Below the pieces are notes generated by a model that was not told the origin of the DNA, ran no database searches, and was given only the letters and a program-made list of their open reading frames with translations. Shown here piece after piece: positions 1-64,000 of a DNA stretch of 64,000 nt. The DNA comes from Komagataeibacter xylinus. GTDB taxonomy: Bacteria; Pseudomonadota; Alphaproteobacteria; Acetobacterales; Acetobacteraceae. The stretch is from contig NZ_QQBI01000002.1 in assembly GCF_004302915.1 (NCBI RefSeq), positions 124,001 to 188,000 of the forward strand, given 5' to 3'. Position 1 is the first letter of the stretch. Each line of letters opens with the position of its first letter. The translations under genes were made by a program, and so were the position numbers.

Positions 1-2
1 TT

Positions 3-89
3 GCAAGCGTGTTTGACAGGCTGATCGTGCTCACGGATGCGCCCGATGGCGGGGAAGAAGGACATGGCGGAGGTTCCCCCGCCGCCTGA
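3..89 (+). CDS. C-terminal end of an unidentified protein (partial)
   Basis: An open frame enters from the left edge and encodes 28 residues before a TGA stop (87-89). It begins ASVFDRLIVLTDAPDGGEEG and ends in a Gly/Ser/Pro/Ala-rich tail. Its strand and its position 83 bases before the peroxiredoxin start fit the last codons of an upstream gene. The piece is too short to recognise a family, and it could be a chance open frame in GC-rich DNA. Confidence 0.3.
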   Translation, partial: ASVFDRLIVLTDAPDGGEEGHGGGSPAA

Positions 90-172
90 AGCGTTGCATG
101 ATCGCCCCCGTTTCAACCCCGCCGGGGCCAGCATGTGACATGGCCCCCGCACCCGGAGCAACAAGGCAGGTC

Positions 173-682
173 ATGAGCAAGGCTTCCATCCCCTTTCCCG
201 AACCCGGCAGCGCCGTCCCCGATTTTGACATGCCCGCAAGCGGGGGCCGCACGGTCAGCCTCAATGGCGAGAAGGGCCATCCCTTCGTGCTGTATTTCTA
301 CCCCAAGGCCAATACATCGGGCTGCACCAAGGAGGCCTGCGAATTCGAGGCCGCCCTTGCTGACCTACAGAAAGACGGCGTGAGCGTGATCGGCGTCTCG
401 CGCGATGGCATGCCCGCCATCGAGAAATTCGCAGCCGACCATGCCCTCACCTTCCCGCTTGCCTCCGACGCGGATGGCAGCGTGACCGAGGCCTATGGCG
501 TGTGGGTGGAAAAATCGATGTATGGCCGCAAATACATGGGCATCGAACGCGCGACCTTCCTTGTCGATGCCACCGGCCACCTGGTGCAGGCATGGCGCAA
601 GGTCAAGGTCACGAACCATGTGGCCACTGTGCGCAAGGCCATTACGGCCATGGCGCTACAGGCTGGCGCAAAAGGTCAGTAA
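173..682 (+). CDS. bcp: Thioredoxin-dependent thiol peroxidase (Bcp/PrxQ-type peroxiredoxin)
   Basis: A 169-residue AhpC/TSA-fold peroxiredoxin that reduces hydrogen peroxide and organic hydroperoxides, normally recycled by thioredoxin, in the cytoplasm. The active-site stretch YPKANTSGCTKEACEF holds the peroxidatic Cys at about residue 51. A second Cys five residues later (about 56) is the resolving Cys expected of the PrxQ/Bcp class. Length matches the family (about 155-170). The frame is open back to 98, but the ATG at 173 (MSKASIPFPEP) follows an AGGCAGG-like ribosome binding site and gives the family-typical N-terminus. The stop overlaps the stop region of the convergent downstream gene by 7 bases. 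Confidence 0.93.
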   Translation: MSKASIPFPEPGSAVPDFDMPASGGRTVSLNGEKGHPFVLYFYPKANTSGCTKEACEFEAALADLQKDGVSVIGVSRDGMPAIEKFAADHALTFPLASDADGSVTEAYGVWVEKSMYGRKYMGIERATFLVDATGHLVQAWRKVKVTNHVATVRKAITAMALQAGAKGQ

Positions 683-987
683 TACGGACGCGGCGCGCCA
701 TACGGGCCATAGACCACGCCCGGCGGGGGCGGCGGCGGCGGTGCGTAATAGGCCACCGGCGGAGGCGGCGGCGGGGGACGGTAATAGACCGGCGCCGGGG
801 GTGGCGGCGGCGGGCCAAAGGCATCGACCATGGCGCCGCCCACGACACCGCCCACCAGGCCCCCCACCAGCCCGCCGACAAACGCATCGCCCGCGCCACC
901 ACGCCCGTGGGCCTGGGCCTGCGGCGCCGCGACTGCCATCGCGGCCAGAAGGGTCAGCCCCGCTGCAATACGCCCCATGTTCTTCAT
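676..987 (-). CDS. Small secreted Gly/Pro-rich protein with a Gly-zipper segment
   Basis: A 103-residue protein beginning MKNMGRIAAGLTLLAAMAVA with a clear signal peptide cleaved near AQAHG. A Gly-zipper stretch follows (GGLVGGLVGGVVGGAM, about residues 37-53). The C-terminal half is low complexity, made of runs of six or seven prolines alternating with YY, YR and YA. Gly-zippers of this kind occur in small outer-membrane or periplasmic proteins. It is last in a row of minus-strand genes for exported proteins (1115-2427). The frame extends to 1044, but the signal peptide fixes the start at 987. No enzymatic function can be inferred. Confidence 0.65.
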   Translation of the reverse strand: MKNMGRIAAGLTLLAAMAVAAPQAQAHGRGGAGDAFVGGLVGGLVGGVVGGAMVDAFGPPPPPPAPVYYRPPPPPPPVAYYAPPPPPPPGVVYGPYGAPRPYY

Positions 988-1114
988 GACCTGTATCCTG
1001 ATCCTGTCCTGTTCCGGTGGGGCATACCGCCCCGCCAGAACCATTCAGACCCGATGGACATGGCGATTTACGGGCAGGGGCCGCCCTTTTCGTGCCATAA
1101 AGCGGACCGGAGCG

Positions 1115-1720
1115 TTACGGATGGGCCGCGCGCAGTTCCTTCAGCCCTGACGGGATCTCGAACACGCCCGCATCCTGCGGGGTGTGGTTGACCGATGTCG
1201 CCTCGACCATGACCTTGCCATCACGGATGACCTCGAGCATCACGCCGTCATCGGTGTAACAGATCTCGCTGGGGCGCTGGTCGGTGTCCTGTGTCTGCCA
1301 CAGGGCACAGGGCAGGCCCGCCACTTTCGAGACCCCCGTGCGCAGCCACGTGCCCTGCGCGCGCTGGCCCATCTGCACATTGGCGGCACCGGGGGCGGGA
1401 ATGACGGTCCTGATCTTCTGGTCGGCGTTCACCACCGTCAATGTGCCCGCGTGGTAGTCGGTAATCATGTAGGTGGTGGCATTGGCGGGATCGACGCGCT
1501 GCATCATGCGGCTGGCCGACCACCGCATGCGCTGGCTCATGGTCTGGCTCGTGTCGTGCGGGGGGTAGATGGTGTAGGTCACGTCCACATCGGCCTGTGG
1601 GGTGACATAGGGGGATGAAGGCTCATCGGCGGCCAGCGCGCTGCCTGCGCCCGCCGCCAGCAGGCAGGCCAGCAGGGCGGCCCGGCCCGGGACTGGGGTA
1701 ATCCGTGTCACGTCATGCAA
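1115..1720 (-). CDS. Secreted DUF4412-like protein, copy B of a tandem pair
   Basis: A 201-residue exported protein with a signal peptide of about 30 residues ending AGSALAADEP. The mature part looks like a beta-rich domain with the stretches VDVTYTIYPPHD, MITDYHAGTLTVVNADQKI and ICYTDDGVMLEVI. The gene upstream on the same strand (1747-2427) encodes the same arrangement: a VxVxY start, a Met/Arg-rich strand, a CxTDDGVxLxxI motif and a final PxGxxxL/V segment. The two look like products of a tandem duplication. The fold resembles lipoprotein-carrier-like or DUF4412 periplasmic proteins, but this is inference. No catalytic motif is visible. Confidence 0.7.
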   Translation of the reverse strand: MHDVTRITPVPGRAALLACLLAAGAGSALAADEPSSPYVTPQADVDVTYTIYPPHDTSQTMSQRMRWSASRMMQRVDPANATTYMITDYHAGTLTVVNADQKIRTVIPAPGAANVQMGQRAQGTWLRTGVSKVAGLPCALWQTQDTDQRPSEICYTDDGVMLEVIRDGKVMVEATSVNHTPQDAGVFEIPSGLKELRAAHP

Positions 1721-1746
1721 TCCTTGAAAAAAAACGGGCAGACCGG

Positions 1747-2427
1747 TCAGCCGCCCTTGTTGTCCCTGGCGGCAGGCGTGCCGGGTGGTGGTGGCGGGTC
1801 AACCTTGCGATAGCCCTCGGGCGGCTGGAACATGCTGTCGGGTATGGGGCCATAGACCACTTTCGTCGCCTCCAGCCGGCCTTTCAGCCCGTCGCCATCC
1901 ACCCCGATCTCCTGCAGCACCACGCCATCATCGGTCACGCAGGCGGTGGCGTTGCCCTGGTCGGTCGTGACATCCCACTGCGTGCAGGCCACACCCGCCA
2001 CGCTCGACGTGCCCTTGCGCGCAAACGTCATGGACAGGTCAAGCAGGAAGGGGTTGCGGATGCCGTAGCGGGCATCAAGCTGGCTGTACACCTTCTGCGG
2101 GTTGATGATGATGGTGACCTGGCGGCTCATGCGGTTGAGAATCGTCTCGCCCATGCCCTGCGGGCTGTCGATTCGCATCAGCCCGCCATTATAGGCGAAC
2201 CATGTGCGGATGGGCTTGGGCTCGGGCACGCCATCGGGCTGCACGTTATAGTCCACCTGCACGTCGCGGGTGGGGGTCAGCGGCGGATGCACGCCTGCCG
2301 CGTCCTGCGCCCGTGCGGCGCACAGGCCCGTGGCGGACAGCGCCGCCGCCACGAGCGCCACCCTGCCCGGCAGCCGCATGCGCCTCATCATCGCGCGCCG
2401 CGCCGGGCGGGCCGTTGCATGCTTCAT
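1747..2427 (-). CDS. Secreted DUF4412-like protein, copy A of a tandem pair
   Basis: A 226-residue exported protein. The ATG at 2427 is preceded by AAAGGGG about 8 bases upstream and gives an Arg-rich signal peptide (RRAMMRRMRLPGRVALVAAA) ending near AARAQD. The frame runs open to 2559 without a better start. The mature domain is related to the next gene downstream (1115-1720), sharing the VDYNVQP start, a disulphide-capable Cys in ACVTDDGVVLQEI and the PPEGYRKV end. The C-terminus is Pro-rich. It lies 50 bases after the aat stop on the same strand, so it may be co-transcribed with aat. Function unknown. Confidence 0.7.
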   Translation of the reverse strand: MKHATARPARRAMMRRMRLPGRVALVAAALSATGLCAARAQDAAGVHPPLTPTRDVQVDYNVQPDGVPEPKPIRTWFAYNGGLMRIDSPQGMGETILNRMSRQVTIIINPQKVYSQLDARYGIRNPFLLDLSMTFARKGTSSVAGVACTQWDVTTDQGNATACVTDDGVVLQEIGVDGDGLKGRLEATKVVYGPIPDSMFQPPEGYRKVDPPPPPGTPAARDNKGG

Positions 2428-2477
2428 CACATATCCCCTTTCATCTGCGCAGACGGAAGCCCGCATGCACGACCCTG

Positions 2478-3161
2478 TCAACCGCCTGCACCCTCCGCCC
2501 CGCCACGCAGGGCCAGCAGGCCAGCGTGCAGCCGCGCGCCCCCATCGTTGCCCACCCATGCCGCCTGCCCTGCAACCGCGCGGCCCAGCTGGCGCATGTA
2601 GTCATCAGCCGGGATCTCGACCCCGCCAAACCCGGCCAGGTGCGCCGTGCCGAACTGCGTATCGAGCAGCGTGAAGCCGCCCAGCCGCAGCCGCGCCACC
2701 AGATGCACCAGCGCCACCTTGGAGGCATCGCGCATGCGGCTGAACATGCTCTCGCCAAAAAACGCCTGCCCGAGCACCACGCCATACAGGCCGCCCACCA
2801 GACGGCCCTCGTGGCGCACCTCCACGCTATGGGCATGGCCCATGCCATGAAGCTGGCAGAACAGGGTGCGGATGCGCGGGTTGATCCACGTATTCTCGCG
2901 CCCCGGGGCGGGTTCCGCGCAGCCATCCATCACGGCGGGAAAGTCATGGTCGGCCGTGACCGCGAAACGCTGCGACAGCACGGTACGCATGAGCCTGCGC
3001 GGCACATGGAAGCCGCCATCAAGCGGCAGGATGCCGCGCATTTCGGGGTAGAACCATTCCAGATCATCGGAACGGGCATCGGGCGCCATGGGGAACAGCC
3101 CCGCCCTGTAGGCACGCAGCATGAGGTCCGGCGTGATGGGAACCGTCTCTTGACCCGTCAT
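2478..3161 (-). CDS. aat: Leucyl/phenylalanyl-tRNA--protein transferase
   Basis: A 227-residue N-end-rule enzyme that transfers Leu or Phe from aminoacyl-tRNA to proteins with N-terminal Lys or Arg, marking them for ClpS/ClpA, both encoded at 29.8-32.7 kb in this window. Family motifs are present in order: the GLFPMAPD start, [26 protein letters not shown], the catalytic-region [20 protein letters not shown], and the LLDTQF segment. Length is normal for Aat. The frame stays open far upstream to 3824, but that part is antisense to the 2-hydroxyacid dehydrogenase gene, so the ATG at 3161 ([13 protein letters not shown]) is taken as the start. The ribosome binding site is weak. Confidence 0.95.
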
Positions 3162-3243
3162 GTTCTTAGGATAACCCTTTCGCACGCAATCATGGGCATG
3201 ATCGCCCCCGCATGCACCCATCTGGCAGGAGAAACCATCCCCC

Positions 3244-4218
3244 ATGTCCGACACCCGTCCCCGCCTTCTGCTGACCCAGCGCCAGACCCTTCCCGTAATG
3301 CAGCGTATTGAACAGAGCTTTAACATATCCGGCGTGCCGGAGCATAAACTCACAACGCGCGAACTGCTTGAGGGTGCCCGCGCCTTCCAGCCGCAGGCGA
3401 TCCTGACATCCACCGGCCTGCCGCTGCGCCATGACGATGTGGCCCAGTTGCCCGACTGCGTGAAAATCGTGGCCACCGTCAGCGTCGGCACCGACCATCT
3501 CGACATTGCGGCCCTGCACGCGCGCGGCATCATCGTGACCAACACACCCGACGTGCTGACCGACTGCAATGCCGACATGGCCATGCTGCTCATGCTTGCC
3601 GCGGCCCGCCGGGCGGGCGAATACACCACGCTGATGCGCCAGGGCTGGGGGCGCGGGCTTGCCATGGACGAGATGCTGGGCACGCGCATCAGCGGCAAGC
3701 GGCTGGGCATTGTGGGCATGGGGCGCATTGGCCGCGCCGTGGCAAAGCGCGCGCGCGGGTTTGACATGCGGGTGATGTATTCCAACCGCCGCCGCCTGCC
3801 CGCCGACCAGGAGGAAGGGGCCACCTATTTCAGCACCGTGACCGACATGCTGCCGCATTGCGACATACTGAGCCTGCACCTGCCTGCATCACCTGAAACC
3901 GATGGCATGATCAATGCCGACCTGCTGGGCCGCCTGCCAAAAGGGGCCATTTTCATCAATGCCGCCCGTGGCGCGCTGGTTGATGAGGATGCGCTGATCG
4001 CGGCGCTGAAAAGCGGCCAGCTTGCCGCAGCCGGGCTGGATGTGTACCGCAACGAACCCAACCCCGACCCGCGCTTCCTCGAACTGCCCAACGTGTTCCT
4101 GACCCCGCATGTGGGCAGCGCCACCACCGAGACACGCAGCGACATGGGCATGCTCGCCCTCGATAACGTGGAGGCCGTGCTGGACGGACGCGCCGCCCTG
4201 ACGCCGGTCAGCAGCTGA
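3244..4218 (+). CDS. D-2-hydroxyacid dehydrogenase (glyoxylate/hydroxypyruvate reductase type)
   Basis: A 324-residue NAD(P)-dependent dehydrogenase that interconverts 2-oxo acids and D-2-hydroxy acids in the cytoplasm. The Rossmann motif GMGRIG lies at about residues 158-163 and is preceded by GKRLGIV. The catalytic Arg ([13 protein letters not shown]), Glu (YRNEPNPDP) and His (LTPHVGSAT) are all present in the usual order. The substrate-side loop SVGTDHLDI resembles glyoxylate and hydroxypyruvate reductases. The gene is divergent from aat (82 bases between starts). Substrate assignment is by family resemblance only, so no gene symbol is given. Confidence 0.9.
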
Positions 4219-4243
4219 CCGGCCCGGTTACGGAGAAGCAGAC

Positions 4244-4444
4244 ATGGGCATTGCCGGTATTTTCGTCATCTTCACGCTGCTCGCCATCGGGCTGGACCTG
4301 CTTGCCCCCCGCTACGGGGGCATACTGGGCACGCTGCTGAAGTTCTATCTGGGCTTCATGCTGGTGGCGGCGTGCATTGAACTGCGCAACGCCTTCCGCC
4401 CAGCCGTGGCGAAAGAGGGGCGCGCGGGGCCGGAGACCACCTGA
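4244..4444 (+). CDS. Small inner-membrane protein, unknown function
   Basis: A 66-residue protein starting 25 bases after the dehydrogenase stop, with GGAGAAG about 7 bases before its ATG. Two hydrophobic segments (IAGIFVIFTLLAIGLDLLAP and FYLGFMLVAACIEL) flank a short Tyr/Gly turn, and the C-terminal tail is charged. It is probably translated from the same transcript as the dehydrogenase. No family is recognised, and the good ribosome binding site and coding pattern are the main support. Confidence 0.6.
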   Translation: MGIAGIFVIFTLLAIGLDLLAPRYGGILGTLLKFYLGFMLVAACIELRNAFRPAVAKEGRAGPETT

Positions 4445-4454
4445 CGCGACCTTT

Positions 4455-4510
4455 TCCTGAACAAGAGCTTCGAAAGAACGCCGCCTGCGAGAAAAAAGGC
4501 GGCGCTCCAG
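4455..4510. repeat. Palindromic repeat element, copy 1 (half element)
   Basis: This fragment of the AT-rich dispersed element retains the GAGCTTCGAAAGAACGCCGCC core and the hairpin whose arms are CGCCGCCT and AGGCGGCG, separated by an A-rich loop (about 4479-4505). The outer arm on the left is degenerate. It lies between the convergent 66-residue gene and the EcsC-family gene and could act as a terminator for either. Confidence 0.6.
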
Positions 4511-4520
4511 ACCGTTTGCC

Positions 4521-5366
4521 TCAGGCCTCGCGCGCCTGGCTTGCGGCGTGGGCCTTGAGGTCGGCCGCGGTGCGGCGCACTTCGGGCCCGTATTCACGCT
4601 CGAGCCGGCGGATGGTGAAATGCGCCTGCGCCACCGCGCGGTAATGCGACAGGAACGCCGCATTGAGCGAGGCGCCACACAACGCACCCGCCACCGGCAT
4701 CATCTGCAACGCGAATTTGCGCGACAGGCCCAGCCCGTAATGGGTGGCCACCTCGCTGACCAGCATCACCACCGGGCGGCCACGCAGCATGGCGCGGGCG
4801 GAGAAGTAGCCAAGCTCGCTTTCCTCTGCCGTGCCCTTCTTGGCGCCAAACGGGAAGGCCCGCAGCGCAAAGACTTCAAGGCAGGCCGCGCGCGAGGCTT
4901 CGGTGGAGAGATCCTCGCCATTCTCACGCGCAATGCGGGCAATCTCGCGCATGATGGCCATGGTGGTGAAGCCTACATCCGCCACCAGTCCCGGCAGGCC
5001 GGTAAAGCCGCCCACCGCGCCGGACACGGTCACCGCCGCCCTGAGCGCGGGGTCGCGCCACGTGCCACCGGCGCTGGCCTCGGCCGAGACATCATGCGGG
5101 CGGTCCATGCCCACCACCGAGAGGTCGAACGCGCGGCGGATGGCCGCCTCCGCCGTAGCCTGCAGCTTGGCCTGCAGCGTGGGGGCCAGCCCCAGCGTGC
5201 GCATGCCCAGCATGGCCGCCTGCCCCACGGCGCCGCCCATGAGGTCGGCCAGGCGCACGAGCACGCCCCGCCCGGTCTCGACACGTTCCAGCGCCTGCTG
5301 GAGTTCAGTGATACACGCGCTGTCCAGCGTCAGCGGCGCCAGTTCGTTTGCGGAACCTGCACTCAT
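4521..5366 (-). CDS. EcsC family protein
   Basis: A 281-residue protein of the EcsC family, named after a Bacillus ABC transporter operon protein of unclear biochemical role. Family features seen are the N-terminal amphipathic segment, a central AVTVSGAVGGFTGLPGLVAD hydrophobic stretch, then the FALRAFPFGAKKG segment and the C-terminal part with LQMMPVAGALCGASLNAAFL. The two hydrophobic stretches suggest peripheral or hairpin membrane association. The ATG at 5366 has AAGGGC at a good distance; the frame itself continues to 5426. It is transcribed alone. Confidence 0.8.
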   Translation of the reverse strand: MSAGSANELAPLTLDSACITELQQALERVETGRGVLVRLADLMGGAVGQAAMLGMRTLGLAPTLQAKLQATAEAAIRRAFDLSVVGMDRPHDVSAEASAGGTWRDPALRAAVTVSGAVGGFTGLPGLVADVGFTTMAIMREIARIARENGEDLSTEASRAACLEVFALRAFPFGAKKGTAEESELGYFSARAMLRGRPVVMLVSEVATHYGLGLSRKFALQMMPVAGALCGASLNAAFLSHYRAVAQAHFTIRRLEREYGPEVRRTAADLKAHAASQAREA

Positions 5367-5542
5367 TACAATGCCCTTCGCCTGATCTATCGTACCGCGC
5401 GCCAGCCCCGCAGCCGCGCACGGCACGCGGCTGCATGGGGCCAGCTGCTACGCCCATGCGGCAATTGCCACCGTTTCAGCATCATGATGGCATTCTTGCA
5501 ACGGGCATGAGCATGCCCGCAGCCATGAAACGCGGGGGCCAC

Positions 5543-5956
5543 CTAGCTGTTCCAGCCCCCCATGCGGCACAGATGCGCCCAGTGCGCATCCGATACCGGC
5601 ACGACGGAAAGGCGCGACTGCCGCACCAGGGCAAGGTCGGCCAGCGCCGGATCGGCCTTGATTTCAGCCAGGGTCACGGCACGCGGCATGGGGCCGATGG
5701 CGCGCACGTCCACGCACACCCACCGGCCATCTTCCGCCGTGGGGTCGGGATAGGCCTCCCGCACGACTTCAACCACGCCCACGATCTCGCGGCCCACGTT
5801 GGAGTGATAGAAGAACGCCCTGTCACCCACCTGCATGGCGGCGAGGTTCTTCTTTGCCTGGTGGTTGCGCACGCCGGTCCAGGGTTCGGTGCCGTTTTCC
5901 ACCTGCTCGGCCCATGAAAACGCATCCGGCTCGGACTTGATCAGCCAGTAGGCCAT
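5543..5956 (-). CDS. EVE domain-containing protein
   Basis: A 137-residue single-domain EVE protein (PUA-like fold). Proteins of this group are thought to bind modified bases or nucleotides. The family start is clear (MAYWLIKSEPDAFSW), followed by WTGVRNHQAKKNLAAMQVGD, AFFYHSNVGREIVGVVEVV, YPDPTAED and the end region SRLSVVPV. It begins 9 bases after the YciI stop on the same strand, so the two are almost certainly one operon. Confidence 0.92.
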   Translation of the reverse strand: MAYWLIKSEPDAFSWAEQVENGTEPWTGVRNHQAKKNLAAMQVGDRAFFYHSNVGREIVGVVEVVREAYPDPTAEDGRWVCVDVRAIGPMPRAVTLAEIKADPALADLALVRQSRLSVVPVSDAHWAHLCRMGGWNS

Positions 5957-5965
5957 GGCCGTTTC

Positions 5966-6259
5966 CTACTCCACCCGCAGCCCATCACGAAAAACTGAAC
6001 GGAACGGACGGATCACCACGCTCTCGAACAGGCCCACCTGGGCATAGGGGTCCTGAGCCGCGAATCCCTCGGCCGCTGCGCGGTCGGGCATGTCCGCCAC
6101 CAGCAGGCTGCCGCAGGGGCGGTTTTCCGCGTCCAGCAGCGGTCCGCCATGCACGAGGTGCGGCCGGTGCTGCTCAAGGTAGGCAAGGTGGCGCTCACGG
6201 GTTGCCTTGCGGGTTTCGAGGCTGCCGGGCTTGTCGGTGCAGATGATGGCAAACAGCAT
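5966..6259 (-). CDS. YciI family protein
   Basis: A 97-residue protein of the YciI family (dimeric alpha+beta barrel). It starts MLFAIICTDKPGS and has the family His in RERHLAYLEQHRPHL and the Asp-containing segment FAAQDPYAQVGLFESVVIRPF. The start has an AGGAGG sequence 7 bases upstream. It heads a two-gene unit with the EVE protein. The enzymatic role of the family is largely unproven, although some members are dehydrochlorinase-like. Confidence 0.9.
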   Translation of the reverse strand: MLFAIICTDKPGSLETRKATRERHLAYLEQHRPHLVHGGPLLDAENRPCGSLLVADMPDRAAAEGFAAQDPYAQVGLFESVVIRPFRSVFRDGLRVE

Positions 6260-6274
6260 GTTTTATCCTCCTGT

Positions 6275-6317
6275 GGGCCGACTGTCCCATGATTGGGACA
6301 GGACTGGCCGTGTCTTT
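6275..6317. promoter_or_regulatory. Inverted repeat between divergent yciI and ccmC
   Basis: A perfect 8-base inverted repeat, CTGTCCCA-TGAT-TGGGACAG (6282-6301), is enclosed by a second GGCC/GGCC pair (6277-6280 and 6306-6309) and followed on the plus strand by T6. It sits in the 125-base divergent gap, 22 bases upstream of the yciI start. It could be an operator for either promoter or an RNA hairpin in a leader. The sequence alone does not decide between these. Confidence 0.4.
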
Positions 6318-6384
6318 TTTAACGCGATAGTGTAGAGCAACAAAACGTCAGCCCCCACCCACCCGTGGTGATGGCGCGGATTTC

Positions 6385-7239
6385 TTGACCGTTTTCATTG
6401 CAGGGACAGGTGCCCCCGGCACGGATGGATCAACCTTGAACGCAACGCAGAGCCTTACCGCGCGAACCGGTAACCTTTTTCACCGTTATGCCAACCCTGG
6501 CCGTTTCCTGCGCATGGGGGCAAAGCTGCAGCCGTGGCTGACATGGCCCGCCCTTGTGCTGTCGGTTGCCGGAATCGTGTGGGGGCTGTTCTTCTCCCCC
6601 GCTGACTGGCAGCAGGGCGACAGCGTGCGCATCATGTACGTGCATGTGCCCACTGCATGGCTGGCATCATCAGGTTATATGGGCCTGGCGGTGTGCTCGC
6701 TGCTCTCGCTGGTGTGGCGCCATCCGCTGGCCGACCTTGCGGCGGTGGAAATCGGGCCGGTGGGCGCATCGATTACCGCCGTGTGCCTGGCCACCGGCTC
6801 GCTGTGGGGCAAGCCGATGTGGGGCACGTGGTGGGTGTGGGATGCGCGGCTGACCTCGGTGCTGGTGCTGTTCTTCCTGTATCTGGGCCATATCGCGCTC
6901 ATCCGCGCGTTTGACGAGCCGCAGCGCGGCTACCGCGCCGCCGCCATCCTTGGCCTTGCGGGCGCGGTTGACCTGCCCATCATCAAGTTCAGCGTGCAGT
7001 GGTGGAATACCCTGCACCAGCCCGACAGCATTACGGTGACCGGCGCGCCCACCATGTCCACCTCCATGCTGTGGCCGCTGGGCCTGACCACGCTGGGCTT
7101 TACGCTCGGCTTCGCCGCCATCGTGCTCGCCCGCCTGCGCGCCTCGGTCATGGAAAGCCGCGTGCGCACCATCCTTGCCGCCAACCGGGGCCGCCAGTCC
7201 GCTGCCGCCGCCCCCCAGCCCGATCGTGCCACCCCATGA
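6385..7239 (+). CDS. ccmC: Haem exporter/handling protein CcmC
   Basis: A multi-spanning inner-membrane protein of system I cytochrome c maturation that presents haem in the periplasm to CcmE. The Trp-rich WWD-type motif is clear (WGKPMWGTWWVWDARLTS), and so are the six hydrophobic segments, including WPALVLSVAGIVWGLFF and the C-terminal MLWPLGLTTLGFTLGFAAIV. Conserved His residues occur near HVPTAW and NTLHQP. The 284 codons given start at a TTG. Family members usually begin just before the FHRYANPGRFLR segment, so a start at TTG 6436 or nearby is also possible. First gene of ccmCDEFGHI; its stop overlaps the ccmD start (ATGA). Confidence 0.93.
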   Translation: MTVFIAGTGAPGTDGSTLNATQSLTARTGNLFHRYANPGRFLRMGAKLQPWLTWPALVLSVAGIVWGLFFSPADWQQGDSVRIMYVHVPTAWLASSGYMGLAVCSLLSLVWRHPLADLAAVEIGPVGASITAVCLATGSLWGKPMWGTWWVWDARLTSVLVLFFLYLGHIALIRAFDEPQRGYRAAAILGLAGAVDLPIIKFSVQWWNTLHQPDSITVTGAPTMSTSMLWPLGLTTLGFTLGFAAIVLARLRASVMESRVRTILAANRGRQSAAAAPQPDRATP

Positions 7240-7382
7240 CCCACCTGCCCTATATCGTGGCCGCCTATGGCCTGACCCTTGGCGTCGCCGCCATCCTGTC
7301 GGTCAATGCCACGCTGCGCCTGCGCCAGGCCCGCAGGCGGCTTGCCGCCATTGAACAGCCCCGGACACGCCAGCCCTCATGA
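7236..7382 (+). CDS. ccmD: Haem exporter protein CcmD
   Basis: A 48-residue single-span membrane protein (MTHLPYIVAAYGLTLGVAAI, then a basic tail LRLRQARRRLAA). This is the usual form of CcmD, the small subunit that helps release haem-loaded CcmE from CcmC and the ABC transporter. The start overlaps the ccmC stop and the stop overlaps the ccmE start, both by 4 bases. Together with size and hydropathy, this context makes the call safe despite low sequence conservation. Confidence 0.9.
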   Translation: MTHLPYIVAAYGLTLGVAAILSVNATLRLRQARRRLAAIEQPRTRQPS

Positions 7383-7903
7383 CCCGCAAGAGCAGACGCC
7401 TGTGGCTGGTGGTGGCGTGCATGATCGGGCTGGGCTCGGCAGCCGCCCTTACGCTCAATGCCTTTTCCTCCAATATCGTGTTCTTCATGGCGCCCTCGCA
7501 GGTGCACAGCAAGCCGCCACCGGCTGACCGCACCATCCGCCTTGGCGGCATGGTTGTGGCGGGCAGCGTGCACCAGGAGAAGGTGAAGGACGCCCCGGTC
7601 GCCATATTTGACGTAACCGACGGGCAGGCCGCCGTGACCGTGCGCTACGAGGGCATCCTGCCCGACCTGTTCCGCGAGGGGCAGAGCGTGGTGGCCGTGG
7701 GCACCGTCAACCCTGATGGCACCTTCCGCGCCAGCGAGGTGCTGGCCAAGCATGACGAAACCTACATGCCCAAGGAAGTGGCCGAGGAACTGCGCCGCAG
7801 CGGCAAGTGGGACCCGCGCTTCGGCAAGGCCCCCGATGCCGCAAGCTGGAACACCATGACCGCCGCAGACAATGCGAAAAAACCGGCCACCCAGACGCCT
7901 TAA
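7379..7903 (+). CDS. ccmE: Cytochrome c maturation haem chaperone CcmE
   Basis: A 174-residue periplasmic haem chaperone anchored by an N-terminal membrane segment (LWLVVACMIGLGSAAALTL). The OB-fold contains IRLGGMVVAGSV and the haem-attachment motif VLAKHDETYMP. Its His at about residue 125 is the expected covalent haem ligand, and Tyr about 129 is the expected axial ligand. The C-terminal tail is flexible. It passes haem from CcmC to the CcmF/CcmH lyase. Confidence 0.97.
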   Translation: MTRKSRRLWLVVACMIGLGSAAALTLNAFSSNIVFFMAPSQVHSKPPPADRTIRLGGMVVAGSVHQEKVKDAPVAIFDVTDGQAAVTVRYEGILPDLFREGQSVVAVGTVNPDGTFRASEVLAKHDETYMPKEVAEELRRSGKWDPRFGKAPDAASWNTMTAADNAKKPATQTP

Positions 7904-7922
7904 CGGAAACTGACATCCGACC

Positions 7923-9902
7923 ATGAACCCGGAACTTGGAAATTTTGCGCTGGCGCTGGCATGCTGCATGGCCGCCGGACAGGCGATCCTGCCCCTGATT
8001 GGCGCAAGCCGCCGCGACGCGCGGCTGATGGCGCTGGCCCCCGCGCTGGCGGTGGGGCAGATGATCGCGCTCATCACCTCATTCGCCTGCCTGATCCATG
8101 CCGCCATCACCAATGACTTTTCGGTGCAGAACGTGGCGGCCAACAGCGCGGTCAGCAAGCCGCTGCTGTACAAGATCACCGGCGTATGGGGCAACCATGA
8201 GGGCTCGGTGCTGCTGTGGGCGATGATCCTGTCCATCTGCGGCGGTGCCGTGGCGCTGTTTGGCCGCAACCTGCCCTCCGCCCTGCAGGCGCGCGTGATT
8301 GCGGTGCTGGGCGGTGTTGCGGCAGGGTTCGAGCTGTTCTGCCTGACCACATCCAACCCGTTTGCCCGCGTGTGGCCAGCACCGATGGACGGCCAGGGCA
8401 TGAACCCCCTGCTGCAGGACCCCGGCCTCGCCTTTCACCCGCCCATTCTCTACACCGGCTATGTCGGCTTTGCCGTGCCCTTCGCCTTTGCCATCGCCGC
8501 CCTCATCGAAGGCCGGGTGGACGCCGCATGGGGCCGCTGGGTGCGCCCGTGGGCCGTGGCGGCGTGGTGCTTCCTGACCTGCGGCATCGCCATGGGGTCG
8601 TGGTGGTCGTATTACGTGCTGGGCTGGGGCGGCTACTGGTTCTGGGACCCGGTGGAGAACGCATCCCTCATTCCGTGGCTGACGGGCACGGCGCTGGTGC
8701 ATTCGGCCATTGTGGTGGAAAAGCGCGAGGCGCTGAAGATCTGGACCGTGCTGCTGGCCATCGGCACGTTCTCGTTCTCGCTCTCGGGCACGTTCCTCGT
8801 GCGTTCGGGCATTCTCAACTCGGTGCATGCCTTCGCCAATGACCCCGCGCGTGGCGTGTTCATCCTTGGCCTGCTCGCCCTTGTCATTGGCGGCTCGCTG
8901 CTTCTGTTCGCCATCCGCGCCCCGCAGCTGACCACGGGCGGGCTGTTTGCCCCCGTCTCGCGCGAAGGGCTGCTGGTGCTCAACAACATCCTGCTGTGCT
9001 CGATCTGCGCCGTGGTGCTGACGGGCACGATGTACCCGCCCTTCATGTCGCTGCTGTTTGGCAAGACCATCTCGGTCGGCAAGCCGTTCTTTGATGCGAC
9101 AACCATCCCGCTGGCCATTCCGCTCATGGTGTTCATGGGCTTCGGCCCCATGATGCCGTGGAAGCGCGCGCAGATGTGGCCGGTGCTGCGCCGCCTGTGG
9201 TGGGCGGCGTGCGTAACAGCAGTGGCGCTTGTCGTTGCCACCTTCCAGATGCGCGACATCCTGCCGGTGCTGGCTACCGCCACCGCCGTGTGGGTGATCT
9301 GCTCGAGTGTTGCTGACATTGCCGAGCGCCTGCGCCTGTTCCGCCAGCCTCTCGGCCAGAGCTGGCAGCGTGCGCGCAGCCTGCCGCGCGCAGTGTTTGG
9401 CGCGGCCCTGGCCCATGCGGGCGTGGGCATTGTGGTGCTGGGCATTGCCGGCATGTCGCAGGCGGCACACCGGATTGTGGAAGTGCATGTGGGCCAGAGC
9501 GAGATGCTGGCGGGCGATAGCTGGACCCTGACCGACGTAAAGCCTGCCGAAGGCCCGAACTACACCGCGCTGGTGGCCACCATTGAAGTGCGCCACAACG
9601 GCAGGCTGATCACCACGCTGCACCCCTCCAAGCGCACATTCGCCAGCCAGCACCAGACCACGACGGAGGTGGCGATCCACACCAACCTCATGGCCGACAT
9701 CTATGGCGTGCTGGGCGACAAGCATGGCGATGACGCCAACCCGACCTATGTGCTGCGCCTGCACTACAACCCGCTGGCGCCGTGGATGTGGCTGGGCGGG
9801 CTGATCATGGCCCTTGGCGGCGCGCTTTCCCTGTCCGACCGGCGCGTGCGCGTGGGCGCGCCACGCCGGGCCAAAACCGTTGATGTGGTGGTGGTACAAT
9901 GA
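7923..9902 (+). CDS. ccmF: Haem lyase subunit CcmF
   Basis: A 659-residue polytopic membrane protein, the core of the holocytochrome c synthase of system I. The WWD signature is present as SWWSYYVLGWGGYWFWDPVE. The KITGVWGNHEGSVLLW segment and the conserved periplasmic His residues (GMNPLLQDPGLAFHPP; later HIGL-equivalent region) are also seen. The C-terminal periplasmic domain precedes a last membrane span (WMWLGGLIMALGGALSL). Length is normal for CcmF. It begins 19 bases after ccmE and overlaps ccmG by 4 bases. Confidence 0.97.
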   Translation: MNPELGNFALALACCMAAGQAILPLIGASRRDARLMALAPALAVGQMIALITSFACLIHAAITNDFSVQNVAANSAVSKPLLYKITGVWGNHEGSVLLWAMILSICGGAVALFGRNLPSALQARVIAVLGGVAAGFELFCLTTSNPFARVWPAPMDGQGMNPLLQDPGLAFHPPILYTGYVGFAVPFAFAIAALIEGRVDAAWGRWVRPWAVAAWCFLTCGIAMGSWWSYYVLGWGGYWFWDPVENASLIPWLTGTALVHSAIVVEKREALKIWTVLLAIGTFSFSLSGTFLVRSGILNSVHAFANDPARGVFILGLLALVIGGSLLLFAIRAPQLTTGGLFAPVSREGLLVLNNILLCSICAVVLTGTMYPPFMSLLFGKTISVGKPFFDATTIPLAIPLMVFMGFGPMMPWKRAQMWPVLRRLWWAACVTAVALVVATFQMRDILPVLATATAVWVICSSVADIAERLRLFRQPLGQSWQRARSLPRAVFGAALAHAGVGIVVLGIAGMSQAAHRIVEVHVGQSEMLAGDSWTLTDVKPAEGPNYTALVATIEVRHNGRLITTLHPSKRTFASQHQTTTEVAIHTNLMADIYGVLGDKHGDDANPTYVLRLHYNPLAPWMWLGGLIMALGGALSLSDRRVRVGAPRRAKTVDVVVVQ

Positions 9903-10471
9903 GCGCGCAGCCTTCTTCCCCCACGCGCCGCCGCCTGCTCATGGCGGCCCCGCTGGTTGTGGCGGGCGGGGTTGGCGTGGGCTTCTGGCGCATGCTCTCG
10001 GGCATGACAAAAGGCTCGTTCGACCCGCATGACATCCATGCCCCGGCCCTCAACCGCCCCGTGCCCGATTTCGCGCTGCCCGACCAGGCACCCGGCACCG
10101 GCTTTTCGGCCGCCGACCTGCGGGGGCTGAAGGCGCCGGTGCTGGTGAACTATTTCGCCTCGTGGTGCATTCCCTGCGTGGCCGAGATGCCGGTGCTCAA
10201 CGCGCTGAAGGACAGGCTGCCGATCTGGGGCATTGCCTACAAGGACAAGCCCGAGCATGCGCTGGGCTTCGTGCAGCGCGCGGGCAACCCCTATGCCCGC
10301 ATCGCTGCCGACCATGACGGGCTGGCCGCAATTGACTGGGGCGTGTCCGGCGTGCCGGAAACCTTCCTGATCGGGCCGGGCGGGATCATCCGCTGGCACA
10401 CCGCCTCCCCCATTACCGAGGCCATGATCACCAATACCATCATGCCGCTGGCGGACAGCCTCAAACCATGA
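9899..10471 (+). CDS. ccmG: Thiol:disulphide interchange protein CcmG/DsbE
   Basis: A 190-residue membrane-anchored periplasmic thioredoxin-like protein. An N-terminal anchor (RRRLLMAAPLVVAGGVGVGF) is followed by a TlpA/DsbE domain with active site FASWCIPCVAEMP (Cys about 90 and 93) and the cis-Pro region GVSGVPETFLI. It keeps apocytochrome CxxCH cysteines reduced for haem ligation. The start overlaps the ccmF stop (ATGA) and the stop overlaps the ccmH start. Confidence 0.95.
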   Translation: MSAQPSSPTRRRLLMAAPLVVAGGVGVGFWRMLSGMTKGSFDPHDIHAPALNRPVPDFALPDQAPGTGFSAADLRGLKAPVLVNYFASWCIPCVAEMPVLNALKDRLPIWGIAYKDKPEHALGFVQRAGNPYARIAADHDGLAAIDWGVSGVPETFLIGPGGIIRWHTASPITEAMITNTIMPLADSLKP

Positions 10472-10947
10472 AGACACATCCCCTACGCCGTGGCGGCCTG
10501 ATTGCCCTGCTGGCCTGCCTGTTCTTCGCGCCGCTGGTGGCGCTGGCGGTGGATGATCCGTCGGAAATGCTGCCCGACCCGGCGCAGGAGCAGCGTGCCG
10601 AGGCCATTGGCGCGCAGTTGCGCTGCCTCGTGTGCCAGAACGAATCGATCGAGGACAGCAGCGCCGATCTGGCCCGCGACCTGCGCCACGTGGTGCGCGA
10701 GCATGTGGCCAAGGGCGAGAGCAACCAGCAGATCATGGACTGGATGGTCAACCGCTACGGCAACTTCATCCGGCTCAAGCCGCCCTTTACCATCGGCACG
10801 CTGCTTTTGTGGGTCATGCCGCTGCTGGCACTGTGCATTGGCATCGGCATTGCGTGGTGGACCTTCCGCCGCCCGCGCGCGCCCACGCCGCCGCCACTTT
10901 CGGATGAAGAGCGCCGCCGCCTGTCCGACCTGACCGAAACACGCTGA
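10468..10947 (+). CDS. ccmH: Cytochrome c maturation protein CcmH
   Basis: A 159-residue protein with a signal peptide (GGLIALLACLFFAPLVALAV). It has the LRCLVCQNESIEDS motif, whose two Cys (about 53 and 56) form the redox pair that handles apocytochrome c. The helical bundle DLARDLRHVVREHVAKGESN is followed by a C-terminal membrane span (LLLWVMPLLALCIGIGIAWW). It is the short CcmH form, with the TPR part encoded separately by the next gene. Confidence 0.96.
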   Translation: MKTHPLRRGGLIALLACLFFAPLVALAVDDPSEMLPDPAQEQRAEAIGAQLRCLVCQNESIEDSSADLARDLRHVVREHVAKGESNQQIMDWMVNRYGNFIRLKPPFTIGTLLLWVMPLLALCIGIGIAWWTFRRPRAPTPPPLSDEERRRLSDLTETR

Positions 10948-10954
10948 GATTGAT

Positions 10955-11677
10955 ATGATCTGGATTGGTATCTGCCTGCTTGGCGTGATCGCGCTTGTGC
11001 CCGCACTCCTGTCGTTCCGCCGCACCACGTTGCTGCGTGACGAGCGTGAAAGCGCGCTGGTGCTGCATCAGGCCCAGCTGGCCGAACTCGAGCGCGACCT
11101 GGCCGAAGGCATGATCGCACCCACCGAGCATGACAGCGCGCGGCTGGAAATCCAGCGCCGCGTGCTCGGCGCTGACATGCTGCCTGCCTTCATCGCCCGC
11201 AAGGGCGCCTCGACCGGGGCGATTGCAGCCGCCCTTGTAGGCCTGCCGGTTGCGGCCATTGCACTGTACATGACCGTGGGCCACCCCGGCCTGCCTGCCC
11301 AGCCGCTGGCCCCGCGCCTTGTGGCGCTGCAGAAGGAAGACCACCGCAACGATGCGCTGATCGACCGCCTGCGCGACCAGCTCAGGCAGATCCCGCCGGG
11401 GGATCCGAGCCTGTTCCAGGGTTACGTGCTGCTTGGCCAGGCCGAGGCCGGGCGCGACCATTACGCCGCCGCCGCCCAGGCCTGGCGCAGCGCCATTGAG
11501 CAGCGCTTCGACCCCGAGGTGGCAGCCCGCGCGGCTGAAGCGCAGATGATGGCCGATGATGGCCATATCTCGCCCGAGACCGCCGACCTGTACCGCCGCG
11601 CACTTGATGCCGCCCCGCCTGATGCCCCGTGGCGCATGACGGTGCAGCAGCGCATTGCCCAGTCGGAACATCAGTAA
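10955..11677 (+). CDS. ccmI: Cytochrome c maturation protein CcmI (TPR)
   Basis: A 240-residue protein with an N-terminal membrane span (MIWIGICLLGVIALVPALLS), a cytoplasmic-type coiled region rich in Glu and Arg, a second span (GAIAAALVGLPVAAIALYM) and a C-terminal TPR-like domain (LFQGYVLLGQAEAGRDHYAA). This arrangement is that of CcmI, the apocytochrome c chaperone of system I. It is last in the ccm operon, 7 bases after ccmH. ccmA and ccmB, which encode the ABC exporter, are absent and must lie elsewhere. Confidence 0.9.
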   Translation: MIWIGICLLGVIALVPALLSFRRTTLLRDERESALVLHQAQLAELERDLAEGMIAPTEHDSARLEIQRRVLGADMLPAFIARKGASTGAIAAALVGLPVAAIALYMTVGHPGLPAQPLAPRLVALQKEDHRNDALIDRLRDQLRQIPPGDPSLFQGYVLLGQAEAGRDHYAAAAQAWRSAIEQRFDPEVAARAAEAQMMADDGHISPETADLYRRALDAAPPDAPWRMTVQQRIAQSEHQ

Positions 11678-11755
11678 CCGGTCCATCAATAACGCGCTAT
11701 TGCGGCCTGACGGGGGCTTTTACGCTTGCAAGCCCCCCATGCCGGGCGGAAAGTG

Positions 11756-11941
11756 ATGGGCATGAGCAAGGATACATCCCCCTCCCCCGCCCCTGCAGCC
11801 GATACCGCGCAGGATGAAGCGGCCAAGGAAGCCGCATTGCTGAAACAGCCTGCCGAGGCCGATGAAGTGGGTGGCCCCAAGGGGCCGGAACCCACCCGCT
11901 ACGGCGACTGGACGGTCAAGGGCCGCTGCGTGGATTTCTGA
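11756..11941 (+). CDS. DUF1674/SDHAF4-type succinate dehydrogenase assembly factor
   Basis: A 61-residue protein whose C-terminus, GPEPTRYGDWTVKGRCVDF, is the conserved signature of the DUF1674/SDHAF4 family. In mitochondria and alphaproteobacteria this family helps flavinylated SdhA assemble. The N-terminal part is a disordered Ala/Pro/Glu-rich segment. The start may be ATG 11756 (preceded by GGAAAG) or ATG 11762. It follows ccmI by 78 bases on the same strand, so it may share the operon transcript. Confidence 0.85.
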   Translation: MGMSKDTSPSPAPAADTAQDEAAKEAALLKQPAEADEVGGPKGPEPTRYGDWTVKGRCVDF

Positions 11942-11983
11942 TCCCGCTGCCCATCCCCTTAAAATGCCTTAAGAAATAATAGA

Positions 11984-12059
11984 AGTTTTGGGGTGCCGCC
12001 TTTTTTCAAAAAGGCGGCGTCTTTCGAAGCTTTTTGAAAAAAGCTTCACCCAAAATTTT
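11984..12059. repeat. Palindromic repeat element, copy 2 (complete)
   Basis: A complete copy: the outer arms are GTTTTGGGGTG (left) and CACCCAAAATTTT (right). They enclose hairpin 1 (GCCGCCTTTTTT / AAAAAGGCGGC) and hairpin 2 (GAAGCTTTTTG / AAAAAGCTTC). It occupies the whole gap between the convergent SDHAF4-type gene and the next minus-strand gene, ending only a few bases before the latter's stop codon. Confidence 0.85.
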
Positions 12060-12062
12060 CGC

Positions 12063-12581
12063 TCAGAGTTCGTTGGGCAGCGGGCCACGCCCGAAGGATG
12101 TCTGCCGCGCGCGGTGCCCCGGCGGCGGCACGTTGCACGAGATCAGGTAGATCCCGGCCACGAACACAAGTTGCGAGAGCGAATTGAACCACAGCGCGAG
12201 TTCATATACCGCATCCGCCGTCACGGCCTGATAGAGCGCATAGGCTGCAAACGGAATGGAAATGGGCCGCATGCCCGCCAGCATGATGCGAAAGGGGTTC
12301 TGGTAGCCCGGCCGCACCATGGCCCGCATGCGGTGGATGCCGATGTAGAAAATCACCTCGAAAAACCAGCCCAGCACATTGGTAATGAGGTTGTTGATCG
12401 TCATGCCATCGAGCACCAGCAGGGCGGAAATGGAGGCGGCGGAGAGCACGATCGAGCCGACCTGAAAGCTCATGCCCACGTCCATCGCCGTCAGGCGGTC
12501 GGGCAGCGCATCGGCAACAGGCTGGAAAATCCGGTCCAGCAGCCAGGCGTCGAACTGATTGACGCGTTCACCAAATGACAT
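12063..12581 (-). CDS. Polytopic inner-membrane protein, unknown function
   Basis: A 172-residue protein with hydrophobic segments around FQVGSIVLSAASISALLVL, ITNVLGWFFEVIFYIGI, ISIPFAAYALYQAV and LVFVAGIYLISC, so probably four membrane spans. The N-terminus is an amphipathic, charged stretch (MSFGERVNQFDAWLLDRIF). No family is recognised. It sits 24 bases after the stop of the beta-lactamase-fold gene on the same side, hence possibly co-transcribed with it. Confidence 0.65.
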   Translation of the reverse strand: MSFGERVNQFDAWLLDRIFQPVADALPDRLTAMDVGMSFQVGSIVLSAASISALLVLDGMTINNLITNVLGWFFEVIFYIGIHRMRAMVRPGYQNPFRIMLAGMRPISIPFAAYALYQAVTADAVYELALWFNSLSQLVFVAGIYLISCNVPPPGHRARQTSFGRGPLPNEL

Positions 12582-12605
12582 GACAGCTCCCAGCCTTCTC
12601 TCTCA

Positions 12606-13775
12606 TCACGCACAGGCGGCGGCCACGACCGCATCGGGGTAGCTGCCCGCCATGCCCGCCAGCGCAGTGTTGCTGAGCATGACAATGCTCATGCCCCGCG
12701 CCCGGTCAACCACCCATTGATGCCCGTACACACCGCCCCATGTAAAACTCCCTGCGCTGAGTGGCGTGCGTGCGGCAGTGGAATCCGTAATCACGGCGCC
12801 ACCATAACCAAAGCCACGCCCGCGCATGAGCGGCCCCATTTCAATCGCACCCGTGGCGTTGCGCCCGAACAGCATGGCCGATGCGGGCGAGAGCAGCCCC
12901 TCGCCGCCAAGCCGCACTGCCTCGAGAAACGCAAGGAATTCAGGCGCATTGCCCACCATGCCCGCCCCACCCGAGGGATAGGAGGTCGGGTCATATATCC
13001 GGTCGGGCGCAAAACGGATGGCCCCCACCCCGCCACCGGGCAGCAGGCGGGGCAGCACGTATTGCGCACCCATGCGAATGGGGGCGGGCCTGCCATCGGC
13101 GTAGCAGGTGGCGAGCGTGCCGGGCGGTGGCGGGGCAAAGCCCGTCTGCTTCCAGCCCAGCGGGCCGCCTACATGATGATGCAGCGCCTCGGGCAGCGTG
13201 CACCCGGCCACGGATTCGATCACGCCGCCCATCACGTCCAGCCCCAGCGAATAGGCCCATCCCTGCCCCGGCACGAAGATGAGGCGCGTCGTGGCCAGCC
13301 GCGCCAGATTATCCACCAGCGAAAGCCCCGGCTCGGCAATGCCGTCGGACACGCCTGCGCGGGTATAGGGATTGTTATCCTGCGGAAAGGAGAAGCTGTA
13401 GGTCAGCCCGCTGGTATGGGTGAGCAACTGGTGCGAGGTGATCTGGCAGGGTCCGCCACCCGGCAGGGCAGGACGGAAATCGGGCAGGTAGCGCGTGATC
13501 GGGGCATGAAGGTCGAGCCGTCCTGCCTCCGCCAGGGCCAGCGCCACGGCGGTGATGGCCGGCTTGGTCAGCGAGGCGAGGCGAAAGGGAGTGCCCACCT
13601 GCATCGGGCGTCCGTCCTCACGGTCGGCAAGGCCCACGGCCTCGCGCACCACCACCTCGCCATCAACGGCGATGAGCACCACCGCGCCGACCAGACGGCC
13701 TGCGGCCACGGCACTTTCCATGACATCACGCACCCGCCCGGCCATGCGGGTCGTTTCCGGCTGGGTTATGGACAT
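12606..13775 (-). CDS. Serine hydrolase of the beta-lactamase / class C penicillin-binding protein fold
   Basis: A 389-residue protein with the SxxK nucleophile motif FRLASLTKPAIT (Ser about 68, Lys about 71). The second-motif Tyr is in GWAYSLGLDVMGGVIE, and the C-terminal strand region contains FTWGGVYGHQWVVDR in place of KTG, as in esterase EstB-like members of the family. There is no signal peptide, so a cytoplasmic esterase or hydrolase is more likely than a beta-lactamase. The exact substrate cannot be read from sequence. Confidence 0.88.
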   Translation of the reverse strand: MSITQPETTRMAGRVRDVMESAVAAGRLVGAVVLIAVDGEVVVREAVGLADREDGRPMQVGTPFRLASLTKPAITAVALALAEAGRLDLHAPITRYLPDFRPALPGGGPCQITSHQLLTHTSGLTYSFSFPQDNNPYTRAGVSDGIAEPGLSLVDNLARLATTRLIFVPGQGWAYSLGLDVMGGVIESVAGCTLPEALHHHVGGPLGWKQTGFAPPPPGTLATCYADGRPAPIRMGAQYVLPRLLPGGGVGAIRFAPDRIYDPTSYPSGGAGMVGNAPEFLAFLEAVRLGGEGLLSPASAMLFGRNATGAIEMGPLMRGRGFGYGGAVITDSTAARTPLSAGSFTWGGVYGHQWVVDRARGMSIVMLSNTALAGMAGSYPDAVVAAACA

Positions 13776-13850
13776 GACCGTGCCTCCTTCATGACTGGCG
13801 ACGCAACACGCGAACTGGCCCCCGCCCGTAAAGCGGCGTAACCTTGTGGC

Positions 13851-16541
13851 ATGATAGCACGCCTGTTTTCCAAGACATTATGCCTCTCCCTCCTGTTATG
13901 CGGTAGCACGCTTGCCACGCTCCCGCAGGCAGGGGCCGCAACGCCCGCGCCCCAGCCTGACATGCCGCTACAGGCCACCCTGCCCAACGGGCTGCGGGTC
14001 GTGATCGTGCCTGACCGGCTGGCCCCGGTCGTGAGCACCGAGATCAATTACCTGGCCGGTTCGGCCGCGGCACCGGCGGGCTTTCCCGGCACGGCGCATG
14101 CGCTCGAGCACATGATGTTTCGCGGCAGCGAGGGGCTGGACCGCGACCAGCTTGCCGCCATCGGGGCAAGGCTGGGCGGCAACTACAATGCCGACACGAC
14201 GGAAAACGTGACGCAGTTCTTCTACACCGCCCCGGCGGAAAACCTCGACGTGCTGCTGCATATCGAAGCCCTGCGCATGAAGGGCCTGACACTGGCCGCC
14301 GATGACTGGGCGCATGAGCGCGGCGCGATCGAGCAGGAAGTCTCGCGCGACCTGTCGAGCCCCGGCTATGTGTACCTGGCCCGCCTGCAATCCATCCTGT
14401 TTGCAAACACGCCTTACGCGCATGACGCGCTGGGCAGCAGGCCATCCTTTGACAAAACCGACACGGTCCTGCTGCGCCGCTTCTATCGCGACTGGTACGC
14501 CCCCAACAACGCTATTCTGGTCATTGCCGGTGATGTTGACCCCGCCCGCACCATGGCGCAGGTGCGCGCGGCCTTTGGCCCCATTCCCGCCCGCGCGCTG
14601 CCCGCGCGCCCGCAGGTCCATCCCGGCCCGGTCCATGCCCAGACGCTGCATTTCCCCACCGACTACCCGGTGGGGCTGGTGGCCATTGCCAGCCGCATGC
14701 CCGGCCAGAACAGCCATGATTATGCCGCCGCCCGCATTCTGGCCGATGTGCTGTCCAGCCAGCGCGGGGCGTTGTACGAGCTCGTGCCGCAGGGCCGCGC
14801 GCTGCTGTCGAGCTTCGATTTCGTGACCAAGGCGGATGCGGGCATCGGCATCGCCATTGCCGCCTTCCCCAAGGGCGGCGAGGCAGCCCCCCTGCAGGCC
14901 CGCATGCAGGATATATTGAAAACCCTGCGTGAAAACGGCGTACCCGCCGATCTGGTCGAGGCCGCGAAACGCAAGGAACTGGCCCAGCTCGGTTTTGCCG
15001 CCAACAGCATTGCAGGTCTTGCGGAAAGCTGGTCGGAGGCCCAGGCCATCATGGGCCTGCAATCGCCCGATGATGAAGCCACCGCCTTTGCCGCCGTCAC
15101 ACCGGAGGACGTCAACCGCCTGGCCCGGCAGGTGCTCGACCCGCAGCAGGCCATCACCGCCATTCTCACCCCGCGTGATGGCGGCCACCCGGTCGAGGGC
15201 AAGGGTTTTGGCGGCTCGGAATCCTTCGCCTCCACCCCCGATCACCCCGTCAGCCTGCCGCAATGGGCCAATGACAGCCTGATGGGCGTGAATGCCCCCA
15301 CGCCCTCCGCCCAGCCTGCCGCCTTCACGCTGCCCAACGGGTTGCGCCTGATCGTGCGCCCGGCCACGGTCAGCCATACGGTCAGCCTGTACGGCACCAT
15401 CCGCCAGAACGAGGACATGCAGGAGCCACCGGGCAAGGAAGGCATTGCCGACATAACCGATGAGATGTTCCGCTACGGCAGCACCACGCATGACCGGATC
15501 GGGTTGCAAAAGGCGCTTGATGACATTGCCGCAACCGAAAGTGCCGGTTCCGATTTCAGCCTGAGCGTGCTCACGCCCGATTTCGAGCGCGGGCTTGACC
15601 TGCTGGCGGAAAACGAACTGCACCCCGCCCTGCCCGAAGCCGCCTTCAGGGTGGTGCAGGCCAATGCGGCGGCCTCGCTGTCGGGGCTACTGCATTCACC
15701 TGACTACCTGTTTGGCCGCGCGATGCAGGCCGCCGTCTCGCCCAAGGGTGATCCGTCGCTGCGGCAGGCCGAGCCTGCGGGCATCATGAAACTCAGCGTG
15801 GCGGACTGCCGCGCCTTTTATGCCGCCGCCTACCGGCCTGACCTGACCACCATCGTCATTACCGGCGACATCACGCCCGATGCCGCCTACAAGGCCATTG
15901 CCCGCACCTTTGGTGCCTGGCAGGCCACAGGCCCGACCCCCGTAGTCGACCTGCCGCCGCGCCCCGACAGCACGGCCAGCGTGACCCGCGTGCCTGACCC
16001 GTCCAGCACGCAGGCTACGGTTTCCCTGCCCGAGAGCCTTGGGCTGACGGCGACAAACCCGGAGCATTTCGCGCTCAACCTGGGCAACGAGATTCTGGGT
16101 TCGGGCTTTTCATCCCGCCTGTATCGCGACCTGCGGGTGCGCACCGGCTATGTCTATACCGTGCGCAGCCACCTGACATGGAAGCGCCAGCGCGCGGCCT
16201 ACAGCATCTCGTTCGGCGCTGACCCGCAGAAGGTGGACGCCGCGCGCGCTGCTGCGATACAGGACATCATCGCCATGCAGACCCAGCCTGTCAGCACGGA
16301 TGAACTGGCCATGGCGCGGGCGGGCATGCTGCGTGGCCTCGCGCTGCAATCGGCCAGCCTCGACACCATTGCCGCGGGTTACCTGCATTTCAGCGACCTT
16401 GGCCTGCCGCTCAACCAGAACGATATCGCAGCCCGGGCCTATTATACCATGAGTGCGGAAGCGATCCGCGATGCCTTCCGCAAATGGATACGCCCCGATG
16501 ACCTTGCCGAGATTATCAAGGGCCCACCCGCAACACGGTAA
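13851..16541 (+). CDS. M16 family zinc metallopeptidase, two-domain, exported
   Basis: An 896-residue protein with an N-terminal signal peptide (FSKTLCLSLLLCGSTLATLP). The first M16 domain carries the inverted zinc motif HALEH (His83, Glu86, His87) in GTAHALEHMMFRGSEG, with the downstream Glu in RGAIEQEVSRDLSSPG. The second half (from about residue 490, FTLPNGLRLIVRP) is an inactive M16 domain without HxxEH, as usual for fused pitrilysin/PqqL-like peptidases. It probably degrades peptides in the periplasm. The gene is divergent from the beta-lactamase-fold gene. PQQ-locus M16 proteins are similar, but no pqq genes are adjacent. Confidence 0.9.
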   Translation: MIARLFSKTLCLSLLLCGSTLATLPQAGAATPAPQPDMPLQATLPNGLRVVIVPDRLAPVVSTEINYLAGSAAAPAGFPGTAHALEHMMFRGSEGLDRDQLAAIGARLGGNYNADTTENVTQFFYTAPAENLDVLLHIEALRMKGLTLAADDWAHERGAIEQEVSRDLSSPGYVYLARLQSILFANTPYAHDALGSRPSFDKTDTVLLRRFYRDWYAPNNAILVIAGDVDPARTMAQVRAAFGPIPARALPARPQVHPGPVHAQTLHFPTDYPVGLVAIASRMPGQNSHDYAAARILADVLSSQRGALYELVPQGRALLSSFDFVTKADAGIGIAIAAFPKGGEAAPLQARMQDILKTLRENGVPADLVEAAKRKELAQLGFAANSIAGLAESWSEAQAIMGLQSPDDEATAFAAVTPEDVNRLARQVLDPQQAITAILTPRDGGHPVEGKGFGGSESFASTPDHPVSLPQWANDSLMGVNAPTPSAQPAAFTLPNGLRLIVRPATVSHTVSLYGTIRQNEDMQEPPGKEGIADITDEMFRYGSTTHDRIGLQKALDDIAATESAGSDFSLSVLTPDFERGLDLLAENELHPALPEAAFRVVQANAAASLSGLLHSPDYLFGRAMQAAVSPKGDPSLRQAEPAGIMKLSVADCRAFYAAAYRPDLTTIVITGDITPDAAYKAIARTFGAWQATGPTPVVDLPPRPDSTASVTRVPDPSSTQATVSLPESLGLTATNPEHFALNLGNEILGSGFSSRLYRDLRVRTGYVYTVRSHLTWKRQRAAYSISFGADPQKVDAARAAAIQDIIAMQTQPVSTDELAMARAGMLRGLALQSASLDTIAAGYLHFSDLGLPLNQNDIAARAYYTMSAEAIRDAFRKWIRPDDLAEIIKGPPATR

Positions 16542-16548
16542 AAGCAGA

Positions 16549-16632
16549 TGAAAGTTTTTGGTGAAGCTTTTTTCAAAAAGCTTCAGAGAACGCCGCTTTT
16601 TTGAAAAAAGGCGGCACCCAAAAACTTTCATT
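16549..16632. repeat. Palindromic repeat element, copy 3 (best-preserved)
   Basis: This is the clearest copy. The outer inverted repeat ATGAAAGTTTTTGGTG (left) pairs with CACCCAAAAACTTTCAT (right), with one extra C. Inside lie hairpin 1 (GAAGCTTTTTTC / AAAAAGCTTC) and hairpin 2 (CGCCGCTTTTTTG / AAAAAAGGCGGC). On RNA or single-stranded DNA this would form a three-way junction. It lies between the convergent M16 peptidase and rpsA genes, next to a separate bidirectional terminator. Confidence 0.9.
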
Positions 16633-16645
16633 CTTTTCTCTCGAC

Positions 16646-16686
16646 ATAAAAAAAGGGCGGTGCATTCCTGCACCGCCCTTTTTTGT
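16646..16686. terminator. Bidirectional intrinsic terminator between M16 peptidase gene and rpsA
   Basis: A 10-base GC-rich perfect stem (AGGGCGGTGC / GCACCGCCCT, 16655-16680) with loop ATTCCT is flanked by A8 on the left and T6 on the right. It is therefore a canonical terminator for transcripts arriving from either side. It serves rpsA on the minus strand and the M16 gene on the plus strand. Confidence 0.92.
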
Positions 16687-16733
16687 GCCCGGCACCAGCC
16701 CACGCATGCGCGGGCCGGAGCCTGTGGCTCGGA

Positions 16734-18431
16734 TCAGCTCTCGGCGTTACGGCGACGGATCGCGGCACCCAGAATATCACCCAGCGACGCACCGCTATCG
16801 GAAGAACCGTAGTCGGTGATCGCCTGCTTGTCCTCCTCGACCTCTCGGCCGCGGATGGTCAGGGCCAGCTTGCGGGCAGCGCGGTCAACCGACACGACCT
16901 TCGCATCAACGCGCTCGCCAACGGCGAAGCGCTCGGGGCGCTGGTCGGCCTTGTCACGGGCCAGTTCCGCACGGCGGATGAAGCCGGTCAGAACGTCGTC
17001 AACCTTCACCTCGATGCCGTTCGCCTGAACCGCGGTCACGATGCAGGTCACGACCGCACCCTTCTGCACCTTGCTCAGCGTGTCGGCTGCGGGGTCTTCA
17101 TGCAGCTGCTTGATGCCCAGCGAGATGCGCTCTTTCTCCACGTCCACGTCCAGAACCTTGGCCTTTACGACCTGGCCCTTCTCGTAGTGGCTCATGGCGA
17201 CTTCGCCCGGCTCGTCCCACGACAGGTCGGACATGTGAACCATGCCATCGATGTCGGCGGAAAGGCCGATGAACAGGCCGAACTCGGTGATGTTGCGGAT
17301 CTCGCCTTCCACCACGGAACCAACCTTGTGTTCCTCGGCGAACTGCTCCCACGGGTTGCGCTGCACCTGCTTCAGGCCCAGCGAGATGCGGCGCTTCGCG
17401 CTGTCCACATCCAGAACCATCACATCGACTTCCTGGGAAGTGGCGACGATCTTGCCCGGATGGACGTTCTTCTTCGTCCAGGACATCTCGGACACGTGCA
17501 CCAGGCCTTCGACGCCCGGCTCGAGCTCGACGAACGCACCGTAGTCGGTGATGTTCGTGACACGACCGGTGTAGCGGGCACCCGGCGGGTACTTGATCGC
17601 CACGTTCTCCCACGGGTCAGCCTCAAGCTGCTTCATGCCCAGCGAGATGCGCTGCGTGTCGGGGTTGAAGCGGATGACCTGCACGCGGACCGGCTGGCCG
17701 ATCTGCAGCGCCTCGGACGGGTGGTTGATCCGCTTCCATGCGATATCGGTCACATGCAGCAGGCCATCGACGCCACCAAGGTCGACGAACGCACCGTAAT
17801 CGGTGATGTTCTTGACCACGCCATCGAGGATCATGCCTTCCTTCAGGCCCTGGATCAGCTCGCTGCGCTGCTCCGCACGGGTCTCTTCGAGCACGGCGCG
17901 ACGCGACACGACGATGTTGCCGCGCGCGCGGTCCATCTTCAGGATCTGGAACGGCTGGGGCACGCCCATCAGCGGGGTCACGTCGCGCACGGGGCGGATA
18001 TCGACCTGTGAGCCGGGCAGGAACGCCATCGCGCCGCCGAGGTCGACCGTGAAGCCACCCTTGACGCGGCCATAGATGGTGCCGTTGACGCGCTGGTTGC
18101 CTTCGAACGCCTTTTCAAGGTTCGACCAGGCTTCCTCACGGCGGGCCTTCTCGCGCGACAGGACGATGGACCCGTCACGATCTTCGTACCGCTCGACGAA
18201 CAGTTCGATGACATCACCCGGCTTGACATCGGGGGTAACGCCCGGCGGGCCGAATTCCTTGAGGGAGACGCGCCCTTCGCTTTTCAGGCCGACATCGACG
18301 ATGGCGTATTCATCCGTCAGGCGAACGACGCGACCGGTGACGACGGAACCGTCAAACGCGGAATCGCGACCGAGGGTTTCCTCGAGGAGATCGGCAAAGT
18401 TCTCGACGGGCTGTGTTGTGGCTGAAGCCAT
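16734..18431 (-). CDS. rpsA: 30S ribosomal protein S1
   Basis: A 565-residue protein made of six S1 RNA-binding repeats. Examples are GRVVRLTDEYAIVDVGLKSE near the N-terminus and the repeated VKNITDYGAFVDLGGVDGLL, VTNITDYGAFVELEPGVEGL and IRNITEFGLFIGLSADIDGM cores. It binds mRNA leaders and delivers them to the 30S subunit. Length and order match alphaproteobacterial S1. It follows aroA-cmk on the same strand, a common arrangement, with 273 bases between cmk and rpsA that may hold its own promoter and leader. Confidence 0.98.
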   Translation of the reverse strand: MASATTQPVENFADLLEETLGRDSAFDGSVVTGRVVRLTDEYAIVDVGLKSEGRVSLKEFGPPGVTPDVKPGDVIELFVERYEDRDGSIVLSREKARREEAWSNLEKAFEGNQRVNGTIYGRVKGGFTVDLGGAMAFLPGSQVDIRPVRDVTPLMGVPQPFQILKMDRARGNIVVSRRAVLEETRAEQRSELIQGLKEGMILDGVVKNITDYGAFVDLGGVDGLLHVTDIAWKRINHPSEALQIGQPVRVQVIRFNPDTQRISLGMKQLEADPWENVAIKYPPGARYTGRVTNITDYGAFVELEPGVEGLVHVSEMSWTKKNVHPGKIVATSQEVDVMVLDVDSAKRRISLGLKQVQRNPWEQFAEEHKVGSVVEGEIRNITEFGLFIGLSADIDGMVHMSDLSWDEPGEVAMSHYEKGQVVKAKVLDVDVEKERISLGIKQLHEDPAADTLSKVQKGAVVTCIVTAVQANGIEVKVDDVLTGFIRRAELARDKADQRPERFAVGERVDAKVVSVDRAARKLALTIRGREVEEDKQAITDYGSSDSGASLGDILGAAIRRRNAES

Positions 18432-18704
18432 GAGTTACTCGTAAATCCTGTAACCACATCATGACCGCGCGGCGGCGGATGTGGACAATCCTGCGCCCCC
18501 GCCTGCCCGCCTGCGCGGTAACATGGGAACGACTTGCCCGGGCTCCCAACCACGACACGGTCGCGGCACGCCTGCGGGCCAGATGTGAAAGATCATGCCC
18601 GGCGCTGGCGCGCGGGGCATATACCGTTGAGCACAGACACCCTATGGGCGGCGCATGTCAATAAAAACCGTGCCGGGGGCGAATGGTTCGCGCACAAAAG
18701 CGCG

Positions 18705-19346
18705 CTAGCGCGTCTTCAGCGCCACGATCCGCAGGGCCTCGGCCAGGACTGCGGCGGCATCGAGGTGGTCGGTCTCGATATGCACGGCGTCATCCGCCGG
18801 GCGCAGGGGCGCGGTGGCGCGGGCGGAATCGGCCGCGTCACGCGCCGCGATCTCGCGCTCCACCTGTGCGATCTGTGCCGCGCGATCAGGGGCGTCGGGG
18901 TCGGTGGCCATCTGCTCCCACCGCCGCTCGGCGCGCGTGCGGGCCGAGGCCGTAATGTAGAGCTTGACCTGGGCGTCGGGGAAAATGACCGTGCCGATAT
19001 CGCGCCCGTCGAGCACCGCGCCATGGGCACCGGCAAAGCGGCGCTGCACATCAACGAGTACCCGGCGTACGGCGGGCTGGGCGGCCACGAGGCTTGCGGC
19101 ACGGTCCACCTCGGGCACGCGCAGGTCGGTGCGGCGCAGGTCTTCCATGCCCACGGTGGCGGCAAATTCCTCCGCCGGGGCGGTGGCGGGGTCATGCCCG
19201 GCATCAATCATGCGCCGCCCGGTGGCGCGGTAGAGCAGGCCGGTGTCGAGATAGGGCAGGCCCAGCGCCTCGGCCAGACTGCGGGCCAGCGTGCCCTTGC
19301 CCGCCGCGGCCGGGCCGTCAACCGCTATGACCAGGCGCTGCGTCAT
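18705..19346 (-). CDS. cmk: Cytidylate kinase
   Basis: A 213-residue kinase converting CMP and dCMP to diphosphates. The P-loop is near the N-terminus (VIAVDGPAAAGKGTLAR). The family segments LGLPYLDTGLLYRATG, DGRDIGTVIFPDAQVKLYI (CMP binding) and the Arg-rich lid ASARTRAERRW are present. The start overlaps the aroA stop by 4 bases, which indicates translational coupling in an aroA-cmk operon. Confidence 0.97.
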   Translation of the reverse strand: MTQRLVIAVDGPAAAGKGTLARSLAEALGLPYLDTGLLYRATGRRMIDAGHDPATAPAEEFAATVGMEDLRRTDLRVPEVDRAASLVAAQPAVRRVLVDVQRRFAGAHGAVLDGRDIGTVIFPDAQVKLYITASARTRAERRWEQMATDPDAPDRAAQIAQVEREIAARDAADSARATAPLRPADDAVHIETDHLDAAAVLAEALRIVALKTR

Positions 19347-20695
19347 GCCGCAAGCCCCGCGCCGATGCTGTTCATCAGCCCCACGAATCCGGGAAAGCTC
19401 GTGTCGATGAAGGCGGTATCATCCACGCTGACCGGCTTTTCGGCTGCAAGGCCCATCACGATCGCGCTCATGGCCAGGCGGTGGTCCATGCGGGTCTCGA
19501 CCAGCCCGCCACCGGGAATGGCGCCGCCTGTGCCATGCACGATCATGTCATCGCCGACCACGTCCACCTTGATGCCATTGGCCTCAAGCAGCGCCACGGT
19601 GGCGGCAAGGCGATCGCTTTCCTTCACGCGCAGCTCCTCCAGCCCGCGAAAGCGCGACTGGCCCGTGGCATGGGCGGCGGCCACGGCCAGCACCGGATAT
19701 TCATCGATCATCGATGGTGCGCGGGTGGCGGGCACGTCCACGCCATGCAGCGCGCCTGCGGTGGCGGTCAGGTCGCCTACCGGCTCGCCGCCCTCGACAC
19801 GCTCGTTGCTGATGACGAGATCGGCCCCCATCTCACGCAGCGAGGTAAACAGCCCGGTGCGCAGCGGGTTCAGCCCCACGCCCTGCACGGTTACCTTCGA
19901 ACCCGGCACCAGCAGCGCTGCCACCAGCACGAAGGCAGCAGAAGACGGATCGCCCGGCACCACGATGTCACGCGCGACAAGGTCGGGGCGGCCCTGGAGC
20001 GTAATCACGCGCCCGCCCGCGCCCATGGGCTCGACATGCACCTGCGCGCCGAAGTGGCGCAGCATGTTTTCCGTATGGTCGCGGGTGGCGACGGGTTCTT
20101 CCACCCGGGTCTTACCCACCGCGTTCAGCCCGGCCAGCAGCACGGCGGACTTGACCTGGGCCGAGGCCACCGGCAGCCGGTAGGCCAGCGGCGGCGGGTT
20201 GGCGTTGCCCGCGATGGCCAGCGGCAGCCGGCCGCCCTGGCGCGAGAGGAAGGTGGCCCCCGTGGCGGCCAGCGGGTCGGTCACGCGCTTCATCGGGCGG
20301 CCACGCAGGCTGGCATCGCCCGTCATGACCGAGGTGAAGCCGTGGCTGGCCAGAATGCCCGACAGCAGGCGCGCCGCCGTGCCGGAATTGCCCATGTCCA
20401 GCACATCGGCGGGTTCACGCAGCCCGTCGAGCCCGCAGCCCTGCACGCGCCACTGGCCTGCCCCCTTGCGGGTGATGTCCGCGCCAAGGGCCCGCATGGC
20501 ATCGGCGGTGCGCAGCACGTCCTCGCCTTCCAGCAGGCCGGTGATGTGGGTCGTGCCGCGCGCAAGGGCTGCAAACATCAGCGAGCGGTGGCTGATCGAC
20601 TTGTCACCCGGCACATGGACCGAACCGGACAGGGGCGCGCGCGGGGCATGAACCGTCAGCGCGCGAACGGAAGAAGGGGCATGATCGGTTTTCAT
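19343..20695 (-). CDS. aroA: 3-phosphoshikimate 1-carboxyvinyltransferase (EPSP synthase)
   Basis: A 450-residue shikimate pathway enzyme that joins PEP to shikimate-3-phosphate. Motifs present are GDKSISHRSLMFAALA, DMGNSGTAARLLSGILA with GDASLRGRPM, PIxxR-equivalent regions, the STRVEEPVATRDHTENML-like segment and the catalytic EYPVLAVAAAHATG / RFRGLEELRVKESDR region. The NSGTAARLL sequence, with Ala following Thr, resembles class II glyphosate-tolerant enzymes, but this is inference. The start chosen is the ATG at 20695 (MKTDHAPSS); an in-frame start at 20707 also exists. Confidence 0.96.
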   Translation of the reverse strand: MKTDHAPSSVRALTVHAPRAPLSGSVHVPGDKSISHRSLMFAALARGTTHITGLLEGEDVLRTADAMRALGADITRKGAGQWRVQGCGLDGLREPADVLDMGNSGTAARLLSGILASHGFTSVMTGDASLRGRPMKRVTDPLAATGATFLSRQGGRLPLAIAGNANPPPLAYRLPVASAQVKSAVLLAGLNAVGKTRVEEPVATRDHTENMLRHFGAQVHVEPMGAGGRVITLQGRPDLVARDIVVPGDPSSAAFVLVAALLVPGSKVTVQGVGLNPLRTGLFTSLREMGADLVISNERVEGGEPVGDLTATAGALHGVDVPATRAPSMIDEYPVLAVAAAHATGQSRFRGLEELRVKESDRLAATVALLEANGIKVDVVGDDMIVHGTGGAIPGGGLVETRMDHRLAMSAIVMGLAAEKPVSVDDTAFIDTSFPGFVGLMNSIGAGLAA

Positions 20696-20875
20696 AACGC
20701 ATCCCATTCCGTATTCCGGGTGACAAAGTCAATCACAGATCGGCATGATCGGGGTGCCGGGGTGCGGGGGCAATGTTTGACATCAGCCGCGCAAACTGGC
20801 ATGGGGCTGCGCCTTTTGCCACTTCCGGATACGGTGGCTCCATTCATCATCAAAAACAGGATCGACAGGTTCAAG

Positions 20876-21214
20876 ATGGCTCAGTCCAACCTCGGCACCA
20901 AACGTGTCTGTGTCTCCTGCAGCGCCCGTTTCTACGATCTGAACAAGAATCCGGCCGTCTGCCCCAAATGCGGCGCTGAACAGCCCGTGGAACTGCCGCG
21001 CCTGCGCCGCCCGGTGGAAGCTGCCCCCGAATCCAAGCCCAAGACCGGCGATAACGCGGTCGATAACGACGTGGATGTCGATCTCGACGCCGATGCGGAT
21101 GAGGATGCAGACGCCGTGCTGCCTGACGACGCGGGCCTTGATGACGATGATGACGACGACATCAGCAGCGCTGACATCGACGTCAAGACCGACAAGGACG
21201 ACCACGACAACTGA
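20876..21214 (+). CDS. TIGR02300 / FYDLN-type protein with zinc ribbon and acidic tail
   Basis: A 112-residue protein. The N-terminal part MAQSNLGTKRVCVSCSARFY contains two Cys, then DLNKNPAVCPKCGAE with two more, forming a CxxC...CxxC zinc ribbon around the FYDLN motif typical of alphaproteobacteria. The second half is almost entirely Asp, with Val and Ala (VDVDLDADADEDADAV, then a run of seven Asp), giving a very acidic disordered tail. The family function is not established. The gene is divergent from aroA and followed at once by a strong terminator. Confidence 0.9.
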   Translation: MAQSNLGTKRVCVSCSARFYDLNKNPAVCPKCGAEQPVELPRLRRPVEAAPESKPKTGDNAVDNDVDVDLDADADEDADAVLPDDAGLDDDDDDDISSADIDVKTDKDDHDN

Positions 21215-21222
21215 TCCTGACC

Positions 21223-21252
21223 GGCCCGGAGTCCACGCTCCGGGCCGTTTTT
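21223..21252 (+). terminator. Intrinsic terminator after the FYDLN-type gene
   Basis: A perfect 10-base stem (GGCCCGGAGT-loop-ACGCTCCGGGCC, reading GGCCCGGAG / CTCCGGGCC) is followed by T5. It lies 8 bases after the stop codon and just before the convergent folB stop at 21256, so it may also stop minus-strand transcription less efficiently. Confidence 0.9.
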
Positions 21253-21255
21253 GCA

Positions 21256-21654
21256 TCAGGCGGGGTTGCGGCGCTCGATCTCGACGCCAACCGATTCGGC
21301 ATCATCGAAGATGTCGAGTTTTTCCACACGCACGCGCGTGATGCGCACGCGCCTTTCCGCCAGCACGCCTACCGCGATTCGCTCGGCCAGCGTTTCCACA
21401 AGGGCGACATGCCCCTGTGCCACCAGCGCGCGCACCAGCAGCACCACACGTTCATATGATACCGTGCGGGCCAGATCATCCGCCCCCACCTCCAGCGAGG
21501 CGCTGTCAGCCACGCCAAACATCACATTGACGCGAATGCGCTGGGTTACGCCCTGCTCGTGCTCGAACACGCCGATATGGGCATCAAGCACCATGTTGCG
21601 CACGAACAGGCAGCGCAGGTTTTCAGGTTCATTCCACGGCGGGAATACGGACAT
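21256..21654 (-). CDS. folB: Dihydroneopterin aldolase
   Basis: A 132-residue FolB/FolX-fold enzyme that cleaves 7,8-dihydroneopterin to 6-hydroxymethyl-dihydropterin and glycolaldehyde in folate synthesis. The N-terminal motif LFVRNMVLDAHIGVFEHEQG is characteristic. VALVETLAERIAVGVL contains the conserved Glu, and the C-terminus has RVRVEKLDI. The start has AGGAACCACC directly upstream. It follows the SDR gene by 24 bases in the minus-strand dnaX-ybaB-recR-SDR-folB run. Confidence 0.94.
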   Translation of the reverse strand: MSVFPPWNEPENLRCLFVRNMVLDAHIGVFEHEQGVTQRIRVNVMFGVADSASLEVGADDLARTVSYERVVLLVRALVAQGHVALVETLAERIAVGVLAERRVRITRVRVEKLDIFDDAESVGVEIERRNPA

Positions 21655-21678
21655 GGTGGTTCCTGTCGGTCGGGGGCT

Positions 21679-22458
21679 TCAGCGCGCGGGTGGCGTGGGT
21701 GACCACTGCATGTGCTGGCCGCCATCAAGGGCAAGCATCTGCCCGGTTACGGATGGCAGGCAGATCAGCGACAGGGCCGCGCGCGCGATCTCATCAGGCG
21801 TGGCAACCCGGCCGAGCGGCACGGAGGCGCACTGGCGGGCAAACTGCTCCGGTGTCTGCCGTGGCGTGGGCAGCACGGGGCCGGGGCCTATGGCGTTGAC
21901 GCGAATCTGCCGTGGCGCCAGGGCCAGCGCCATGGTCTGGGTCAGCGTCCATAACGCCGCCTTGGACACGGTATAGCTGACAAAATGGGGCGTGAGCGAC
22001 CATACGCGCTCATCAAGCATGTTCAGCACCATGCCATCCGCGCCCTCGGGCAGCAGGCGGGCGAATTCCTGCATCAGCACGAAGGGCGCGCGGGTATTGG
22101 GCTCCATATGGGCATCCCACCCTGCCCGTGTCGCGTCATCCCATTCATCACGCATGAACATGCTGGCATTATTGACCAGCACGCCCACCGGGCCGAGCGC
22201 GCGGGTCGCCTCGGCCACGAGCGGCGTGACCATTGCCTCCTCCGCCAGATCGGCGGGCAGCAGCACGGCCCTGCGGCCTGTAGCGCGGATTTCGGCAGCG
22301 GTCTGTTCCGCCGCCTGCGCGGACGTGTTGTAATGCAGCGCGATATCGAAACCCGCCTGCGCCAGTTCCAGCGCAATGGCGCGGCCAAGGCGGGCCGCGC
22401 CGCCAGTAACAAGGGCTGCGCGCGGCATGCCGGCAGGCACCGGCCAAAGCGTGCTCAT
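21679..22458 (-). CDS. Short-chain dehydrogenase, FolM/pteridine reductase-like
   Basis: A 259-residue SDR with cofactor motif ALVTGGAARLGRAIALELA; the Gly-Ala-Ala-Arg-Leu-Gly-Arg form is typical of pteridine reductases and FolM. It has NNASMFMRDEWDD and the catalytic Tyr-x-x-x-Lys in YTVSKAALWTLTQTMAL. Its position between recR and folB suggests an alternative dihydrofolate or dihydromonapterin reductase acting in pterin metabolism. This is inference from context and motif, and a general SDR role is possible. The start overlaps the recR stop by 4 bases. Confidence 0.85.
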   Translation of the reverse strand: MSTLWPVPAGMPRAALVTGGAARLGRAIALELAQAGFDIALHYNTSAQAAEQTAAEIRATGRRAVLLPADLAEEAMVTPLVAEATRALGPVGVLVNNASMFMRDEWDDATRAGWDAHMEPNTRAPFVLMQEFARLLPEGADGMVLNMLDERVWSLTPHFVSYTVSKAALWTLTQTMALALAPRQIRVNAIGPGPVLPTPRQTPEQFARQCASVPLGRVATPDEIARAALSLICLPSVTGQMLALDGGQHMQWSPTPPAR

Positions 22459-23054
22459 GCGGGCCTGCGCGCCATGATGGCGGCAGCCAGCGTGCCATCA
22501 TCAAGCACGTCAAGCGCGCCGCCCACCGGCACGCCCTGCCCCACGCGGCTGATCTTTATGGTGTCAAAGCGGGCCAGCCGCTCATGCAGCCAGTGCATGG
22601 TGGTGGCCCCCTCCACCGTGGCGCCAAGGGCCAGGATCACTTCGCGCACGCTGCCCCCGGCAATGCGGTCGAGCAATGGCTGCACGTTGAGGTCATCCGG
22701 CCCGATGCCGGACAGGGCGGACAACGTGCCGCCCAGCACCTGGTACACGCCGCGATGCACGCCCGCGCGCTCGAGCGCCCACAGGTCGCCCACGTTCTCC
22801 ACCACGCACACCAGTCCCGCATCGCGTGTGGGGTCGGCGCAGATGGCGCAGGGATCGGTCGTGTCGAGATTGCCGCAGCTCGAGCAGGTGCGCACGGCAC
22901 GCGCCGCCTGCTCCATGGCCTGCGCCAGCGGCAGCATGCGGGCATGGGGCTGGCGCAGCAGGGCCAGCGCCGCCCGGCGGGCCGAGCGGGGCCCGAGCCC
23001 CGGCAGGCGGCCCAGCAGGGTCACCAGCCGGTCGATCTCACCCGGCCCGCTCAT
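22455..23054 (-). CDS. recR: Recombination mediator protein RecR
   Basis: A 199-residue DNA-binding ring protein of the RecFOR pathway, which loads RecA at gaps. The N-terminal HhH region (IDRLVTLLGRLPGLGPRSAR) is followed by a Cys4 zinc finger (CSSCGNLDTTDPCAIC). The Toprim domain has VCVVENVGDLWALE and YQVLGGTLSALSGIGPDDL, and the C-terminus follows the family. It lies in the conserved dnaX-ybaB-recR order. Confidence 0.97.
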   Translation of the reverse strand: MSGPGEIDRLVTLLGRLPGLGPRSARRAALALLRQPHARMLPLAQAMEQAARAVRTCSSCGNLDTTDPCAICADPTRDAGLVCVVENVGDLWALERAGVHRGVYQVLGGTLSALSGIGPDDLNVQPLLDRIAGGSVREVILALGATVEGATTMHWLHERLARFDTIKISRVGQGVPVGGALDVLDDGTLAAAIMARRPA

Positions 23055-23076
23055 GCATGCCCTCCTGTGCCCTGGT

Positions 23077-23400
23077 TCAGAACGGGAATTTCATCCCGCC
23101 CGGCAGGTTCAGGCCGCCGGTGACCTTCTTCATTTCCTCGCTGGCGGTGGCGTCGAGCTTCTTGCGGGCATCGGCGCTGGCAGCAAGAATCAGGTCCTGC
23201 AGCATTTCCATCTCGGCGGGGTCGGCCAGCTTGGGGTCGATGGTGATCGACTTCATGTCGCCCTTGCCGTTCATGGTCAGCGTGACCATGCCAGCGCCCG
23301 CGCTGCCTTCAATGACCATGTCTTCAAGCTTGGCCTGCATTTCTTCCATGCGGGCCTGCATCTGGGTGGCCTGTTTCATCAGGCCGGCAAGATTTTTCAT
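23077..23400 (-). CDS. ybaB: YbaB/EbfC family nucleoid-associated protein
   Basis: A 107-residue small DNA-binding protein. The N-terminal coiled helix is Met/Gln-rich ([20 protein letters not shown]), followed by the conserved [20 protein letters not shown] core and the [20 protein letters not shown] helix. Length and the position between dnaX and recR match the family. It starts 15 bases after the dnaX stop. Confidence 0.95.
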
Positions 23401-23415
23401 GTTCAGTGTCTCTCC

Positions 23416-25416
23416 TCAGGCAAAATCATCTGCATCCAGGTCGTCCTCTTCTACCAGATCGGCATCAAGAGGGGCGAATTCGAGGTCTGGCGCCAGACTT
23501 TCCAGCGCCAGTTCTTCGGGTGGCAGGCCATAATCATCGAGCGCGTGGTCGGTTACGGCACCAAGGCGGGCGGTGGGAAAAACCGCCAGCACCGCCTGCA
23601 CCAGCGGGTGGGCCTGGGCCTGCGCGCGGTGCAGCTCGATGATCTCGGCCCCCTGCTCTGCAATCGTGGCCTCGCCTTCCTCTTCGGACTGGCGGACCTG
23701 CCATGTGGCATCGCCCGTCATCTCGCGCAGGAAGGTTTCCAGCCGCCGGGCCAGGCCGGGCAGGCTGTTGCGCTCCACCCGGATCGTAATCAGCGGCGGC
23801 TCAAACGCGACAAGATGCACCGCATGGTAAAGATGGCCATGCAGCATGGCGTCACGCCCCGACACAAGGGCCAGGGTCTCGCGCCACGTGCGGGGCGCGG
23901 GCGCAAGCGGCATCTCCTCCACCCGGCCGATCTCGGGCGCGGGCCGCGCCGTGGCATCGACCCGCACGCCGCCATTGGCCACCATGCGGATGGCCCCACC
24001 ACCACCGCCCTCCGGCCCCGGCGCAACACTGGAGGATGCGCCAGCCTGCACCCCGCCCCCCGTGGGCGCGGCAGGAGAGGCCGAAGCCTGTACGGGCGCG
24101 GCCGCGGCATCCTGCCCCAGCACGCGGCGCACCACATCGCCCGGCGGCGGCAGGTCAGCCACGTAGCACAGGCGGATCAGTACCATCTCGGCGGCCTGCC
24201 TGCGGTCAGGCGCCTGCTCGACCTCGGCCACACCCTTGAGCAGCATCTGCCATGTGCGGCCCAGCACCGGCACGGGCACGCGCTCGGCCAGGGCCGCCCC
24301 GCGCAGGCGCTCTGCCTCGGGCATCTCGGGGTTGTCACGCAGGGCGGGAATGGCCTTGAGGCGCGAGACGGTATGCACAAGCTCCAGCACATCGCCCAGC
24401 ATCACGCCCAGATCGCCACCGCGCTCATACACATCGCCGGTAATGGCCAGCGCGCGCTCCGGGCGGCCTTCAAGCACGGCATCGAGCAGGTCGAACACCA
24501 GCCCGCGATCGGCCAGGCCCAGCATGCCCGCCACGAGGTCCAGCCCGATGGGGGCGGCATCCGTGCCGCCCTCGCCATCAAGCGTGCCCTGGGCTATGGC
24601 CTGATCGAGCAGCGACAGCCCATCGCGCACCGAGCCATCGGCAGCCCGCGCGATCAGGGCCAGCGCATCAGGGGTGAAGGTGACGTTCTCGGCGCGGGCC
24701 ACGCGATCGAAATGGGAGGTGAGTTCCACCTGCGGCACGCGGCGCAGCGCGAAGGTCTGGCACCGCGAGAGCACGGTGACCGGCACCTTGCGCAGTTCGG
24801 TCGTGGCGAAGATGAAGGTGACCTGCGCGGGCGGTTCCTCCAGCGTCTTGAGCAGCGCGTTGAACGCGTTGCGCGAGAGCATGTGGACCTCATCGATGAT
24901 GAAGACCTTCATGCGCCCCTGCATGGGGCGGAAGCGGGTCGCCTCGATGATTTCGCGCACGTCGTCCACGCCGGTGCGCGAGGCGGCATCCATCTCCAGC
25001 ACATCGGGGTGGCGGTCAGCGAGGATGGCCACGCAGTTGGGGCACACGCCGCACGGGTCCGCCGTGGGGCCGCCTTTGCCATCAGGCCCGGTGCAGTTGA
25101 GCGCGCGGGCAATGATGCGCGCCGTGGTGGTCTTGCCCACCCCACGCACGCCGGTCAGCATGAAGGCATGCGCCACGCGCCCGAGCGCAAAGGCGTTGCG
25201 CAGGATGCGGACGGTGGTTTCCTGGCCGATCAGGTCATCGAATGTGGTGGGGCGGTATTTGCGGGCCAGCACGCGGTAGGGTGCGGCGGGTTCTGCATCC
25301 GCCACGGCGGGCGATGCCGATGGCGGCGGGGCGTCACCAAACAGGCCGGGGCCATCTGCGGGCGGTGCAGGCAGCCCGGCCTCCTCGGAACGATCCTGAT
25401 CCGACGAAACGGTCAT
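23416..25416 (-). CDS. dnaX: DNA polymerase III subunit gamma/tau
   Basis: A protein of about 666 residues, the motor subunit of the clamp loader. It has a Walker A (GVRGVGKTTTARIIARALN), the four zinc-binding Cys around DPCGVCPNC, a DEAD-like Walker B (VFIIDEVHMLS), the SRC sensor (TVLSRCQTFALRR) and a long Ala/Pro/Gly-rich linker leading to the tau-specific C-terminal domain. The ATG at 25416 (MTVSSDQDRSEE) is chosen; a GTG at 25470 in the same frame is the alternative. No programmed frameshift site was looked for in detail. It is preceded by the 4.5S RNA gene. Confidence 0.95.
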   Translation of the reverse strand: MTVSSDQDRSEEAGLPAPPADGPGLFGDAPPPSASPAVADAEPAAPYRVLARKYRPTTFDDLIGQETTVRILRNAFALGRVAHAFMLTGVRGVGKTTTARIIARALNCTGPDGKGGPTADPCGVCPNCVAILADRHPDVLEMDAASRTGVDDVREIIEATRFRPMQGRMKVFIIDEVHMLSRNAFNALLKTLEEPPAQVTFIFATTELRKVPVTVLSRCQTFALRRVPQVELTSHFDRVARAENVTFTPDALALIARAADGSVRDGLSLLDQAIAQGTLDGEGGTDAAPIGLDLVAGMLGLADRGLVFDLLDAVLEGRPERALAITGDVYERGGDLGVMLGDVLELVHTVSRLKAIPALRDNPEMPEAERLRGAALAERVPVPVLGRTWQMLLKGVAEVEQAPDRRQAAEMVLIRLCYVADLPPPGDVVRRVLGQDAAAAPVQASASPAAPTGGGVQAGASSSVAPGPEGGGGGAIRMVANGGVRVDATARPAPEIGRVEEMPLAPAPRTWRETLALVSGRDAMLHGHLYHAVHLVAFEPPLITIRVERNSLPGLARRLETFLREMTGDATWQVRQSEEEGEATIAEQGAEIIELHRAQAQAHPLVQAVLAVFPTARLGAVTDHALDDYGLPPEELALESLAPDLEFAPLDADLVEEDDLDADDFA

Positions 25417-25486
25417 TGATGCATCCGGGCTGGAGAAGTAGCCATGGCGTACGTGGCGCGATGGCGACACAGAAACTTGTTTCAGA

Positions 25487-25585
25487 TGAGAGACCGGCCA
25501 TAACCCGGACGAAACTCACTACGGCTGCTTCCTTCCGGACCTGACCAGGTTAGCAAGGTATCCGTCTACAACCGATCTCCCGAGC
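25487..25585 (-). ncRNA. ffs: 4.5S signal recognition particle RNA (small bacterial type)
   Basis: The minus strand contains the universally conserved SRP domain IV sequence: ACCTGGTCAGGTCCGGAAGG, directly followed by AAGCAGCC. That is the asymmetric loop and GGAA tetraloop bound by Ffh. The ends pair over about ten bases (GGGAGATCGG at 25581-25572 with CCGGTCTCTC at 25497-25488, two wobble pairs), which fixes the approximate limits at about 99 nt. Ends are approximate. Location directly upstream of dnaX is common in alphaproteobacteria. Part of the SRP pathway for membrane protein targeting. Confidence 0.95.
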
Positions 25586-25641
25586 GGGTTCTAACACATA
25601 CACCCGCCCCATGCACAAGGGGGCGGGCAAAAAAATCACGC

Positions 25642-27417
25642 TTATTCCCCGACAGCCGCACCGGACTGGTGGCGCAGGTCGGCCCCGCCATAGTAACGCG
25701 CCTGCCCCAGCCGGCCGATGCGCGGGCCACCGACAAGGATGCTCTCGGCAACGCCCCAGGGCGCATGCTCCTCCACCCTGTAGCCTTCATGGGTGAGCGT
25801 GCGGATGACGGCGGGCGAGAGCGCACCATGTTCCACCTGCACCACATCGGGCTGCCACTGCTCATGGATGCGCGGCAGGTCGACCGCCTGCTGCACGTCA
25901 AGCCCGTAATCGACCATGCCGGTCAGCACCGACAGGATGATGGTGGGAATGCGCGAGCCACCGGGGCTGCCGAGCACCATGGCAGGCTGGCCATCATGCG
26001 AGATGATGGTCGGCGCCATGGAGGAGAGCGGCGTCTTGCCGGGCGCTATGGCATTGGCCTGGCTGCCCACGATGCCGAACATGTTCGGCTCGCCGGGGCG
26101 GGTGGCGAAATCATCCATCTCGTCATTCATGACCACGCCGGTGCGGCCCGCCACCACGCCTGCGCCAAACCAGCCATTGAGCGTATAGGTCACCGCCACC
26201 GTCATGCCGGACTGGTCGGCGATGGAATAGTGGGTGGTTTCCTCCTTCTCGCCTTCAGGCTGGCCGGGGCGCAGGCTGGCGGAGGATACGGCATGATTGA
26301 GCGGCAGGTACTGGCGCACCTGCGCCGCGTAGGCGGGGTCGGCCAGGTGCGCGATGGGGTTGTTGACGAAGGCGGGGTCGCCAAGGTCCTGCCGGTCGGC
26401 ATAGGCGTGGCGCATGGCCTCGACCTCGCGCTGCACGGCTGCGGCCGTATGCAGCCCGAGCGCATGCATGTCATAGCCTGACAGGATGTTGAGCATCTCG
26501 CACAGCGCGACACCGCCACCGCTTGGGGGCGGCGCGGTATCGATATGGTAACCGCGATAGTCGCATGTCAGCGGCGCCATCATGCGGGTGTGGTAGCTAG
26601 TGAAATCCCTGCGCGACAGGATGCCGCCGCCCTTCTGGCTGCTTTTTACGATCTCTTTCGCCACCGGCCCTTCATAAAAGCCGCTGGCCCCCTTGCGCGC
26701 GATCCGCTCGAGCGTGCGGGCCAGGTCAGGCTGCACCAGCCGCTCGCCCGCCATGAGCGGCGTGCCATCGGGGTGCAGGAAGATCTTGCTGGCGTACGCA
26801 TCCCTGGCAAAGGCCTCGGTAGAGGTGTGCAGCAGGTCCGCATCGCTGGGCTTGAGGATGAATCCGTCACGCGCCAGCATGATGGCAGGCGCCATGACAT
26901 CCGCGCGTGACAGCCTGCCCCACCTGTCATGCACCTCTTCCAGCCCCGCCACGGTGCCGGGAACGGCAACGGCCTTCCACCCCTTGGTGGAGGCGCCGGC
27001 AATGACGTGGCCCGCCGCATCCTGATACATGGTGGCCGTGGCGGCCCCCGGCGCATGCTCGCGGAAATCGACAAAGGTCGCATGCCCGCCGGGCATGCGC
27101 AGGGTCATGAACCCGCCGCCGCCAATATTGCCCGCGGCAGGATAGACCACCGCCATGGCATAGCCCACCGCCACGGCGGCATCGACCGCGTTGCCGCCGC
27201 GCGCGAGGATGTCGGCCCCCACATGGGCAGCAAGGTCCTGTGCCACGACCACCATGCCATTGCGCCCCGGCGTGGGCGCCATGCCGATGGCCTGGCCGCC
27301 CTGCGTGTTCTCGAATGCCAGCGGGTCCACCACCGCGGCCTGCCCCGCCACAGGCAGGGCGGCGACAAGGCATGAAAGCAGGAGCGCGCGGTAGTGCAGG
27401 CCACGGGCAGAAGGCAT
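25642..27417 (-). CDS. ggt: Gamma-glutamyltransferase
   Basis: A 591-residue periplasmic enzyme that hydrolyses glutathione or transfers its gamma-glutamyl group. A signal peptide (ALLLSCLVAALPVAGQAAVV) leads the proenzyme. The autocleavage site is the Thr of EETTHYSIADQSGMTVAV, which becomes the N-terminal nucleophile of the small subunit. The large subunit contains GGGFMTLR and VDFREHAPG (gamma-glutamyl binding Arg), and the small subunit has SSMAPTII and GSPGGSRIPT. The ATG at 27417 has GAGAGGAAA upstream; the frame extends to 27609 without support. It follows map by 59 bases on the same strand. Confidence 0.96.
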   Translation of the reverse strand: MPSARGLHYRALLLSCLVAALPVAGQAAVVDPLAFENTQGGQAIGMAPTPGRNGMVVVAQDLAAHVGADILARGGNAVDAAVAVGYAMAVVYPAAGNIGGGGFMTLRMPGGHATFVDFREHAPGAATATMYQDAAGHVIAGASTKGWKAVAVPGTVAGLEEVHDRWGRLSRADVMAPAIMLARDGFILKPSDADLLHTSTEAFARDAYASKIFLHPDGTPLMAGERLVQPDLARTLERIARKGASGFYEGPVAKEIVKSSQKGGGILSRRDFTSYHTRMMAPLTCDYRGYHIDTAPPPSGGGVALCEMLNILSGYDMHALGLHTAAAVQREVEAMRHAYADRQDLGDPAFVNNPIAHLADPAYAAQVRQYLPLNHAVSSASLRPGQPEGEKEETTHYSIADQSGMTVAVTYTLNGWFGAGVVAGRTGVVMNDEMDDFATRPGEPNMFGIVGSQANAIAPGKTPLSSMAPTIISHDGQPAMVLGSPGGSRIPTIILSVLTGMVDYGLDVQQAVDLPRIHEQWQPDVVQVEHGALSPAVIRTLTHEGYRVEEHAPWGVAESILVGGPRIGRLGQARYYGGADLRHQSGAAVGE

Positions 27418-27476
27418 GGGCGTTTCCTCTCTGTATCGTCGGTATCCTTGCCCCCGCAGCAGCAAGGGGCGGCGTG

Positions 27477-28283
27477 TTACGCCAGCGTGTAGGGCGGGCA
27501 GGTATAGCCTGCGGGCGAGAGGGTGAAGACCTCGCACCCGTCTTCCGTAACACCCATCATGTGCTCGAACTGGGCGGAGAGCGAACGGTCGCGCGTTACC
27601 GCCGTCCACTTGTCTTCCAGTATCTTCACGTCCGGGCGGCCGATATTGAGCATGGGCTCGATGGTGAAGAACATGCCCGGGCGCAGCACAAGGTCCGCAT
27701 CGGGGCTGACGTAATGCAGCACGTTGGGCGGCGCGTGGAAGGTGCGCCCGATTCCATGCCCGCAGAAATCACGCACCACCGAAAAGCGCCGTGCCTCGGC
27801 ATAGGTCTGGATGACACGTCCGATATCGTTCAGCGTGGCGCCGGGGCGCACGGCATCAATGGCCAGCATGAGGGATTCGTAGGTCGCCTCGATCAGCTTC
27901 TGCGCGCGCAGCTTGACCTTGCCCACGGTGTACATCCGGCTCGTATCACCGTACCAGCCATCAAGGATGACGGTCACGTCGATGTTGAGGATGTCGCCAT
28001 CCTTCAGCGTCTTTTCACCCGGGATGCCGTGGCAGACGACATGATTGATCGAAATGCAGCTTGAGGCCGGATAGCCGCGATAGCCCAGCGTGGCCGGCAC
28101 CGCGCCATTGGCAATCATGTAATCATGGATCAGGCGGTCAAGCTCGCCCGTGGTCACACCCTCGCGCACATGCGGGGTGATCATGTCGAGCGTGCGGGCG
28201 GCAAGCTGGCCCGCCGCCCGCATGCCCACGAAATCTTCTGGCGTGTGGATCTTTACCGCGCCGCCGTGCATATCGCCTTCCAT
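27477..28283 (-). CDS. map: Methionine aminopeptidase, type I
   Basis: A 268-residue enzyme that removes the initiator Met from nascent proteins. The five metal ligands are in their usual settings: ILNIDVTVILDGWYGDTSRM (two Asp), the GHGIGRTFH region (His), FFTIEPML (Glu) and SLSAQFEHM (Glu). The substrate His is in SCISINHVVCHGIPG. The ATG at 28283 is preceded by AGGAAAGG at 8 bases, and an ATG at 28304 is less well placed. The N-terminal extension is short, as expected for type Ia. Confidence 0.96.
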   Translation of the reverse strand: MEGDMHGGAVKIHTPEDFVGMRAAGQLAARTLDMITPHVREGVTTGELDRLIHDYMIANGAVPATLGYRGYPASSCISINHVVCHGIPGEKTLKDGDILNIDVTVILDGWYGDTSRMYTVGKVKLRAQKLIEATYESLMLAIDAVRPGATLNDIGRVIQTYAEARRFSVVRDFCGHGIGRTFHAPPNVLHYVSPDADLVLRPGMFFTIEPMLNIGRPDVKILEDKWTAVTRDRSLSAQFEHMMGVTEDGCEVFTLSPAGYTCPPYTLA

Positions 28284-28420
28284 GCCGCTAACCTTTCCTG
28301 TCATCTGTGCATGACCACCCGCCCGCAGTCATGAGAGGGACAACAGGAACACGCCTGACCCGCCTGCCAGCCGCGCCGGATGGATAATCGTGCCTTCTAT
28401 ACCCTGCCCGGCGCGTGCTG

Positions 28421-29542
28421 TCAGCTTCGTGACTTGGCGCGCGCATGCGTGGTGTGCGCCACATGCCCCATGCTGACCAGGTGCACATGCGCCCGCACGG
28501 GGGCGGGGTGTACGTGCACCACCGTTCCATGTCCGCGCCGGATGCGGGTGTAGGAAGCGGGAATGCCCGGGGCCTCGGCCACTTCATCCGCCGTCGTGGC
28601 CCGCAGGCGGGCTGAGGCCAGCGTCATGCCATGGCGCCCGGCAACCGACCTGCCGCCCGCACGCGCCAGCAGCAGCGGCCGCATGGCGGGACGCGCCACG
28701 GGGGCCACGCCCTCGGCCTCGAAGCTGGTGTCGAGCAGCGCCGCCATAGTGGTGTTGCGCCGCGTATTGGACTTCGCCCCCATCACCACGCCGATCAGGC
28801 GCACGTTGTCACGCACGGCGGAAGTGACGAGGTTATGGCCCGCCTCATCGGTATAACCGGTTTTGAGGCCATCGGCACCGGGATAGGCGCCGAGCATCGG
28901 GTCATGGTTGGGCACTTCGCGCCCGTGGAAATAGAAACCCGGCACCGCAAAGTAATGGTAGTATTCGCCATAATCCACGATCAGGTGGCGCGCCAGGGTG
29001 GCGAGGTCACGCGCCGATGTCATCTGCTCGGGGTTGGGCAGGCCGGACGCGTTGCGGAACACGGTATCATACATGCCGAGCCTGCCCGCCTCGCGCGTCA
29101 TCATCGCGGCGAAGCGGGTCTCGTCGCCCCCGCCGAGGAACTCGCCCAGCGCGCAGGCCGCATCATTGGCGGACTTGGTGACCAGCGCCAGCACCGCCTG
29201 CTCCACCGTAAGCTGCGAACCCGGACGCAGGCCAAGCTTGGAGGGCTCCATGGAGGCGGCATGGACCGAAACCGGCATTTCCTGATTAAATGAAACCTGC
29301 CCCGTGCGCACGGCCTTGAAAGCGAGGTACAGCGTCATCAGCTTTGTCAGGCTGGCGGGGTAGCGCCGCAGGTCCGAATCCTGCTGCGACAGCACGGCCC
29401 CGGTGCGGGCATCGACCACGATGGAGCTGACCTGCCCCACATACTGCGCCCTGGCCGCATGCATGCCCCCAAGGCCGACGCACAGCCCCACGGTTGCGGT
29501 GATCCTGAGGCGGGAAAGGCGGGTAGCGGGTAAACGGCTCAT
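28421..29542 (-). CDS. D-alanyl-D-alanine carboxypeptidase (PBP5/6, DacA/DacC-type)
   Basis: A 373-residue periplasmic enzyme that trims peptidoglycan pentapeptides. The signal peptide (TATVGLCVGLGGMHAARAQ) is followed by the S11 peptidase domain. It contains the nucleophile SLTK (Ser64, Lys67), SxN in TKSANDAACALGE and KTG in DGLKTGYTDEAGHNLV. The usual C-terminal beta domain is replaced by a short basic, His-rich tail (VVHVHPAPVRAHVHLV and onward), so membrane anchoring is uncertain. The start at 29542 (MSRLPATRL) gives a proper signal peptide; the frame is open to 29620. Confidence 0.92.
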   Translation of the reverse strand: MSRLPATRLSRLRITATVGLCVGLGGMHAARAQYVGQVSSIVVDARTGAVLSQQDSDLRRYPASLTKLMTLYLAFKAVRTGQVSFNQEMPVSVHAASMEPSKLGLRPGSQLTVEQAVLALVTKSANDAACALGEFLGGGDETRFAAMMTREAGRLGMYDTVFRNASGLPNPEQMTSARDLATLARHLIVDYGEYYHYFAVPGFYFHGREVPNHDPMLGAYPGADGLKTGYTDEAGHNLVTSAVRDNVRLIGVVMGAKSNTRRNTTMAALLDTSFEAEGVAPVARPAMRPLLLARAGGRSVAGRHGMTLASARLRATTADEVAEAPGIPASYTRIRRGHGTVVHVHPAPVRAHVHLVSMGHVAHTTHARAKSRS

Positions 29543-29801
29543 GGGATGGCGAAACCTGCGCGTGCAATGATCATCATACGGCTTCGGGCGCACGGGGTTA
29601 CCCGGCACCCCTCCATCCATTCATCGGGTTGCTTGGCTGCAACCATTCTAAAAGAAAGGTTTTCTATTCGTCCAGAGCGTAATTATAACCTTGCCATTCC
29701 ATAAACGGGATGCGCGCCGATCAGGGGAGATGCAAAAAAATCCCTGTCCCCCGGCGCTCGCCCCTTTCAACCGGCGGCAAAGTTCCAATATGGTACCTGT
29801 C

Positions 29802-30233
29802 ATGTCTGCTATTGCTCAAGCTTCCCTGCCCCACACCGCGCCCCGACCCGGCGCGGACAGCCCGCGCCCGCATGGGCATGGCGGCAATACGCCCCCACGC
29901 CGTAACGGCGGGCAGGACTCGCCGCCGGGCAATGATGACGGCATGATCGACGTGGTCATCCGCACCCGGCCACAGACCCGCAAGCCGGCCATGTACAAGG
30001 TGCTGATGCTCAATGACGACTACACGCCCATGGAATTCGTGGTGCATGTGCTCGAGCGCTTTTTCCAGAAAAACCGCGAGGAAGCGACCGACATCATGCT
30101 GCACGTTCACAAACGTGGCGTGGGCGTGTGCGGGGTCTTTACGTACGAGGTTGCCGAAACCAAGGTAACACAGGTGATGGACCTCGCGCGCCAGAACCAG
30201 CACCCGCTGCAATGCACGATCGAAAAGGACTGA
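29802..30233 (+). CDS. clpS: ATP-dependent Clp protease adaptor ClpS
   Basis: About 143 residues. The ClpS core runs from [22 protein letters not shown] to the end and includes the N-degron pocket residues (NDDYT, and M/V in the [10 protein letters not shown] helix) and the ClpA-binding [19 protein letters not shown] end. It selects proteins with N-terminal Leu, Phe, Tyr or Trp for ClpAP. The N-terminal 50 residues are a Pro/Gly/Arg-rich disordered tail longer than in E. coli. Starts at ATG 29790 and 29802 are both possible. It lies directly upstream of clpA. Confidence 0.94.
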
Positions 30234-30394
30234 GCCCACGAGCAAGCGCATCTTCCCGCCCCCGTCGCGACCCGATCGCGTTCCATGGCATTTTGTGCTG
30301 GCATTTCCATCGCAACAGGGCAAGGATTGTCCTGGCTTACCGGTTATGATCTCCGGGGTCCTGGTGGCCCCTCTTGGAAAAGGAGCGTCTCGGC

Positions 30395-32725
30395 ATGTTG
30401 TCACGTAATCTTGAACAGACGCTTCACCGTGCGCTGACACTGGCCGGCGATCGCCGGCACGAATACGCAACGCTTGAACACCTCCTCCTCGCGCTGATCG
30501 ACGACCCTGATGCCGTAACGGTGTTCCGTGCCTGCGGGGTCGACCTGAACAAGCTGCGCACCGACCTGACCGACTTCCTCGACAAGGACCTGGCAGGGCT
30601 GGCCGCCGACCGCACGGTCGACCCCAAGCCCACTGCCGCCTTCCAGCGCGTAATCCAGCGCGCGGCCATCCATGTGCAGTCCACCGGGCGCGACGAGGTG
30701 ACCGGGGCCAACGTGCTCGTGGCCCTGTTTGCCGAGCGCGAGAGCCATGCCGTGTATTTCCTGCAGCTGCAGGACATGACGCGGCTGGACGCGGTCAACT
30801 TCATCTCCCACGGCATTGCCAAGGCGCCCGACCGCTCGACGCGCCGCCCCGTAGCGGGCAGCCCGCCCGAAGGCGGCGAGAGCGAGGAACGCGGCAAGAC
30901 CGGGCAGAAGAACCAGGATGCGCTGTCCACCTACTGCACCAACCTCAATGACAAGGCGCAGGAAGGCAAGGTCGACCCGCTGATCGGCCGCGACTCTGAA
31001 ATCGAGCGCACGATCCAGATCCTGTGCCGCCGCACCAAGAACAACCCGCTTTATGTGGGCGACCCCGGCGTGGGCAAGACTGCCATTGCCGAAGGGCTGG
31101 CCAAGCGCATCGTTGAAGGCGACGTGCCTGAAGTGCTGCTCAACGCCACCATCTACTCGCTCGACATGGGCGCGCTGCTTGCGGGCACGCGCTACCGTGG
31201 CGACTTCGAGGAGCGGCTGAAGGCGGTCGTGACCGAACTCGACAACAATCCCGGTTCGATCCTGTTCATTGACGAGATCCATACCGTGATTGGCGCGGGT
31301 GCGACCTCGGGCGGGGCGATGGATGCCTCCAACCTGCTCAAGCCCGCACTGGCGGCAGGCACGCTGCGCTGCATGGGGTCGACCACCTACAAGGAATACC
31401 GCCAGCACTTCGAGAAGGACCGCGCCCTCGTGCGCCGGTTCCAGAAGATCGACGTGGCGGAGCCTTCGGTCGAGGATGCGGTCAAGATCCTGCGCGGGCT
31501 CAAGGTCAATTACGAAAAGCACCACAAGGTGCGCTACACCGATGATGCGATCCGTGGGGCGGTGGAACTCGCCGCCAAGTACATCCACGACCGCAAGCTG
31601 CCCGACAAGGCCATCGACGTGATTGACGAGGTGGGCGCCTCGCGCATGCTGGTGCCCGAGAACCGCCGCCGCAAGACCGTGACGCTGAAGGATGTGGAAG
31701 ACATCGTGGCGAAGATCGCCCGCATCCCGCCCAAGAGCGTCTCGTCGGACGACAAGGAAACCCTGCGTTCGCTCGAGCGTGACCTCAAGGGCATGGTTTA
31801 CGGGCAGGACAAGGCGATCGAGGCCCTGACGGCGGCGATCAAGCTGTCACGCGCGGGCCTGCGCGACCCGGAAAAGCCGATTGGCAACTACCTCTTCTCC
31901 GGCCCCACCGGCGTGGGCAAGACGGAAGTGGCCAAGCAGCTTGCGGCAACGCTGGGCATCGAGCTGATCCGCTTCGACATGTCGGAATACATGGAGCGGC
32001 ATTCGATCTCGCGGCTGATCGGCGCACCGCCGGGCTATGTCGGCTTTGACCAGGGTGGCCTGCTGACTGATGCCATCGACCAGCACCCGCATGCGGTCCT
32101 GCTGCTTGATGAGATCGAGAAGGCGCACCAGGACCTGTATAACGTGCTGCTGCAGGTGATGGACCACGGGCGGCTGACCGACCATAACGGCAAGACGGTC
32201 GACTTCCGCAACGTGGTGCTGATCATGACCACCAATGCGGGTGCCGCCGACCTGAGCAAGGAGGCCATCGGCTTCGGCCGCACCTCGCGCGAAGGCGAGG
32301 ACGAGGATGCGATCAAGCGCCTGTTCACGCCGGAGTTCCGCAACCGGCTTGATGCGATCATCCCGTTTGCCAACCTGTCGCCGCATGTGGTGGACCGGGT
32401 GGTGGAGAAGTTCATCTTCCAGCTTGAGGCCCAGCTGGCCGATCGCAATGTGATGATCGAGATCTCGTCCGCCGCGCGGGAATGGCTGGCAGAACGCGGC
32501 TACGACCGCCTGTATGGCGCACGTCCGCTGGGCCGTGTCATTCAGGAGAACATCAAGAAGCCGCTGGCCGAGGAACTACTGTTCGGCAAGCTGACCAAGG
32601 GCGGGGTGGCCAAGATCACGCTCAAGGATGGCAAGCTCGACTTTGAATACATCTCGCAGGCGGAAAACGATTCCACCGAAGGTGATGAAGGCGACAGCAC
32701 CCGCGAAGCCGAAGCCGCCGACTGA
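30395..32725 (+). CDS. clpA: ATP-dependent Clp protease ATP-binding subunit ClpA
   Basis: A 776-residue AAA+ unfoldase. The N-terminal Clp_N domain ([20 protein letters not shown]) is followed by D1 with Walker [18 protein letters not shown] and Walker [11 protein letters not shown], then D2 with [20 protein letters not shown] and [13 protein letters not shown]. The C-terminus ends in a small D2 domain with an acidic tail. The IGF/L-type ClpP loop lies in the second domain ([12 protein letters not shown]). The ATG at 30395 has AAAGGAG 9 bases upstream. It partners with ClpS (upstream) and with the Aat-made degrons. Confidence 0.97.
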
Positions 32726-32752
32726 GGATTATCCACCCAGCCTGAGAACAAG

Positions 32753-32782
32753 ACAGGAGCCAGAAATGGCTCCTGTTTTTTT
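32753..32782 (+). terminator. Intrinsic terminator after clpA
   Basis: A 9-base stem (ACAGGAGCC / GGCTCCTGT) with loop AGAAAT is followed by T7, 27 bases after the clpA stop. It separates clpA from the repeat element and ynfA. Confidence 0.92.
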
Positions 32783-32799
32783 AGGAATGATTTAAGGGT

Positions 32800-32886
32800 A
32801 ATAAAAATTTCCGGGTGCTGCCTTTTTCAAAAAGGCCGCTTGTTTCAAAGCTTTTTAAAAAAAGCTTCACCAAAAAACTTCTTATT
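32800..32886. repeat. Palindromic repeat element, copy 4 (complete)
   Basis: The outer arms AATAAAAATTTCCGGGTG and CACCAAAAAACTTCTTATT enclose an imperfect GC-arm hairpin (CTGCCTTTTTC / AAAAAGGCCGC) and an AAGCTT hairpin (AAAGCTTTTTA / AAAAAAGCTTC). It is placed between the clpA terminator and the ynfA start at 32905, so it forms part of the ynfA 5' region. Confidence 0.82.
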
Positions 32887-32904
32887 GTTTCCTGTAAGGG
32901 TGCC

Positions 32905-33234
32905 ATGCTCACCGCCGCCATCTACATTCCCGCAGCCTTTGCCGAAATTGGCGGCTGCTTCTGTTTCTGGGCCTGGATGCGCCTTGGCCGCTCGCCGCTG
33001 GTACTGGTGCCGGGCTGCCTGTCGCTGGTGCTGTTTGCATGGTTGCTGACCTTCAGCCCCGCTGACAATGCGGGCCGGGCCTATGCCATTTATGGCGGCG
33101 TCTACATCGTGGCCAGCCTGGTGTGGTCCTGGCTGGTCGAAGGCCTGCCGCCTGACCGGTGGGACATACTGGGCGCTGCGATCTGCCTTGCGGGGGCTGC
33201 ACTGATCCTGCTCGCCCCACGCGCCCATCCCTGA
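32905..33234 (+). CDS. YnfA/UPF0060 family small membrane protein
   Basis: A 109-residue protein with four hydrophobic segments ([57 protein letters not shown] and [16 protein letters not shown]). The AFAEIGGCF and AxGGVYIxxS motifs of the YnfA family (a relative of small multidrug resistance proteins) are clear. The frame stays open upstream through the repeat element to 32815, but the ATG at 32905 with AAGGG just upstream gives the family N-terminus. Transport function is not established for the family as a whole. It is bracketed by repeat copies 4 and 5. Confidence 0.93.
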
Positions 33235-33272
33235 AAGAACACCGCCTTTTAAAAAAGGCGGCATCCAGAAAA
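33232..33272. repeat. Palindromic repeat element, copy 5 (half element)
   Basis: Only the right half is present: TGAAAGAACACCGCC, then a T4/A6 loop region, AAGGCGGC and ATCCAGAAAAC. The 5' end supplies the ynfA stop codon (TGA 33232-33234). The hairpin CCGCCTTTT / AAAAGGCGG lies between convergent ynfA and the next minus-strand gene and is well placed as a terminator. Confidence 0.75.
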
Positions 33273-33281
33273 CCTCTTCAA

Positions 33282-33866
33282 TTACTGATAACGGGTGCCG
33301 TTGACGCTCACATAGCCCTCAACCGGCCAGCTCCGCCCGGTGCCGTGATGGGTCCAGTCAATGCCCTGGCTGCGGGCGTTGTCATAATAATAACGGCCCA
33401 GCACATCGGCCTGGTCTCCCTTGGCCACCCACGGCCATGTGGGTGCGGACATGCGATCGAGATCCGATACGATGCGGATCGACACGCCATGGCCCACATC
33501 AACATAGAAATACCCATGCAGGCCGCTGCGCGTGCGCTTGGAGGCCGAGACGGCGATGACCTTTCCGCACACATGCTCGACCCGGTCGGGGTGGGCTTCG
33601 CTGCTGCTAGCTTCCGCAGCCTGAAGGTCGGCAAGGAATTTGCCGTCATCGCACGCCTCGGGCACGGGACTGGCAATGGGCTGCGGGCGTGAACTGCTGC
33701 CCTCATACCCGCTTTGCCCGCTCTGTGTGCCCTGCGTTTCATCACGCGACTCTTCATGCCGGTGGTGGTGGTGCCGCGCATGGGCGGGTGTCATGCCCCC
33801 TATCTGCAGGGCCACGAGTGCCCCGAGCCCCGTCATCACGCATCGCTGCCAGCGCATTGCCGCCAT
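33282..33866 (-). CDS. Secreted protein with His-rich mature N-terminus, unknown function
   Basis: A 194-residue protein. The signal peptide (VMTGLGALVALQIGGMTPAH) is followed by a HHHHRHEESRDE segment that could bind metal, then a Gly/Ser/Gln linker and a globular part with CDDGKFLADLQ, VCGKVIAVSASKRTRSGLHG and DVGHGVSIRIVSDLD. The last part resembles an OB-like nuclease-inhibitor or SH3-type beta domain, but no family was recognised. The ATG at 33866 has GGGAG 9 bases upstream. Confidence 0.65.
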   Translation of the reverse strand: MAAMRWQRCVMTGLGALVALQIGGMTPAHARHHHHRHEESRDETQGTQSGQSGYEGSSSRPQPIASPVPEACDDGKFLADLQAAEASSSEAHPDRVEHVCGKVIAVSASKRTRSGLHGYFYVDVGHGVSIRIVSDLDRMSAPTWPWVAKGDQADVLGRYYYDNARSQGIDWTHHGTGRSWPVEGYVSVNGTRYQ

Positions 33867-33923
33867 CTGAGTGTTCTCCCTTTCCAACAGATCACAATCT
33901 TTTGCGGTGCGCTGGCGGCGGCG

Positions 33924-34850
33924 TCAATGAACGGGGTTATGCGTGGGGCGGGGGGCTTCCGCCTCAAGCTGCCTGCGGGCCTTTTCCATGTCCGCCTCCA
34001 TGGCCGGGTCCATGGCGGGCATTTTCAGGTGCAGCTTCTCCAGCGCGTCGATGATCGCCTCGATCACGACCAGGCGCTCGAACCATTTCTGGTCGGCGGG
34101 CACGATAAACCACGGCGCATCGGGGTGGGCGGTGTGGCGGATCGCTTCCTCATAGGCGTTCTGGTAGTCATCCCAGTACTGGCGCTCGTGAATATCGGCA
34201 GGCGAGAATTTCCAGTTCTTGGCGCGGTGCTTGATGCGCTGCAAAAAGCGCAGGCGCTGCTCCTCCTTGGAAAGGTGCAGGAAGAATTTCAGCACGATCG
34301 TGCCCTGGCGCGCCATGTAGCGCTCGAAACTGCTGATATCCTCGTAACGGTCCTGCCAGAAGGTAGGCCTGCGGCGCAGGCTCAGCGGCAGGCATTCGTG
34401 CTCGAGCAGTTCGGGGTGCACGCGGGTCACGAGCACTTCCTCATAATGGCTGCGGTTGAAGATGCCGATGCGGCCAGCAGCAGGCGCCACCATATGCTCG
34501 CGCCACAGATAGCCATGCGCCAGCTCGACCGGGCCGGGCTGCTTGAAGGACGAGACACTGACCCCCTGCGGGTTGATGCCCGACATGACATGCTTGATCA
34601 CGCCATCCTTGCCGCCTGCGTCAAGCGCCTGCAGCACGACCAGCACGGACCATGTGTTGTTGGCGTATAACAGGGCCTGTAGCTGCGAGAGGTAGCGGAT
34701 GCGCTCCTTGAGCAGCTGCTTGCCGGTTTTCTTGTCCAGCCCGCAGGCCTCTGCAGCGCGGGTCGGGCAGTCGGCAAGGGAGAACCCCTTGCCGTTATGC
34801 ACGCTGAAACGGCGTGCGAGGGTGTTTGTGGTTGTTTTCTTGCGGGCCAT
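33924..34850 (-). CDS. Polyphosphate kinase 2 family protein
   Basis: A 308-residue PPK2-type kinase that moves phosphate between polyphosphate and nucleotides. The Walker A motif is VLQALDAGGKDGVIKHVMSG, Walker B lies in RIGIFNRSHYEEVLVTRVHP, and the Arg/Lys-rich lid follows in IVLKFFLHLSKEEQRLRFLQ. The single-domain length points to PPK2 class I or III, and which nucleotide is used (ADP, GDP or AMP) cannot be judged. The ATG at 34850 has AAGGA upstream. It is coupled to the preceding SDR gene, whose stop lies within the start region. Confidence 0.94.
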   Translation of the reverse strand: MARKKTTTNTLARRFSVHNGKGFSLADCPTRAAEACGLDKKTGKQLLKERIRYLSQLQALLYANNTWSVLVVLQALDAGGKDGVIKHVMSGINPQGVSVSSFKQPGPVELAHGYLWREHMVAPAAGRIGIFNRSHYEEVLVTRVHPELLEHECLPLSLRRRPTFWQDRYEDISSFERYMARQGTIVLKFFLHLSKEEQRLRFLQRIKHRAKNWKFSPADIHERQYWDDYQNAYEEAIRHTAHPDAPWFIVPADQKWFERLVVIEAIIDALEKLHLKMPAMDPAMEADMEKARRQLEAEAPRPTHNPVH

Positions 34851-34852
34851 GC

Positions 34853-35611
34853 TCAATCCTTCATGCCCCGCGCCACCGCGAGGCCACCAGCCGCCTGACA
34901 GGTCGGCATCATCTCCACCTCGTTGATATTGACATGACGCGGCAGGGCAATGATCCAGGACAGGGTCTCGGCAATGTCCTCGGGCAGCAGGGGGTGGGTG
35001 CCTTCATACACCGCCGCCGCCTTGGCGGGGTCGCGCAGGCGCACGGTGCTGAACTCGCTGCCGCCACACAGGCCCGGCTCGATATTGGTCACGCGCACAT
35101 TATGGCCCAGCAGGTCGCAGCGCAGGTTGCGGGTGAACTGGCGCACGAACGCCTTGGTCGCACCATATACATTGCCGCCCGTATAGGGGTAGATGCCCGC
35201 CGTGCTGCCCAGTGTCACCACATGCCCGCGGTCACGCGCCACCATGCCGGGCAGCAGCACGCGTGTCAGTTCGACCATGCCGGTCACGTTGGTGCTGATC
35301 ATGGTCTGCCAGTTGGCCACATCCGCCTCCTGCGCCTTTTCCATGCCCAGGGCGAGGCCCGCGTTATTGACCAGCACATCCACATCGCGCCAGCCCTCGG
35401 GCAGGCTGCCCGGCAGGGCGGCGATGGCTGCGGCATCGGTCATGTCCAGCTCAAAGGCCAGCAGGTCCGGCCCGAGTTCGGCTGCCAGCGCATCAAGGCG
35501 CTCGCGCCTGCGGCCGGTGGCAATGACGCGGTAGCCATCACGCACGAGCCTGGTGGCGATCGCCCTGCCGAATCCAGCCGTAGCCCCCGTTACCAGTGCA
35601 ATCTGCTTCAT
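34853..35611 (-). CDS. Short-chain dehydrogenase (YdfG-like 3-hydroxy acid dehydrogenase type)
   Basis: A 252-residue SDR with cofactor motif ALVTGATAGFGRAIATRLV, an Arg after the second strand (ATGRRRERLDAL, suggesting NADP), NNAGLALGMEKAQEADVANW and the catalytic YGATKAFVRQFTRNL. The GLALGMEKAQEA stretch is characteristic of YdfG-like serine/3-hydroxypropionate dehydrogenases. The substrate is inferred from that resemblance only. It is the first gene of a two-gene unit with ppk2. Confidence 0.9.
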   Translation of the reverse strand: MKQIALVTGATAGFGRAIATRLVRDGYRVIATGRRRERLDALAAELGPDLLAFELDMTDAAAIAALPGSLPEGWRDVDVLVNNAGLALGMEKAQEADVANWQTMISTNVTGMVELTRVLLPGMVARDRGHVVTLGSTAGIYPYTGGNVYGATKAFVRQFTRNLRCDLLGHNVRVTNIEPGLCGGSEFSTVRLRDPAKAAAVYEGTHPLLPEDIAETLSWIIALPRHVNINEVEMMPTCQAAGGLAVARGMKD

Positions 35612-35739
35612 GGTCTTTTCTCCTGCTGTGTCGGTGGTGAGCCTTGCATATCAAGCGCCTCCCGTCATGGGGGCCATCAACCATACAACCCTGAGCCGAA
35701 ATGGTTGCAAAAGAGGGCAAATCCGGTTCTAGGTAGTGT

Positions 35740-36324
35740 ATGGCTTCCTTCGCGACACCTCCAGGCCGCAGCCTGACCGGTCACCTGCTGGTGGCAACCC
35801 CTGCCCTGACCGACCCCGCCTTCGCGCGCAGTGTCATCTACCTGTGCGCCCATACGCCCGAGGATGGGGCAATGGGGCTGGTCGTCAACCGCAGGCTGTC
35901 GCAGCCCGTGCTGGATGATGTGCTTGAACAGCTCGGCATTGCGCCCGTGCCACCCCGCCGCCGCATCAACCTGTGCGCGGGCGGGCCGATGGATAACGGG
36001 CGCGGCTTCGTGCTGCACACATCGGACTGGAGCGGCGATGGCAGCCTGCCGGTCGATGACAGCACGACACTGACCGCCAGCCTCGACGTGCTGCGTGACA
36101 TTGCCGATGGCAACGGCCCGGCCCACGCCATGCTGGCCATGGGCCATGCAAGCTGGGAAGCCGGCCAGCTTGAAGACGAAATGCTGCGCCACAATGCCTG
36201 GATTGCAGCCCCCGCGACCGAGGCCATCGTGTTCGGCCCCGACCATAACGCCAAATGGCGGCAGGCGCTGGCCAGCGTGCGGATCGACCCTGCCTGGTTT
36301 ACAGGGGACGTGGGCCACGCCTGA
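35740..36324 (+). CDS. YqgE/AlgH family protein (UPF0301)
   Basis: A 194-residue protein with the family landmarks GHLLVATPALTDPAFARSVI, HTPEDGAMGLVVNRRL, ICCAGGP-equivalent NLCAGGPMDNGRGFVLH, and MGHASWEAGQLEDEMLRHNAW. Members are common in proteobacteria and have no settled biochemical function. It is monocistronic, starting 128 bases from the divergent SDR gene, with a repeat element just after its stop. Confidence 0.93.
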   Translation: MASFATPPGRSLTGHLLVATPALTDPAFARSVIYLCAHTPEDGAMGLVVNRRLSQPVLDDVLEQLGIAPVPPRRRINLCAGGPMDNGRGFVLHTSDWSGDGSLPVDDSTTLTASLDVLRDIADGNGPAHAMLAMGHASWEAGQLEDEMLRHNAWIAAPATEAIVFGPDHNAKWRQALASVRIDPAWFTGDVGHA

Positions 36325-36349
36325 CCGGGCGGCAACAGGCTGCAACCAT

Positions 36350-36427
36350 AAAGAAATTCCGGGTGAAGCTTTTTTTCAGAGGGCTTCAAGAAACGCCGTC
36401 CTTAAAAAAGCACCCGGAAACTTTTAA
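36350..36427. repeat. Palindromic repeat element, copy 6 (complete, diverged)
   Basis: Left arm AAATTCCGGGTG and right arm CACCCGGAAACTTTT pair well, apart from a small mismatch. Inside are an AAGCTTTTTTT/GGGCTTC hairpin and a weakened ACGCCGTCC/AAAAAAG region. It lies between the convergent yqgE and HAD-phosphatase genes, 26 bases after the yqgE stop. Confidence 0.8.
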
Positions 36428-36496
36428 CAATGCGCAACTTTTAAAAAATCTCTCATCGTCGGGCCAGCCCCTTCGACAACCCGCTACACCAAGGGC

Positions 36497-37372
36497 CTAC
36501 CAGCGCAGCGAGGGCACGCAGGCCACGGGGGCAAGCCCTGCTGCACTCGCCTCCTCCACCGCAAGGTCATAATCAGGGTTGCGGTTGTGCTCCCAGCTTC
36601 CGCCCAGCATTTCCTGATGAATGCCGCCCAGCACCCAGCAGCCGTCAATGCCTGCCGTAGCCGCCCCGCGCATGTCGGTGGCCAGCGCATCGCCCAGCGC
36701 CAGCACGCGCTCGCGTGGTACATCGAGCAGCGAAAGCGCGAGAGCATACACTTCCGGGTAGGGCTTGCCGATCCAGCGCACGGGGCGGTTGCGACTTTCA
36801 TACCAGCTTGCCATCGCACCCGCGCAGATCAGGCGCTGGCTGCCACGAATGACCTGCTGGTCGGGGTTGGCGCAGATCATGGGCAGGCTGTGGGCCGCGC
36901 ACTGCTCCAGCATGGGCAGGTAGGGGGTGATTTCCTCCTCGCCCAGTTCGGCATCCGGCCCGGTATTGAGCACGAAATCCGCCTGCGCGGGGTCAGTCAC
37001 CACATCAAGGTCCAGCCCGGCATAGACATCAACATCCTTGTCAGGGCCGAGATGGACCATGCGGCGGCCCAGACGCGCGAACCACGGGTCGGTGCGGGCG
37101 GCCAGCATGCGGTGGGTGCACTCGCCACTGGTCATGATGCCGTCATACAGGTCGGCGCTGATGCCCATGCGGCGCAGGCCCGGCTCCACCGTGGCGGTGC
37201 GTCGGGGCGCGTTTGACAGCAGAACCACCCGCCTGCCCGCCTCGCGCAGGCGTTGCAGGCATTCCAGCACGCCGGGATAGGGTGCCACGCCATTATGCAC
37301 CACACCCCACAAATCGAGGATGTAGCCATCATAATCATGGCTCAGGCGGGAGAGGCCATCATGCCATTTCAT
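36497..37372 (-). CDS. TIGR01459 family HAD-superfamily (NagD-like) hydrolase
   Basis: A 291-residue class IIA HAD phosphatase. The nucleophile region is YILDLWGVVHNGVAPYPGVL (Asp, with Val in the place of the second Asp). Motif II is VVLLSNAPRRTATVE, and the C-terminal motifs are PVRWIGKPYPEVYALAL (Lys) and VLALGDALATDMRGAATAG (Asp pair). The TIGR01459 group is confined mostly to alphaproteobacteria and its substrate is unknown. The start overlaps the pyrD stop by 4 bases. Confidence 0.92.
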   Translation of the reverse strand: MKWHDGLSRLSHDYDGYILDLWGVVHNGVAPYPGVLECLQRLREAGRRVVLLSNAPRRTATVEPGLRRMGISADLYDGIMTSGECTHRMLAARTDPWFARLGRRMVHLGPDKDVDVYAGLDLDVVTDPAQADFVLNTGPDAELGEEEITPYLPMLEQCAAHSLPMICANPDQQVIRGSQRLICAGAMASWYESRNRPVRWIGKPYPEVYALALSLLDVPRERVLALGDALATDMRGAATAGIDGCWVLGGIHQEMLGGSWEHNRNPDYDLAVEEASAAGLAPVACVPSLRW

Positions 37373-38445
37373 TTAAGGGCGGCCCCTTTGGCATCGGCCA
37401 GCGTCTCGAAGCCTTCGGCCCGCAGGGCGCGCAGCGTCTCGGCCTTGAGGCGCTTGAGGATTCCCGGCCCTTCATACACGTAAGCGGTATAGATCTGCAC
37501 AAGGTCGGCCCCGGCCTTGACCCGGTCAAGAATATCCACGCCGGTCTCGATGCCGCCACTGGCCACCAGCGCCACGCGGCCTGCCGCCACCTTCGCCACG
37601 CGGGTCAGCATGTCCTGGGCCAGCGGGCGCAGCGGGCGGCCCGACAGGCCCCCGGTCTCGGTGGCGTAGGGGCTGAGCAGCCCGGCGGGGCGCGAGATGG
37701 TGGTGTTGGAGACGATCAGCCCCTGCGCGCCACCCGCAATGGCGGCCTCGACCACGGCTTCAACGTCATCATGCGCGATATCTGGCGAGATCTTGACCAG
37801 CAGCGGCGGCCGCTCGGGGTGGGCTGCATTGATGGCGTCAAGAATGCCCTTGAGCCTTGATGCCTCAAGCAGGTCACGCAGCCCCGGCGTGTTGGGGGAG
37901 GACAGGTTGATGACGATATAATCGGCATAGTGCTTAACGCGCCCCACCAGCATGGGGTAGTCGCGCTCGGGGTCGGCGCCTACCTTGTTGATGCCAAGGT
38001 TGGCCCCCACCGGCACCTGCGCGCCGGGCTTGCGGCGCGGCGAGGACACGCGATGCAGGCGCGCCATGCGCACGGCAAAGCGGTCGATACCCTGGTTGTT
38101 GAAGCCCATGCGGTTGATGATGGCGCGGTCTTCGGTCAGGCGGAACAGGCGCGGCTGCGGGTTGCCGGGCTGCGGACGCGGGGTGACGGTGCCAGCCTCG
38201 ACAAAGCCGAAGCCTGCGCGCGTGAGCGGGCGCACCACCACGGCGTTCTTGTCAAACCCCGCCGCCATGCCGATGGGGTTGGGAAAGCGCAGCCCCATGG
38301 CGCGGACGGACAGCGCCGGGTCATCATTGCCGGGGCAGGAGACGCCACCAAGGCCAAGTTGCAGGGCATCAAGGGCGATATGATGGGCGGCCTCGGGCTC
38401 CAGGCGCCGCATCAGGGGCAGGATCATGCGCGACATAATATTCAT
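37369..38445 (-). CDS. pyrD: Dihydroorotate dehydrogenase (quinone), class 2
   Basis: A 358-residue membrane-associated flavoenzyme of pyrimidine synthesis that passes electrons to quinone. The N-terminal helix pair (MSRMILPLMRRLEPEAAHHIALDAL) is the membrane-binding part. The FMN barrel holds NPIGMAAGFDKNA, VEAGTVTPRPQPGNPQPRLF, the catalytic Ser in VINLSSPNTPGLRDLL, and the phosphate-binding LVASGGIETGVDILDRVKAG. It is the first gene of a two-gene unit with the HAD phosphatase. Confidence 0.97.
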   Translation of the reverse strand: MNIMSRMILPLMRRLEPEAAHHIALDALQLGLGGVSCPGNDDPALSVRAMGLRFPNPIGMAAGFDKNAVVVRPLTRAGFGFVEAGTVTPRPQPGNPQPRLFRLTEDRAIINRMGFNNQGIDRFAVRMARLHRVSSPRRKPGAQVPVGANLGINKVGADPERDYPMLVGRVKHYADYIVINLSSPNTPGLRDLLEASRLKGILDAINAAHPERPPLLVKISPDIAHDDVEAVVEAAIAGGAQGLIVSNTTISRPAGLLSPYATETGGLSGRPLRPLAQDMLTRVAKVAAGRVALVASGGIETGVDILDRVKAGADLVQIYTAYVYEGPGILKRLKAETLRALRAEGFETLADAKGAALK

Positions 38446-38489
38446 GGCCGCGATTGTTGCCGCAATTCAGCGCCGGGGGAAAGGGGCAA

Positions 38490-39695
38490 CTAACCGGGTA
38501 CCGGCTTTGTGGCGTCCAAGGCGGCTGGCGCATCGGTGGGAAAGCGGATCAGGTAATAGGGCGGCACCCGCAGGTCATGCCCGCCATTGAAGCCCGCAAG
38601 GCGGTTCCACTGGCCCAGCGTGCAGTAAACCATGTTGCCATCAACAAAAATGCCATCAGGCGAGAGTACGCGCGGGTCACGCACCATGGTGTCGAACGAG
38701 CCATCGGTATTACGGCGGAAGATGGCGTCATGCTCGAAATTGGTAGTGTAGATCCGGCCCTGCGCATCGGTAGCCAGCCCGTCGGCCACACCTTTTTCGC
38801 CCAGATCGCTTATGCCTGTGGCAAGCTGCGCATCGGTTTTGTCAAAATCGGCCAGCAGCGCAGTAGGAATGCTGTACAGCCGCCTGCTGGTCAGCGGGCT
38901 GTAATACAGCGTGGCGCTATCGGGCGAGAGCGTGATGCCATCCACTCCGCCCGTGACAAAGGCAGGCTTGTGCGCAGGCGGGTCAAACACCAGCGGCCGC
39001 CCCTCAACCACCGCCATGAAGGGGTGTTCAGCCTGGATGGAGGGATGACTTGCCAGCACCCGGCGCTGGCGGCCACTCGCCACATCCACCACCACAAGGG
39101 CGGGTGACTGGCCAAACGAGGAATCGGTAATGAACACCGTGCCCTGCGGCCCATGCGTCAGGTCCACGCGCAAATCGTTCATGTGGCTGTCGGGCAGGAG
39201 CGTGGGGGCAGTCAGCACGATGCTGGCGAAGATGCGGTTTGTGGCGGGGTCGATGCCAATCACCTTGGCCGCGCCCGGTGCGAGTGGCTGGCCTGCCAGC
39301 TTGCCATCATCAATGGCCCATAGCCGCCCCTTCGCATCAGTGGTCATGCCATGGATGGACATGAGCCGGGTGGCGGGCGGCCGCGCCGATGGCATGGCGG
39401 TAGCGGCATCGGGATAGGGCAGCAGGCGGCCATTTTTCAGTTCGGCCAGTGTCGCGCCCGCGTGGTTGACCGCATGGCGCGGAAACCCCACGAACACCCG
39501 CCCCCCCGTGACCGCAATGCCCGACGGGCCGGGACCATCAAAGCGCGCCACGATCTCGAACGGGCCATCAGGGGCGGCGCCATGATCGTGGTTGATCGCC
39601 TCCTGCGCGGGCTGGGCCGCCCGCGCCAGGGTGCCAGCACCTGCCGCCGCCACGAATGCCGCCCCGAACAGCAGATCACGCCTGTGCATGGTCAT
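38490..39695 (-). CDS. Tat-exported major royal jelly/yellow-family beta-propeller protein
   Basis: A 401-residue protein with a Tat-type leader (HRRDLLFGAAFVAAAGAGTL) and a six-bladed propeller of the MRJP/yellow group. It shows GVDGITLSPDSATLYYSPLT and KGVADGLATDAQGRIYTTNF, which recall SMP-30/gluconolactonase-like lactonases. The ATG at 39695 follows GGGGGGAG. It starts 93 bases after the cytochrome c gene of the dehydrogenase operon and is likely its last gene. A role as a periplasmic lactonase acting on the dehydrogenase product is a hypothesis; the substrate is unknown. Confidence 0.82.
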   Translation of the reverse strand: MTMHRRDLLFGAAFVAAAGAGTLARAAQPAQEAINHDHGAAPDGPFEIVARFDGPGPSGIAVTGGRVFVGFPRHAVNHAGATLAELKNGRLLPYPDAATAMPSARPPATRLMSIHGMTTDAKGRLWAIDDGKLAGQPLAPGAAKVIGIDPATNRIFASIVLTAPTLLPDSHMNDLRVDLTHGPQGTVFITDSSFGQSPALVVVDVASGRQRRVLASHPSIQAEHPFMAVVEGRPLVFDPPAHKPAFVTGGVDGITLSPDSATLYYSPLTSRRLYSIPTALLADFDKTDAQLATGISDLGEKGVADGLATDAQGRIYTTNFEHDAIFRRNTDGSFDTMVRDPRVLSPDGIFVDGNMVYCTLGQWNRLAGFNGGHDLRVPPYYLIRFPTDAPAALDATKPVPG

Positions 39696-39788
39696 GGATA
39701 TTCTCCCCCCGGTTTGTGCGGCCCGCGCCCATTCATGCAAGTCAGGCCGCCAAGGGCAATCGCGCCACGCGCCGCATGGCGTTCACAA

Positions 39789-41138
39789 TCAGTTCATGGG
39801 CAGCGAGACGGGCGGGTGTTCAGGCGACAGGCTGCGCCGGATGCGCGCCACGTCAGCCGCATTCACCGCAGGCGCGTCATTGCCCCATGCGGCGCGGATG
39901 AAGCTTACGGTATCGGCCACCGCCGCATCATCCATGCGGGCGGCAAAGCCGGGCATGACAAAGGCGGAGGGGGCCTGCCTCGTCGCCCGCAGCGTATTGC
40001 CCTCCAGCACGATGCGGATGAGTGAATCCGGTGTCGGGTCCATCACCACCGGGTTGCCCGCCAGTGGCGGGAAGGTGGTGGGGTAGCCGCGCCCGTCGGT
40101 GCGGTGGCAGGCGGCACAGCTATCCACGTAATGCCGCGCGCCGCGTGCGCTCACATCGCCCGCGCGCAGGGCCGTGGTGGCGGCAGGGTCATACGCCCAG
40201 CCCGGCGCTTTGGCGGGTGTTGTGGGCGAGAGGGTCTTGAGGTAGCGGGCAATGGCCAGCTGGTCATCCGCCGTCATGTGCTGGGTGCCGTGGTTGATGG
40301 CATCGGTCATGCCGCCAAAGGCCGCACCCAGCGGCATGCGCCCGGTGGCCAGAAAGCGCACGATATCCTGCTCGCTCCACCGCCCGAGCCCGGTACGGTT
40401 CTCGCCGCGCAGGCTGACAGGCCGCCAGCCATCAACCGACGCCCCGCCAGACAGGTAGAGCGGGCCATCCTCTGCCGTCAGGGCCTTTTCCTGCATGGTC
40501 ACGGCGCGGGGCGTGTGGCAGGCGCCACAATGACCCGGCCCCTCGACCAGATAGGCCCCGCGCGCCACCACCGGGTCGGGGAAGGTGCGGGCCGTGGCCC
40601 CCTGCAATGTTACCGCCGGGTCGGGTGCGAACAGCCTGCGCCATACCGTGAGCGGCCAGCGCATTGAAAGCGGCCAGTGCATGCCATCCTGCACCACCGG
40701 CGTGGAGACAGGCCTGACGCCGTGCATGAAATAGGCATAGAGCGCATGCAGGTCATCATCGGTCATGCGGGCGTAGGAGGGATAGGGCATGGCCGGGTAC
40801 AGCGTGGCCCCGTCGCGGCGGATGCCCTGGCGGATGGCACGGATGAATTCGGCCTCGGAATACTGGCCGATCCCCGCCTTTACATCCGGCGTGATGTTGG
40901 GCGCGTACAGCGTGCCGGTGGGCAGATGAAAGGCCATGCCCCCCGCAAAGGGCGCACCGCCGGGCACGGTATGGCAGGCGCCGCAATCCGCAGCCTCCGC
41001 CACGTATTCCCCGCGTGTGACCAGATCCGCCGGTGCCGGCGCATCCTGCGCCCGCGCGGATTGGCCCACCCCCGGAACCGACGCGACCAGCAGGGCCACC
41101 ACCAGGGAGCGCAGCCCGGATTTCCACACCCCCCTCAT
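39789..41138 (-). CDS. Tri-haem cytochrome c subunit of a membrane-bound dehydrogenase
   Basis: A 449-residue exported protein (leader LRSLVVALLVASVPGVGQSA) with three CxxCH sites: CGACH at residues 52-56, CGACH near 200 and CAACH near 335. This is the layout of the cytochrome c subunit of acetic acid bacterial alcohol, gluconate and sorbitol dehydrogenases, which passes electrons from the flavoprotein to ubiquinone. A C-terminal anchor is not obvious. It overlaps the GMC gene by 4 bases. Its haem is inserted by the Ccm system encoded at 6.4-11.7 kb. Confidence 0.94.
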   Translation of the reverse strand: MRGVWKSGLRSLVVALLVASVPGVGQSARAQDAPAPADLVTRGEYVAEAADCGACHTVPGGAPFAGGMAFHLPTGTLYAPNITPDVKAGIGQYSEAEFIRAIRQGIRRDGATLYPAMPYPSYARMTDDDLHALYAYFMHGVRPVSTPVVQDGMHWPLSMRWPLTVWRRLFAPDPAVTLQGATARTFPDPVVARGAYLVEGPGHCGACHTPRAVTMQEKALTAEDGPLYLSGGASVDGWRPVSLRGENRTGLGRWSEQDIVRFLATGRMPLGAAFGGMTDAINHGTQHMTADDQLAIARYLKTLSPTTPAKAPGWAYDPAATTALRAGDVSARGARHYVDSCAACHRTDGRGYPTTFPPLAGNPVVMDPTPDSLIRIVLEGNTLRATRQAPSAFVMPGFAARMDDAAVADTVSFIRAAWGNDAPAVNAADVARIRRSLSPEHPPVSLPMN

Positions 41139-42922
41139 CCGGCCAGCGGGCCGGGATGGGCAAGGTAGGTGGTGCGGATGTGGTGTGCCGCCCAGTAGGC
41201 CAGCGCCGCGACCATGCCGGTGGGGTTGTAGCCCGTGCCCTGCGGGAAGGCATTGGCCCCGATTACGAACACATTATGCACATCCCATGACTGCATGTAG
41301 CGGTTGAGCGCGCTCGTCTGCGGGTCGGTGCCCATCACGGCGCCACCGCCCAGATGGGTGGTCTGGTACTGGCGCGTATCGAACGGCTTGCCGAACTCAC
41401 GCCTTGTCAGGTGCACGTTGCGCGCGCCCATGGCTTTGGCCACATTGCCAATTTTGTCCACCACGTAGCGGTTCATACGGATGTCATTGTCTTTCCAGTC
41501 GAATGTCATGCGCAGCAGCGGCTGGCCGTAGGCGTCCTTCCATGTCGGGTCGAGGTCGAGATAGACATCGCGGTAGGCCATGTTCGCGCCATGCGCGTCA
41601 ATGCGCAGCGAGTGGCGGTAGGTGTCGATCATGCCCGCCTTCCACGCACTGCCCCAGCGCGGCGTGCCCGGCGGGCCGCCCGAATGCGCCGCCGCAATGG
41701 CCTTGACCCCCGCCTGGTTGACCCACACCGGCGAGCCCCCCACGAAGCCCAGCGGCCCATGGTCAAAATTCTCGCTGTTGAAATCATCAAACGCAACGCC
41801 GCCGCCGCCTGCGCCGATATACTGGTTGGTCTCCACCTTCGGGTCGAGCCACACCACGCTGGTGGTCACGTTCTGGTAGACGAAATTGCGCCCCACCACG
41901 CCTTCGTTCCTGACCGGGTCATAGGGCTTGCCAATGCCCGAAAGCAGCATCAGCCGCACGTTATGGAACTGGAAGGCGGTCAGGATCACCATTTCCGCAG
42001 GCTGGGTCACCACCTTGCCATCGGCATCGGTATAGGTAACGCCCGTGGCGCGCGTGCCCGTGCTGTCGCGTTCCACCCTGAGCACATGGCAGTTGGCACG
42101 AAGTTCAAACAGTGGGTGCCGGCGCAGCACCGGCAGGATGTTCACGTTGGGCGATGCCTTGGAATACATGTAACAGGCATAACCGCTGCAATAGCCGCAG
42201 AAATTGCACGGCCCCATCTGCACGCCATACGGGTTGGTATATTGCTGCGAGGCATTGGCCGCAGGCAGCGAATAGGGGTGAAAGCCCACCTCCTCCGCCG
42301 CCTTGCGGAACAGGTGGGCGGTATAGACATCCTTGAGCGGTGGCAGCGGAAAATGGTCGGAGCGCGAGGGCGCGAACACATTGCCCTGCCCCACCACCTG
42401 GCCGTTGACCTTATACGCCTCACCCGAAGTGCCGAATACTTTCTCGGCCTTGTCAAAAAACGGTTCGAGTTCCTCGTAGGTCACGCCGTAATCCTGAAGG
42501 TTCATGCCTTCGGGAATGAATTTGGCGCCATATTTCTCGATCACGCGCGAGCGCAGGCGCAGGTCATCGGGGGGCATGCGAAAATGTACGCCCGACCAGT
42601 GCAGCCCCGCGCCGCCCACGCCCTCGCCGGGTAGGAAGGCGGCCATGCGGCGATAGGGCAGCGCCGTCTGGCTGGCGTTGTTGCGGATGGTGACCGTGTT
42701 TTTGGAAAGATCCTGGAACAGCTTGTAGCGGAAATTGCCCTCAAGCTCGTCGATGGAGGCCGGATAGGCGCCCTCCCCCGCCGTGCTGCGGTCCGGCCCG
42801 CGTTCGAGCATGACCACCGTGCGCCCGGCCTCGGTCATTTCCTTGGCCATGATGGACCCGGCCCAGCCGCCGCCCACCACCACCACGTCAACCGGCTTCA
42901 GCCTGCGTGAATCATCGCTCAT
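41135..42922 (-). CDS. GMC family flavoprotein, large subunit of a membrane-bound sugar/polyol dehydrogenase
   Basis: A 595-residue FAD enzyme. The dinucleotide motif is VVVVGGGWAGSIMAKE (Gly17-Gly22). The Cys group CNFCGYCSGYAC (about residues 239-250) resembles the iron-sulphur ligands of FAD-dependent glucose and gluconate dehydrogenases. The catalytic His/Asn pair lies near THLGGGAVMG and GTGYNPTGMVAALAYW. There is no signal peptide of its own, so it is probably carried out with the Tat leader of the small subunit. Gluconate, 2-ketogluconate or polyol as substrate cannot be distinguished. Confidence 0.93.
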   Translation of the reverse strand: MSDDSRRLKPVDVVVVGGGWAGSIMAKEMTEAGRTVVMLERGPDRSTAGEGAYPASIDELEGNFRYKLFQDLSKNTVTIRNNASQTALPYRRMAAFLPGEGVGGAGLHWSGVHFRMPPDDLRLRSRVIEKYGAKFIPEGMNLQDYGVTYEELEPFFDKAEKVFGTSGEAYKVNGQVVGQGNVFAPSRSDHFPLPPLKDVYTAHLFRKAAEEVGFHPYSLPAANASQQYTNPYGVQMGPCNFCGYCSGYACYMYSKASPNVNILPVLRRHPLFELRANCHVLRVERDSTGTRATGVTYTDADGKVVTQPAEMVILTAFQFHNVRLMLLSGIGKPYDPVRNEGVVGRNFVYQNVTTSVVWLDPKVETNQYIGAGGGGVAFDDFNSENFDHGPLGFVGGSPVWVNQAGVKAIAAAHSGGPPGTPRWGSAWKAGMIDTYRHSLRIDAHGANMAYRDVYLDLDPTWKDAYGQPLLRMTFDWKDNDIRMNRYVVDKIGNVAKAMGARNVHLTRREFGKPFDTRQYQTTHLGGGAVMGTDPQTSALNRYMQSWDVHNVFVIGANAFPQGTGYNPTGMVAALAYWAAHHIRTTYLAHPGPLAG

Positions 42923-43638
42923 GCCGTTTCTCCCGTTATGGAGACACTGCCCAGCGGGTAATGCGCCCCGTAGCGGTCCACCCAGTCCATGAAATCGGCC
43001 CGCGCGCCGGGAAAGCCCAGCATGGCCCAGCCGCCAAGGCCCGTATTGCCGCCATGGATGGGGTCGCTGAACGCGCCTTCCATCACATTGGCCAGAAGCT
43101 GGTCGAAAAACGCGGCCGAGGGCACATCGCCAAACACCAGCTTGCCGCCTTCGGCAGCGCGCAGCAGGTCATCCTGCACATCGGGCGCAAGGGCTGCGAA
43201 GGGTCTGGCGTGGCGGGTGGCCGCATGCGCGTTCATGCCCGCAATGCCGTGGCGGTACAGATCACACGGGGGGTAAGGCAGCTGGTAGCCAAGATTATCC
43301 GGCCCCTGCACGAAAGGGGCGGCCATGTACCACTGCGCGCCCTGCGCGTAGGGCGTGGTCATCTGCTGGTCGATGAAGCGGGGCACGTCGAGTGCAAGCG
43401 CGCCGGGGCCGTTGGCATCAGCCGGGATCAGGCGATCACAGGCGGCAAGGAGAAAATTCCATTCCGCAGCGTTAAAGAAAACCGGCGTGTATGCCTTTGG
43501 CGGGGCTGCCGCCCATGTGCCCGAGGCAGATACCGTGCCGCAGGCGGCAACACCTGCCAGCCCCTGCATGAAGCGCCGCCGCGATGAGATGAACCCTGAA
43601 CCGTTGATACCCAAAAACTGCCTTCCCCCTGACACCAT
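42919..43638 (-). CDS. Gluconate 2-dehydrogenase subunit 3 family protein (small subunit)
   Basis: A 239-residue Tat-exported small subunit. The twin-Arg leader is SSRRRFMQGLAGVAACGTVS, followed by AAEWNFLLAACDRLIPADAN, the start of the conserved domain, and a C-terminal GWAMLGFPGARADFMD segment. Proteins of this family are needed for export and maturation of the GMC subunit, which lacks its own leader. It overlaps the GMC gene by 4 bases, so the operon is small-large-cytochrome-propeller. Upstream are 218 bases with no gene. Confidence 0.92.
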   Translation of the reverse strand: MVSGGRQFLGINGSGFISSRRRFMQGLAGVAACGTVSASGTWAAAPPKAYTPVFFNAAEWNFLLAACDRLIPADANGPGALALDVPRFIDQQMTTPYAQGAQWYMAAPFVQGPDNLGYQLPYPPCDLYRHGIAGMNAHAATRHARPFAALAPDVQDDLLRAAEGGKLVFGDVPSAAFFDQLLANVMEGAFSDPIHGGNTGLGGWAMLGFPGARADFMDWVDRYGAHYPLGSVSITGETA

Positions 43639-43856
43639 GCCGCTACCGCTTCCCTGCCCTCACGTTATCCGCAAGCGAGGACAGGCTGCCTAGAGCCTTT
43701 TGCATGATTTCCCTTAATGCAAGAAAAAATGATCCGGGGGTTAATGCGCGGCGGCACTCCGGCACGGGAAACATGCCGGGGCCGTGGGGGCATTACCCTG
43801 CCAGCGTCATCCGCCCGTGGCATGGCTGGCGGCCTGACAGGCCAGCGCGCCACGCA

Positions 43857-44489
43857 TCATGAGCTGCACAGCACCCTTCTCGTTCCGGTCCATGCAACAA
43901 ACGGAACTGTCCTGCCATCAACCGTGGTTATTTCCTGTACATCGATGACATAACTATTACTTTCGTCCGTCGCGTCATATGACGTAACGACATACCACTG
44001 CCCCGCAGGCAGGTTGGGCCAGAAAAAATGGCCAATGGATGTACAGATATCAGGACCGGCAGCCGGGCAGGAAATACGCGGGATGAAAGGCAGCACTGAC
44101 GGTTCGACCCAGCGGGGGTCATTCACGACCGTGGGGCCGTTAAGCCGCTCACTGTAAAACGCCATCTTTTTTGACAGCGCATGCATATATTCACTTTCCG
44201 GCAGCAGCTCCACCGTAAAATGGCTGCGCGGAATCTGCATGATGGAACTTGGTATATCATTGAATGTATAGACAGTATTATTCCCCAAAGTCAGGGCCGT
44301 CGTGGTATGCCGTGTAAATATTGCCCCACTGACGCACCCCCTGATGGCCGCATGGCCCGGCTTTTGCGCCCATGCCACTTCATTGCTGTTGAATGGCATT
44401 GCAGGCGGATGCGGATGAATGCAGCCACCAAGGAGTGGTAAAATCAGCATTGGAAAAAACAATTTTTTAATTTTATAGTTATGAAGCAT
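43857..44489 (-). CDS. Probable lipoprotein, unknown function
   Basis: A 210-residue protein with a type II signal (MLHNYKIKKLFFPMLILPLL, lipobox LLGGC, Cys near 23). The mature protein is rich in Pro, Ser and Thr, with Cys residues in RGCVSGAIF, ISCPAAGPDIC and the C-terminal RVLCSS. The gene is noticeably richer in A and T than its neighbours and sits beside an AT-rich gap, which suggests acquisition by transfer. No family was recognised. Confidence 0.65.
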   Translation of the reverse strand: MLHNYKIKKLFFPMLILPLLGGCIHPHPPAMPFNSNEVAWAQKPGHAAIRGCVSGAIFTRHTTTALTLGNNTVYTFNDIPSSIMQIPRSHFTVELLPESEYMHALSKKMAFYSERLNGPTVVNDPRWVEPSVLPFIPRISCPAAGPDICTSIGHFFWPNLPAGQWYVVTSYDATDESNSYVIDVQEITTVDGRTVPFVAWTGTRRVLCSS

Positions 44490-44879
44490 TTTCTTTTCCG
44501 TAGATCACAGCGGCGTTCATCCTGATATTCGGCCCATGGCCGGATGGTTGTGGCATCAACAGTCCACATACGTGCGGCAGGCCTGCTATTTTTTTAAATT
44601 CTGGCCACGCCTTCCCTTCCCTCCGCATTATTCTACCAGTAAAATACAGGTTGTTTTTATTGTAGTTTTACATATAACTTAAAGTAATTTCAGTTTCACA
44701 GTTGTCGCCACTATAATTACCTAACACGCAGCAATATAACCCCATCAGCACTATATCTGCCATGCGCAGGACCTACATTGCCCGCCAAAAGCACGTTCAC
44801 GCACCAGGGCGGAAAACCCGCGCACCGCCCGCTACCGCTTCCCTTGACCCTGTGCAGGGGGCGCAATATCCATCGGGGC
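44490..44879. other. AT-rich intergenic gap upstream of cobD
   Basis: The 390 bases between the divergent lipoprotein gene and cobD are unusually A+T-rich (about 44570-44760) for this genome. Open frames here lack start-site support and overlap the cobD 5' region. A possible promoter is given separately. I looked for the cobalamin riboswitch core and did not find it on either strand. Confidence 0.6.
44687..44717 (+). promoter_or_regulatory. Possible sigma-70 promoter for cobD
   Basis: A consensus -10 hexamer TATAAT (44712-44717) lies in the AT-rich gap. A weak -35 (TTTCAG or TTCAGT) is about 17-18 bases upstream. It would give a leader of about 155 bases before the proposed cobD start at 44880. 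Only the -10 is strong, so this is tentative. Confidence 0.3.
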
Positions 44880-45905
44880 ATGCGTCTTTCCCGTTTCCTG
44901 TTTCGCCCTGTCAGCACCGCATGCATGGCCTCGGTTACCGATGCCATGGCTGGCTACCCGCAGGCGCTTGTCAGCCGGATCGGGCACCCCGTGATCTGGA
45001 TTGGCCGCCTGATCGATGGGCTGGACCGCCGCCTGAACACACCCGAACGCCTCCCCGCCCGCCGCCAGGCCAACGGCTTTGTGGCGAGTGCCGTGATCGT
45101 GGCCGTGCCAACCCTGGCCGCCATAGTCCTTGAACGCGGCATCCGGCGCATCCTGCCACGCAATCTGGCCATGGCGCTGACCGGCGCGCTGGCCAGTTCG
45201 CTGGTGGCCCAGCGCTCGCTGCATGACCATGTGCTGGCCGTAGCGCAACAGGCGCAGGTCAGCCTGCCCGCCGCCCGGCGCGCGGTCTCGCACATAGTGG
45301 GCCGCGACCCCGAACAGCTTGATGAGGCAGGCGTGCTGCGCGCGGCCACCGAGACGCTGGCCGAAAACTTCTCCGACGGGATCGTGGCGCCGCTATTGTG
45401 GATGGCGATCGGCGGACTGCCGGGGGCGGTATTCTACAAGGCGGTCAATACGGCAGACAGCATGATCGGCCATCGCACGCCCCGCCATGAAGCCTTTGGC
45501 TATGCCGCGGCGCGGCTTGATGACCTGGTCAACCTGCCTGCCTCGCGCCTGTCTGCCCTGTGGATCATCCTTGCCGCCCTGAGCCTGCCCGGCATGGATG
45601 CGCGTGGTTCCCTGCGCGTGCTGCGGCGCGATGCCCGCACCCACCGCTCGCCCAATGCGGGCTGGCCGGAGGCTGCCATGGCGGGCGCGCTGGGCATCCG
45701 CCTGTCCGGCCCGCGCGCCTATAACGGGGTGCGCGTAGCCGAACCGTGGGTGGGCGATGGCACGCCCGACCTGCGCCCGGCTGACCTGTATCGGGCTCTG
45801 GCCCTGTATCGGCGCGCCTGCCTGATCCAGACACTGGCGGGACTGACAGCCACCCTCCTGCTGGCCCGGACGGCACGACAACGGCAGGTGGCACGTCAAA
45901 CCTGA
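44880..45905 (+). CDS. cobD: Adenosylcobinamide-phosphate synthase (CbiB/CobD)
   Basis: A membrane enzyme that joins aminopropanol (or its phosphate) to adenosylcobyric acid. Family hallmarks are PVIWIGRLIDGLDRRLN near the N-terminus, AVSHIVGRDPEQLDEAGVLR, the central ATETLAENFSDGIVAPLLW, FYKAVNTADSMIGHRTPRHE and the end GPRAYNGVRVAEPWVGDG. With the ATG at 44880 the protein is 341 residues. The first hydrophobic segment of most homologues is partly missing or diverged, so the start is not certain (44778 and 44925 are other options). It is convergent with cobQ. In alphaproteobacteria this gene is usually named cobD, in enterics cbiB. Confidence 0.9.
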   Translation: MRLSRFLFRPVSTACMASVTDAMAGYPQALVSRIGHPVIWIGRLIDGLDRRLNTPERLPARRQANGFVASAVIVAVPTLAAIVLERGIRRILPRNLAMALTGALASSLVAQRSLHDHVLAVAQQAQVSLPAARRAVSHIVGRDPEQLDEAGVLRAATETLAENFSDGIVAPLLWMAIGGLPGAVFYKAVNTADSMIGHRTPRHEAFGYAAARLDDLVNLPASRLSALWIILAALSLPGMDARGSLRVLRRDARTHRSPNAGWPEAAMAGALGIRLSGPRAYNGVRVAEPWVGDGTPDLRPADLYRALALYRRACLIQTLAGLTATLLLARTARQRQVARQT

Positions 45906-45911
45906 AAGCAG

Positions 45912-45963
45912 AGTTATTTGAAATTTTTCAAAAAAAGGCAGCACCCAAACCTTTTATTATTGT
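45912..45963. repeat. Palindromic repeat element, copy 7 (diverged)
   Basis: A reduced copy retains a TTGAAATTTTTCAAAAAAAGG core followed by CAGCACCC and AAACCTTTTATTATT, i.e. the right-hand part of the element. It fills the gap between the convergent cobD and cobQ genes and runs up to the cobQ stop. Confidence 0.6.
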
Positions 45964-47435
45964 CCTAATCCATTATGCACCGGGCGCGCCATGGCCAGCA
46001 GGGCATCGATATCGAGATGCGCCTCCAGATGGTCGGCCAGCGCATCAAGCGCTGCGTCCACCGTCGCATCATGGTCGCGTGCGTGCGAGCCTGCGCCAAG
46101 CCGCGCCAGCAATGCCGCCCTTGCCTGGCCATCAGCCAGCAGGCCATGCACGTAAGTGCCCCATATCCGGCCTGATGGGCTGACCGCGCCATCAGGCCGC
46201 CCGCCAAGGTCAATGAACGGCCGCGTGGCGTGATCCGGCCCCTCGGTGCTGCCGATATGCATCTCGTAACCATGCAGGGGCACGCCCTCGGGCAGCAATG
46301 CGCCGGTCACGTCCTCCAGCCGCTTGTGGCCTTCCAGCACGGTGGCCACGTCCAGCAGGCCCAACCCCGCCACCGTGGCGGGCGGTCCCTCGATGCCTTC
46401 GGGGTCGGCAATGCTGTGGCCCAGCATCTGGTAGCCACCGCATATGCCCAGCACATGGCCGCCCCGGCGCACATGGGCGTGGATGTCGATATCCCACCCC
46501 TCCGCGCGCAGCATGGCCAGATCGGCAATGGTGGCCTTGGCGCCGGGCAGGATGACCAGGTCACATGCAGGCAGCACCTGCCCGCGTGGCACCATGGTCA
46601 GTGACACGCCATCTTCCGCCGCCAGCGGGTCGAGGTCATCAAAATTGGCGATCATGGGCAGGCACGGCACGGCAATGCGCACGCCCGCCCCACGCGGGCC
46701 ACTGGCGGCGGCCAGATCGGCTGCATCTTCCGCCGGCAGGGCGCGTACGTTGTCGAGGAATGGTACAAGGCCCACGGCCTGCCAGCCGGTCATGCGGGCA
46801 ATCGTGCCCATGCCCGCGGCAAACAGCGCGGGGTCGCCGCGCATGCGGTTGACGATAAAGCCCCTTATGCGCCGCGCATCATCGGGCGCCACCACCACCT
46901 TCGTGCCCACGAGGCTCGCGATCACGCCGCCCCGGTCGATATCACCAATCAGCACCACATCGATATCCGCCGCCTGTGCAAAGCCCATATTGGCGATGTC
47001 ATCGGCGCGCAGGTTGACCTCAGAGGCAGAACCCGCCCCTTCCACCAGCACGATATCGGCCTGTTCGGCAAGGGTGTGGAAGCTGCCCAGCACCTCGGGC
47101 ATCAGCCCGCGCTTGAAGGACTGGAAATCACGCGCGCGCACCTGCCCGCGCATCTGCCCGCGCACCACAAGCTGCGAGCCGGTCATGCCCTGCGGCTTGA
47201 GCAGCACCGGGTTCATATGCACCGAAAGCGGCACCCCGCACGCCCGTGCCTGCAATGCCTGCGCGCGCCCGATCTCGCCGCCATCAGCAGTTACGGCGGC
47301 GTTGTTGGACATGTTCTGCGGCTTGAACGGGCGCACGCGCAGCCCGCGCCGGGTCAGGGCGCGGCACAGGCCCGCCACCAGCACGGACTTGCCAACACTC
47401 GAGCCCGTGCCCTGAAACATGAGTGCGCGCGCCAT
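45957..47435 (-). CDS. cobQ: Cobyric acid synthase
   Basis: A 492-residue ATP-dependent amidase converting adenosylcobyrinic a,c-diamide to cobyric acid. The N-terminal ATPase part has [20 protein letters not shown] and [20 protein letters not shown]. The C-terminal glutamine amidotransferase domain has the nucleophile in [16 protein letters not shown] and a His in [11 protein letters not shown]. Complete and of normal length. It is the third gene of cobU-cobO-cobQ on the minus strand, with 2 bases between cobO and cobQ. Confidence 0.97.
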
Positions 47436-47437
47436 GC

Positions 47438-48046
47438 TCAGAACTCGATCCCGGCCTGCGCCTTGACGCCCTTCTTGAAGTGATGCGCCACCTGCGTCAT
47501 CTCGGTCACGAGGTCGGCAGCCTCGATCATGGCCGGGCGGGCGTTGCGGCCTGTCACCACCACGTGCTGCATGGGGGGGCGGGCGGCGATATCGGCCAGC
47601 ACCTCGTCAATAGGCAGGTAGTCGTAGCGCAGGGCGATGTTGAGTTCATCAAGGATCACCATGCTTACATCATTGCGCTTCAGCGCGGCCTTGGCCTGAT
47701 CCCATGCGGCACGGCAGTTGGCGATGTCCTTTGCGCGGTCCTGCGTGTTCCAGGTAAAGCCCTCGCCCAGTGCATGCCATTCCACCTGATCGCCAAAACG
47801 CTCCAGCGCCTTGCGCTCGCCAGTGTTCCACGCGCCCTTGATGAACTGGATCACCACGATCCGCCCGCCATGGGCCAGCGTGCGCAGCGCCATGCCAAAG
47901 GCCGCGGTGGACTTGCCCTTGCCCGCCCCCGTATGCACGGCCAGCAGCCCCTTCTCGATGGATTTGCTCTCCACCTCGCGGTCCTGCATGGCCTTGCGCT
48001 TGGCCATTTTTTCACGGTGGCGGATTTCTTCGGGGGTCAGGGTCAT
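47438..48046 (-). CDS. cobO: Cob(I)yrinic acid a,c-diamide adenosyltransferase
   Basis: A 202-residue CobA/CobO-type enzyme that transfers the 5'-deoxyadenosyl group of ATP to cobalt. The P-loop ([20 protein letters not shown]) lies near residue 37. The downstream segments [33 protein letters not shown] and [20 protein letters not shown] are typical. The N-terminal Lys/Arg-rich arm ([18 protein letters not shown]) matches the alphaproteobacterial CobO extension. It overlaps the cobU stop by 4 bases. Confidence 0.96.
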
Positions 48047-48582
48047 TTCATCTCCATTGGCAGGCCTGCCACCACAAAGACAACACGAGCGGCCTCACGC
48101 GCAATAGCCTGATGCATAAGCCCCGCCTCATCACGGAAGCGCCGCGCCAGCGCATTGTCGGGCACGATGCCCTGCCCCACCTCGTTCGAGACCAGTACCG
48201 TAGGCCCCGCGCGGCGCTCAAGGGCTGACAGCAGGGCGCGGGTTGCTGCCCTGATATCGTGCCCGCCCAGCATGAGGTTGGTCAGCCACAGGGTCAGGCA
48301 ATCAACCAGCACGGGGCTTGCGCCCGCCCCGTCGAGCGCGCGGGGCAGGTCGAGCGGCTCCTCTATCGTGCGCCAGTTTTCTCCCCGGCGGGCGCGGTGG
48401 CGGGTGATGCGGGCATCCATTTCGCCATCATGGGGCTGGCAGGTGGCAAGATAGGTCCATGGGGCAGGCCAGGCGGTGAACAGCCCCTCGGCAAACGCAC
48501 TCTTGCCCGAGCGCGCGCCGCCGAGCACGAAAATGCAGCCCTGCAGGCCTGCTGGCATGGTCCGGGCGCCATTGGCGGTCAT
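48043..48582 (-). CDS. cobU: Adenosylcobinamide kinase / adenosylcobinamide-phosphate guanylyltransferase
   Basis: A 179-residue bifunctional enzyme that phosphorylates adenosylcobinamide and then attaches GMP. The P-loop is IFVLGGARSGKSAFAEGLF, with the catalytic His in RITRHRARRGENWRTIEEPL, the guanylyl site DCLTLWLTN and the closing VLVSNEVGQGIVPDNALARR. The ATG at 48582 has GGGGGAG 7 bases upstream. The frame extends to 48729 without support and would overlap cobT. In alphaproteobacteria the gene is often called cobP. Confidence 0.95.
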   Translation of the reverse strand: MTANGARTMPAGLQGCIFVLGGARSGKSAFAEGLFTAWPAPWTYLATCQPHDGEMDARITRHRARRGENWRTIEEPLDLPRALDGAGASPVLVDCLTLWLTNLMLGGHDIRAATRALLSALERRAGPTVLVSNEVGQGIVPDNALARRFRDEAGLMHQAIAREAARVVFVVAGLPMEMK

Positions 48583-48634
48583 TTTATTCTCCCCCATCTT
48601 GCATCGGCGCGCATAAGACCACACAACGCTGCCC

Positions 48635-49660
48635 ATGCCATCCCGTCTTTCCATACCGCAGGACATGGCCGCGCTGCGCGCGCTGTGCCGCGACCTCCCC
48701 ACGGCCGACATGGCCGCCAGTGCCGTCATTGCCGCTCATGACAGCCAGCTGACCAAGCCGCCGGGCAGCCTTGGGCGGCTGGAAGAACTGGCCCTGTGGG
48801 CCGGGCAGTGGCAACGCACCGACCGACCGCGGGCTGAGCGGGTGGATATCATTGTCTTTGCTGGCAATCATGGCGTGACCGCGCAGGGTGTCACGCCGTG
48901 GCCCAGCGATGTCACGCGCCAGATGGTCGAGAATTTTCGCACCGGTGGGGCGGCCATCAACCAGATCGCCCGCGTGGCGGGCGCCCGGCTGCGCGTGGTC
49001 GAGGTTGAAAGCCTGCGCCCCACGGCCGATTTCACGCACGCCCCCGCCATGGATGAAGCCACCTTCCTGCGCGCCATTGCCACCGGCATGCGCGCGGTCC
49101 AGCCCGGCACCGACCTGCTGTGCGTGGGCGAGATGGGCATTGGCAACACCACCCCTGCCGCCGCCATGTGCGCCGCCCTGTTTGGCGGCGGGGGCGCGCG
49201 CTGGGCCGGGCGCGGCACCGGGCTTGACGCGGCTGGCGTGCGCCACAAGGCGGCGGTGATCGACCGCGCCCTGGTCCATCACGCCGGTATGGGCGACCCG
49301 CTCGAAATCCTGCGCCATGTGGGCGGGCACGAACTCGCGGCCATATTCGGGGCGGTGCTGGCCGCGCGGTACAGGAATATTCCCGTGCTGGTTGATGGCT
49401 TCATCTGCACGGCCGCCGTGGCCCCGCTGGGCGTTATGGCACCCGATGGGCTGGCCCATACGCGGCTGGCCCACTGCTCGGCCGAAGGAGGGCACGCCCA
49501 CCTTGCGGCAGAGCTGGGGCTGACCCCGCTGCTGGATCTGGGGCTGCGGCTGGGCGAAGGCTCGGGCGCGGGGCTTGCCGTGGGGCTGGTGCGCGCGGCG
49601 GTGGCGTGCCTGTGCGGCATGGCCACGTTTGCGCAGGCACAGGTCAGCGGGCGGGAATGA
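48635..49660 (+). CDS. cobT: Nicotinate-nucleotide--dimethylbenzimidazole phosphoribosyltransferase
   Basis: A 341-residue enzyme that makes alpha-ribazole phosphate from dimethylbenzimidazole and NaMN. Motifs present are LTKPPGSLGRLEELALW, IIVFAGNHGVTAQGVTPWP, GAAINQIARVAGA, the glycine-rich LLCVGEMGIGNTTPAAAMC and the catalytic Glu region HCSAEGGHAHL. It is divergent from cobU with 52 bases between starts and overlaps cobS by 4 bases. In Pseudomonas-type nomenclature it is cobU. Confidence 0.96.
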   Translation: MPSRLSIPQDMAALRALCRDLPTADMAASAVIAAHDSQLTKPPGSLGRLEELALWAGQWQRTDRPRAERVDIIVFAGNHGVTAQGVTPWPSDVTRQMVENFRTGGAAINQIARVAGARLRVVEVESLRPTADFTHAPAMDEATFLRAIATGMRAVQPGTDLLCVGEMGIGNTTPAAAMCAALFGGGGARWAGRGTGLDAAGVRHKAAVIDRALVHHAGMGDPLEILRHVGGHELAAIFGAVLAARYRNIPVLVDGFICTAAVAPLGVMAPDGLAHTRLAHCSAEGGHAHLAAELGLTPLLDLGLRLGEGSGAGLAVGLVRAAVACLCGMATFAQAQVSGRE

Positions 49661-50409
49661 GCATCGCGGCCCGACTGCGCGCCGATCTTGTGTGCGGGCT
49701 GGGGCTGCTGACCCGCCTGCCCACGGGCTGGCTGGCACGCGACGGACTGCCCTACAGCATGACGCGCTCGATATGGTGCTGGCCCCTGATCGGGGCTGCC
49801 ATCAACGCACTTGTGGCCCTTGCCTACGGGGTGGGCCTGCGGCTTGGCCTCGCCCCCCTGCCTGCGGCGGGCTGGTGCGTGGGCGGGCTGCTGCTGCTAT
49901 GCGGCGGGCTGCATGAAGATGGCCTGGCCGACATGGCCGATGGCTGCGGCGGCGGCCGCGACCGGGCGCGCAAGCTCGAGATCATGCGTGACAGCCGCGT
50001 GGGCAGTTATGGCGTGATGGCGCTGGTCGTGGCCCTGCTGGTGCGCATCACGGCCCTTGCCGCCATGCCGGGACCGGTGGCGCTCATGGCCCTGCCGGTG
50101 GCGGGCGCGCTGGCCCGCGCCGCCATGGCGGGCGTGCTGTGGCGGCTGCCACCCGCGCGGCGCGATGGGCTGGCCAGCACCATGGACCACCTGCCGCGCG
50201 CGGCGCTTGTGGCCTGCCTGGGCCTTGCAGGCGCGCTGGCCGCACTGCTGCTGCCCGGCTGGCGCGCGCTGGCCGCCTGCGGGGTGGCCATGCTGGCCAG
50301 CGTGGTCATGTGCCGCCTTGCATGCTGGCAACTTGGCGGACAGACCGGTGACGTTCTTGGTGCAACGGCAGTCGTGACGGAATGCGCAGTTCTGACGGCC
50401 CTGTGCTGA
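49657..50409 (+). CDS. cobS: Adenosylcobinamide-GDP ribazoletransferase (cobalamin synthase)
   Basis: A 250-residue polytopic membrane protein, the final enzyme of nucleotide loop assembly. It starts RLRADLVCGLGLLTRLPTGW, has the metal-binding LHEDGLADMADGCGGGRDRA with the conserved Asp/His, then AGxLxRAAM (GALARAAMAGVLWRL), followed by hydrophobic helices. The ATG at 49657 overlaps the cobT stop (ATGA). The last 104 bases overlap the convergent phosphatase gene. Also called cobV. Confidence 0.95.
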   Translation: MSIAARLRADLVCGLGLLTRLPTGWLARDGLPYSMTRSIWCWPLIGAAINALVALAYGVGLRLGLAPLPAAGWCVGGLLLLCGGLHEDGLADMADGCGGGRDRARKLEIMRDSRVGSYGVMALVVALLVRITALAAMPGPVALMALPVAGALARAAMAGVLWRLPPARRDGLASTMDHLPRAALVACLGLAGALAALLLPGWRALAACGVAMLASVVMCRLACWQLGGQTGDVLGATAVVTECAVLTALC

Positions 50410-50962
50410 ACGGGGCGCCCCCCTGCTCGATCACCCGCACCGACCCCATGGGCGGCGAGGGCGCCAGCAGGTTGCCCGCACTGCCCTGAACCATGCCGTG
50501 CATGAGGCGCAGCGGGCCGCCATGGGTAATGATGGCGCAGGACTGGCCGCGCTGGTGCATCTCGGTCCAGAAATGGCGCACGCGGGCCCGCAGCGCGGTG
50601 CCGCTCTCGCCGCCGGGCGGGGCAAACCCGCTCACATCCGCCGCCCATGCATCGAGTGCCGCGCGCGAGATTCGGCTCCAGGGACGGCCCTCCCACTCCC
50701 CGAAGCTGATCTCACGCAGACGTGAATCCACCCTTAAGTCCAGATTCATGAATTGCGCCACCCGCTCCGCCACCATGCGGCACCGCCGCGCGGGCGACGA
50801 GAACAGAATCCGGCACCCCACACCCTGCATGACGGTACGCAGGCCATCGGCCATGCGCTCCCAGCCCTCGGCCAGGGCAACGTCGTGTTGGCCGTAACAC
50901 ACGCCTTCCGCGCCGATTACGGCGGGATGGCGCGCCAGCACTACTGCAAAACGGTCAGTCAT
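50306..50962 (-). CDS. Histidine phosphatase family protein, probable alpha-ribazole phosphatase
   Basis: A 218-residue phosphoglycerate mutase-fold phosphatase. The catalytic motif is VVLARHPAV with Pro-Ala in place of the usual Gly, followed by the typical CYGQHDVAL. The second phospho-pocket Arg is in FSSPARRC, the acidic catalytic region is REISFGEWEGRPW and the second His is in CAIITHGGPLRLMHG. Its place beside cobS suggests dephosphorylation of alpha-ribazole phosphate (CobC function), but phosphatases of this family are broad. The C-terminal 35 or so codons overlap the 3' end of cobS on the other strand and may be a non-functional extension. The start (MTDRFAVVLARHP) is clear. Confidence 0.85.
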   Translation of the reverse strand: MTDRFAVVLARHPAVIGAEGVCYGQHDVALAEGWERMADGLRTVMQGVGCRILFSSPARRCRMVAERVAQFMNLDLRVDSRLREISFGEWEGRPWSRISRAALDAWAADVSGFAPPGGESGTALRARVRHFWTEMHQRGQSCAIITHGGPLRLMHGMVQGSAGNLLAPSPPMGSVRVIEQGGAPFSTGPSELRIPSRLPLHQERHRSVRQVASMQGGT

Positions 50963-51239
50963 CCGCTCCTGCTTTCCAACATGTCGCGCTGAGCATCCGC
51001 GAAGTTCGTGAACATCGCCATAAGAGCGGCAAGGGGGCAGATACCCGATAAGCACATGCCACTTTTTTGTCCCACCCTGTTCGGCAGGATGAAGATTCAA
51101 ACATACAGGACTAAATAAAGCCTGTTTACAAGAACAACCGTATTCTGCATATCGGCATCTGCACGTTAAAACATCTTGATTTGCTGATACCCAGGGTCTG
51201 CGCCAGTCATTACACCAGACCGGAAGGATAAAGAGCATC

Positions 51240-52409
51240 ATGCGCATATGGGCGAGTGCCTGCCTGCTCCTGTGGCTGCCTGCCAGCGCCAGCGCCGCGG
51301 GCCTGTTCAGCGCGACCCATCCCACCCTTGCCTGTGGGGATGATGCCGCCCTGCGTACCCTGTCCGATGCCACCGAGGTTGCCCGGCACCCCCCCGCCTG
51401 GCGCAGGACGCTGATCAGGCAGGGCGACTGCCATGCCGTGACCCCTGATATCAAGTGGGAAAAGATCGCCAACCGCAACGGGCTGCCGCTCATGCGCCGC
51501 GTGCCGCCGGTGCCGGGGCTGGCGCCGCAGTATTTCATGACCGGTGACATCACGCCCGTTGGTGCGCCCGCCCCTCCGCCGGTTCATGTCGCGCCGCCGG
51601 TTATCGTGCAGAACCGGGAAACGCCGCTGCCCACCGACCTGTTTTTCATGACGCGCGGCTTCCAGAAGCTCGGCTCGCTCATCCTGACGCTGATGCTCAT
51701 TACCGGCGCCGGGTGGATCATGATGCGGGTGCTGCGCACGGTCTGGATCATGGCGCGGCGGCGCAAGGCCATCAACACCTGCCTAAAACTGGCCGAGCGC
51801 CATCGCCCCATGCTCGCGCGCTGGTACCAGCAGGCCGATGATGACAACGCCGCCACCCTGACCCACAGCCGCATGCCATGGAGCACGCATGTGGAACGCT
51901 TCACGCGCACCACGCTCCTGCCCGCGCTCGCGCGTGACGGCCAGAGCGCGCTCTGGCCTGCCATCAACAAGACGGTGTGCGCGCATCTTACCACGCTTGC
52001 GGCCAATACCGCCCGCACGCCCTCCGCTACCGTGCTGACGTCTGGCATTTACCACCCGGACATGAACCAGGCGGAATATGCGGCCTTCTGCTCGCAATGG
52101 ATTGAGAAAGCGGGATGGGAAATCCGCCCCCCGGTGGCCACCGGCCTGGGCTCGGTCATCCATTGCAACCGCAACGGGCTGAAAATGCTGGTGCATTGCT
52201 GGATCGACCGCAAGCCCGTGCATGATGATGTGATCTGGCAGGGCATAAAGGAAAAGACCGAAAGCCGCGCCGATATTGGCGCCATCGTCTCCAACGCGCC
52301 CTACACGCAGGAAGCCCTGCTGCTGGGCAAGAAGCACCGTGTCTTCCTGCTGCACCATGAAGATGTCTATAAATTCGTCTCGGGCATTGAAGTGCCCGAT
52401 GTGGCCTGA
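51240..52409 (+). CDS. Membrane-anchored protein with a degenerate Mrr-like (restriction endonuclease fold) C-terminal domain
   Basis: A 389-residue protein. The signal peptide (RIWASACLLLWLPASASAAG) leads an extracytoplasmic part of about 110 residues with two Cys (33, 64) and a Pro-rich linker. A membrane span follows (LGSLILTLMLITGAGWIMMR, about 144-166) with a basic inside flank (MARRRKAINT). The C-terminal part (about 283-383) resembles Mrr/DUF2034 nuclease-fold domains: YAAFCSQWIEKAGWEI, GLGSVIHCNRNGLKMLVHCW, IGAIVSNAPYTQEALLLGKK, VFLLHHEDV. The usual Asp and QxK catalytic residues are not seen. The role is unknown. It ends 12 bases from the convergent neighbour. Confidence 0.65.
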   Translation: MRIWASACLLLWLPASASAAGLFSATHPTLACGDDAALRTLSDATEVARHPPAWRRTLIRQGDCHAVTPDIKWEKIANRNGLPLMRRVPPVPGLAPQYFMTGDITPVGAPAPPPVHVAPPVIVQNRETPLPTDLFFMTRGFQKLGSLILTLMLITGAGWIMMRVLRTVWIMARRRKAINTCLKLAERHRPMLARWYQQADDDNAATLTHSRMPWSTHVERFTRTTLLPALARDGQSALWPAINKTVCAHLTTLAANTARTPSATVLTSGIYHPDMNQAEYAAFCSQWIEKAGWEIRPPVATGLGSVIHCNRNGLKMLVHCWIDRKPVHDDVIWQGIKEKTESRADIGAIVSNAPYTQEALLLGKKHRVFLLHHEDVYKFVSGIEVPDVA

Positions 52410-52421
52410 ACGCCCTGCGGC

Positions 52422-53318
52422 CTAATCGCGCGCCTGGCGGGCCGCAAGCGCATTGAAGCACAGCGCCACGCCATCCGCCTGGGCGGGGTTGGCATCGAAA
52501 AAGATCGTATCATCCGCCCGCTTCTGCCCGGTAATGCGGGCGGCGCAATAATCGAACACGGCCCTGCTGTCATGCCCGCGCGCGCAGTTGAGCAGGCCGG
52601 CAAAGCTGACATAACCCGCATGTTCGCGCCGCCCCGTAACATAGGCCGCGCACTGCCTGAGCACGGGCGGCGCGATCTGGCGCGCCATGATGGCGGCATA
52701 GGCTGATTCCTCGCGCGCTGTGCAGGTGGCCTGCGTGTCATGCGCGTGATGGCGGGCGCAGTACTGCGCCACCGCCCCATGCAGGTAGCCGCTCTCGGCC
52801 GGGCTATGCGCCCAGACCGTATCGGTGGCGCGGGTGTAATGAAAGACGGCAGCGCTGCGCCCTGCGCCAATCGCACGGAACGGCACCACGCGCGAGCTGC
52901 AGTACAGCGTCATGTCATAATGCGCTTCGTCATCGTCATGGGTGACAAAATCAAGGTAAAGCGGGTTGAGGGGGGCTGCGCACAGCAGGTTCCCCGTCGG
53001 TGTGACCGGATTCTGCCCATATTCCACCCGGTAGAGCAGATGCCCCGCCCGGCCGCTGGGATCAAGCGTGACGTCAAGCCGCTCGCCATTGCTCAAATCA
53101 ATGCTGTTTTCAGACAGGCGCAGCTCGCCCATCTGCGTGGTGGTGGCCGCATCATCGGGGCGCAGCACAAAATACTGCGGCGCATCCTGTGCAAGTTCGC
53201 CACCGTCAAAACGCTGGTTGTCGGCATGGGCCGCGACCGGGGCGATGAGAATGCCGAGCAGGCCAGCAATCACGGCGGCGGCGCGGACTCTCACGGGGCC
53301 AGATTCCGGTTCAGACAT
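52422..53318 (-). CDS. Exported protein of unknown function, Cys-rich
   Basis: A 298-residue protein with a signal peptide (VRAAAVIAGLLGILIAPVAA). The mature part has an early beta-rich region (RFDGGELAQDAPQYFVL, LDVTLDPSGRAGHLLYR). A C-terminal Cys-patterned region with AVAQYCARHH, ATCTAREE, RQCAAYVT, LNCARGHD, FDYCAAR and VALCFNA recalls Sel1-type or DUF3108-like spacing, with no certain match. The ATG at 53318 (MSEPESG) is chosen; ATG 53339 and 53387 are in frame. Convergent with the Mrr-like gene. Function unknown. Confidence 0.6.
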   Translation of the reverse strand: MSEPESGPVRVRAAAVIAGLLGILIAPVAAHADNQRFDGGELAQDAPQYFVLRPDDAATTTQMGELRLSENSIDLSNGERLDVTLDPSGRAGHLLYRVEYGQNPVTPTGNLLCAAPLNPLYLDFVTHDDDEAHYDMTLYCSSRVVPFRAIGAGRSAAVFHYTRATDTVWAHSPAESGYLHGAVAQYCARHHAHDTQATCTAREESAYAAIMARQIAPPVLRQCAAYVTGRREHAGYVSFAGLLNCARGHDSRAVFDYCAARITGQKRADDTIFFDANPAQADGVALCFNALAARQARD

Positions 53319-53691
53319 GGTGCAGCGGCTCTCTTTCATGATTAAATATAATGCATTTTCTGCCAAAGCTTTAAAAATAATGTTCATTTTTTAATCATAA
53401 CGCTTTTATCAAGGCATCTTTGCTTGTCAGCAGTTAACGCGTCTGACAATGTTCGCGACAGAACAACTATTTGATGCTGCATGATATTTCTTTCTGTTTC
53501 CTCTCCACCGCACAGGATCCGCCCCCTAGAGGCCGGATCTGTACGGACCAGGCCAAACCATTTTTATCATACAGCAAAACTGCATATTTTTTGTACATGG
53601 TTTAGGCCTGCCCCGAACAATGCCACGCCAGACAACCGGCTGGCCCCTCCTTCACCCTCCCATCTGCGATGACCACGGCGGAGACGACAGC
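53319..53691. other. AT-rich intergenic gap upstream of ansP
   Basis: About 370 bases between divergent genes, A+T-rich, with no supported open frame. One imperfect inverted repeat (CAGGATCCG at 53513-53521 with CGGATCTG at 53534-53541, separated by CCCCCTAGAGGC) is visible and could be an operator. No convincing sigma-54 promoter is present. Promoters for the exported-protein gene and for ansP are expected here. Confidence 0.55.
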
Positions 53692-55146
53692 ATGAGCATA
53701 CCGGACCACGCGCAGGAAGACAGCACCCCCATTTTGCCGGCAGAAGATGACGAGGGCTATCACAAGGGCCTGGGCAGCCGCCAGATCCAGATGATCGCCG
53801 TGGGCGGCGCGATCGGCACGGGCCTGTTCCTTGGCGCGGGCTCGCGGCTTCAGGCGGCGGGGCCATCGCTCGCGCTGGTCTATCTTGTGTGTGGCATGTT
53901 CTCGTTCCTGATCATGCGCGCACTGGGCGAACTGGTGATGTACCGCCCCACCTGCGGCAGCTTCGTGTCCTACACGCGCGAGTTCCTGGGCGAGAAAGCG
54001 GCATTCGTGGCAGGCTGGCTGTCATTCATGAACTGGGCCATGACCGGCATTGTCGATATTACGGCGGTGGCGCTGTACATGCATTTCTGGGGCACGTTCG
54101 CTTTCGTGCCGCAATGGGTCTTTGCCCTCATGGCGCTGTGCGTGGTGACAACGCTGAACCTGGTGGGCGTGAAGTGGTTTGGCGAGATCGAGTTCTGGTT
54201 CTCGCTCATCAAGATCGTGGCTTTGTGCCTGTTCCTTGTCGTGGGCAGCATCATACTGGGCGTGCGCATGCCCGTGGATGGCCACCAGACCGGCCTGCAC
54301 CTGATTGCCGATAACGGCGGCATTTTTCCGCACGGGCTGATTGCCAGCCTGCTGCTGGTGCAGGGCGTGGTGTTCGCCTATTCGGGCATAGAACTGATCG
54401 GCACCGCGGCGGGGGAGTGCGCGGATGTGCGCACCGTGCTGCCGCGCAGCATCAACAGCGTGATCTGGCGTATCGGCCTGTTCTATGTGCTGTCGGTGGT
54501 GCTGCTGGTCAACCTGCTGCCCTGGACCGCCTATCACGGTGGCACCAGCCCGTTTGTTACGTTTTTTGAAGCCCTTGGCGTGCCGGGCGTTGATACGATC
54601 ATGAACATCGTGGTGCTGACGGCGGCCCTGTCCAGCCTCAACTCGGGGCTGTATTCCACCGGGCGGGTACTGCGCGCCATGGCGCTGGGCGGCGCCGCAC
54701 CCGAGCCGCTGGCCCGCATGAACGCAAGCGCCGTGCCGGCCAACGGCATCCTGCTTACGGTTGCGGTGTACCTGGTGGGCGTGGTGCTCAATTACATCGT
54801 GCCCTCCCAGGTGTTCGAAATCGTGCTGAACATGGCGGCGATCGGCATCATCAGCACATGGGGGTTCATCCTGCTCAGCCAGATCAAGCTGCGCCAGGCG
54901 GTACGCAGCGGACGCATGGCCTCATCCGGTTTTGAAATGCCGGGCGCGCCCTTCACCTCGTGGCTGACGCTGGCCTACCTGGCCGGCGTGCTCGTGCTGA
55001 TGCTGTTTGATTACCCCAATGGCACCTACACCATTGCCAGCATGTCCATCGTGGCCGTGCTGCTGGTGATCGGCTGGAAATGCCTCAACCCCGCGCACCC
55101 TGCCCCGCGTGACGGGCAGGAGCCGCCACACATGACCACGCCGTAA
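53692..55146 (+). CDS. ansP: L-asparagine permease
   Basis: A 484-residue APC-superfamily transporter with twelve hydrophobic segments. The N-terminal block (EGYHKGLGSRQIQMIAVGGA) is followed by IGTGLFLGAG, SYTREFLGEKAAFVAGWLSF, MNWAMTGIVDITAVALYMHF, AAGECADVRTVLPRSINSVI and FDYPNGTYTIASM. All recall closely the E. coli AnsP sequence as I remember it, not only the general amino-acid permease pattern. The ATG at 53692 has GGAGACG upstream; an in-frame ATG at 53620 lacks support. A hairpin follows the stop, and the asparaginase gene lies 1.4 kb downstream. Confidence 0.93.
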   Translation: MSIPDHAQEDSTPILPAEDDEGYHKGLGSRQIQMIAVGGAIGTGLFLGAGSRLQAAGPSLALVYLVCGMFSFLIMRALGELVMYRPTCGSFVSYTREFLGEKAAFVAGWLSFMNWAMTGIVDITAVALYMHFWGTFAFVPQWVFALMALCVVTTLNLVGVKWFGEIEFWFSLIKIVALCLFLVVGSIILGVRMPVDGHQTGLHLIADNGGIFPHGLIASLLLVQGVVFAYSGIELIGTAAGECADVRTVLPRSINSVIWRIGLFYVLSVVLLVNLLPWTAYHGGTSPFVTFFEALGVPGVDTIMNIVVLTAALSSLNSGLYSTGRVLRAMALGGAAPEPLARMNASAVPANGILLTVAVYLVGVVLNYIVPSQVFEIVLNMAAIGIISTWGFILLSQIKLRQAVRSGRMASSGFEMPGAPFTSWLTLAYLAGVLVLMLFDYPNGTYTIASMSIVAVLLVIGWKCLNPAHPAPRDGQEPPHMTTP

Positions 55147-55152
55147 AGGAAA

Positions 55153-55182
55153 ACGGCGGGAGAACTGCCATTCCCCCGCCGT
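55153..55182 (+). terminator. Possible weak terminator hairpin after ansP
   Basis: An 8-base stem ACGGCGGG / CCCGCCGT with a 14-base loop lies 6 bases after the ansP stop, but no T-run follows. It may attenuate or only stabilise the 3' end; read-through into the next gene is possible. Confidence 0.4.
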
Positions 55183-55329
55183 CTCACCGGTCTGTCAGCC
55201 TGAGGAGCCCTGTCGTGATGTCCTGATCCCTTCCCTGCGACTGCAGTTTGTATAGCAGGCACCCGAACACTTACCCCCCATAAGACCCGGCATGCACTGC
55301 CATGCATGCAGGGACGCCCTGAGCAGGAA

Positions 55330-56472
55330 ATGGCCGCAACCATGATTTCCCTGACACGTACCCACGCCGCAAGGCCGGGCACCACATCCCCTACCCGCGC
55401 CCTGACAGCACGGGAAAAAGACGCTGGTCGCCCCTATGGAAGAGCATCATACATTCCGCTACCGGAATCAATATTATTCGTTGCGATTCCATTCCTTATT
55501 GCTTTTTCCAGCTTTTCATCCGCGCAGGCGGCGGGCACGGGCAATGGCACGGCGGCGGGCTCGCAGGGCGTGAACGAGCATTACACCCAGTGGTACACCG
55601 GCTCGCTCGTCTCCCCCTCCGGCGCGCTGACCAAGAAGGGCGTGTTTGCGTGGGAGCCGTATTTTGCCTACAGCCAGCCGGTGGGCAACCTTGATAGCGT
55701 GGGCCGTGCGGCGCCCATAAAAGACAGGGCCCACATGGTCTCGAGCTTTACGCTGTACAAATATTCCATCACCAATTCGATCAGCCTGCAGATGACGCCC
55801 ACCATCAGTTACGGCTGGCGGCATGGCGGCTATGGCGGCACGACAAGTGGCGCGAAAATGGGCGACCTGCCGGTGGATGTGATGTGGCGCTACCTTGATG
55901 CCGACCCAAAGCGCTACATCCCGGCACTCAGCCTGTTCGTGGGCGTGGCCTTTCCTTCCGGGGATTATACAAAACTGGGCCGCGCGGAAGATGGCGTGGG
56001 CACCGGCACCTACACCTTCCGCGTGGCGCTGACGGAGCAGTCAACCTACACCCTGCCCGGCCACCATGAACTGCGGCTGCGTACATGGGGCACCTTTCGC
56101 CGCGCGCTGACGCAGGCGCATATTGCCGATATCAGCAGTTACGGCACCTCGGCGGGGTTTCGGGGGCTTGCGCATCCGGGCATGTATGGCGAGAGCGGCT
56201 TCTCGCTGGAATATGGCGTGAACCAGAAATGGGTCATCGCCATGGATCTGGCACGCGACTGGGCCAATGGTGCGCGGGTGCGTGGCTATAACGCACAGGG
56301 CAAATACCAGGACATACTGGGGCAGGCCTCGGGTGACTGGGTGATCGCCCCTGCGGTGGAATATAACTGGTCGCCGCGCTTTGGCATCATTGCCGGTGTT
56401 ACCGCCATCTTTGCGGGCCATAACACCGGGCAGATCATCTCGCCGCAATTTGCTTTCAACAGCGTGTTCTGA
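55330..56472 (+). CDS. Outer-membrane beta-barrel protein, phenol-degradation-type (MetA-like) transporter family
   Basis: About 380 residues. After a long N-terminal segment comes a signal peptide (SILFVAIPFLIAFSSFSSAQ). Next is a Gly/Tyr-rich antiparallel beta pattern with YSQPVGNLDSVG, MTPTISYGWRHGGYGG and VAFPSGDYTKLGRAEDG. The last residue is Phe (FNSVF), a typical BAM sorting signal. It resembles the Phenol_MetA_deg group of putative outer-membrane solute transporters. The start is uncertain (55306, 55330 or 55342 by ribosome binding site spacing). Its place between ansP and the asparaginase gene suggests amide or amino-acid entry through the outer membrane. Confidence 0.75.
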   Translation: MAATMISLTRTHAARPGTTSPTRALTAREKDAGRPYGRASYIPLPESILFVAIPFLIAFSSFSSAQAAGTGNGTAAGSQGVNEHYTQWYTGSLVSPSGALTKKGVFAWEPYFAYSQPVGNLDSVGRAAPIKDRAHMVSSFTLYKYSITNSISLQMTPTISYGWRHGGYGGTTSGAKMGDLPVDVMWRYLDADPKRYIPALSLFVGVAFPSGDYTKLGRAEDGVGTGTYTFRVALTEQSTYTLPGHHELRLRTWGTFRRALTQAHIADISSYGTSAGFRGLAHPGMYGESGFSLEYGVNQKWVIAMDLARDWANGARVRGYNAQGKYQDILGQASGDWVIAPAVEYNWSPRFGIIAGVTAIFAGHNTGQIISPQFAFNSVF

Positions 56473-56523
56473 CGGCAGCCGGGGATGCTTTTTTAAAAGG
56501 TTTTGTCCATAAATGGTCCCGGA

Positions 56524-57525
56524 TCAGGGTCGGTCGAACAACGCCTGGATGGCATCGGTATCCGCGCCGGTCATGAGCGCAAGGGCCAGCAGGATGCGCG
56601 CCTGCCGGGGGCGCATGTGGCCCGCGGCAAGCAGGCCGCGCTGGCACAGCTCCTGACGCCGCACCACGCCGCCACAATACCCGCTGCTGGCCTGCACCAC
56701 CACAACGCCCGCCGCCACGGCCTCATCAAGGGCAGCGTTCTCGGCGGGCGTGCACATGCCGGGCAGCATGCCTGCCGCGATGAGGCCACGCGCACCGGCG
56801 CGCATAAAGGCGCGTATGCCCACGCCATCGGCGCCTGCATGACTGTAGGTTATGTCAACGCGCGGAATTTCGCCGCCCGCGCCATAAGCGGGTGGCCAGC
56901 CCACATGCCGGCGGTAGCCGCTTGCGCGCCCAAAGAAGACCCGGTTGGCCTCGATCATGCCGAGTGGGCCGAAATCGGGCGAGCGGAAGGTTTCAAGCTG
57001 GTACGTGGAAGCCTTGGTCACTTCCTGGGCGGCATGGATCTCGTTATTGGCCACCACCAGCACGCCGCGACTGGCCGCCTGTGGGGCTGATGCCACCAGC
57101 AGGGCGGCATACAGGTTGGCCGGGCCATCGGCGCTGATGGCGCTGGCCGGACGCTGCGCGCCCACTACCACCACCGGACAGGGCACATCGAGCACGAGAT
57201 CGAGGAAGCAGGCGCCCTCCTCCAGCGAGGACGTGCCATGGGTCACGACCACGCCGCTCAGATCAGGCTGGCTTGCAACCGTGTGGTTGATGACGCTGGC
57301 CAGTTCAAACCAACGGGGCAGGGTCATTTCCACGCTGTCGCAACTGGAAAAAGGAATGCCCCGCACCGCAAAGCGCGCCCGCACGGCCTCGGGCAGGGCC
57401 GCAAGCAGGTCGGCCCCACCAAGACTTGTGCCGATCTCGGCATAATCGACCGTATCGCGCGGGTCCATCGCCTGGCGGGCAATGGTGCCGCCGGTTGATA
57501 TGATGGCTATGACGGGTCGCTGCAT
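56524..57525 (-). CDS. Asparaginase (type II family) with altered substrate-binding motif
   Basis: A 333-residue amidohydrolase. The first catalytic Thr lies in AIISTGGTIARQAMDPRD. The second motif reads VVTHGTSSLEEGACFLDL, where the family norm is THGTDTLEET, so the Asp that normally follows the catalytic Thr (Asp90 in the E. coli enzyme) is replaced by Ser. The later VVANNEIHAAQEVTK contains the expected catalytic Lys. No signal peptide is apparent, so it is probably cytoplasmic. Transcribed toward the outer-membrane protein gene. Asparagine is likely given its neighbour ansP, but a different amide substrate is possible. Confidence 0.85.
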   Translation of the reverse strand: MQRPVIAIISTGGTIARQAMDPRDTVDYAEIGTSLGGADLLAALPEAVRARFAVRGIPFSSCDSVEMTLPRWFELASVINHTVASQPDLSGVVVTHGTSSLEEGACFLDLVLDVPCPVVVVGAQRPASAISADGPANLYAALLVASAPQAASRGVLVVANNEIHAAQEVTKASTYQLETFRSPDFGPLGMIEANRVFFGRASGYRRHVGWPPAYGAGGEIPRVDITYSHAGADGVGIRAFMRAGARGLIAAGMLPGMCTPAENAALDEAVAAGVVVVQASSGYCGGVVRRQELCQRGLLAAGHMRPRQARILLALALMTGADTDAIQALFDRP

Positions 57526-57599
57526 TCCGCTCTACCTTCTGGTTCAGGCACACTCAGGCGCGATCAATCACGCAGGCGGGTCGCCTGTCAAACCCGTAA

Positions 57600-57685
57600 A
57601 TCAAAGTTTCGGGGTGCTTCTTTTTTTAAAAAAATCAGTATCTTTCAAAGCTTTTTGAAAAAAGCTTCACCAAAAACTTTTTACT
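57600..57685. repeat. Palindromic repeat element, copy 8 (one hairpin degraded)
   Basis: The outer arms are AAAGTTTCGGGGTG and CACCAAAAACTTTTT. The inner AAGCTT hairpin is intact (CAAAGCTTTTTG / AAAAAGCTTC). The GC-arm hairpin has decayed to a T7/A7 run. It lies between the ansB-type gene start and the stop of the DszC-like gene, whose stop codon is inside the right arm. Confidence 0.82.
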
Positions 57686-58973
57686 GATATGGCCCCGGCT
57701 CCGGCACCCAGCCCGTCAGCAGGTTGCGCCCGATTTCAGCATTTTTCCAGTCCACGGGGTCATGCAGCGACAGGGTGCGGGCATCGCGCCAGTAACGGTC
57801 CAGCCCTTGGGCTGCATCCGTGCCCCGCGCGCCTGCCGCAGCGGGCGCATCGCTGGCCGCACGCAGGGCCGCGCGCGTGGCGACCGAACGCGCAGCACTT
57901 GCCGCCATGGCCACCGTTGCGCGGGGCACTTCGCCCTGCTCATGCTGGTCAAGCAGGCGGCCCGCCTGCGCCACGCTGCACCAGGCGCCGGACAGGTCGG
58001 CCCCGATCTCGCCCAGCAGGCGGCGCACATAGGGGTCCTGATCCGCGCTTTCCACCCCTGCCGCCCCCCACGGGCGCGCGTGTTGCGGCACAAAGGCACA
58101 GACCGCGCGCAATGCGCCAATGCCGATACCGGTCAGGATGGCGCTGAAACCGGCCTGAAAGCGCAGGGCGACATGCTGCGGCAGGTCGGTATCAGGCGCG
58201 AGCGCGTTCCAGAAATCATCAACCACCACATTCTCCAGCGTAACGGTGCCGGAATCGGTCGCGCGCTGGCCCATGCGGTTCCAGTCATGGTGAAAGCGCA
58301 GCCCCGCCGCCCCGCGCGGCACGAGGTCCATGCGCACGCCCGCGCGCACGTTCCCCCCCATCTGCTGCGCCCGCAAGGGATCGAAAGAGGACACGGCCAC
58401 AAGGTCCGCGCCCGAGGCCCCCGTGGCATAGATCTTGCGGCCTGACACGACATGCGTGCCAGCATGACCTGGCCTGGCCAGTGTCTGCATGAAGCTGTCG
58501 GCCCTGCGCCCGTTCTCGGCCACGGCCATGCCAAGAATGACGTGCTCATGCACGATGCGGCGCGCCAGCACGGGCCTGAGCGCTGCGGGCGCATAGGCAA
58601 ATATCTCGCGCACCAGATCGTCATGCACCTTGTAGATCTGGGCAATGGCGGGGTCCGCCACGGCAAGGCGCAGCATGAATTCGAGCGAGAGTTCCTGCGT
58701 CACCCCAAGCCCACCCCAGGCGCAGGGCACCGCAAGGGCCAGCACGCCGGTGGCCTTCAGCGCCGCCATGGCCTGGTGGGGGTAGCCACCCGCGCGGTCA
58801 CGCTGCGCTGCCGTGGGGGCGATGACCGTGTCGATCACCGCCTGCGCCCGCAGCAGCACGGCACCCACGTCACCCTGCACGGAACGGGCAGGAAACAGGT
58901 CACCTAACAGCGGGGGCAGGCACGGATCCTGTGCCGATGAAATGCTCATGCGGCACGATAGGAAGGATGGCAT
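57681..58973 (-). CDS. Acyl-CoA dehydrogenase-fold flavoprotein of the SfnB/DszC monooxygenase group
   Basis: A 430-residue protein of the acyl-CoA dehydrogenase fold. The N-terminal helical part is followed by LALAVPCAWGGLGVTQELSL, VAENGRRADSFMQTL, GRKIYATGASGADLVAVSSF and MGQRATDSGTVTLENVVVDD. The C-terminus has the group signature ARTLSLHDPVDWKNAEIGRN. Relatives are FMNH2-dependent monooxygenases acting on sulphur compounds (DszC, SfnB), but no sulphur or reductase genes are adjacent. The start may be 58973 or 58949. It is bracketed by repeat copies 8 and 9. Confidence 0.87.
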   Translation of the reverse strand: MPSFLSCRMSISSAQDPCLPPLLGDLFPARSVQGDVGAVLLRAQAVIDTVIAPTAAQRDRAGGYPHQAMAALKATGVLALAVPCAWGGLGVTQELSLEFMLRLAVADPAIAQIYKVHDDLVREIFAYAPAALRPVLARRIVHEHVILGMAVAENGRRADSFMQTLARPGHAGTHVVSGRKIYATGASGADLVAVSSFDPLRAQQMGGNVRAGVRMDLVPRGAAGLRFHHDWNRMGQRATDSGTVTLENVVVDDFWNALAPDTDLPQHVALRFQAGFSAILTGIGIGALRAVCAFVPQHARPWGAAGVESADQDPYVRRLLGEIGADLSGAWCSVAQAGRLLDQHEQGEVPRATVAMAASAARSVATRAALRAASDAPAAAGARGTDAAQGLDRYWRDARTLSLHDPVDWKNAEIGRNLLTGWVPEPGPYQ

Positions 58974-58999
58974 GGCGCATCAACCATCCCCCTGATTTA

Positions 59000-59089
59000 A
59001 AAAAACAAATGTTTCCGGGTGTCGCCTTTTTTAAAAAACGATGTTCTTTCAAAGCGTTTTGAAAAAGCTTCACCAAAAACTTTTACACC
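59000..59089. repeat. Palindromic repeat element, copy 9 (complete)
   Basis: Left arm AAATGTTTCCGGGTG and right arm CACCAAAAACTTTTACA enclose GTCGCCTTTTTT/AAAAAACGATG (weak) and CAAAGCGTTTTG/AAAAAGCTTC (good) hairpins. It begins about 27 bases upstream of the DszC-like gene and ends just before the MFS gene stop. Confidence 0.82.
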
Positions 59090-59091
59090 AA

Positions 59092-60318
59092 TCAGCCACC
59101 GGCCTGCCTGCGGGCTGCGGCGCGGATGTCGCTTAGCGACAAAAGCCAGATCACGAAGCCGCCCATGGCCAGGCAACTGCCCACCCAGCCCACGGATTCC
59201 CAGCCCAGCCCGGCGCTGATCGCCATGCCGCCCAGCCAGGGGCCAATGGCGTTGGCCATGTTGAAGGCGCTCTGGTTCATCGCTGCCGCCAGCGCCTGGG
59301 CATCGACCGCCACACTGAGCAGGCGCGACTGGATGACCGTGCCCAGCCCCCCGCCACAGCCGATCAGGAACACGATGGGCATCATGCCCCACACGGAATG
59401 CACCGAACCGGGAAAGCCCGCGAGTGCTGCCGCATTGACCAGAAGTGTTCCGCCAATGGTGGGCATCATCTTGTGGTCGGCCGCCCATGCACAGGTCATG
59501 GTGCCAACCGTCATGCCCACGCCAAATACCGCCAGCAGCACGGGCGTCATGTAGGCAGGCGCATGCGTGACCTCCTGCAAGATGGAGGCAAGATAGGTAT
59601 AGACGCAGAAGATGCCGCCAAAACCTACCACGCCAATGCCCAGCGTCAGCCACACCTGCCGGTTTTTAAGGGCGCGTATCTCGGTCATGGCGCTGGCGTT
59701 GGGGCGCGGCGGGTCGGTGGGCACGAAGCGCATGATGAGCAGCATGGTGCATAGCGCCAGCCCCGCAATCAGCACGAACGCCCAGCGCCACCCCACCAGC
59801 ATGCCCAGCCCGTTGGCCATGGGCACGCCGCCAATGGTCGCGATGGTCAGGCCCAGCACCACGCGGGCCACGGCCTGCGTGCGGCGGTTTTCAGGCACGA
59901 GGGCGGAGGCGACAATACCAGCCGTGCCAAAATAGGCCCCATGCGGCAACCCGCTGATGAACCGGCACAAAAGCAGGCACAGGTAATTGGGAGCGAGTGC
60001 TGTCAGCCCATTACCAATGACATAGAGCACCATCATGCCAATCAGCAGGTATTTACGGCTGCATCTGGCCCCCAGCATGGCAATGAGCGGCGCACCCACG
60101 CACACGCCTGCGGCATAGGCCTCGATGGCGTGGCCCGCCTGCGGCACGGTCACATGCATGCCTGCCGAGATCATGGGCACGAGGCTCATAGCCGCGAATT
60201 CAGCCGTGCCGATGGCAAAGCCGCCAAGGGCAAGAATAAAAAAGATCAGGCCGGGGCTGCCAACGTGGCGGATGGGCGCAGGCGCCCCTCCACGGTCATG
60301 GATCATTGTCTGTGTCAT
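59092..60318 (-). CDS. MFS transporter (AraJ/YdhP-like DHA1 efflux family)
   Basis: A 408-residue protein with about twelve hydrophobic segments. The start has LALGGFAIGTAEFAAMSLVP, the motif of the DHA1/arabinose-efflux type, followed by ALMIGM-equivalent KYLLIGMMVLYVIGNGLTAL and the motif-A-like segment AVARVVLGLTIATIGGVPMA. The C-terminal half has VGFGGIFCVYTYLASIL and GGGLGTVIQSRLL. The exported substrate cannot be predicted. The ATG at 60318 (MTQTMIHDRGG) is preferred over 60360. No operon partner. Confidence 0.9.
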   Translation of the reverse strand: MTQTMIHDRGGAPAPIRHVGSPGLIFFILALGGFAIGTAEFAAMSLVPMISAGMHVTVPQAGHAIEAYAAGVCVGAPLIAMLGARCSRKYLLIGMMVLYVIGNGLTALAPNYLCLLLCRFISGLPHGAYFGTAGIVASALVPENRRTQAVARVVLGLTIATIGGVPMANGLGMLVGWRWAFVLIAGLALCTMLLIMRFVPTDPPRPNASAMTEIRALKNRQVWLTLGIGVVGFGGIFCVYTYLASILQEVTHAPAYMTPVLLAVFGVGMTVGTMTCAWAADHKMMPTIGGTLLVNAAALAGFPGSVHSVWGMMPIVFLIGCGGGLGTVIQSRLLSVAVDAQALAAAMNQSAFNMANAIGPWLGGMAISAGLGWESVGWVGSCLAMGGFVIWLLSLSDIRAAARRQAGG

Positions 60319-60477
60319 GCATATGCTCTGGACGAATGGAGTAAAGCGCGCGTGTTGCACGCAACAGGTTGCGCGCCGTTACACCCATGCCGACATGCCG
60401 ACAAGCCCCGTTGGGCAATGTATTTCCACCCGCGCCCAGGCCATGCGGGCAAAAGGGGCGGTAAACGCCCGCCATGG

Positions 60478-60516
60478 CATTTTACAAAGCTTTTTGAAAA
60501 AATCGTCGCCTGGAAC
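60478..60516. repeat. Palindromic repeat element, copy 10 (fragment)
   Basis: A fragment with ACAAAGCTTTTTGAAAAAATCG, i.e. one inner hairpin arm pair of the family, in the 400-base gap between the MFS gene and the small membrane peptide gene. The outer arms are missing. Confidence 0.5.
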
Positions 60517-60602
60517 GCGCTGATACTGGTCCCGCGCAGGCAAGCATGACGCCTGTACGTGCAGGCAGGCGCTTCATGGTCGCTCAGGCAAAATTCCGGG
60601 CA

Positions 60603-60630
60603 CAAAAAAAGACGCCGAAGCGCCTGTCAT
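60603..60630 (-). terminator. UUCG-loop terminator of the small membrane peptide gene
   Basis: On the minus strand GGCGC-TTCG-GCGTC (one G-U pair) is followed by T7. It is a short stable hairpin with the exceptionally stable UUCG tetraloop and a proper U-tract. It lies 92 bases beyond the stop of the small gene and defines the 3' end of that transcript. Confidence 0.8.
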
Positions 60631-60654
60631 GGTCATTCTTTTTGGCCTGCTGGC

Positions 60655-60702
60655 TGCCGGCCATTCCCACATTAGCGTGGGAATTCCGGCGGCAGGGGTG
60701 TC
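60655..60702 (-). promoter_or_regulatory. Long imperfect hairpin in the 3' untranslated region of the small peptide gene
   Basis: The arms pair as GTGGGAAT / ATTCCCAC (perfect 8 bases), then CCGGC / GCCGG and GCCTGCC-like ends. The result is a stem of nearly 18 pairs with a small bulge, between the stop codon and the terminator. It could protect the transcript end or regulate translation. Confidence 0.6.
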
Positions 60703-60721
60703 AGGACAGAAACCCCACAGC

Positions 60722-60853
60722 TCAGGCAGCGCGATCGGACACGATGGTAGCGATCATCAGGGCAGCGATCATGGGCAGGAAAGCAACCATGGTCAGGGAG
60801 GACATGGCGTCAACGGAGTGGGCAATCATGGTGCTGATGTTTTCAATAAACAT
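60722..60853 (-). CDS. 43-residue single-span membrane peptide (new small gene)
   Basis: ATG 60853 to TGA 60722 encodes MFIENISTMIAHSVDAMSSL followed by TMVAFLPMIAALMIATIVSD and RAA. Residues 19-38 form one uninterrupted hydrophobic helix with short polar ends, and six of 43 residues are Met. The start is preceded by AAAGGA at about 10 bases, a strong ribosome binding site. The frame ends before a structured 3' end and a UUCG-loop terminator. Nothing similar was recognised. Size and layout fit small membrane stress peptides or type I toxins, but no antitoxin RNA was identified. It lies about 480 bases beyond the decarboxylase gene on the same strand. Confidence 0.6.
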   Translation of the reverse strand: MFIENISTMIAHSVDAMSSLTMVAFLPMIAALMIATIVSDRAA

Positions 60854-61281
60854 GTTTTCAGTTCCTTTGGTGTCGTGTTGGTGAGACGGAAGGAACACCA
60901 GAACCGAAATACTGGCAATAAAAAATCTGGAACAGTTGGCGATAACCAGCAGAACATTACAGTATCGGCATATTATTATTGTTCAATAAATACGCACAAC
61001 CTCAAGGCCACCCTGATCCTTTTCCCGGTGCCCGGAAAAACTGTGCCATGCAAAGCAGCATAATGGCCGCGCGCCTCATCAGAGGGGCACGAGGCCAGAT
61101 TAAAATCTGTGCAAATGCACAATATTTAATCTTCTATTATCACGATTTCGTGAACTGTCTGGCTATCTGACAGGCCCGGTTTTGGGCCCTGCCAGCCCGT
61201 TTCAGGCCACTCCAGACGCAGGCCCAAAAAAACTGTCCTGTTTTCAATAGCCTGCGTTGCAGCACCCGTCCAGCATAAAAA
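60854..61281. other. Gap between small membrane peptide gene and decarboxylase gene
   Basis: About 430 bases, A+T-rich toward the small-gene side. They probably hold the small gene's promoter on the minus strand; TTGAAC and TGTAAT hexamers at about 60960-60990 are spaced 19 bases apart and weak. Short open frames here (61140-61337 minus, 60979-61170 plus) have no ribosome binding site or coding pattern and were not accepted. GGCCCGGTTTTGGGCC at 61172-61187 is another small palindrome. Confidence 0.5.
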
Positions 61282-61315
61282 CAGGTCATTTTTGCCCGCA
61301 GGCAAAAAAGTGACC
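61282..61315 (-). terminator. Hairpin terminator after the decarboxylase gene
   Basis: On the plus strand AGGTCATTTTTGCC-CGCA-GGCAAAAAAGTGACCT forms a 13-pair stem with one bulge. On the minus strand its 3' side runs into CTGTTTTTATG, giving a modest U-rich tail. It lies 22 bases after the gene's stop. A bidirectional or attenuator role is also possible. Confidence 0.65.
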
Positions 61316-61337
61316 TGCCCGCGGGCACCGGCCCCAA

Positions 61338-63011
61338 TCAGCCCTGCTCAGGCAGATCGATTCCATAATCATAGCGCCGCACCGCCTCCCCCATCCTGGC
61401 CATGCCCGCCGGGGCATCCATGGGGGTGAACAGCACCTCGATAAAGTTTACGCCCTTATGGGCCGCCGCCTGGTCCAGCGCGGCTTCGAGCTCATCCATG
61501 CTGACCACCCTGAACGCACGCGGCGCCCGGTCCGGGCCAAAGACCTGCGGCAGGTCGGCATAACGCCAGTTGGCAACGTCGTTATAAGCCGATTTTGGGC
61601 CAAGGATCATGCGCTCGATGGTGTAGCCACCGTTATTGATGAGGAAGATGGTGATATTGGCCTCATGGCGCAGCAGGGTGGAGAGTTCCTGCACGGTCAT
61701 CTGAAAGGAGCCATCGCCAATAAACAGCACATGCCGCCGCTCGGGCCGGGCGAGGCACGCGCCAAGGCTGGCGGGCAGAGAATACCCGATCGCAGCCCAT
61801 ACCGGCTGCACCAGCAGGCTGCACCCTGCCGGCAGGCGCGCATGCAGCATGGCCGTCATGGAGGAGCCGTTATCGGCCACCACCACGTCAGCCGGTTGCA
61901 GGAAGGTTTCGACCCGGCGCCAGAACGGGGCCTGTCCCCAGCCTTCATCCTGCGGCGCGGGCACCGTGGAGGTGGCGGGCGCGGCTGTCCGCTCGGGCCG
62001 CGCCATGCGCACGCTGGCCAGGCGCTGGTGCACGCTGTCAAGCAGGTCGGCAGCCGTAATGCCCTGAATGTTCTCGCCATTACAGTTCAGGCTGAAGGGC
62101 TGTACATCCACCATCGCCCCCGGCGCGATCTGCTGCGAGAAATACCCCGATGTGGAGTCAACGAACCGGACCCCCAGCGCAATCACGCAATCCGCGGCCT
62201 TTACGTAATCCGCAACAGCCGGGGCGGAGGCAGCTCCCCCATACTGCCCCAGCCATTCAGGCCCGGATTCAGGCAGCAGCGTGCGCGCGGTGGACAGCGC
62301 GGCATAGGGAATGCCGAAGGTCGTGCACAGCGCCTGCACGCGTTCGTGCAGGCCATACTGGCGCACCATGGCATCAACCAGCACCACGGGCCTGCGGGCC
62401 TGGCTGATGCGCCGGACCACCTGCTCCGCAGCACGGGCAAGCAGGCCGGGATCGGACACGGCAGCGACCGTGGGCGGCGGCGGCACATCAACCGCAACAT
62501 AGCAGATATCGGAGGGGAACTGGATATAGACCGGGCGGCGCAGCGCCTGCACGGCCTGCAGCACGCGGTCGGTCTCGGCCACGGCGGTGGCGGGGTTGAG
62601 TCGCGCGCAGGCGACCGTGAACTGCCGGTAGCAGTTCAGCACGTTGTCATAATTGCCATCGGCCAGGGTATGGTGCACCAGCGCGCGCGACTGGATGGCA
62701 TGCCACGGCGGCATGCCTGAAATCACGACCAGCGGCACGCCCTCCGCACTCGCCCCCGCCACGGCGGAGAGGCATGACAGATCGCCCACCCCGTAGGTGA
62801 CCAGCACGGCCCCGATGCCCGCCAGCCGCGCATCGCCATCCGCCGCATAGGCCGCATTGAGTTCATTGCAGGTGCCGATGAACTCAATGCCCGGCGTGCG
62901 CTCGATGAGCTCGAGGAATTCAAGGTTGTAATCACCAGGGACGCCATAGATACGCGAAACACCAAGATGCCGGAGCCGGTCCAGCAGCATACTACCGATT
63001 GATCCGCGCAT
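61338..63011 (-). CDS. ThDP-dependent 2-keto acid decarboxylase (indolepyruvate/pyruvate decarboxylase family)
   Basis: A 557-residue enzyme. The catalytic Glu is in FIGTCNELNAAYAADGDARL and the HH motif in ALVHHTLADGNYDNV. The ThDP-binding GDGSFQMTVQELSTL runs to FLINNGGYTIER. Its HHTLADGNY segment and overall sequence are nearer to broad keto-acid decarboxylases (KivD/IpdC-like) than to the dedicated acetic-acid-bacterium pyruvate decarboxylase as I recall it. Pyruvate, phenylpyruvate or indolepyruvate are all possible substrates. The ATG at 63011 has GGGGAAAG upstream. A strong hairpin follows the stop. Confidence 0.92.
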   Translation of the reverse strand: MRGSIGSMLLDRLRHLGVSRIYGVPGDYNLEFLELIERTPGIEFIGTCNELNAAYAADGDARLAGIGAVLVTYGVGDLSCLSAVAGASAEGVPLVVISGMPPWHAIQSRALVHHTLADGNYDNVLNCYRQFTVACARLNPATAVAETDRVLQAVQALRRPVYIQFPSDICYVAVDVPPPPTVAAVSDPGLLARAAEQVVRRISQARRPVVLVDAMVRQYGLHERVQALCTTFGIPYAALSTARTLLPESGPEWLGQYGGAASAPAVADYVKAADCVIALGVRFVDSTSGYFSQQIAPGAMVDVQPFSLNCNGENIQGITAADLLDSVHQRLASVRMARPERTAAPATSTVPAPQDEGWGQAPFWRRVETFLQPADVVVADNGSSMTAMLHARLPAGCSLLVQPVWAAIGYSLPASLGACLARPERRHVLFIGDGSFQMTVQELSTLLRHEANITIFLINNGGYTIERMILGPKSAYNDVANWRYADLPQVFGPDRAPRAFRVVSMDELEAALDQAAAHKGVNFIEVLFTPMDAPAGMARMGEAVRRYDYGIDLPEQG

Positions 63012-63063
63012 GCCGTCTTTCCCCTATCTGTTGCCACCTCCGCCGAAATTGGCGGGGGCAAGG

Positions 63064-64000
63064 TCAATAGATATCAAAATCATTGTTTCCGGTGGATGAA
63101 AAGGCCATACGGCGTTCCGTCATGTTCAGGATCCATGATGACATGTCCGAGCGCGTACGCGGGAAGGGCAGGCGATGCACCATGGAGCGCATGCTGTAGA
63201 ATTTGCGGTACATGCTCTGGATGCGCTGCTCCATCTGCCCCGGCGTGCAGTTCTTGGGCCAGATATGGCAGACCTGGCCGGGCCAGCGGTCGATATCCTC
63301 GGGGTCGATGATGCGGCCCGCCTTCTTCATCCGCTCGAACAGGGCCGTGCCCTTGGTTGGGGTCAGGATATTGAAATAGGCCGCAGGCACCTTGTGCGCC
63401 TCGAGGAAGGAGAGGGTCGCCTCGTACACATCGGGGTGCTCGTCATCATAGCCGAAGATGAAGTTGAGCGAGTAGCTGATGTCACGCCGGCGCAGGTTGT
63501 CGAACATCTCGCCATAGCGGCTGGCCTTGTTCCATCCCTTCTTCATGCCCTGCAGCATTTCCTCGTCAATGCTCTCGATGCCGATATTGACGTGCATGAC
63601 CCCGCTGCGCCGGGCAAGGTCGAGGAAGTTCGTATCAAGGCACAGGTTGGACGACCACAGCGTAGACCAGCGGATCCTGAGCGGTACCAGCCCTTCCATC
63701 AGTTCCATGGCGCGGCTTTTCTTGCCGCCGAAATTGCTCTCGCCAAAGAAGAAGTGGCTGCCCTTGTCCTTGATGCGCTCAAGCTCGGCCACCATCTGGT
63801 CGACCGGCCGCCAGCGGAAGCGCCCGCCAAGATAGAACCGCTCAGAACAGAAATCACACACGAACGGGCACCCGCGCGAGGACTGCACGGCAAAGGTGCG
63901 GAAGGGGCCGAACTTTTTCAGGTCCAGCAGGTCGTAGCGCGGGGGCGGCAGGTCATTGAGTTCCTTGAGCGGCGTGGCGCGGTAGATCTTTTGCAGCCGG
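63064..64000 (-). CDS. Radical SAM protein, probably B12-binding (3' part only)
   Basis: Partial gene running off the right edge (its start lies beyond 64000). The radical SAM cluster motif is QSSRGCPFVCDFCSERFY. Downstream come GGRFRWRPVDQMVAELERIK, FFFGESNFGG, GVMHVNIGIESIDEEMLQGM and FNILTPTKGTALFERM, the TIM-barrel strands of the family. The N-terminal cobalamin domain, if present, is off the window. Relatives include hopanoid methylases (HpnP/HpnR types) and other B12-dependent methylases; the exact role cannot be set. It lies 52 bases upstream of the decarboxylase gene on the same strand. Confidence 0.85.
   Translation of the reverse strand, partial: RLQKIYRATPLKELNDLPPPRYDLLDLKKFGPFRTFAVQSSRGCPFVCDFCSERFYLGGRFRWRPVDQMVAELERIKDKGSHFFFGESNFGGKKSRAMELMEGLVPLRIRWSTLWSSNLCLDTNFLDLARRSGVMHVNIGIESIDEEMLQGMKKGWNKASRYGEMFDNLRRRDISYSLNFIFGYDDEHPDVYEATLSFLEAHKVPAAYFNILTPTKGTALFERMKKAGRIIDPEDIDRWPGQVCHIWPKNCTPGQMEQRIQSMYRKFYSMRSMVHRLPFPRTRSDMSSWILNMTERRMAFSSTGNNDFDIY

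Follow-up and report, generated by a model that had tools for sequence, protein, structure and literature searches.

A dispersed three-way-junction palindrome at gene 3' ends in Komagataeibacter xylinus and its relationship to a MITE

The window analyzed here, which is the whole 64-kb stretch of the K. xylinus genome, carries several copies of a dispersed palindrome, the Y element, whose similarity within the source genome goes well beyond chance and whose full-length members are a MITE by the criteria tested (TIRs, a target duplication and no transposase inside). The explanation that we favor is that the Y element is a MITE-derived, orientation-independent element of gene 3' ends that probably would serve as a bidirectional terminator or as a barrier at RNA ends, a function suggested by its position and predicted fold; taken as a whole, we consider this explanation to fall just short of an even chance.

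Architecture and window copies of the Y element

The full Y element at 16549-16631 (plus strand; covariance model, CM, 106.4 bits, E 9.8e-29) is in the canonical orientation, which we define as the AAGCTT hairpin coming first. The left outer arm GAAAGTTTTTGGT (16550-16562) is predicted to pair with the right outer arm ACCCAAAAACTTTC (16616-16629), and between them the sequence and the predicted fold place hairpin 1, GAAGCTTTTTTCAAAAAGCTTC (16563-16584), the linker AGAGAAC and hairpin 2, GCCGC...GGCGGC (16592-16615), all on the plus strand. The predicted fold of this element is a closed three-way junction, and the outer arms around two hairpins are as the preliminary description of the window had them. 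The profile (HMM) core of the element, 16553-16627, begins 11 nt 3' of the TAA of the gene at 13962-16541(+).

The preliminary description had listed ten copies of a dispersed palindrome family in the window. The family is real, since BLAST of an 80-nt window copy against the source genome goes far beyond chance: there were 107 match rows at E<=10 among the best 40 of 299 candidates that were scored, with opposite-strand rows of the same places counted, and the best match beyond the query itself had an E of 2.1e-31. Nine of the ten listed copies were recovered by the HMM search of the window and the identical nine places by the CM at E<=0.001, the CM having been built from 35 copies that include the five best window matches (E<=6.6e-18). 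The tenth, at 45912-45963 (plus strand), had no match in the window with the HMM (E<=0.01) or the CM (E<=1) and was recognized by eye only; it is possibly a decayed right-half remnant.

For comparison we used relatives of the source genome, divided into a near clade of six, 92-96% identical to it in a reference gene (4-8% divergence), and a far clade of four genomes, 82-83% identical. The full Y element at 11979-12061 (minus strand, CM E 5.6e-27) lies in the convergent gap 11942-12062 and is present in nine of ten relatives, partially in two of these. The full element at 32801-32882 (minus strand, CM E 9.7e-22) lies in a tandem gap 3' of a conserved ordinary terminator, and was detected neither in the relative G006 nor in any of the four genomes of the far clade; G007 could not be aligned there. 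Two further full elements are on the minus strand, at 57600-57682 (CM E 7.7e-21; HMM core 57605-57678, 2 nt 3' of the stop of gene 57681-58949(-)) and at 59005-59085 (CM E 6.6e-18; HMM core 59011-59081, 10 nt 3' of the stop of gene 59092-60306(-)). Three plus-strand copies lie between convergent genes: a diverged full copy at 36351-36427 (CM E 2.2e-10), a truncated copy at 33193-33278 (CM E 3e-5; HMM 33232-33271, core positions 31-72), which is complete or almost complete in G018, G014, G009, G012 and G004, and a truncated copy at 4433-4519 (CM E 0.001; HMM 4452-4509, 27.2 bits). A weak left-half copy is found at 60463-60521 (minus strand, CM E 1e-4; HMM 60476-60516, positions 2-42, 23.7 bits).

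Abundance and distribution

The HMM (E<=0.01) identified 63 non-overlapping copies in a 458,060-base sample of the source genome comprising 374,060 bases of contig C13, 20,000 of C57 and the window, and 42 of the 63 aligned as full copies; by simple extrapolation about 500 copies are expected across the 3.63-Mb genome. Matches were present in all 19 genus genomes searched, source included, at 37 to at least 150 per genome. The Acetobacteraceae family sample, in which filters drop weak matches, gave matches at E<=1e-6 in 33 of 249 genomes and 15 of 102 genera. A plasmid or phage origin was rejected, as six plasmid records (five Komagataeibacter, one Novacetimonas) and no phage record matched at E<=1e-5. 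Identity with a described RNA family was also rejected, as none of the Rfam matches at element loci reached its gathering score: six element loci gave 12 matches at E<=0.01, in two of the six loci and all below gathering scores, and at the gathering score the sole match in the window was SRP RNA (the bacterial small SRP RNA, at 25486-25580 on the minus strand). We found no description of the Y family in the literature on acetic acid bacteria (repeats, REP, MITE, IS1031, terminators) within a limited coverage of subscription journals.

Full-length members and their transposon relatives

One additional copy in the relative G016 carried extended ends. The TIR of these ends, GAGACTGTTTGAAAA, occurs at 24 places in the source genome at <=1 mismatch, and a reversed control pattern at none. 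Four complete TIR-bounded units of 161-165 bp contain the Y core in the source genome; all four have an identical TTA or TAA on both sides, and their sequences hold no transposase gene. A fifth unit, with a TTA duplication, is nested within another Y element (C57, near 4514-4725), and the whole unit matched at at least 20 places in the six near relatives.

Transposons with nearly the same ends exist in the genus. The 2.7-kb transposon L195 of G013 (72-2775) has the TIR GTGACTGTTTGAAAAGT, TGA on both sides, passenger ORFs and a 268-aa transposase that matches PF13340 and whose plasmid relatives are annotated as IS5 family. Perfect copies of GTGACTGTTTGAAAAGT, with no matching duplication, also surround an IS5-family transposase gene on a K. 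saccharivorans plasmid (L337), and the MITE TIR is one mismatch from the TIRs of these two transposons. The interior neighbors in L337 differ from those in L195 and include an annotated FkbM methyltransferase. L195 is the only one of 30 PF13340 loci taken from the genus with a TIR pair around the transposase. The suggestion that the family might be a non-autonomous mobile element is supported by the TIRs and TTA/TAA duplications, together with the transposons of near-identical TIR and IS5-family transposase, and the matching TIRs point to an IS5-type transposase as the probable mover. A search for an autonomous partner within the source genome found no TIR pair at transposon spacing in this draft of 101 contigs; the source MITEs may thus be orphans, or repeats may have been collapsed in the draft.

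IS1031, as an IS5-type element, has TIRs and a 3-bp target. The full Y unit resembles IS5-type (DDE) MITEs in being short and geneless, with TIRs and a 3-bp TTA/TAA duplication. It differs from them in that its branched core outlives the TIRs, in that most sampled copies are TIR-less and at gene ends, and in that the core architecture also occurs in genera whose samples lack the TIR at <=1 mismatch. IS1031 is described as a known group in K. xylinus (PMC6559022).

The MITE assignment applies to the full-length subset only, because just one of 60 sampled source copies aligned to the full unit reaches both TIRs. The left TIR is reached by seven of the 60 and the right by nine, 41 span core positions 60-115, and coverage declines gradually outward. 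At the C57 full-unit locus (48217-48378; G016 and G006 not resolved) G018 has the core between worn flanks, the core is inverted in G007 and both inverted and truncated in G017, and in G014 the unit is absent with a different flank, so that this is not a clean empty site; no clean empty site was obtained in the relatives. At the C16 locus (G007, G016 and G006 not resolved) G018 has an intact right TIR, which has decayed in G017 and G014. From the graded coverage and the orthologs at these two loci we infer that the core-only copies descend from the MITE. The core may instead have an older, separate origin and have been captured later by the MITE: the sequence sampled from five other genera contains the TIR at no place at <=1 mismatch and at two places at <=2, and the absence at <=1 mismatch is what raises this possibility.

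Comparison with REP sequences

The preliminary description had also raised REP-like sequences and suggested a search for a linked RAYT-type transposase. A REP/BIME-type family that owes its dispersal to a RAYT transposase has in its favor that Y elements, like REPs (PMC3733652), are located at 3' ends between convergent and tandem ORFs, and that half units form inverted pairs in some other genera. The search, however, gave a negative answer. No Y1 transposase (PF01797) was found in the source genome, and among 30 further element-bearing genomes one was over the cut-off (G158), with one sub-threshold match (G181); full copies have DDE-type TIRs and target duplications; and CGTC REPs are reported to be missing in Acetobacteraceae (PMC3733652). 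We therefore rejected this origin as highly improbable. Neither a GTAG nor a CGTC tag was seen when the 35-copy consensus was read by eye. The Y element shares with REP, BIME and REPIN sequences (PMC3733652) the high copy number of palindromes downstream of genes, and differs in being without a RAYT, in the DDE-type ends of full copies and in being a 75-nt three-way junction, whereas a REP is a palindrome of 20-40 nt. The G158 Y1 transposase is at L185 (G158 C11:52773-53135, E 1.8e-42).

Location relative to genes

We compared the positions of the copies, relative to genes called with a home-made codon-usage finder, with 2000 random placements in intergenic gaps. The 63 source copies comprise 34 in convergent, 25 in tandem and two in divergent gaps, and two at sample edges that were excluded from the counts; none lies inside a called gene, and three run into the end of a gene, by 24, 6 and 3 nt. 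A stop codon lies within 50 nt of 51 of 61 copies (random mean 12.3, maximum 24); convergent copies number 34 of 61 (random mean 9.1, maximum 20) and divergent copies 2 of 61 (random mean 18.9, minimum 8), so the 3'-end location, mostly between convergent genes, that had been noticed in the window is borne out against random placement. The source sample has 49 convergent gaps that measure 20 nt or more, and 32 of these contain a Y element. The tandem copies are 12 in sense and 13 in antisense orientation. In the relatives, whose sample is largely orthologous, 130 copies comprise 87 convergent, 42 tandem (21 sense, 21 antisense) and one divergent.

Position counts were also made in other genera, from stretches picked around existing matches. 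Among the copies that could be placed, those with a stop no more than 50 nt away were 5 of 6 in G038 (random mean 1.7, maximum 6; none unplaceable), 19 of 27 in G136 (random 6.4, maximum 13; four unplaceable), 9 of 9 in g68 (random 1.6, maximum 6; two unplaceable), 9 of 14 in G194 (random 2.6, maximum 7; none unplaceable) and 13 of 15 in G158 (random 4.2, maximum 9; two unplaceable). The convergent excess is clear in g68 (7, random maximum 3) and G158 (8, random maximum 6), is at the limit in G038 (4, random maximum 4), and was not shown in G136 (10, random maximum 12) or G194 (6, random maximum 12).

The same location could be reached by relics that have no function. Neutral MITE relics would have been inserted at TTA/TAA, which is enriched outside genes in this GC-rich genome, and purged from genes, promoters and operons, with their likeness upkept by conversion between copies and by arm-mediated inversion; insertion at these triplets and purging elsewhere would let functionless copies accumulate 3' of genes. 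We regard this as a realistic possibility, although one we would not bet on. TIR ends abut TTA/TAA in 21 of 26 cases (in four of 26 exactly at a called stop codon), and 1026 of the 2562 TTA/TAA triplets of the sample are non-coding, compared with a non-coding share of about 13% of the sequence. Within tandem gaps, however, 20 of 25 copies are closer to the stop than to the next start, at a median distance of 23 versus 102 nt, which neutral accumulation does not readily explain.

Retention and inversion in related genomes

Presence at orthologous sites also speaks against neutral relics. At 19 loci with a source element, and with unalignable gaps excluded from the counts, an element or fragment is present in 92 of 97 gaps of the near clade and in 27 of 56 of the far clade, while 48 other 3'-facing gaps without a source element have one in 1 of 262 near and 1 of 141 far. 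The core is moreover kept where the TIRs have decayed. The sequence of the core, on the other hand, is hardly better conserved than the remaining gap, as neutral relics would lead one to expect: near-clade identity is 0.881 for the core and 0.851 for the remainder, and in the far clade the core has 0.824 in the same orientation and 0.897 when inverted, the values for comparison being 0.842 for the remainder of the gap, 0.843 between non-orthologous copies and 0.779 after shuffling (16 short pieces). Far-clade orthologs resemble each other no more closely than copies from different loci do, and the identity figures do not tell constraint apart from conversion among copies or from simple age.

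Among one-to-one orthologs, inversion was seen in 7 of 81 near-clade and 10 of 24 far-clade comparisons, three of the seven near inversions coming from one locus where the source copy is a fragment. There are three clearest cases. At the window 16542 locus the G018 element is inverted, its linker unchanged and its flanks like those of G006; at C13:279961 the G016 element is inverted between the same flanks, with a different linker; and at C13:234238 it is inverted in G006. With the core inverted at the same site, any role of the core would have to be orientation-independent.

Covariation and a possible role at transcript ends

The preliminary description had noted that substitutions in the arms often preserve pairing, which stands in part. 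Under the named structure 88.1% of cells are paired in the 35 full copies, and 14 of 32 pairs show changes at both positions, a number that averages 7.5 after shuffling and was reached in 2 of 500 shuffles, but RNAalifold predicted no consensus pair on the same 35-copy alignment; compensatory change within the genus is present but weak, as would be expected of neutral relics. In 57 same-orientation ortholog comparisons, paired positions are 88.4% and unpaired positions 81.8% identical; double changes number 37 compared with 20 expected, 15 of them from Watson-Crick to Watson-Crick, and single changes give GU in 108 cases and break the pair in 157.

An asymmetry between GU and AC was used as a sign of selection at the RNA level. 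The 140 full genus copies have 191 GU, 154 AC (p 0.052) and 148 other mismatches, with GU:AC of 42:36 in hairpin 1, 39:76 in hairpin 2 and 110:42 in the outer arms (mostly two columns). Counted by gene direction in tandem copies over all helices, GU:AC is 48:33 in sense and 31:29 in antisense (p 0.40), which gives no strand-specific RNA signal overall; one hint comes from the outer arms alone: 20:5 in sense and 12:14 in antisense (Fisher p 0.020, post hoc and uncorrected, with orthologs that are not independent), and 9:1 versus 9:7 (p 0.099) in source copies only. This skew is in the direction predicted by an RNA role.

A role at the level of DNA would account for the lack of an overall GU excess over AC. 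Supercoil relief by protein-bound repeats has been proposed for E. coli BIMEs, and the cruciform-prone Y, rich in A/T tracts, could be a putative site for a topoisomerase or nucleoid protein that relieves supercoils between convergent genes. Orientation independence and the convergent bias fit such a site, and so does the recurrence across genera of TTTTTTCAAAAA tips and AAAGTTTTT arms with differing stems, as seen in a best 30 matches biased towards likeness; the 25 of 61 placed copies that lie in tandem gaps do not, and we consider this role improbable.

Ordinary terminators, made of a hairpin and a T-tract, occur beside some elements. One, at 16655-16684, adjoins the Y element at 16549-16631, as seen from the sequence and orthologous gaps, and is present in the orthologous gap of 10 of 10 relatives, including G007 and G014, in which the HMM found no Y match. 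Another, at window 32753-32782, is present in nine of nine aligned relatives, upstream of the Y element that is found in part of the near clade. Substitution of the Y element for ordinary terminators was rejected, as there is no association in either kind of gap: an ordinary terminator is present in 9 of 32 convergent source gaps with a Y element and 5 of 17 without (relatives 29 of 83 and 11 of 41), and in 3 of 24 tandem source gaps with and 10 of 155 without (relatives 2 of 39 and 42 of 408). This lack of a link is again compatible with neutral relics. At C13:234238 the source and two relatives do not have the ordinary terminator that is present in the other seven, and these three hold a Y element. 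A U-tract tuned to gene direction was likewise rejected: the T-rich stretch on the right belongs to the element itself and is the same in sense and antisense copies, indifferent to the direction in which the gene is read. As regards the terminator role first proposed for these palindromes, position, orientation-independence and conservation are compatible with it, but two of the tests are null and the third is null overall, with the outer-arm hint.

In comparison with bidirectional intrinsic terminators (PMC5381666), the Y element is similarly an inverted repeat behind stops, with a strong predicted RNA fold, flanking A/T runs and convergent genes. It differs in that the stem is branched and the closing arms AT-rich, and in being without U-tract tuning, a simple terminator scan calling 21 of 141 full copies.

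The neutral relics are a serious rival because the three function tests are without clear support and the core exceeds the gap around it in conservation only marginally. Setting the proximity to stops, the occupancy of convergent gaps, the retention, the core outlasting the TIRs, the indifference to orientation and the outer-arm hint against the null tests, we place termination or RNA-end protection slightly below one half. The course of events that we would propose under the MITE-derived 3'-end element starts from a full unit of 161-165 bp in which the TIRs GAGACTGTTTGAAAA flank a Y core of two T/A-tipped hairpins, predicted to be closed by AAAGTTTTTGG/CCAAAAACTTT arms. An IS5-type transposase would insert this unit at TTA/TAA sites, stop codons among them; the TIRs would then be lost, as in most sampled copies, and the core would stay. 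Copies in genes or divergent gaps would be absent or rare, and those at gene 3' ends, mostly older than the split of the near species, would be retained. The transcript of either strand would fold into a long branched hairpin a few nt 3' of the stop, which may terminate transcription or block 3'-to-5' decay and so insulate convergent genes.

Implications and variants in other genera

A more far-reaching proposal is that the MITE core has been adopted as the default end-of-gene device of the genus, seeded by IS5-type transposition, fixed, stripped of its TIRs and homogenized by conversion and in-place inversion, with parallel Acetobacteraceae versions that have exchanged stems. We hold this to be somewhat unlikely; if true, about two thirds of convergent junctions, by the gaps sampled, would carry such a device. 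Should the proposed function be correct, hundreds of transcript ends in a genus of industrial use would derive from what remains of a transposon, and bacterial end-of-gene signals would be directly demonstrable as spreading mobile DNA. Regardless of function, the family accounts for many intergenic palindromes in these genomes, which is relevant to annotation and cloning in these bacteria, and it provides a defined MITE, together with its probable transposase, as well as a natural setting in which to test whether a short palindrome inverts in place.

In six other Acetobacteraceae genera (g5, g21, g34, g50, g68, g80) the best copies retain arms of the AAAAGTTTTT type and tips of the TTTTTTCAAAAA type, and their complementary stems are quite different in sequence. 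The comparison covers the best 30 matches, which were chosen by the model and are therefore biased towards likeness of arms and tips; read with this bias, the aligned sequences suggest stronger structural evidence across genera than within the genus.

Among the matches listed for an AT-rich half-unit pattern, 11 of 80 are from records labelled Acidobacteria, Clostridia-type or Nitrospirae (L225, L228, L241, L257, L269, L274, L275, L280, L281, L283 and L295); they may reflect chance in AT-rich DNA, mis-binning or transfer. In g34 and g50, half units consisting of an arm, one hairpin and a T/C-rich linker occur in permuted pairs, in the order hairpin-arm, spacer, arm-hairpin, at L156 (G194 C90) 3370-3505, at L157 (G194 C162) 6489-6621 and 15846-15989, and at L146 (G136 C15) 13880-14010, and the half unit may be the real mobile unit in these two genera. 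Half-unit matches in the named-collection loci have an inverted arm upstream only in 33 of 150 cases, downstream in 18 and neither in 99. In g68, at L155 (G202 C1:370001-390000), long forms of 120-130 nt, in which additional sequence separates the two hairpins, are found at 6428-6549, 10197-10324 and 16563-16684.
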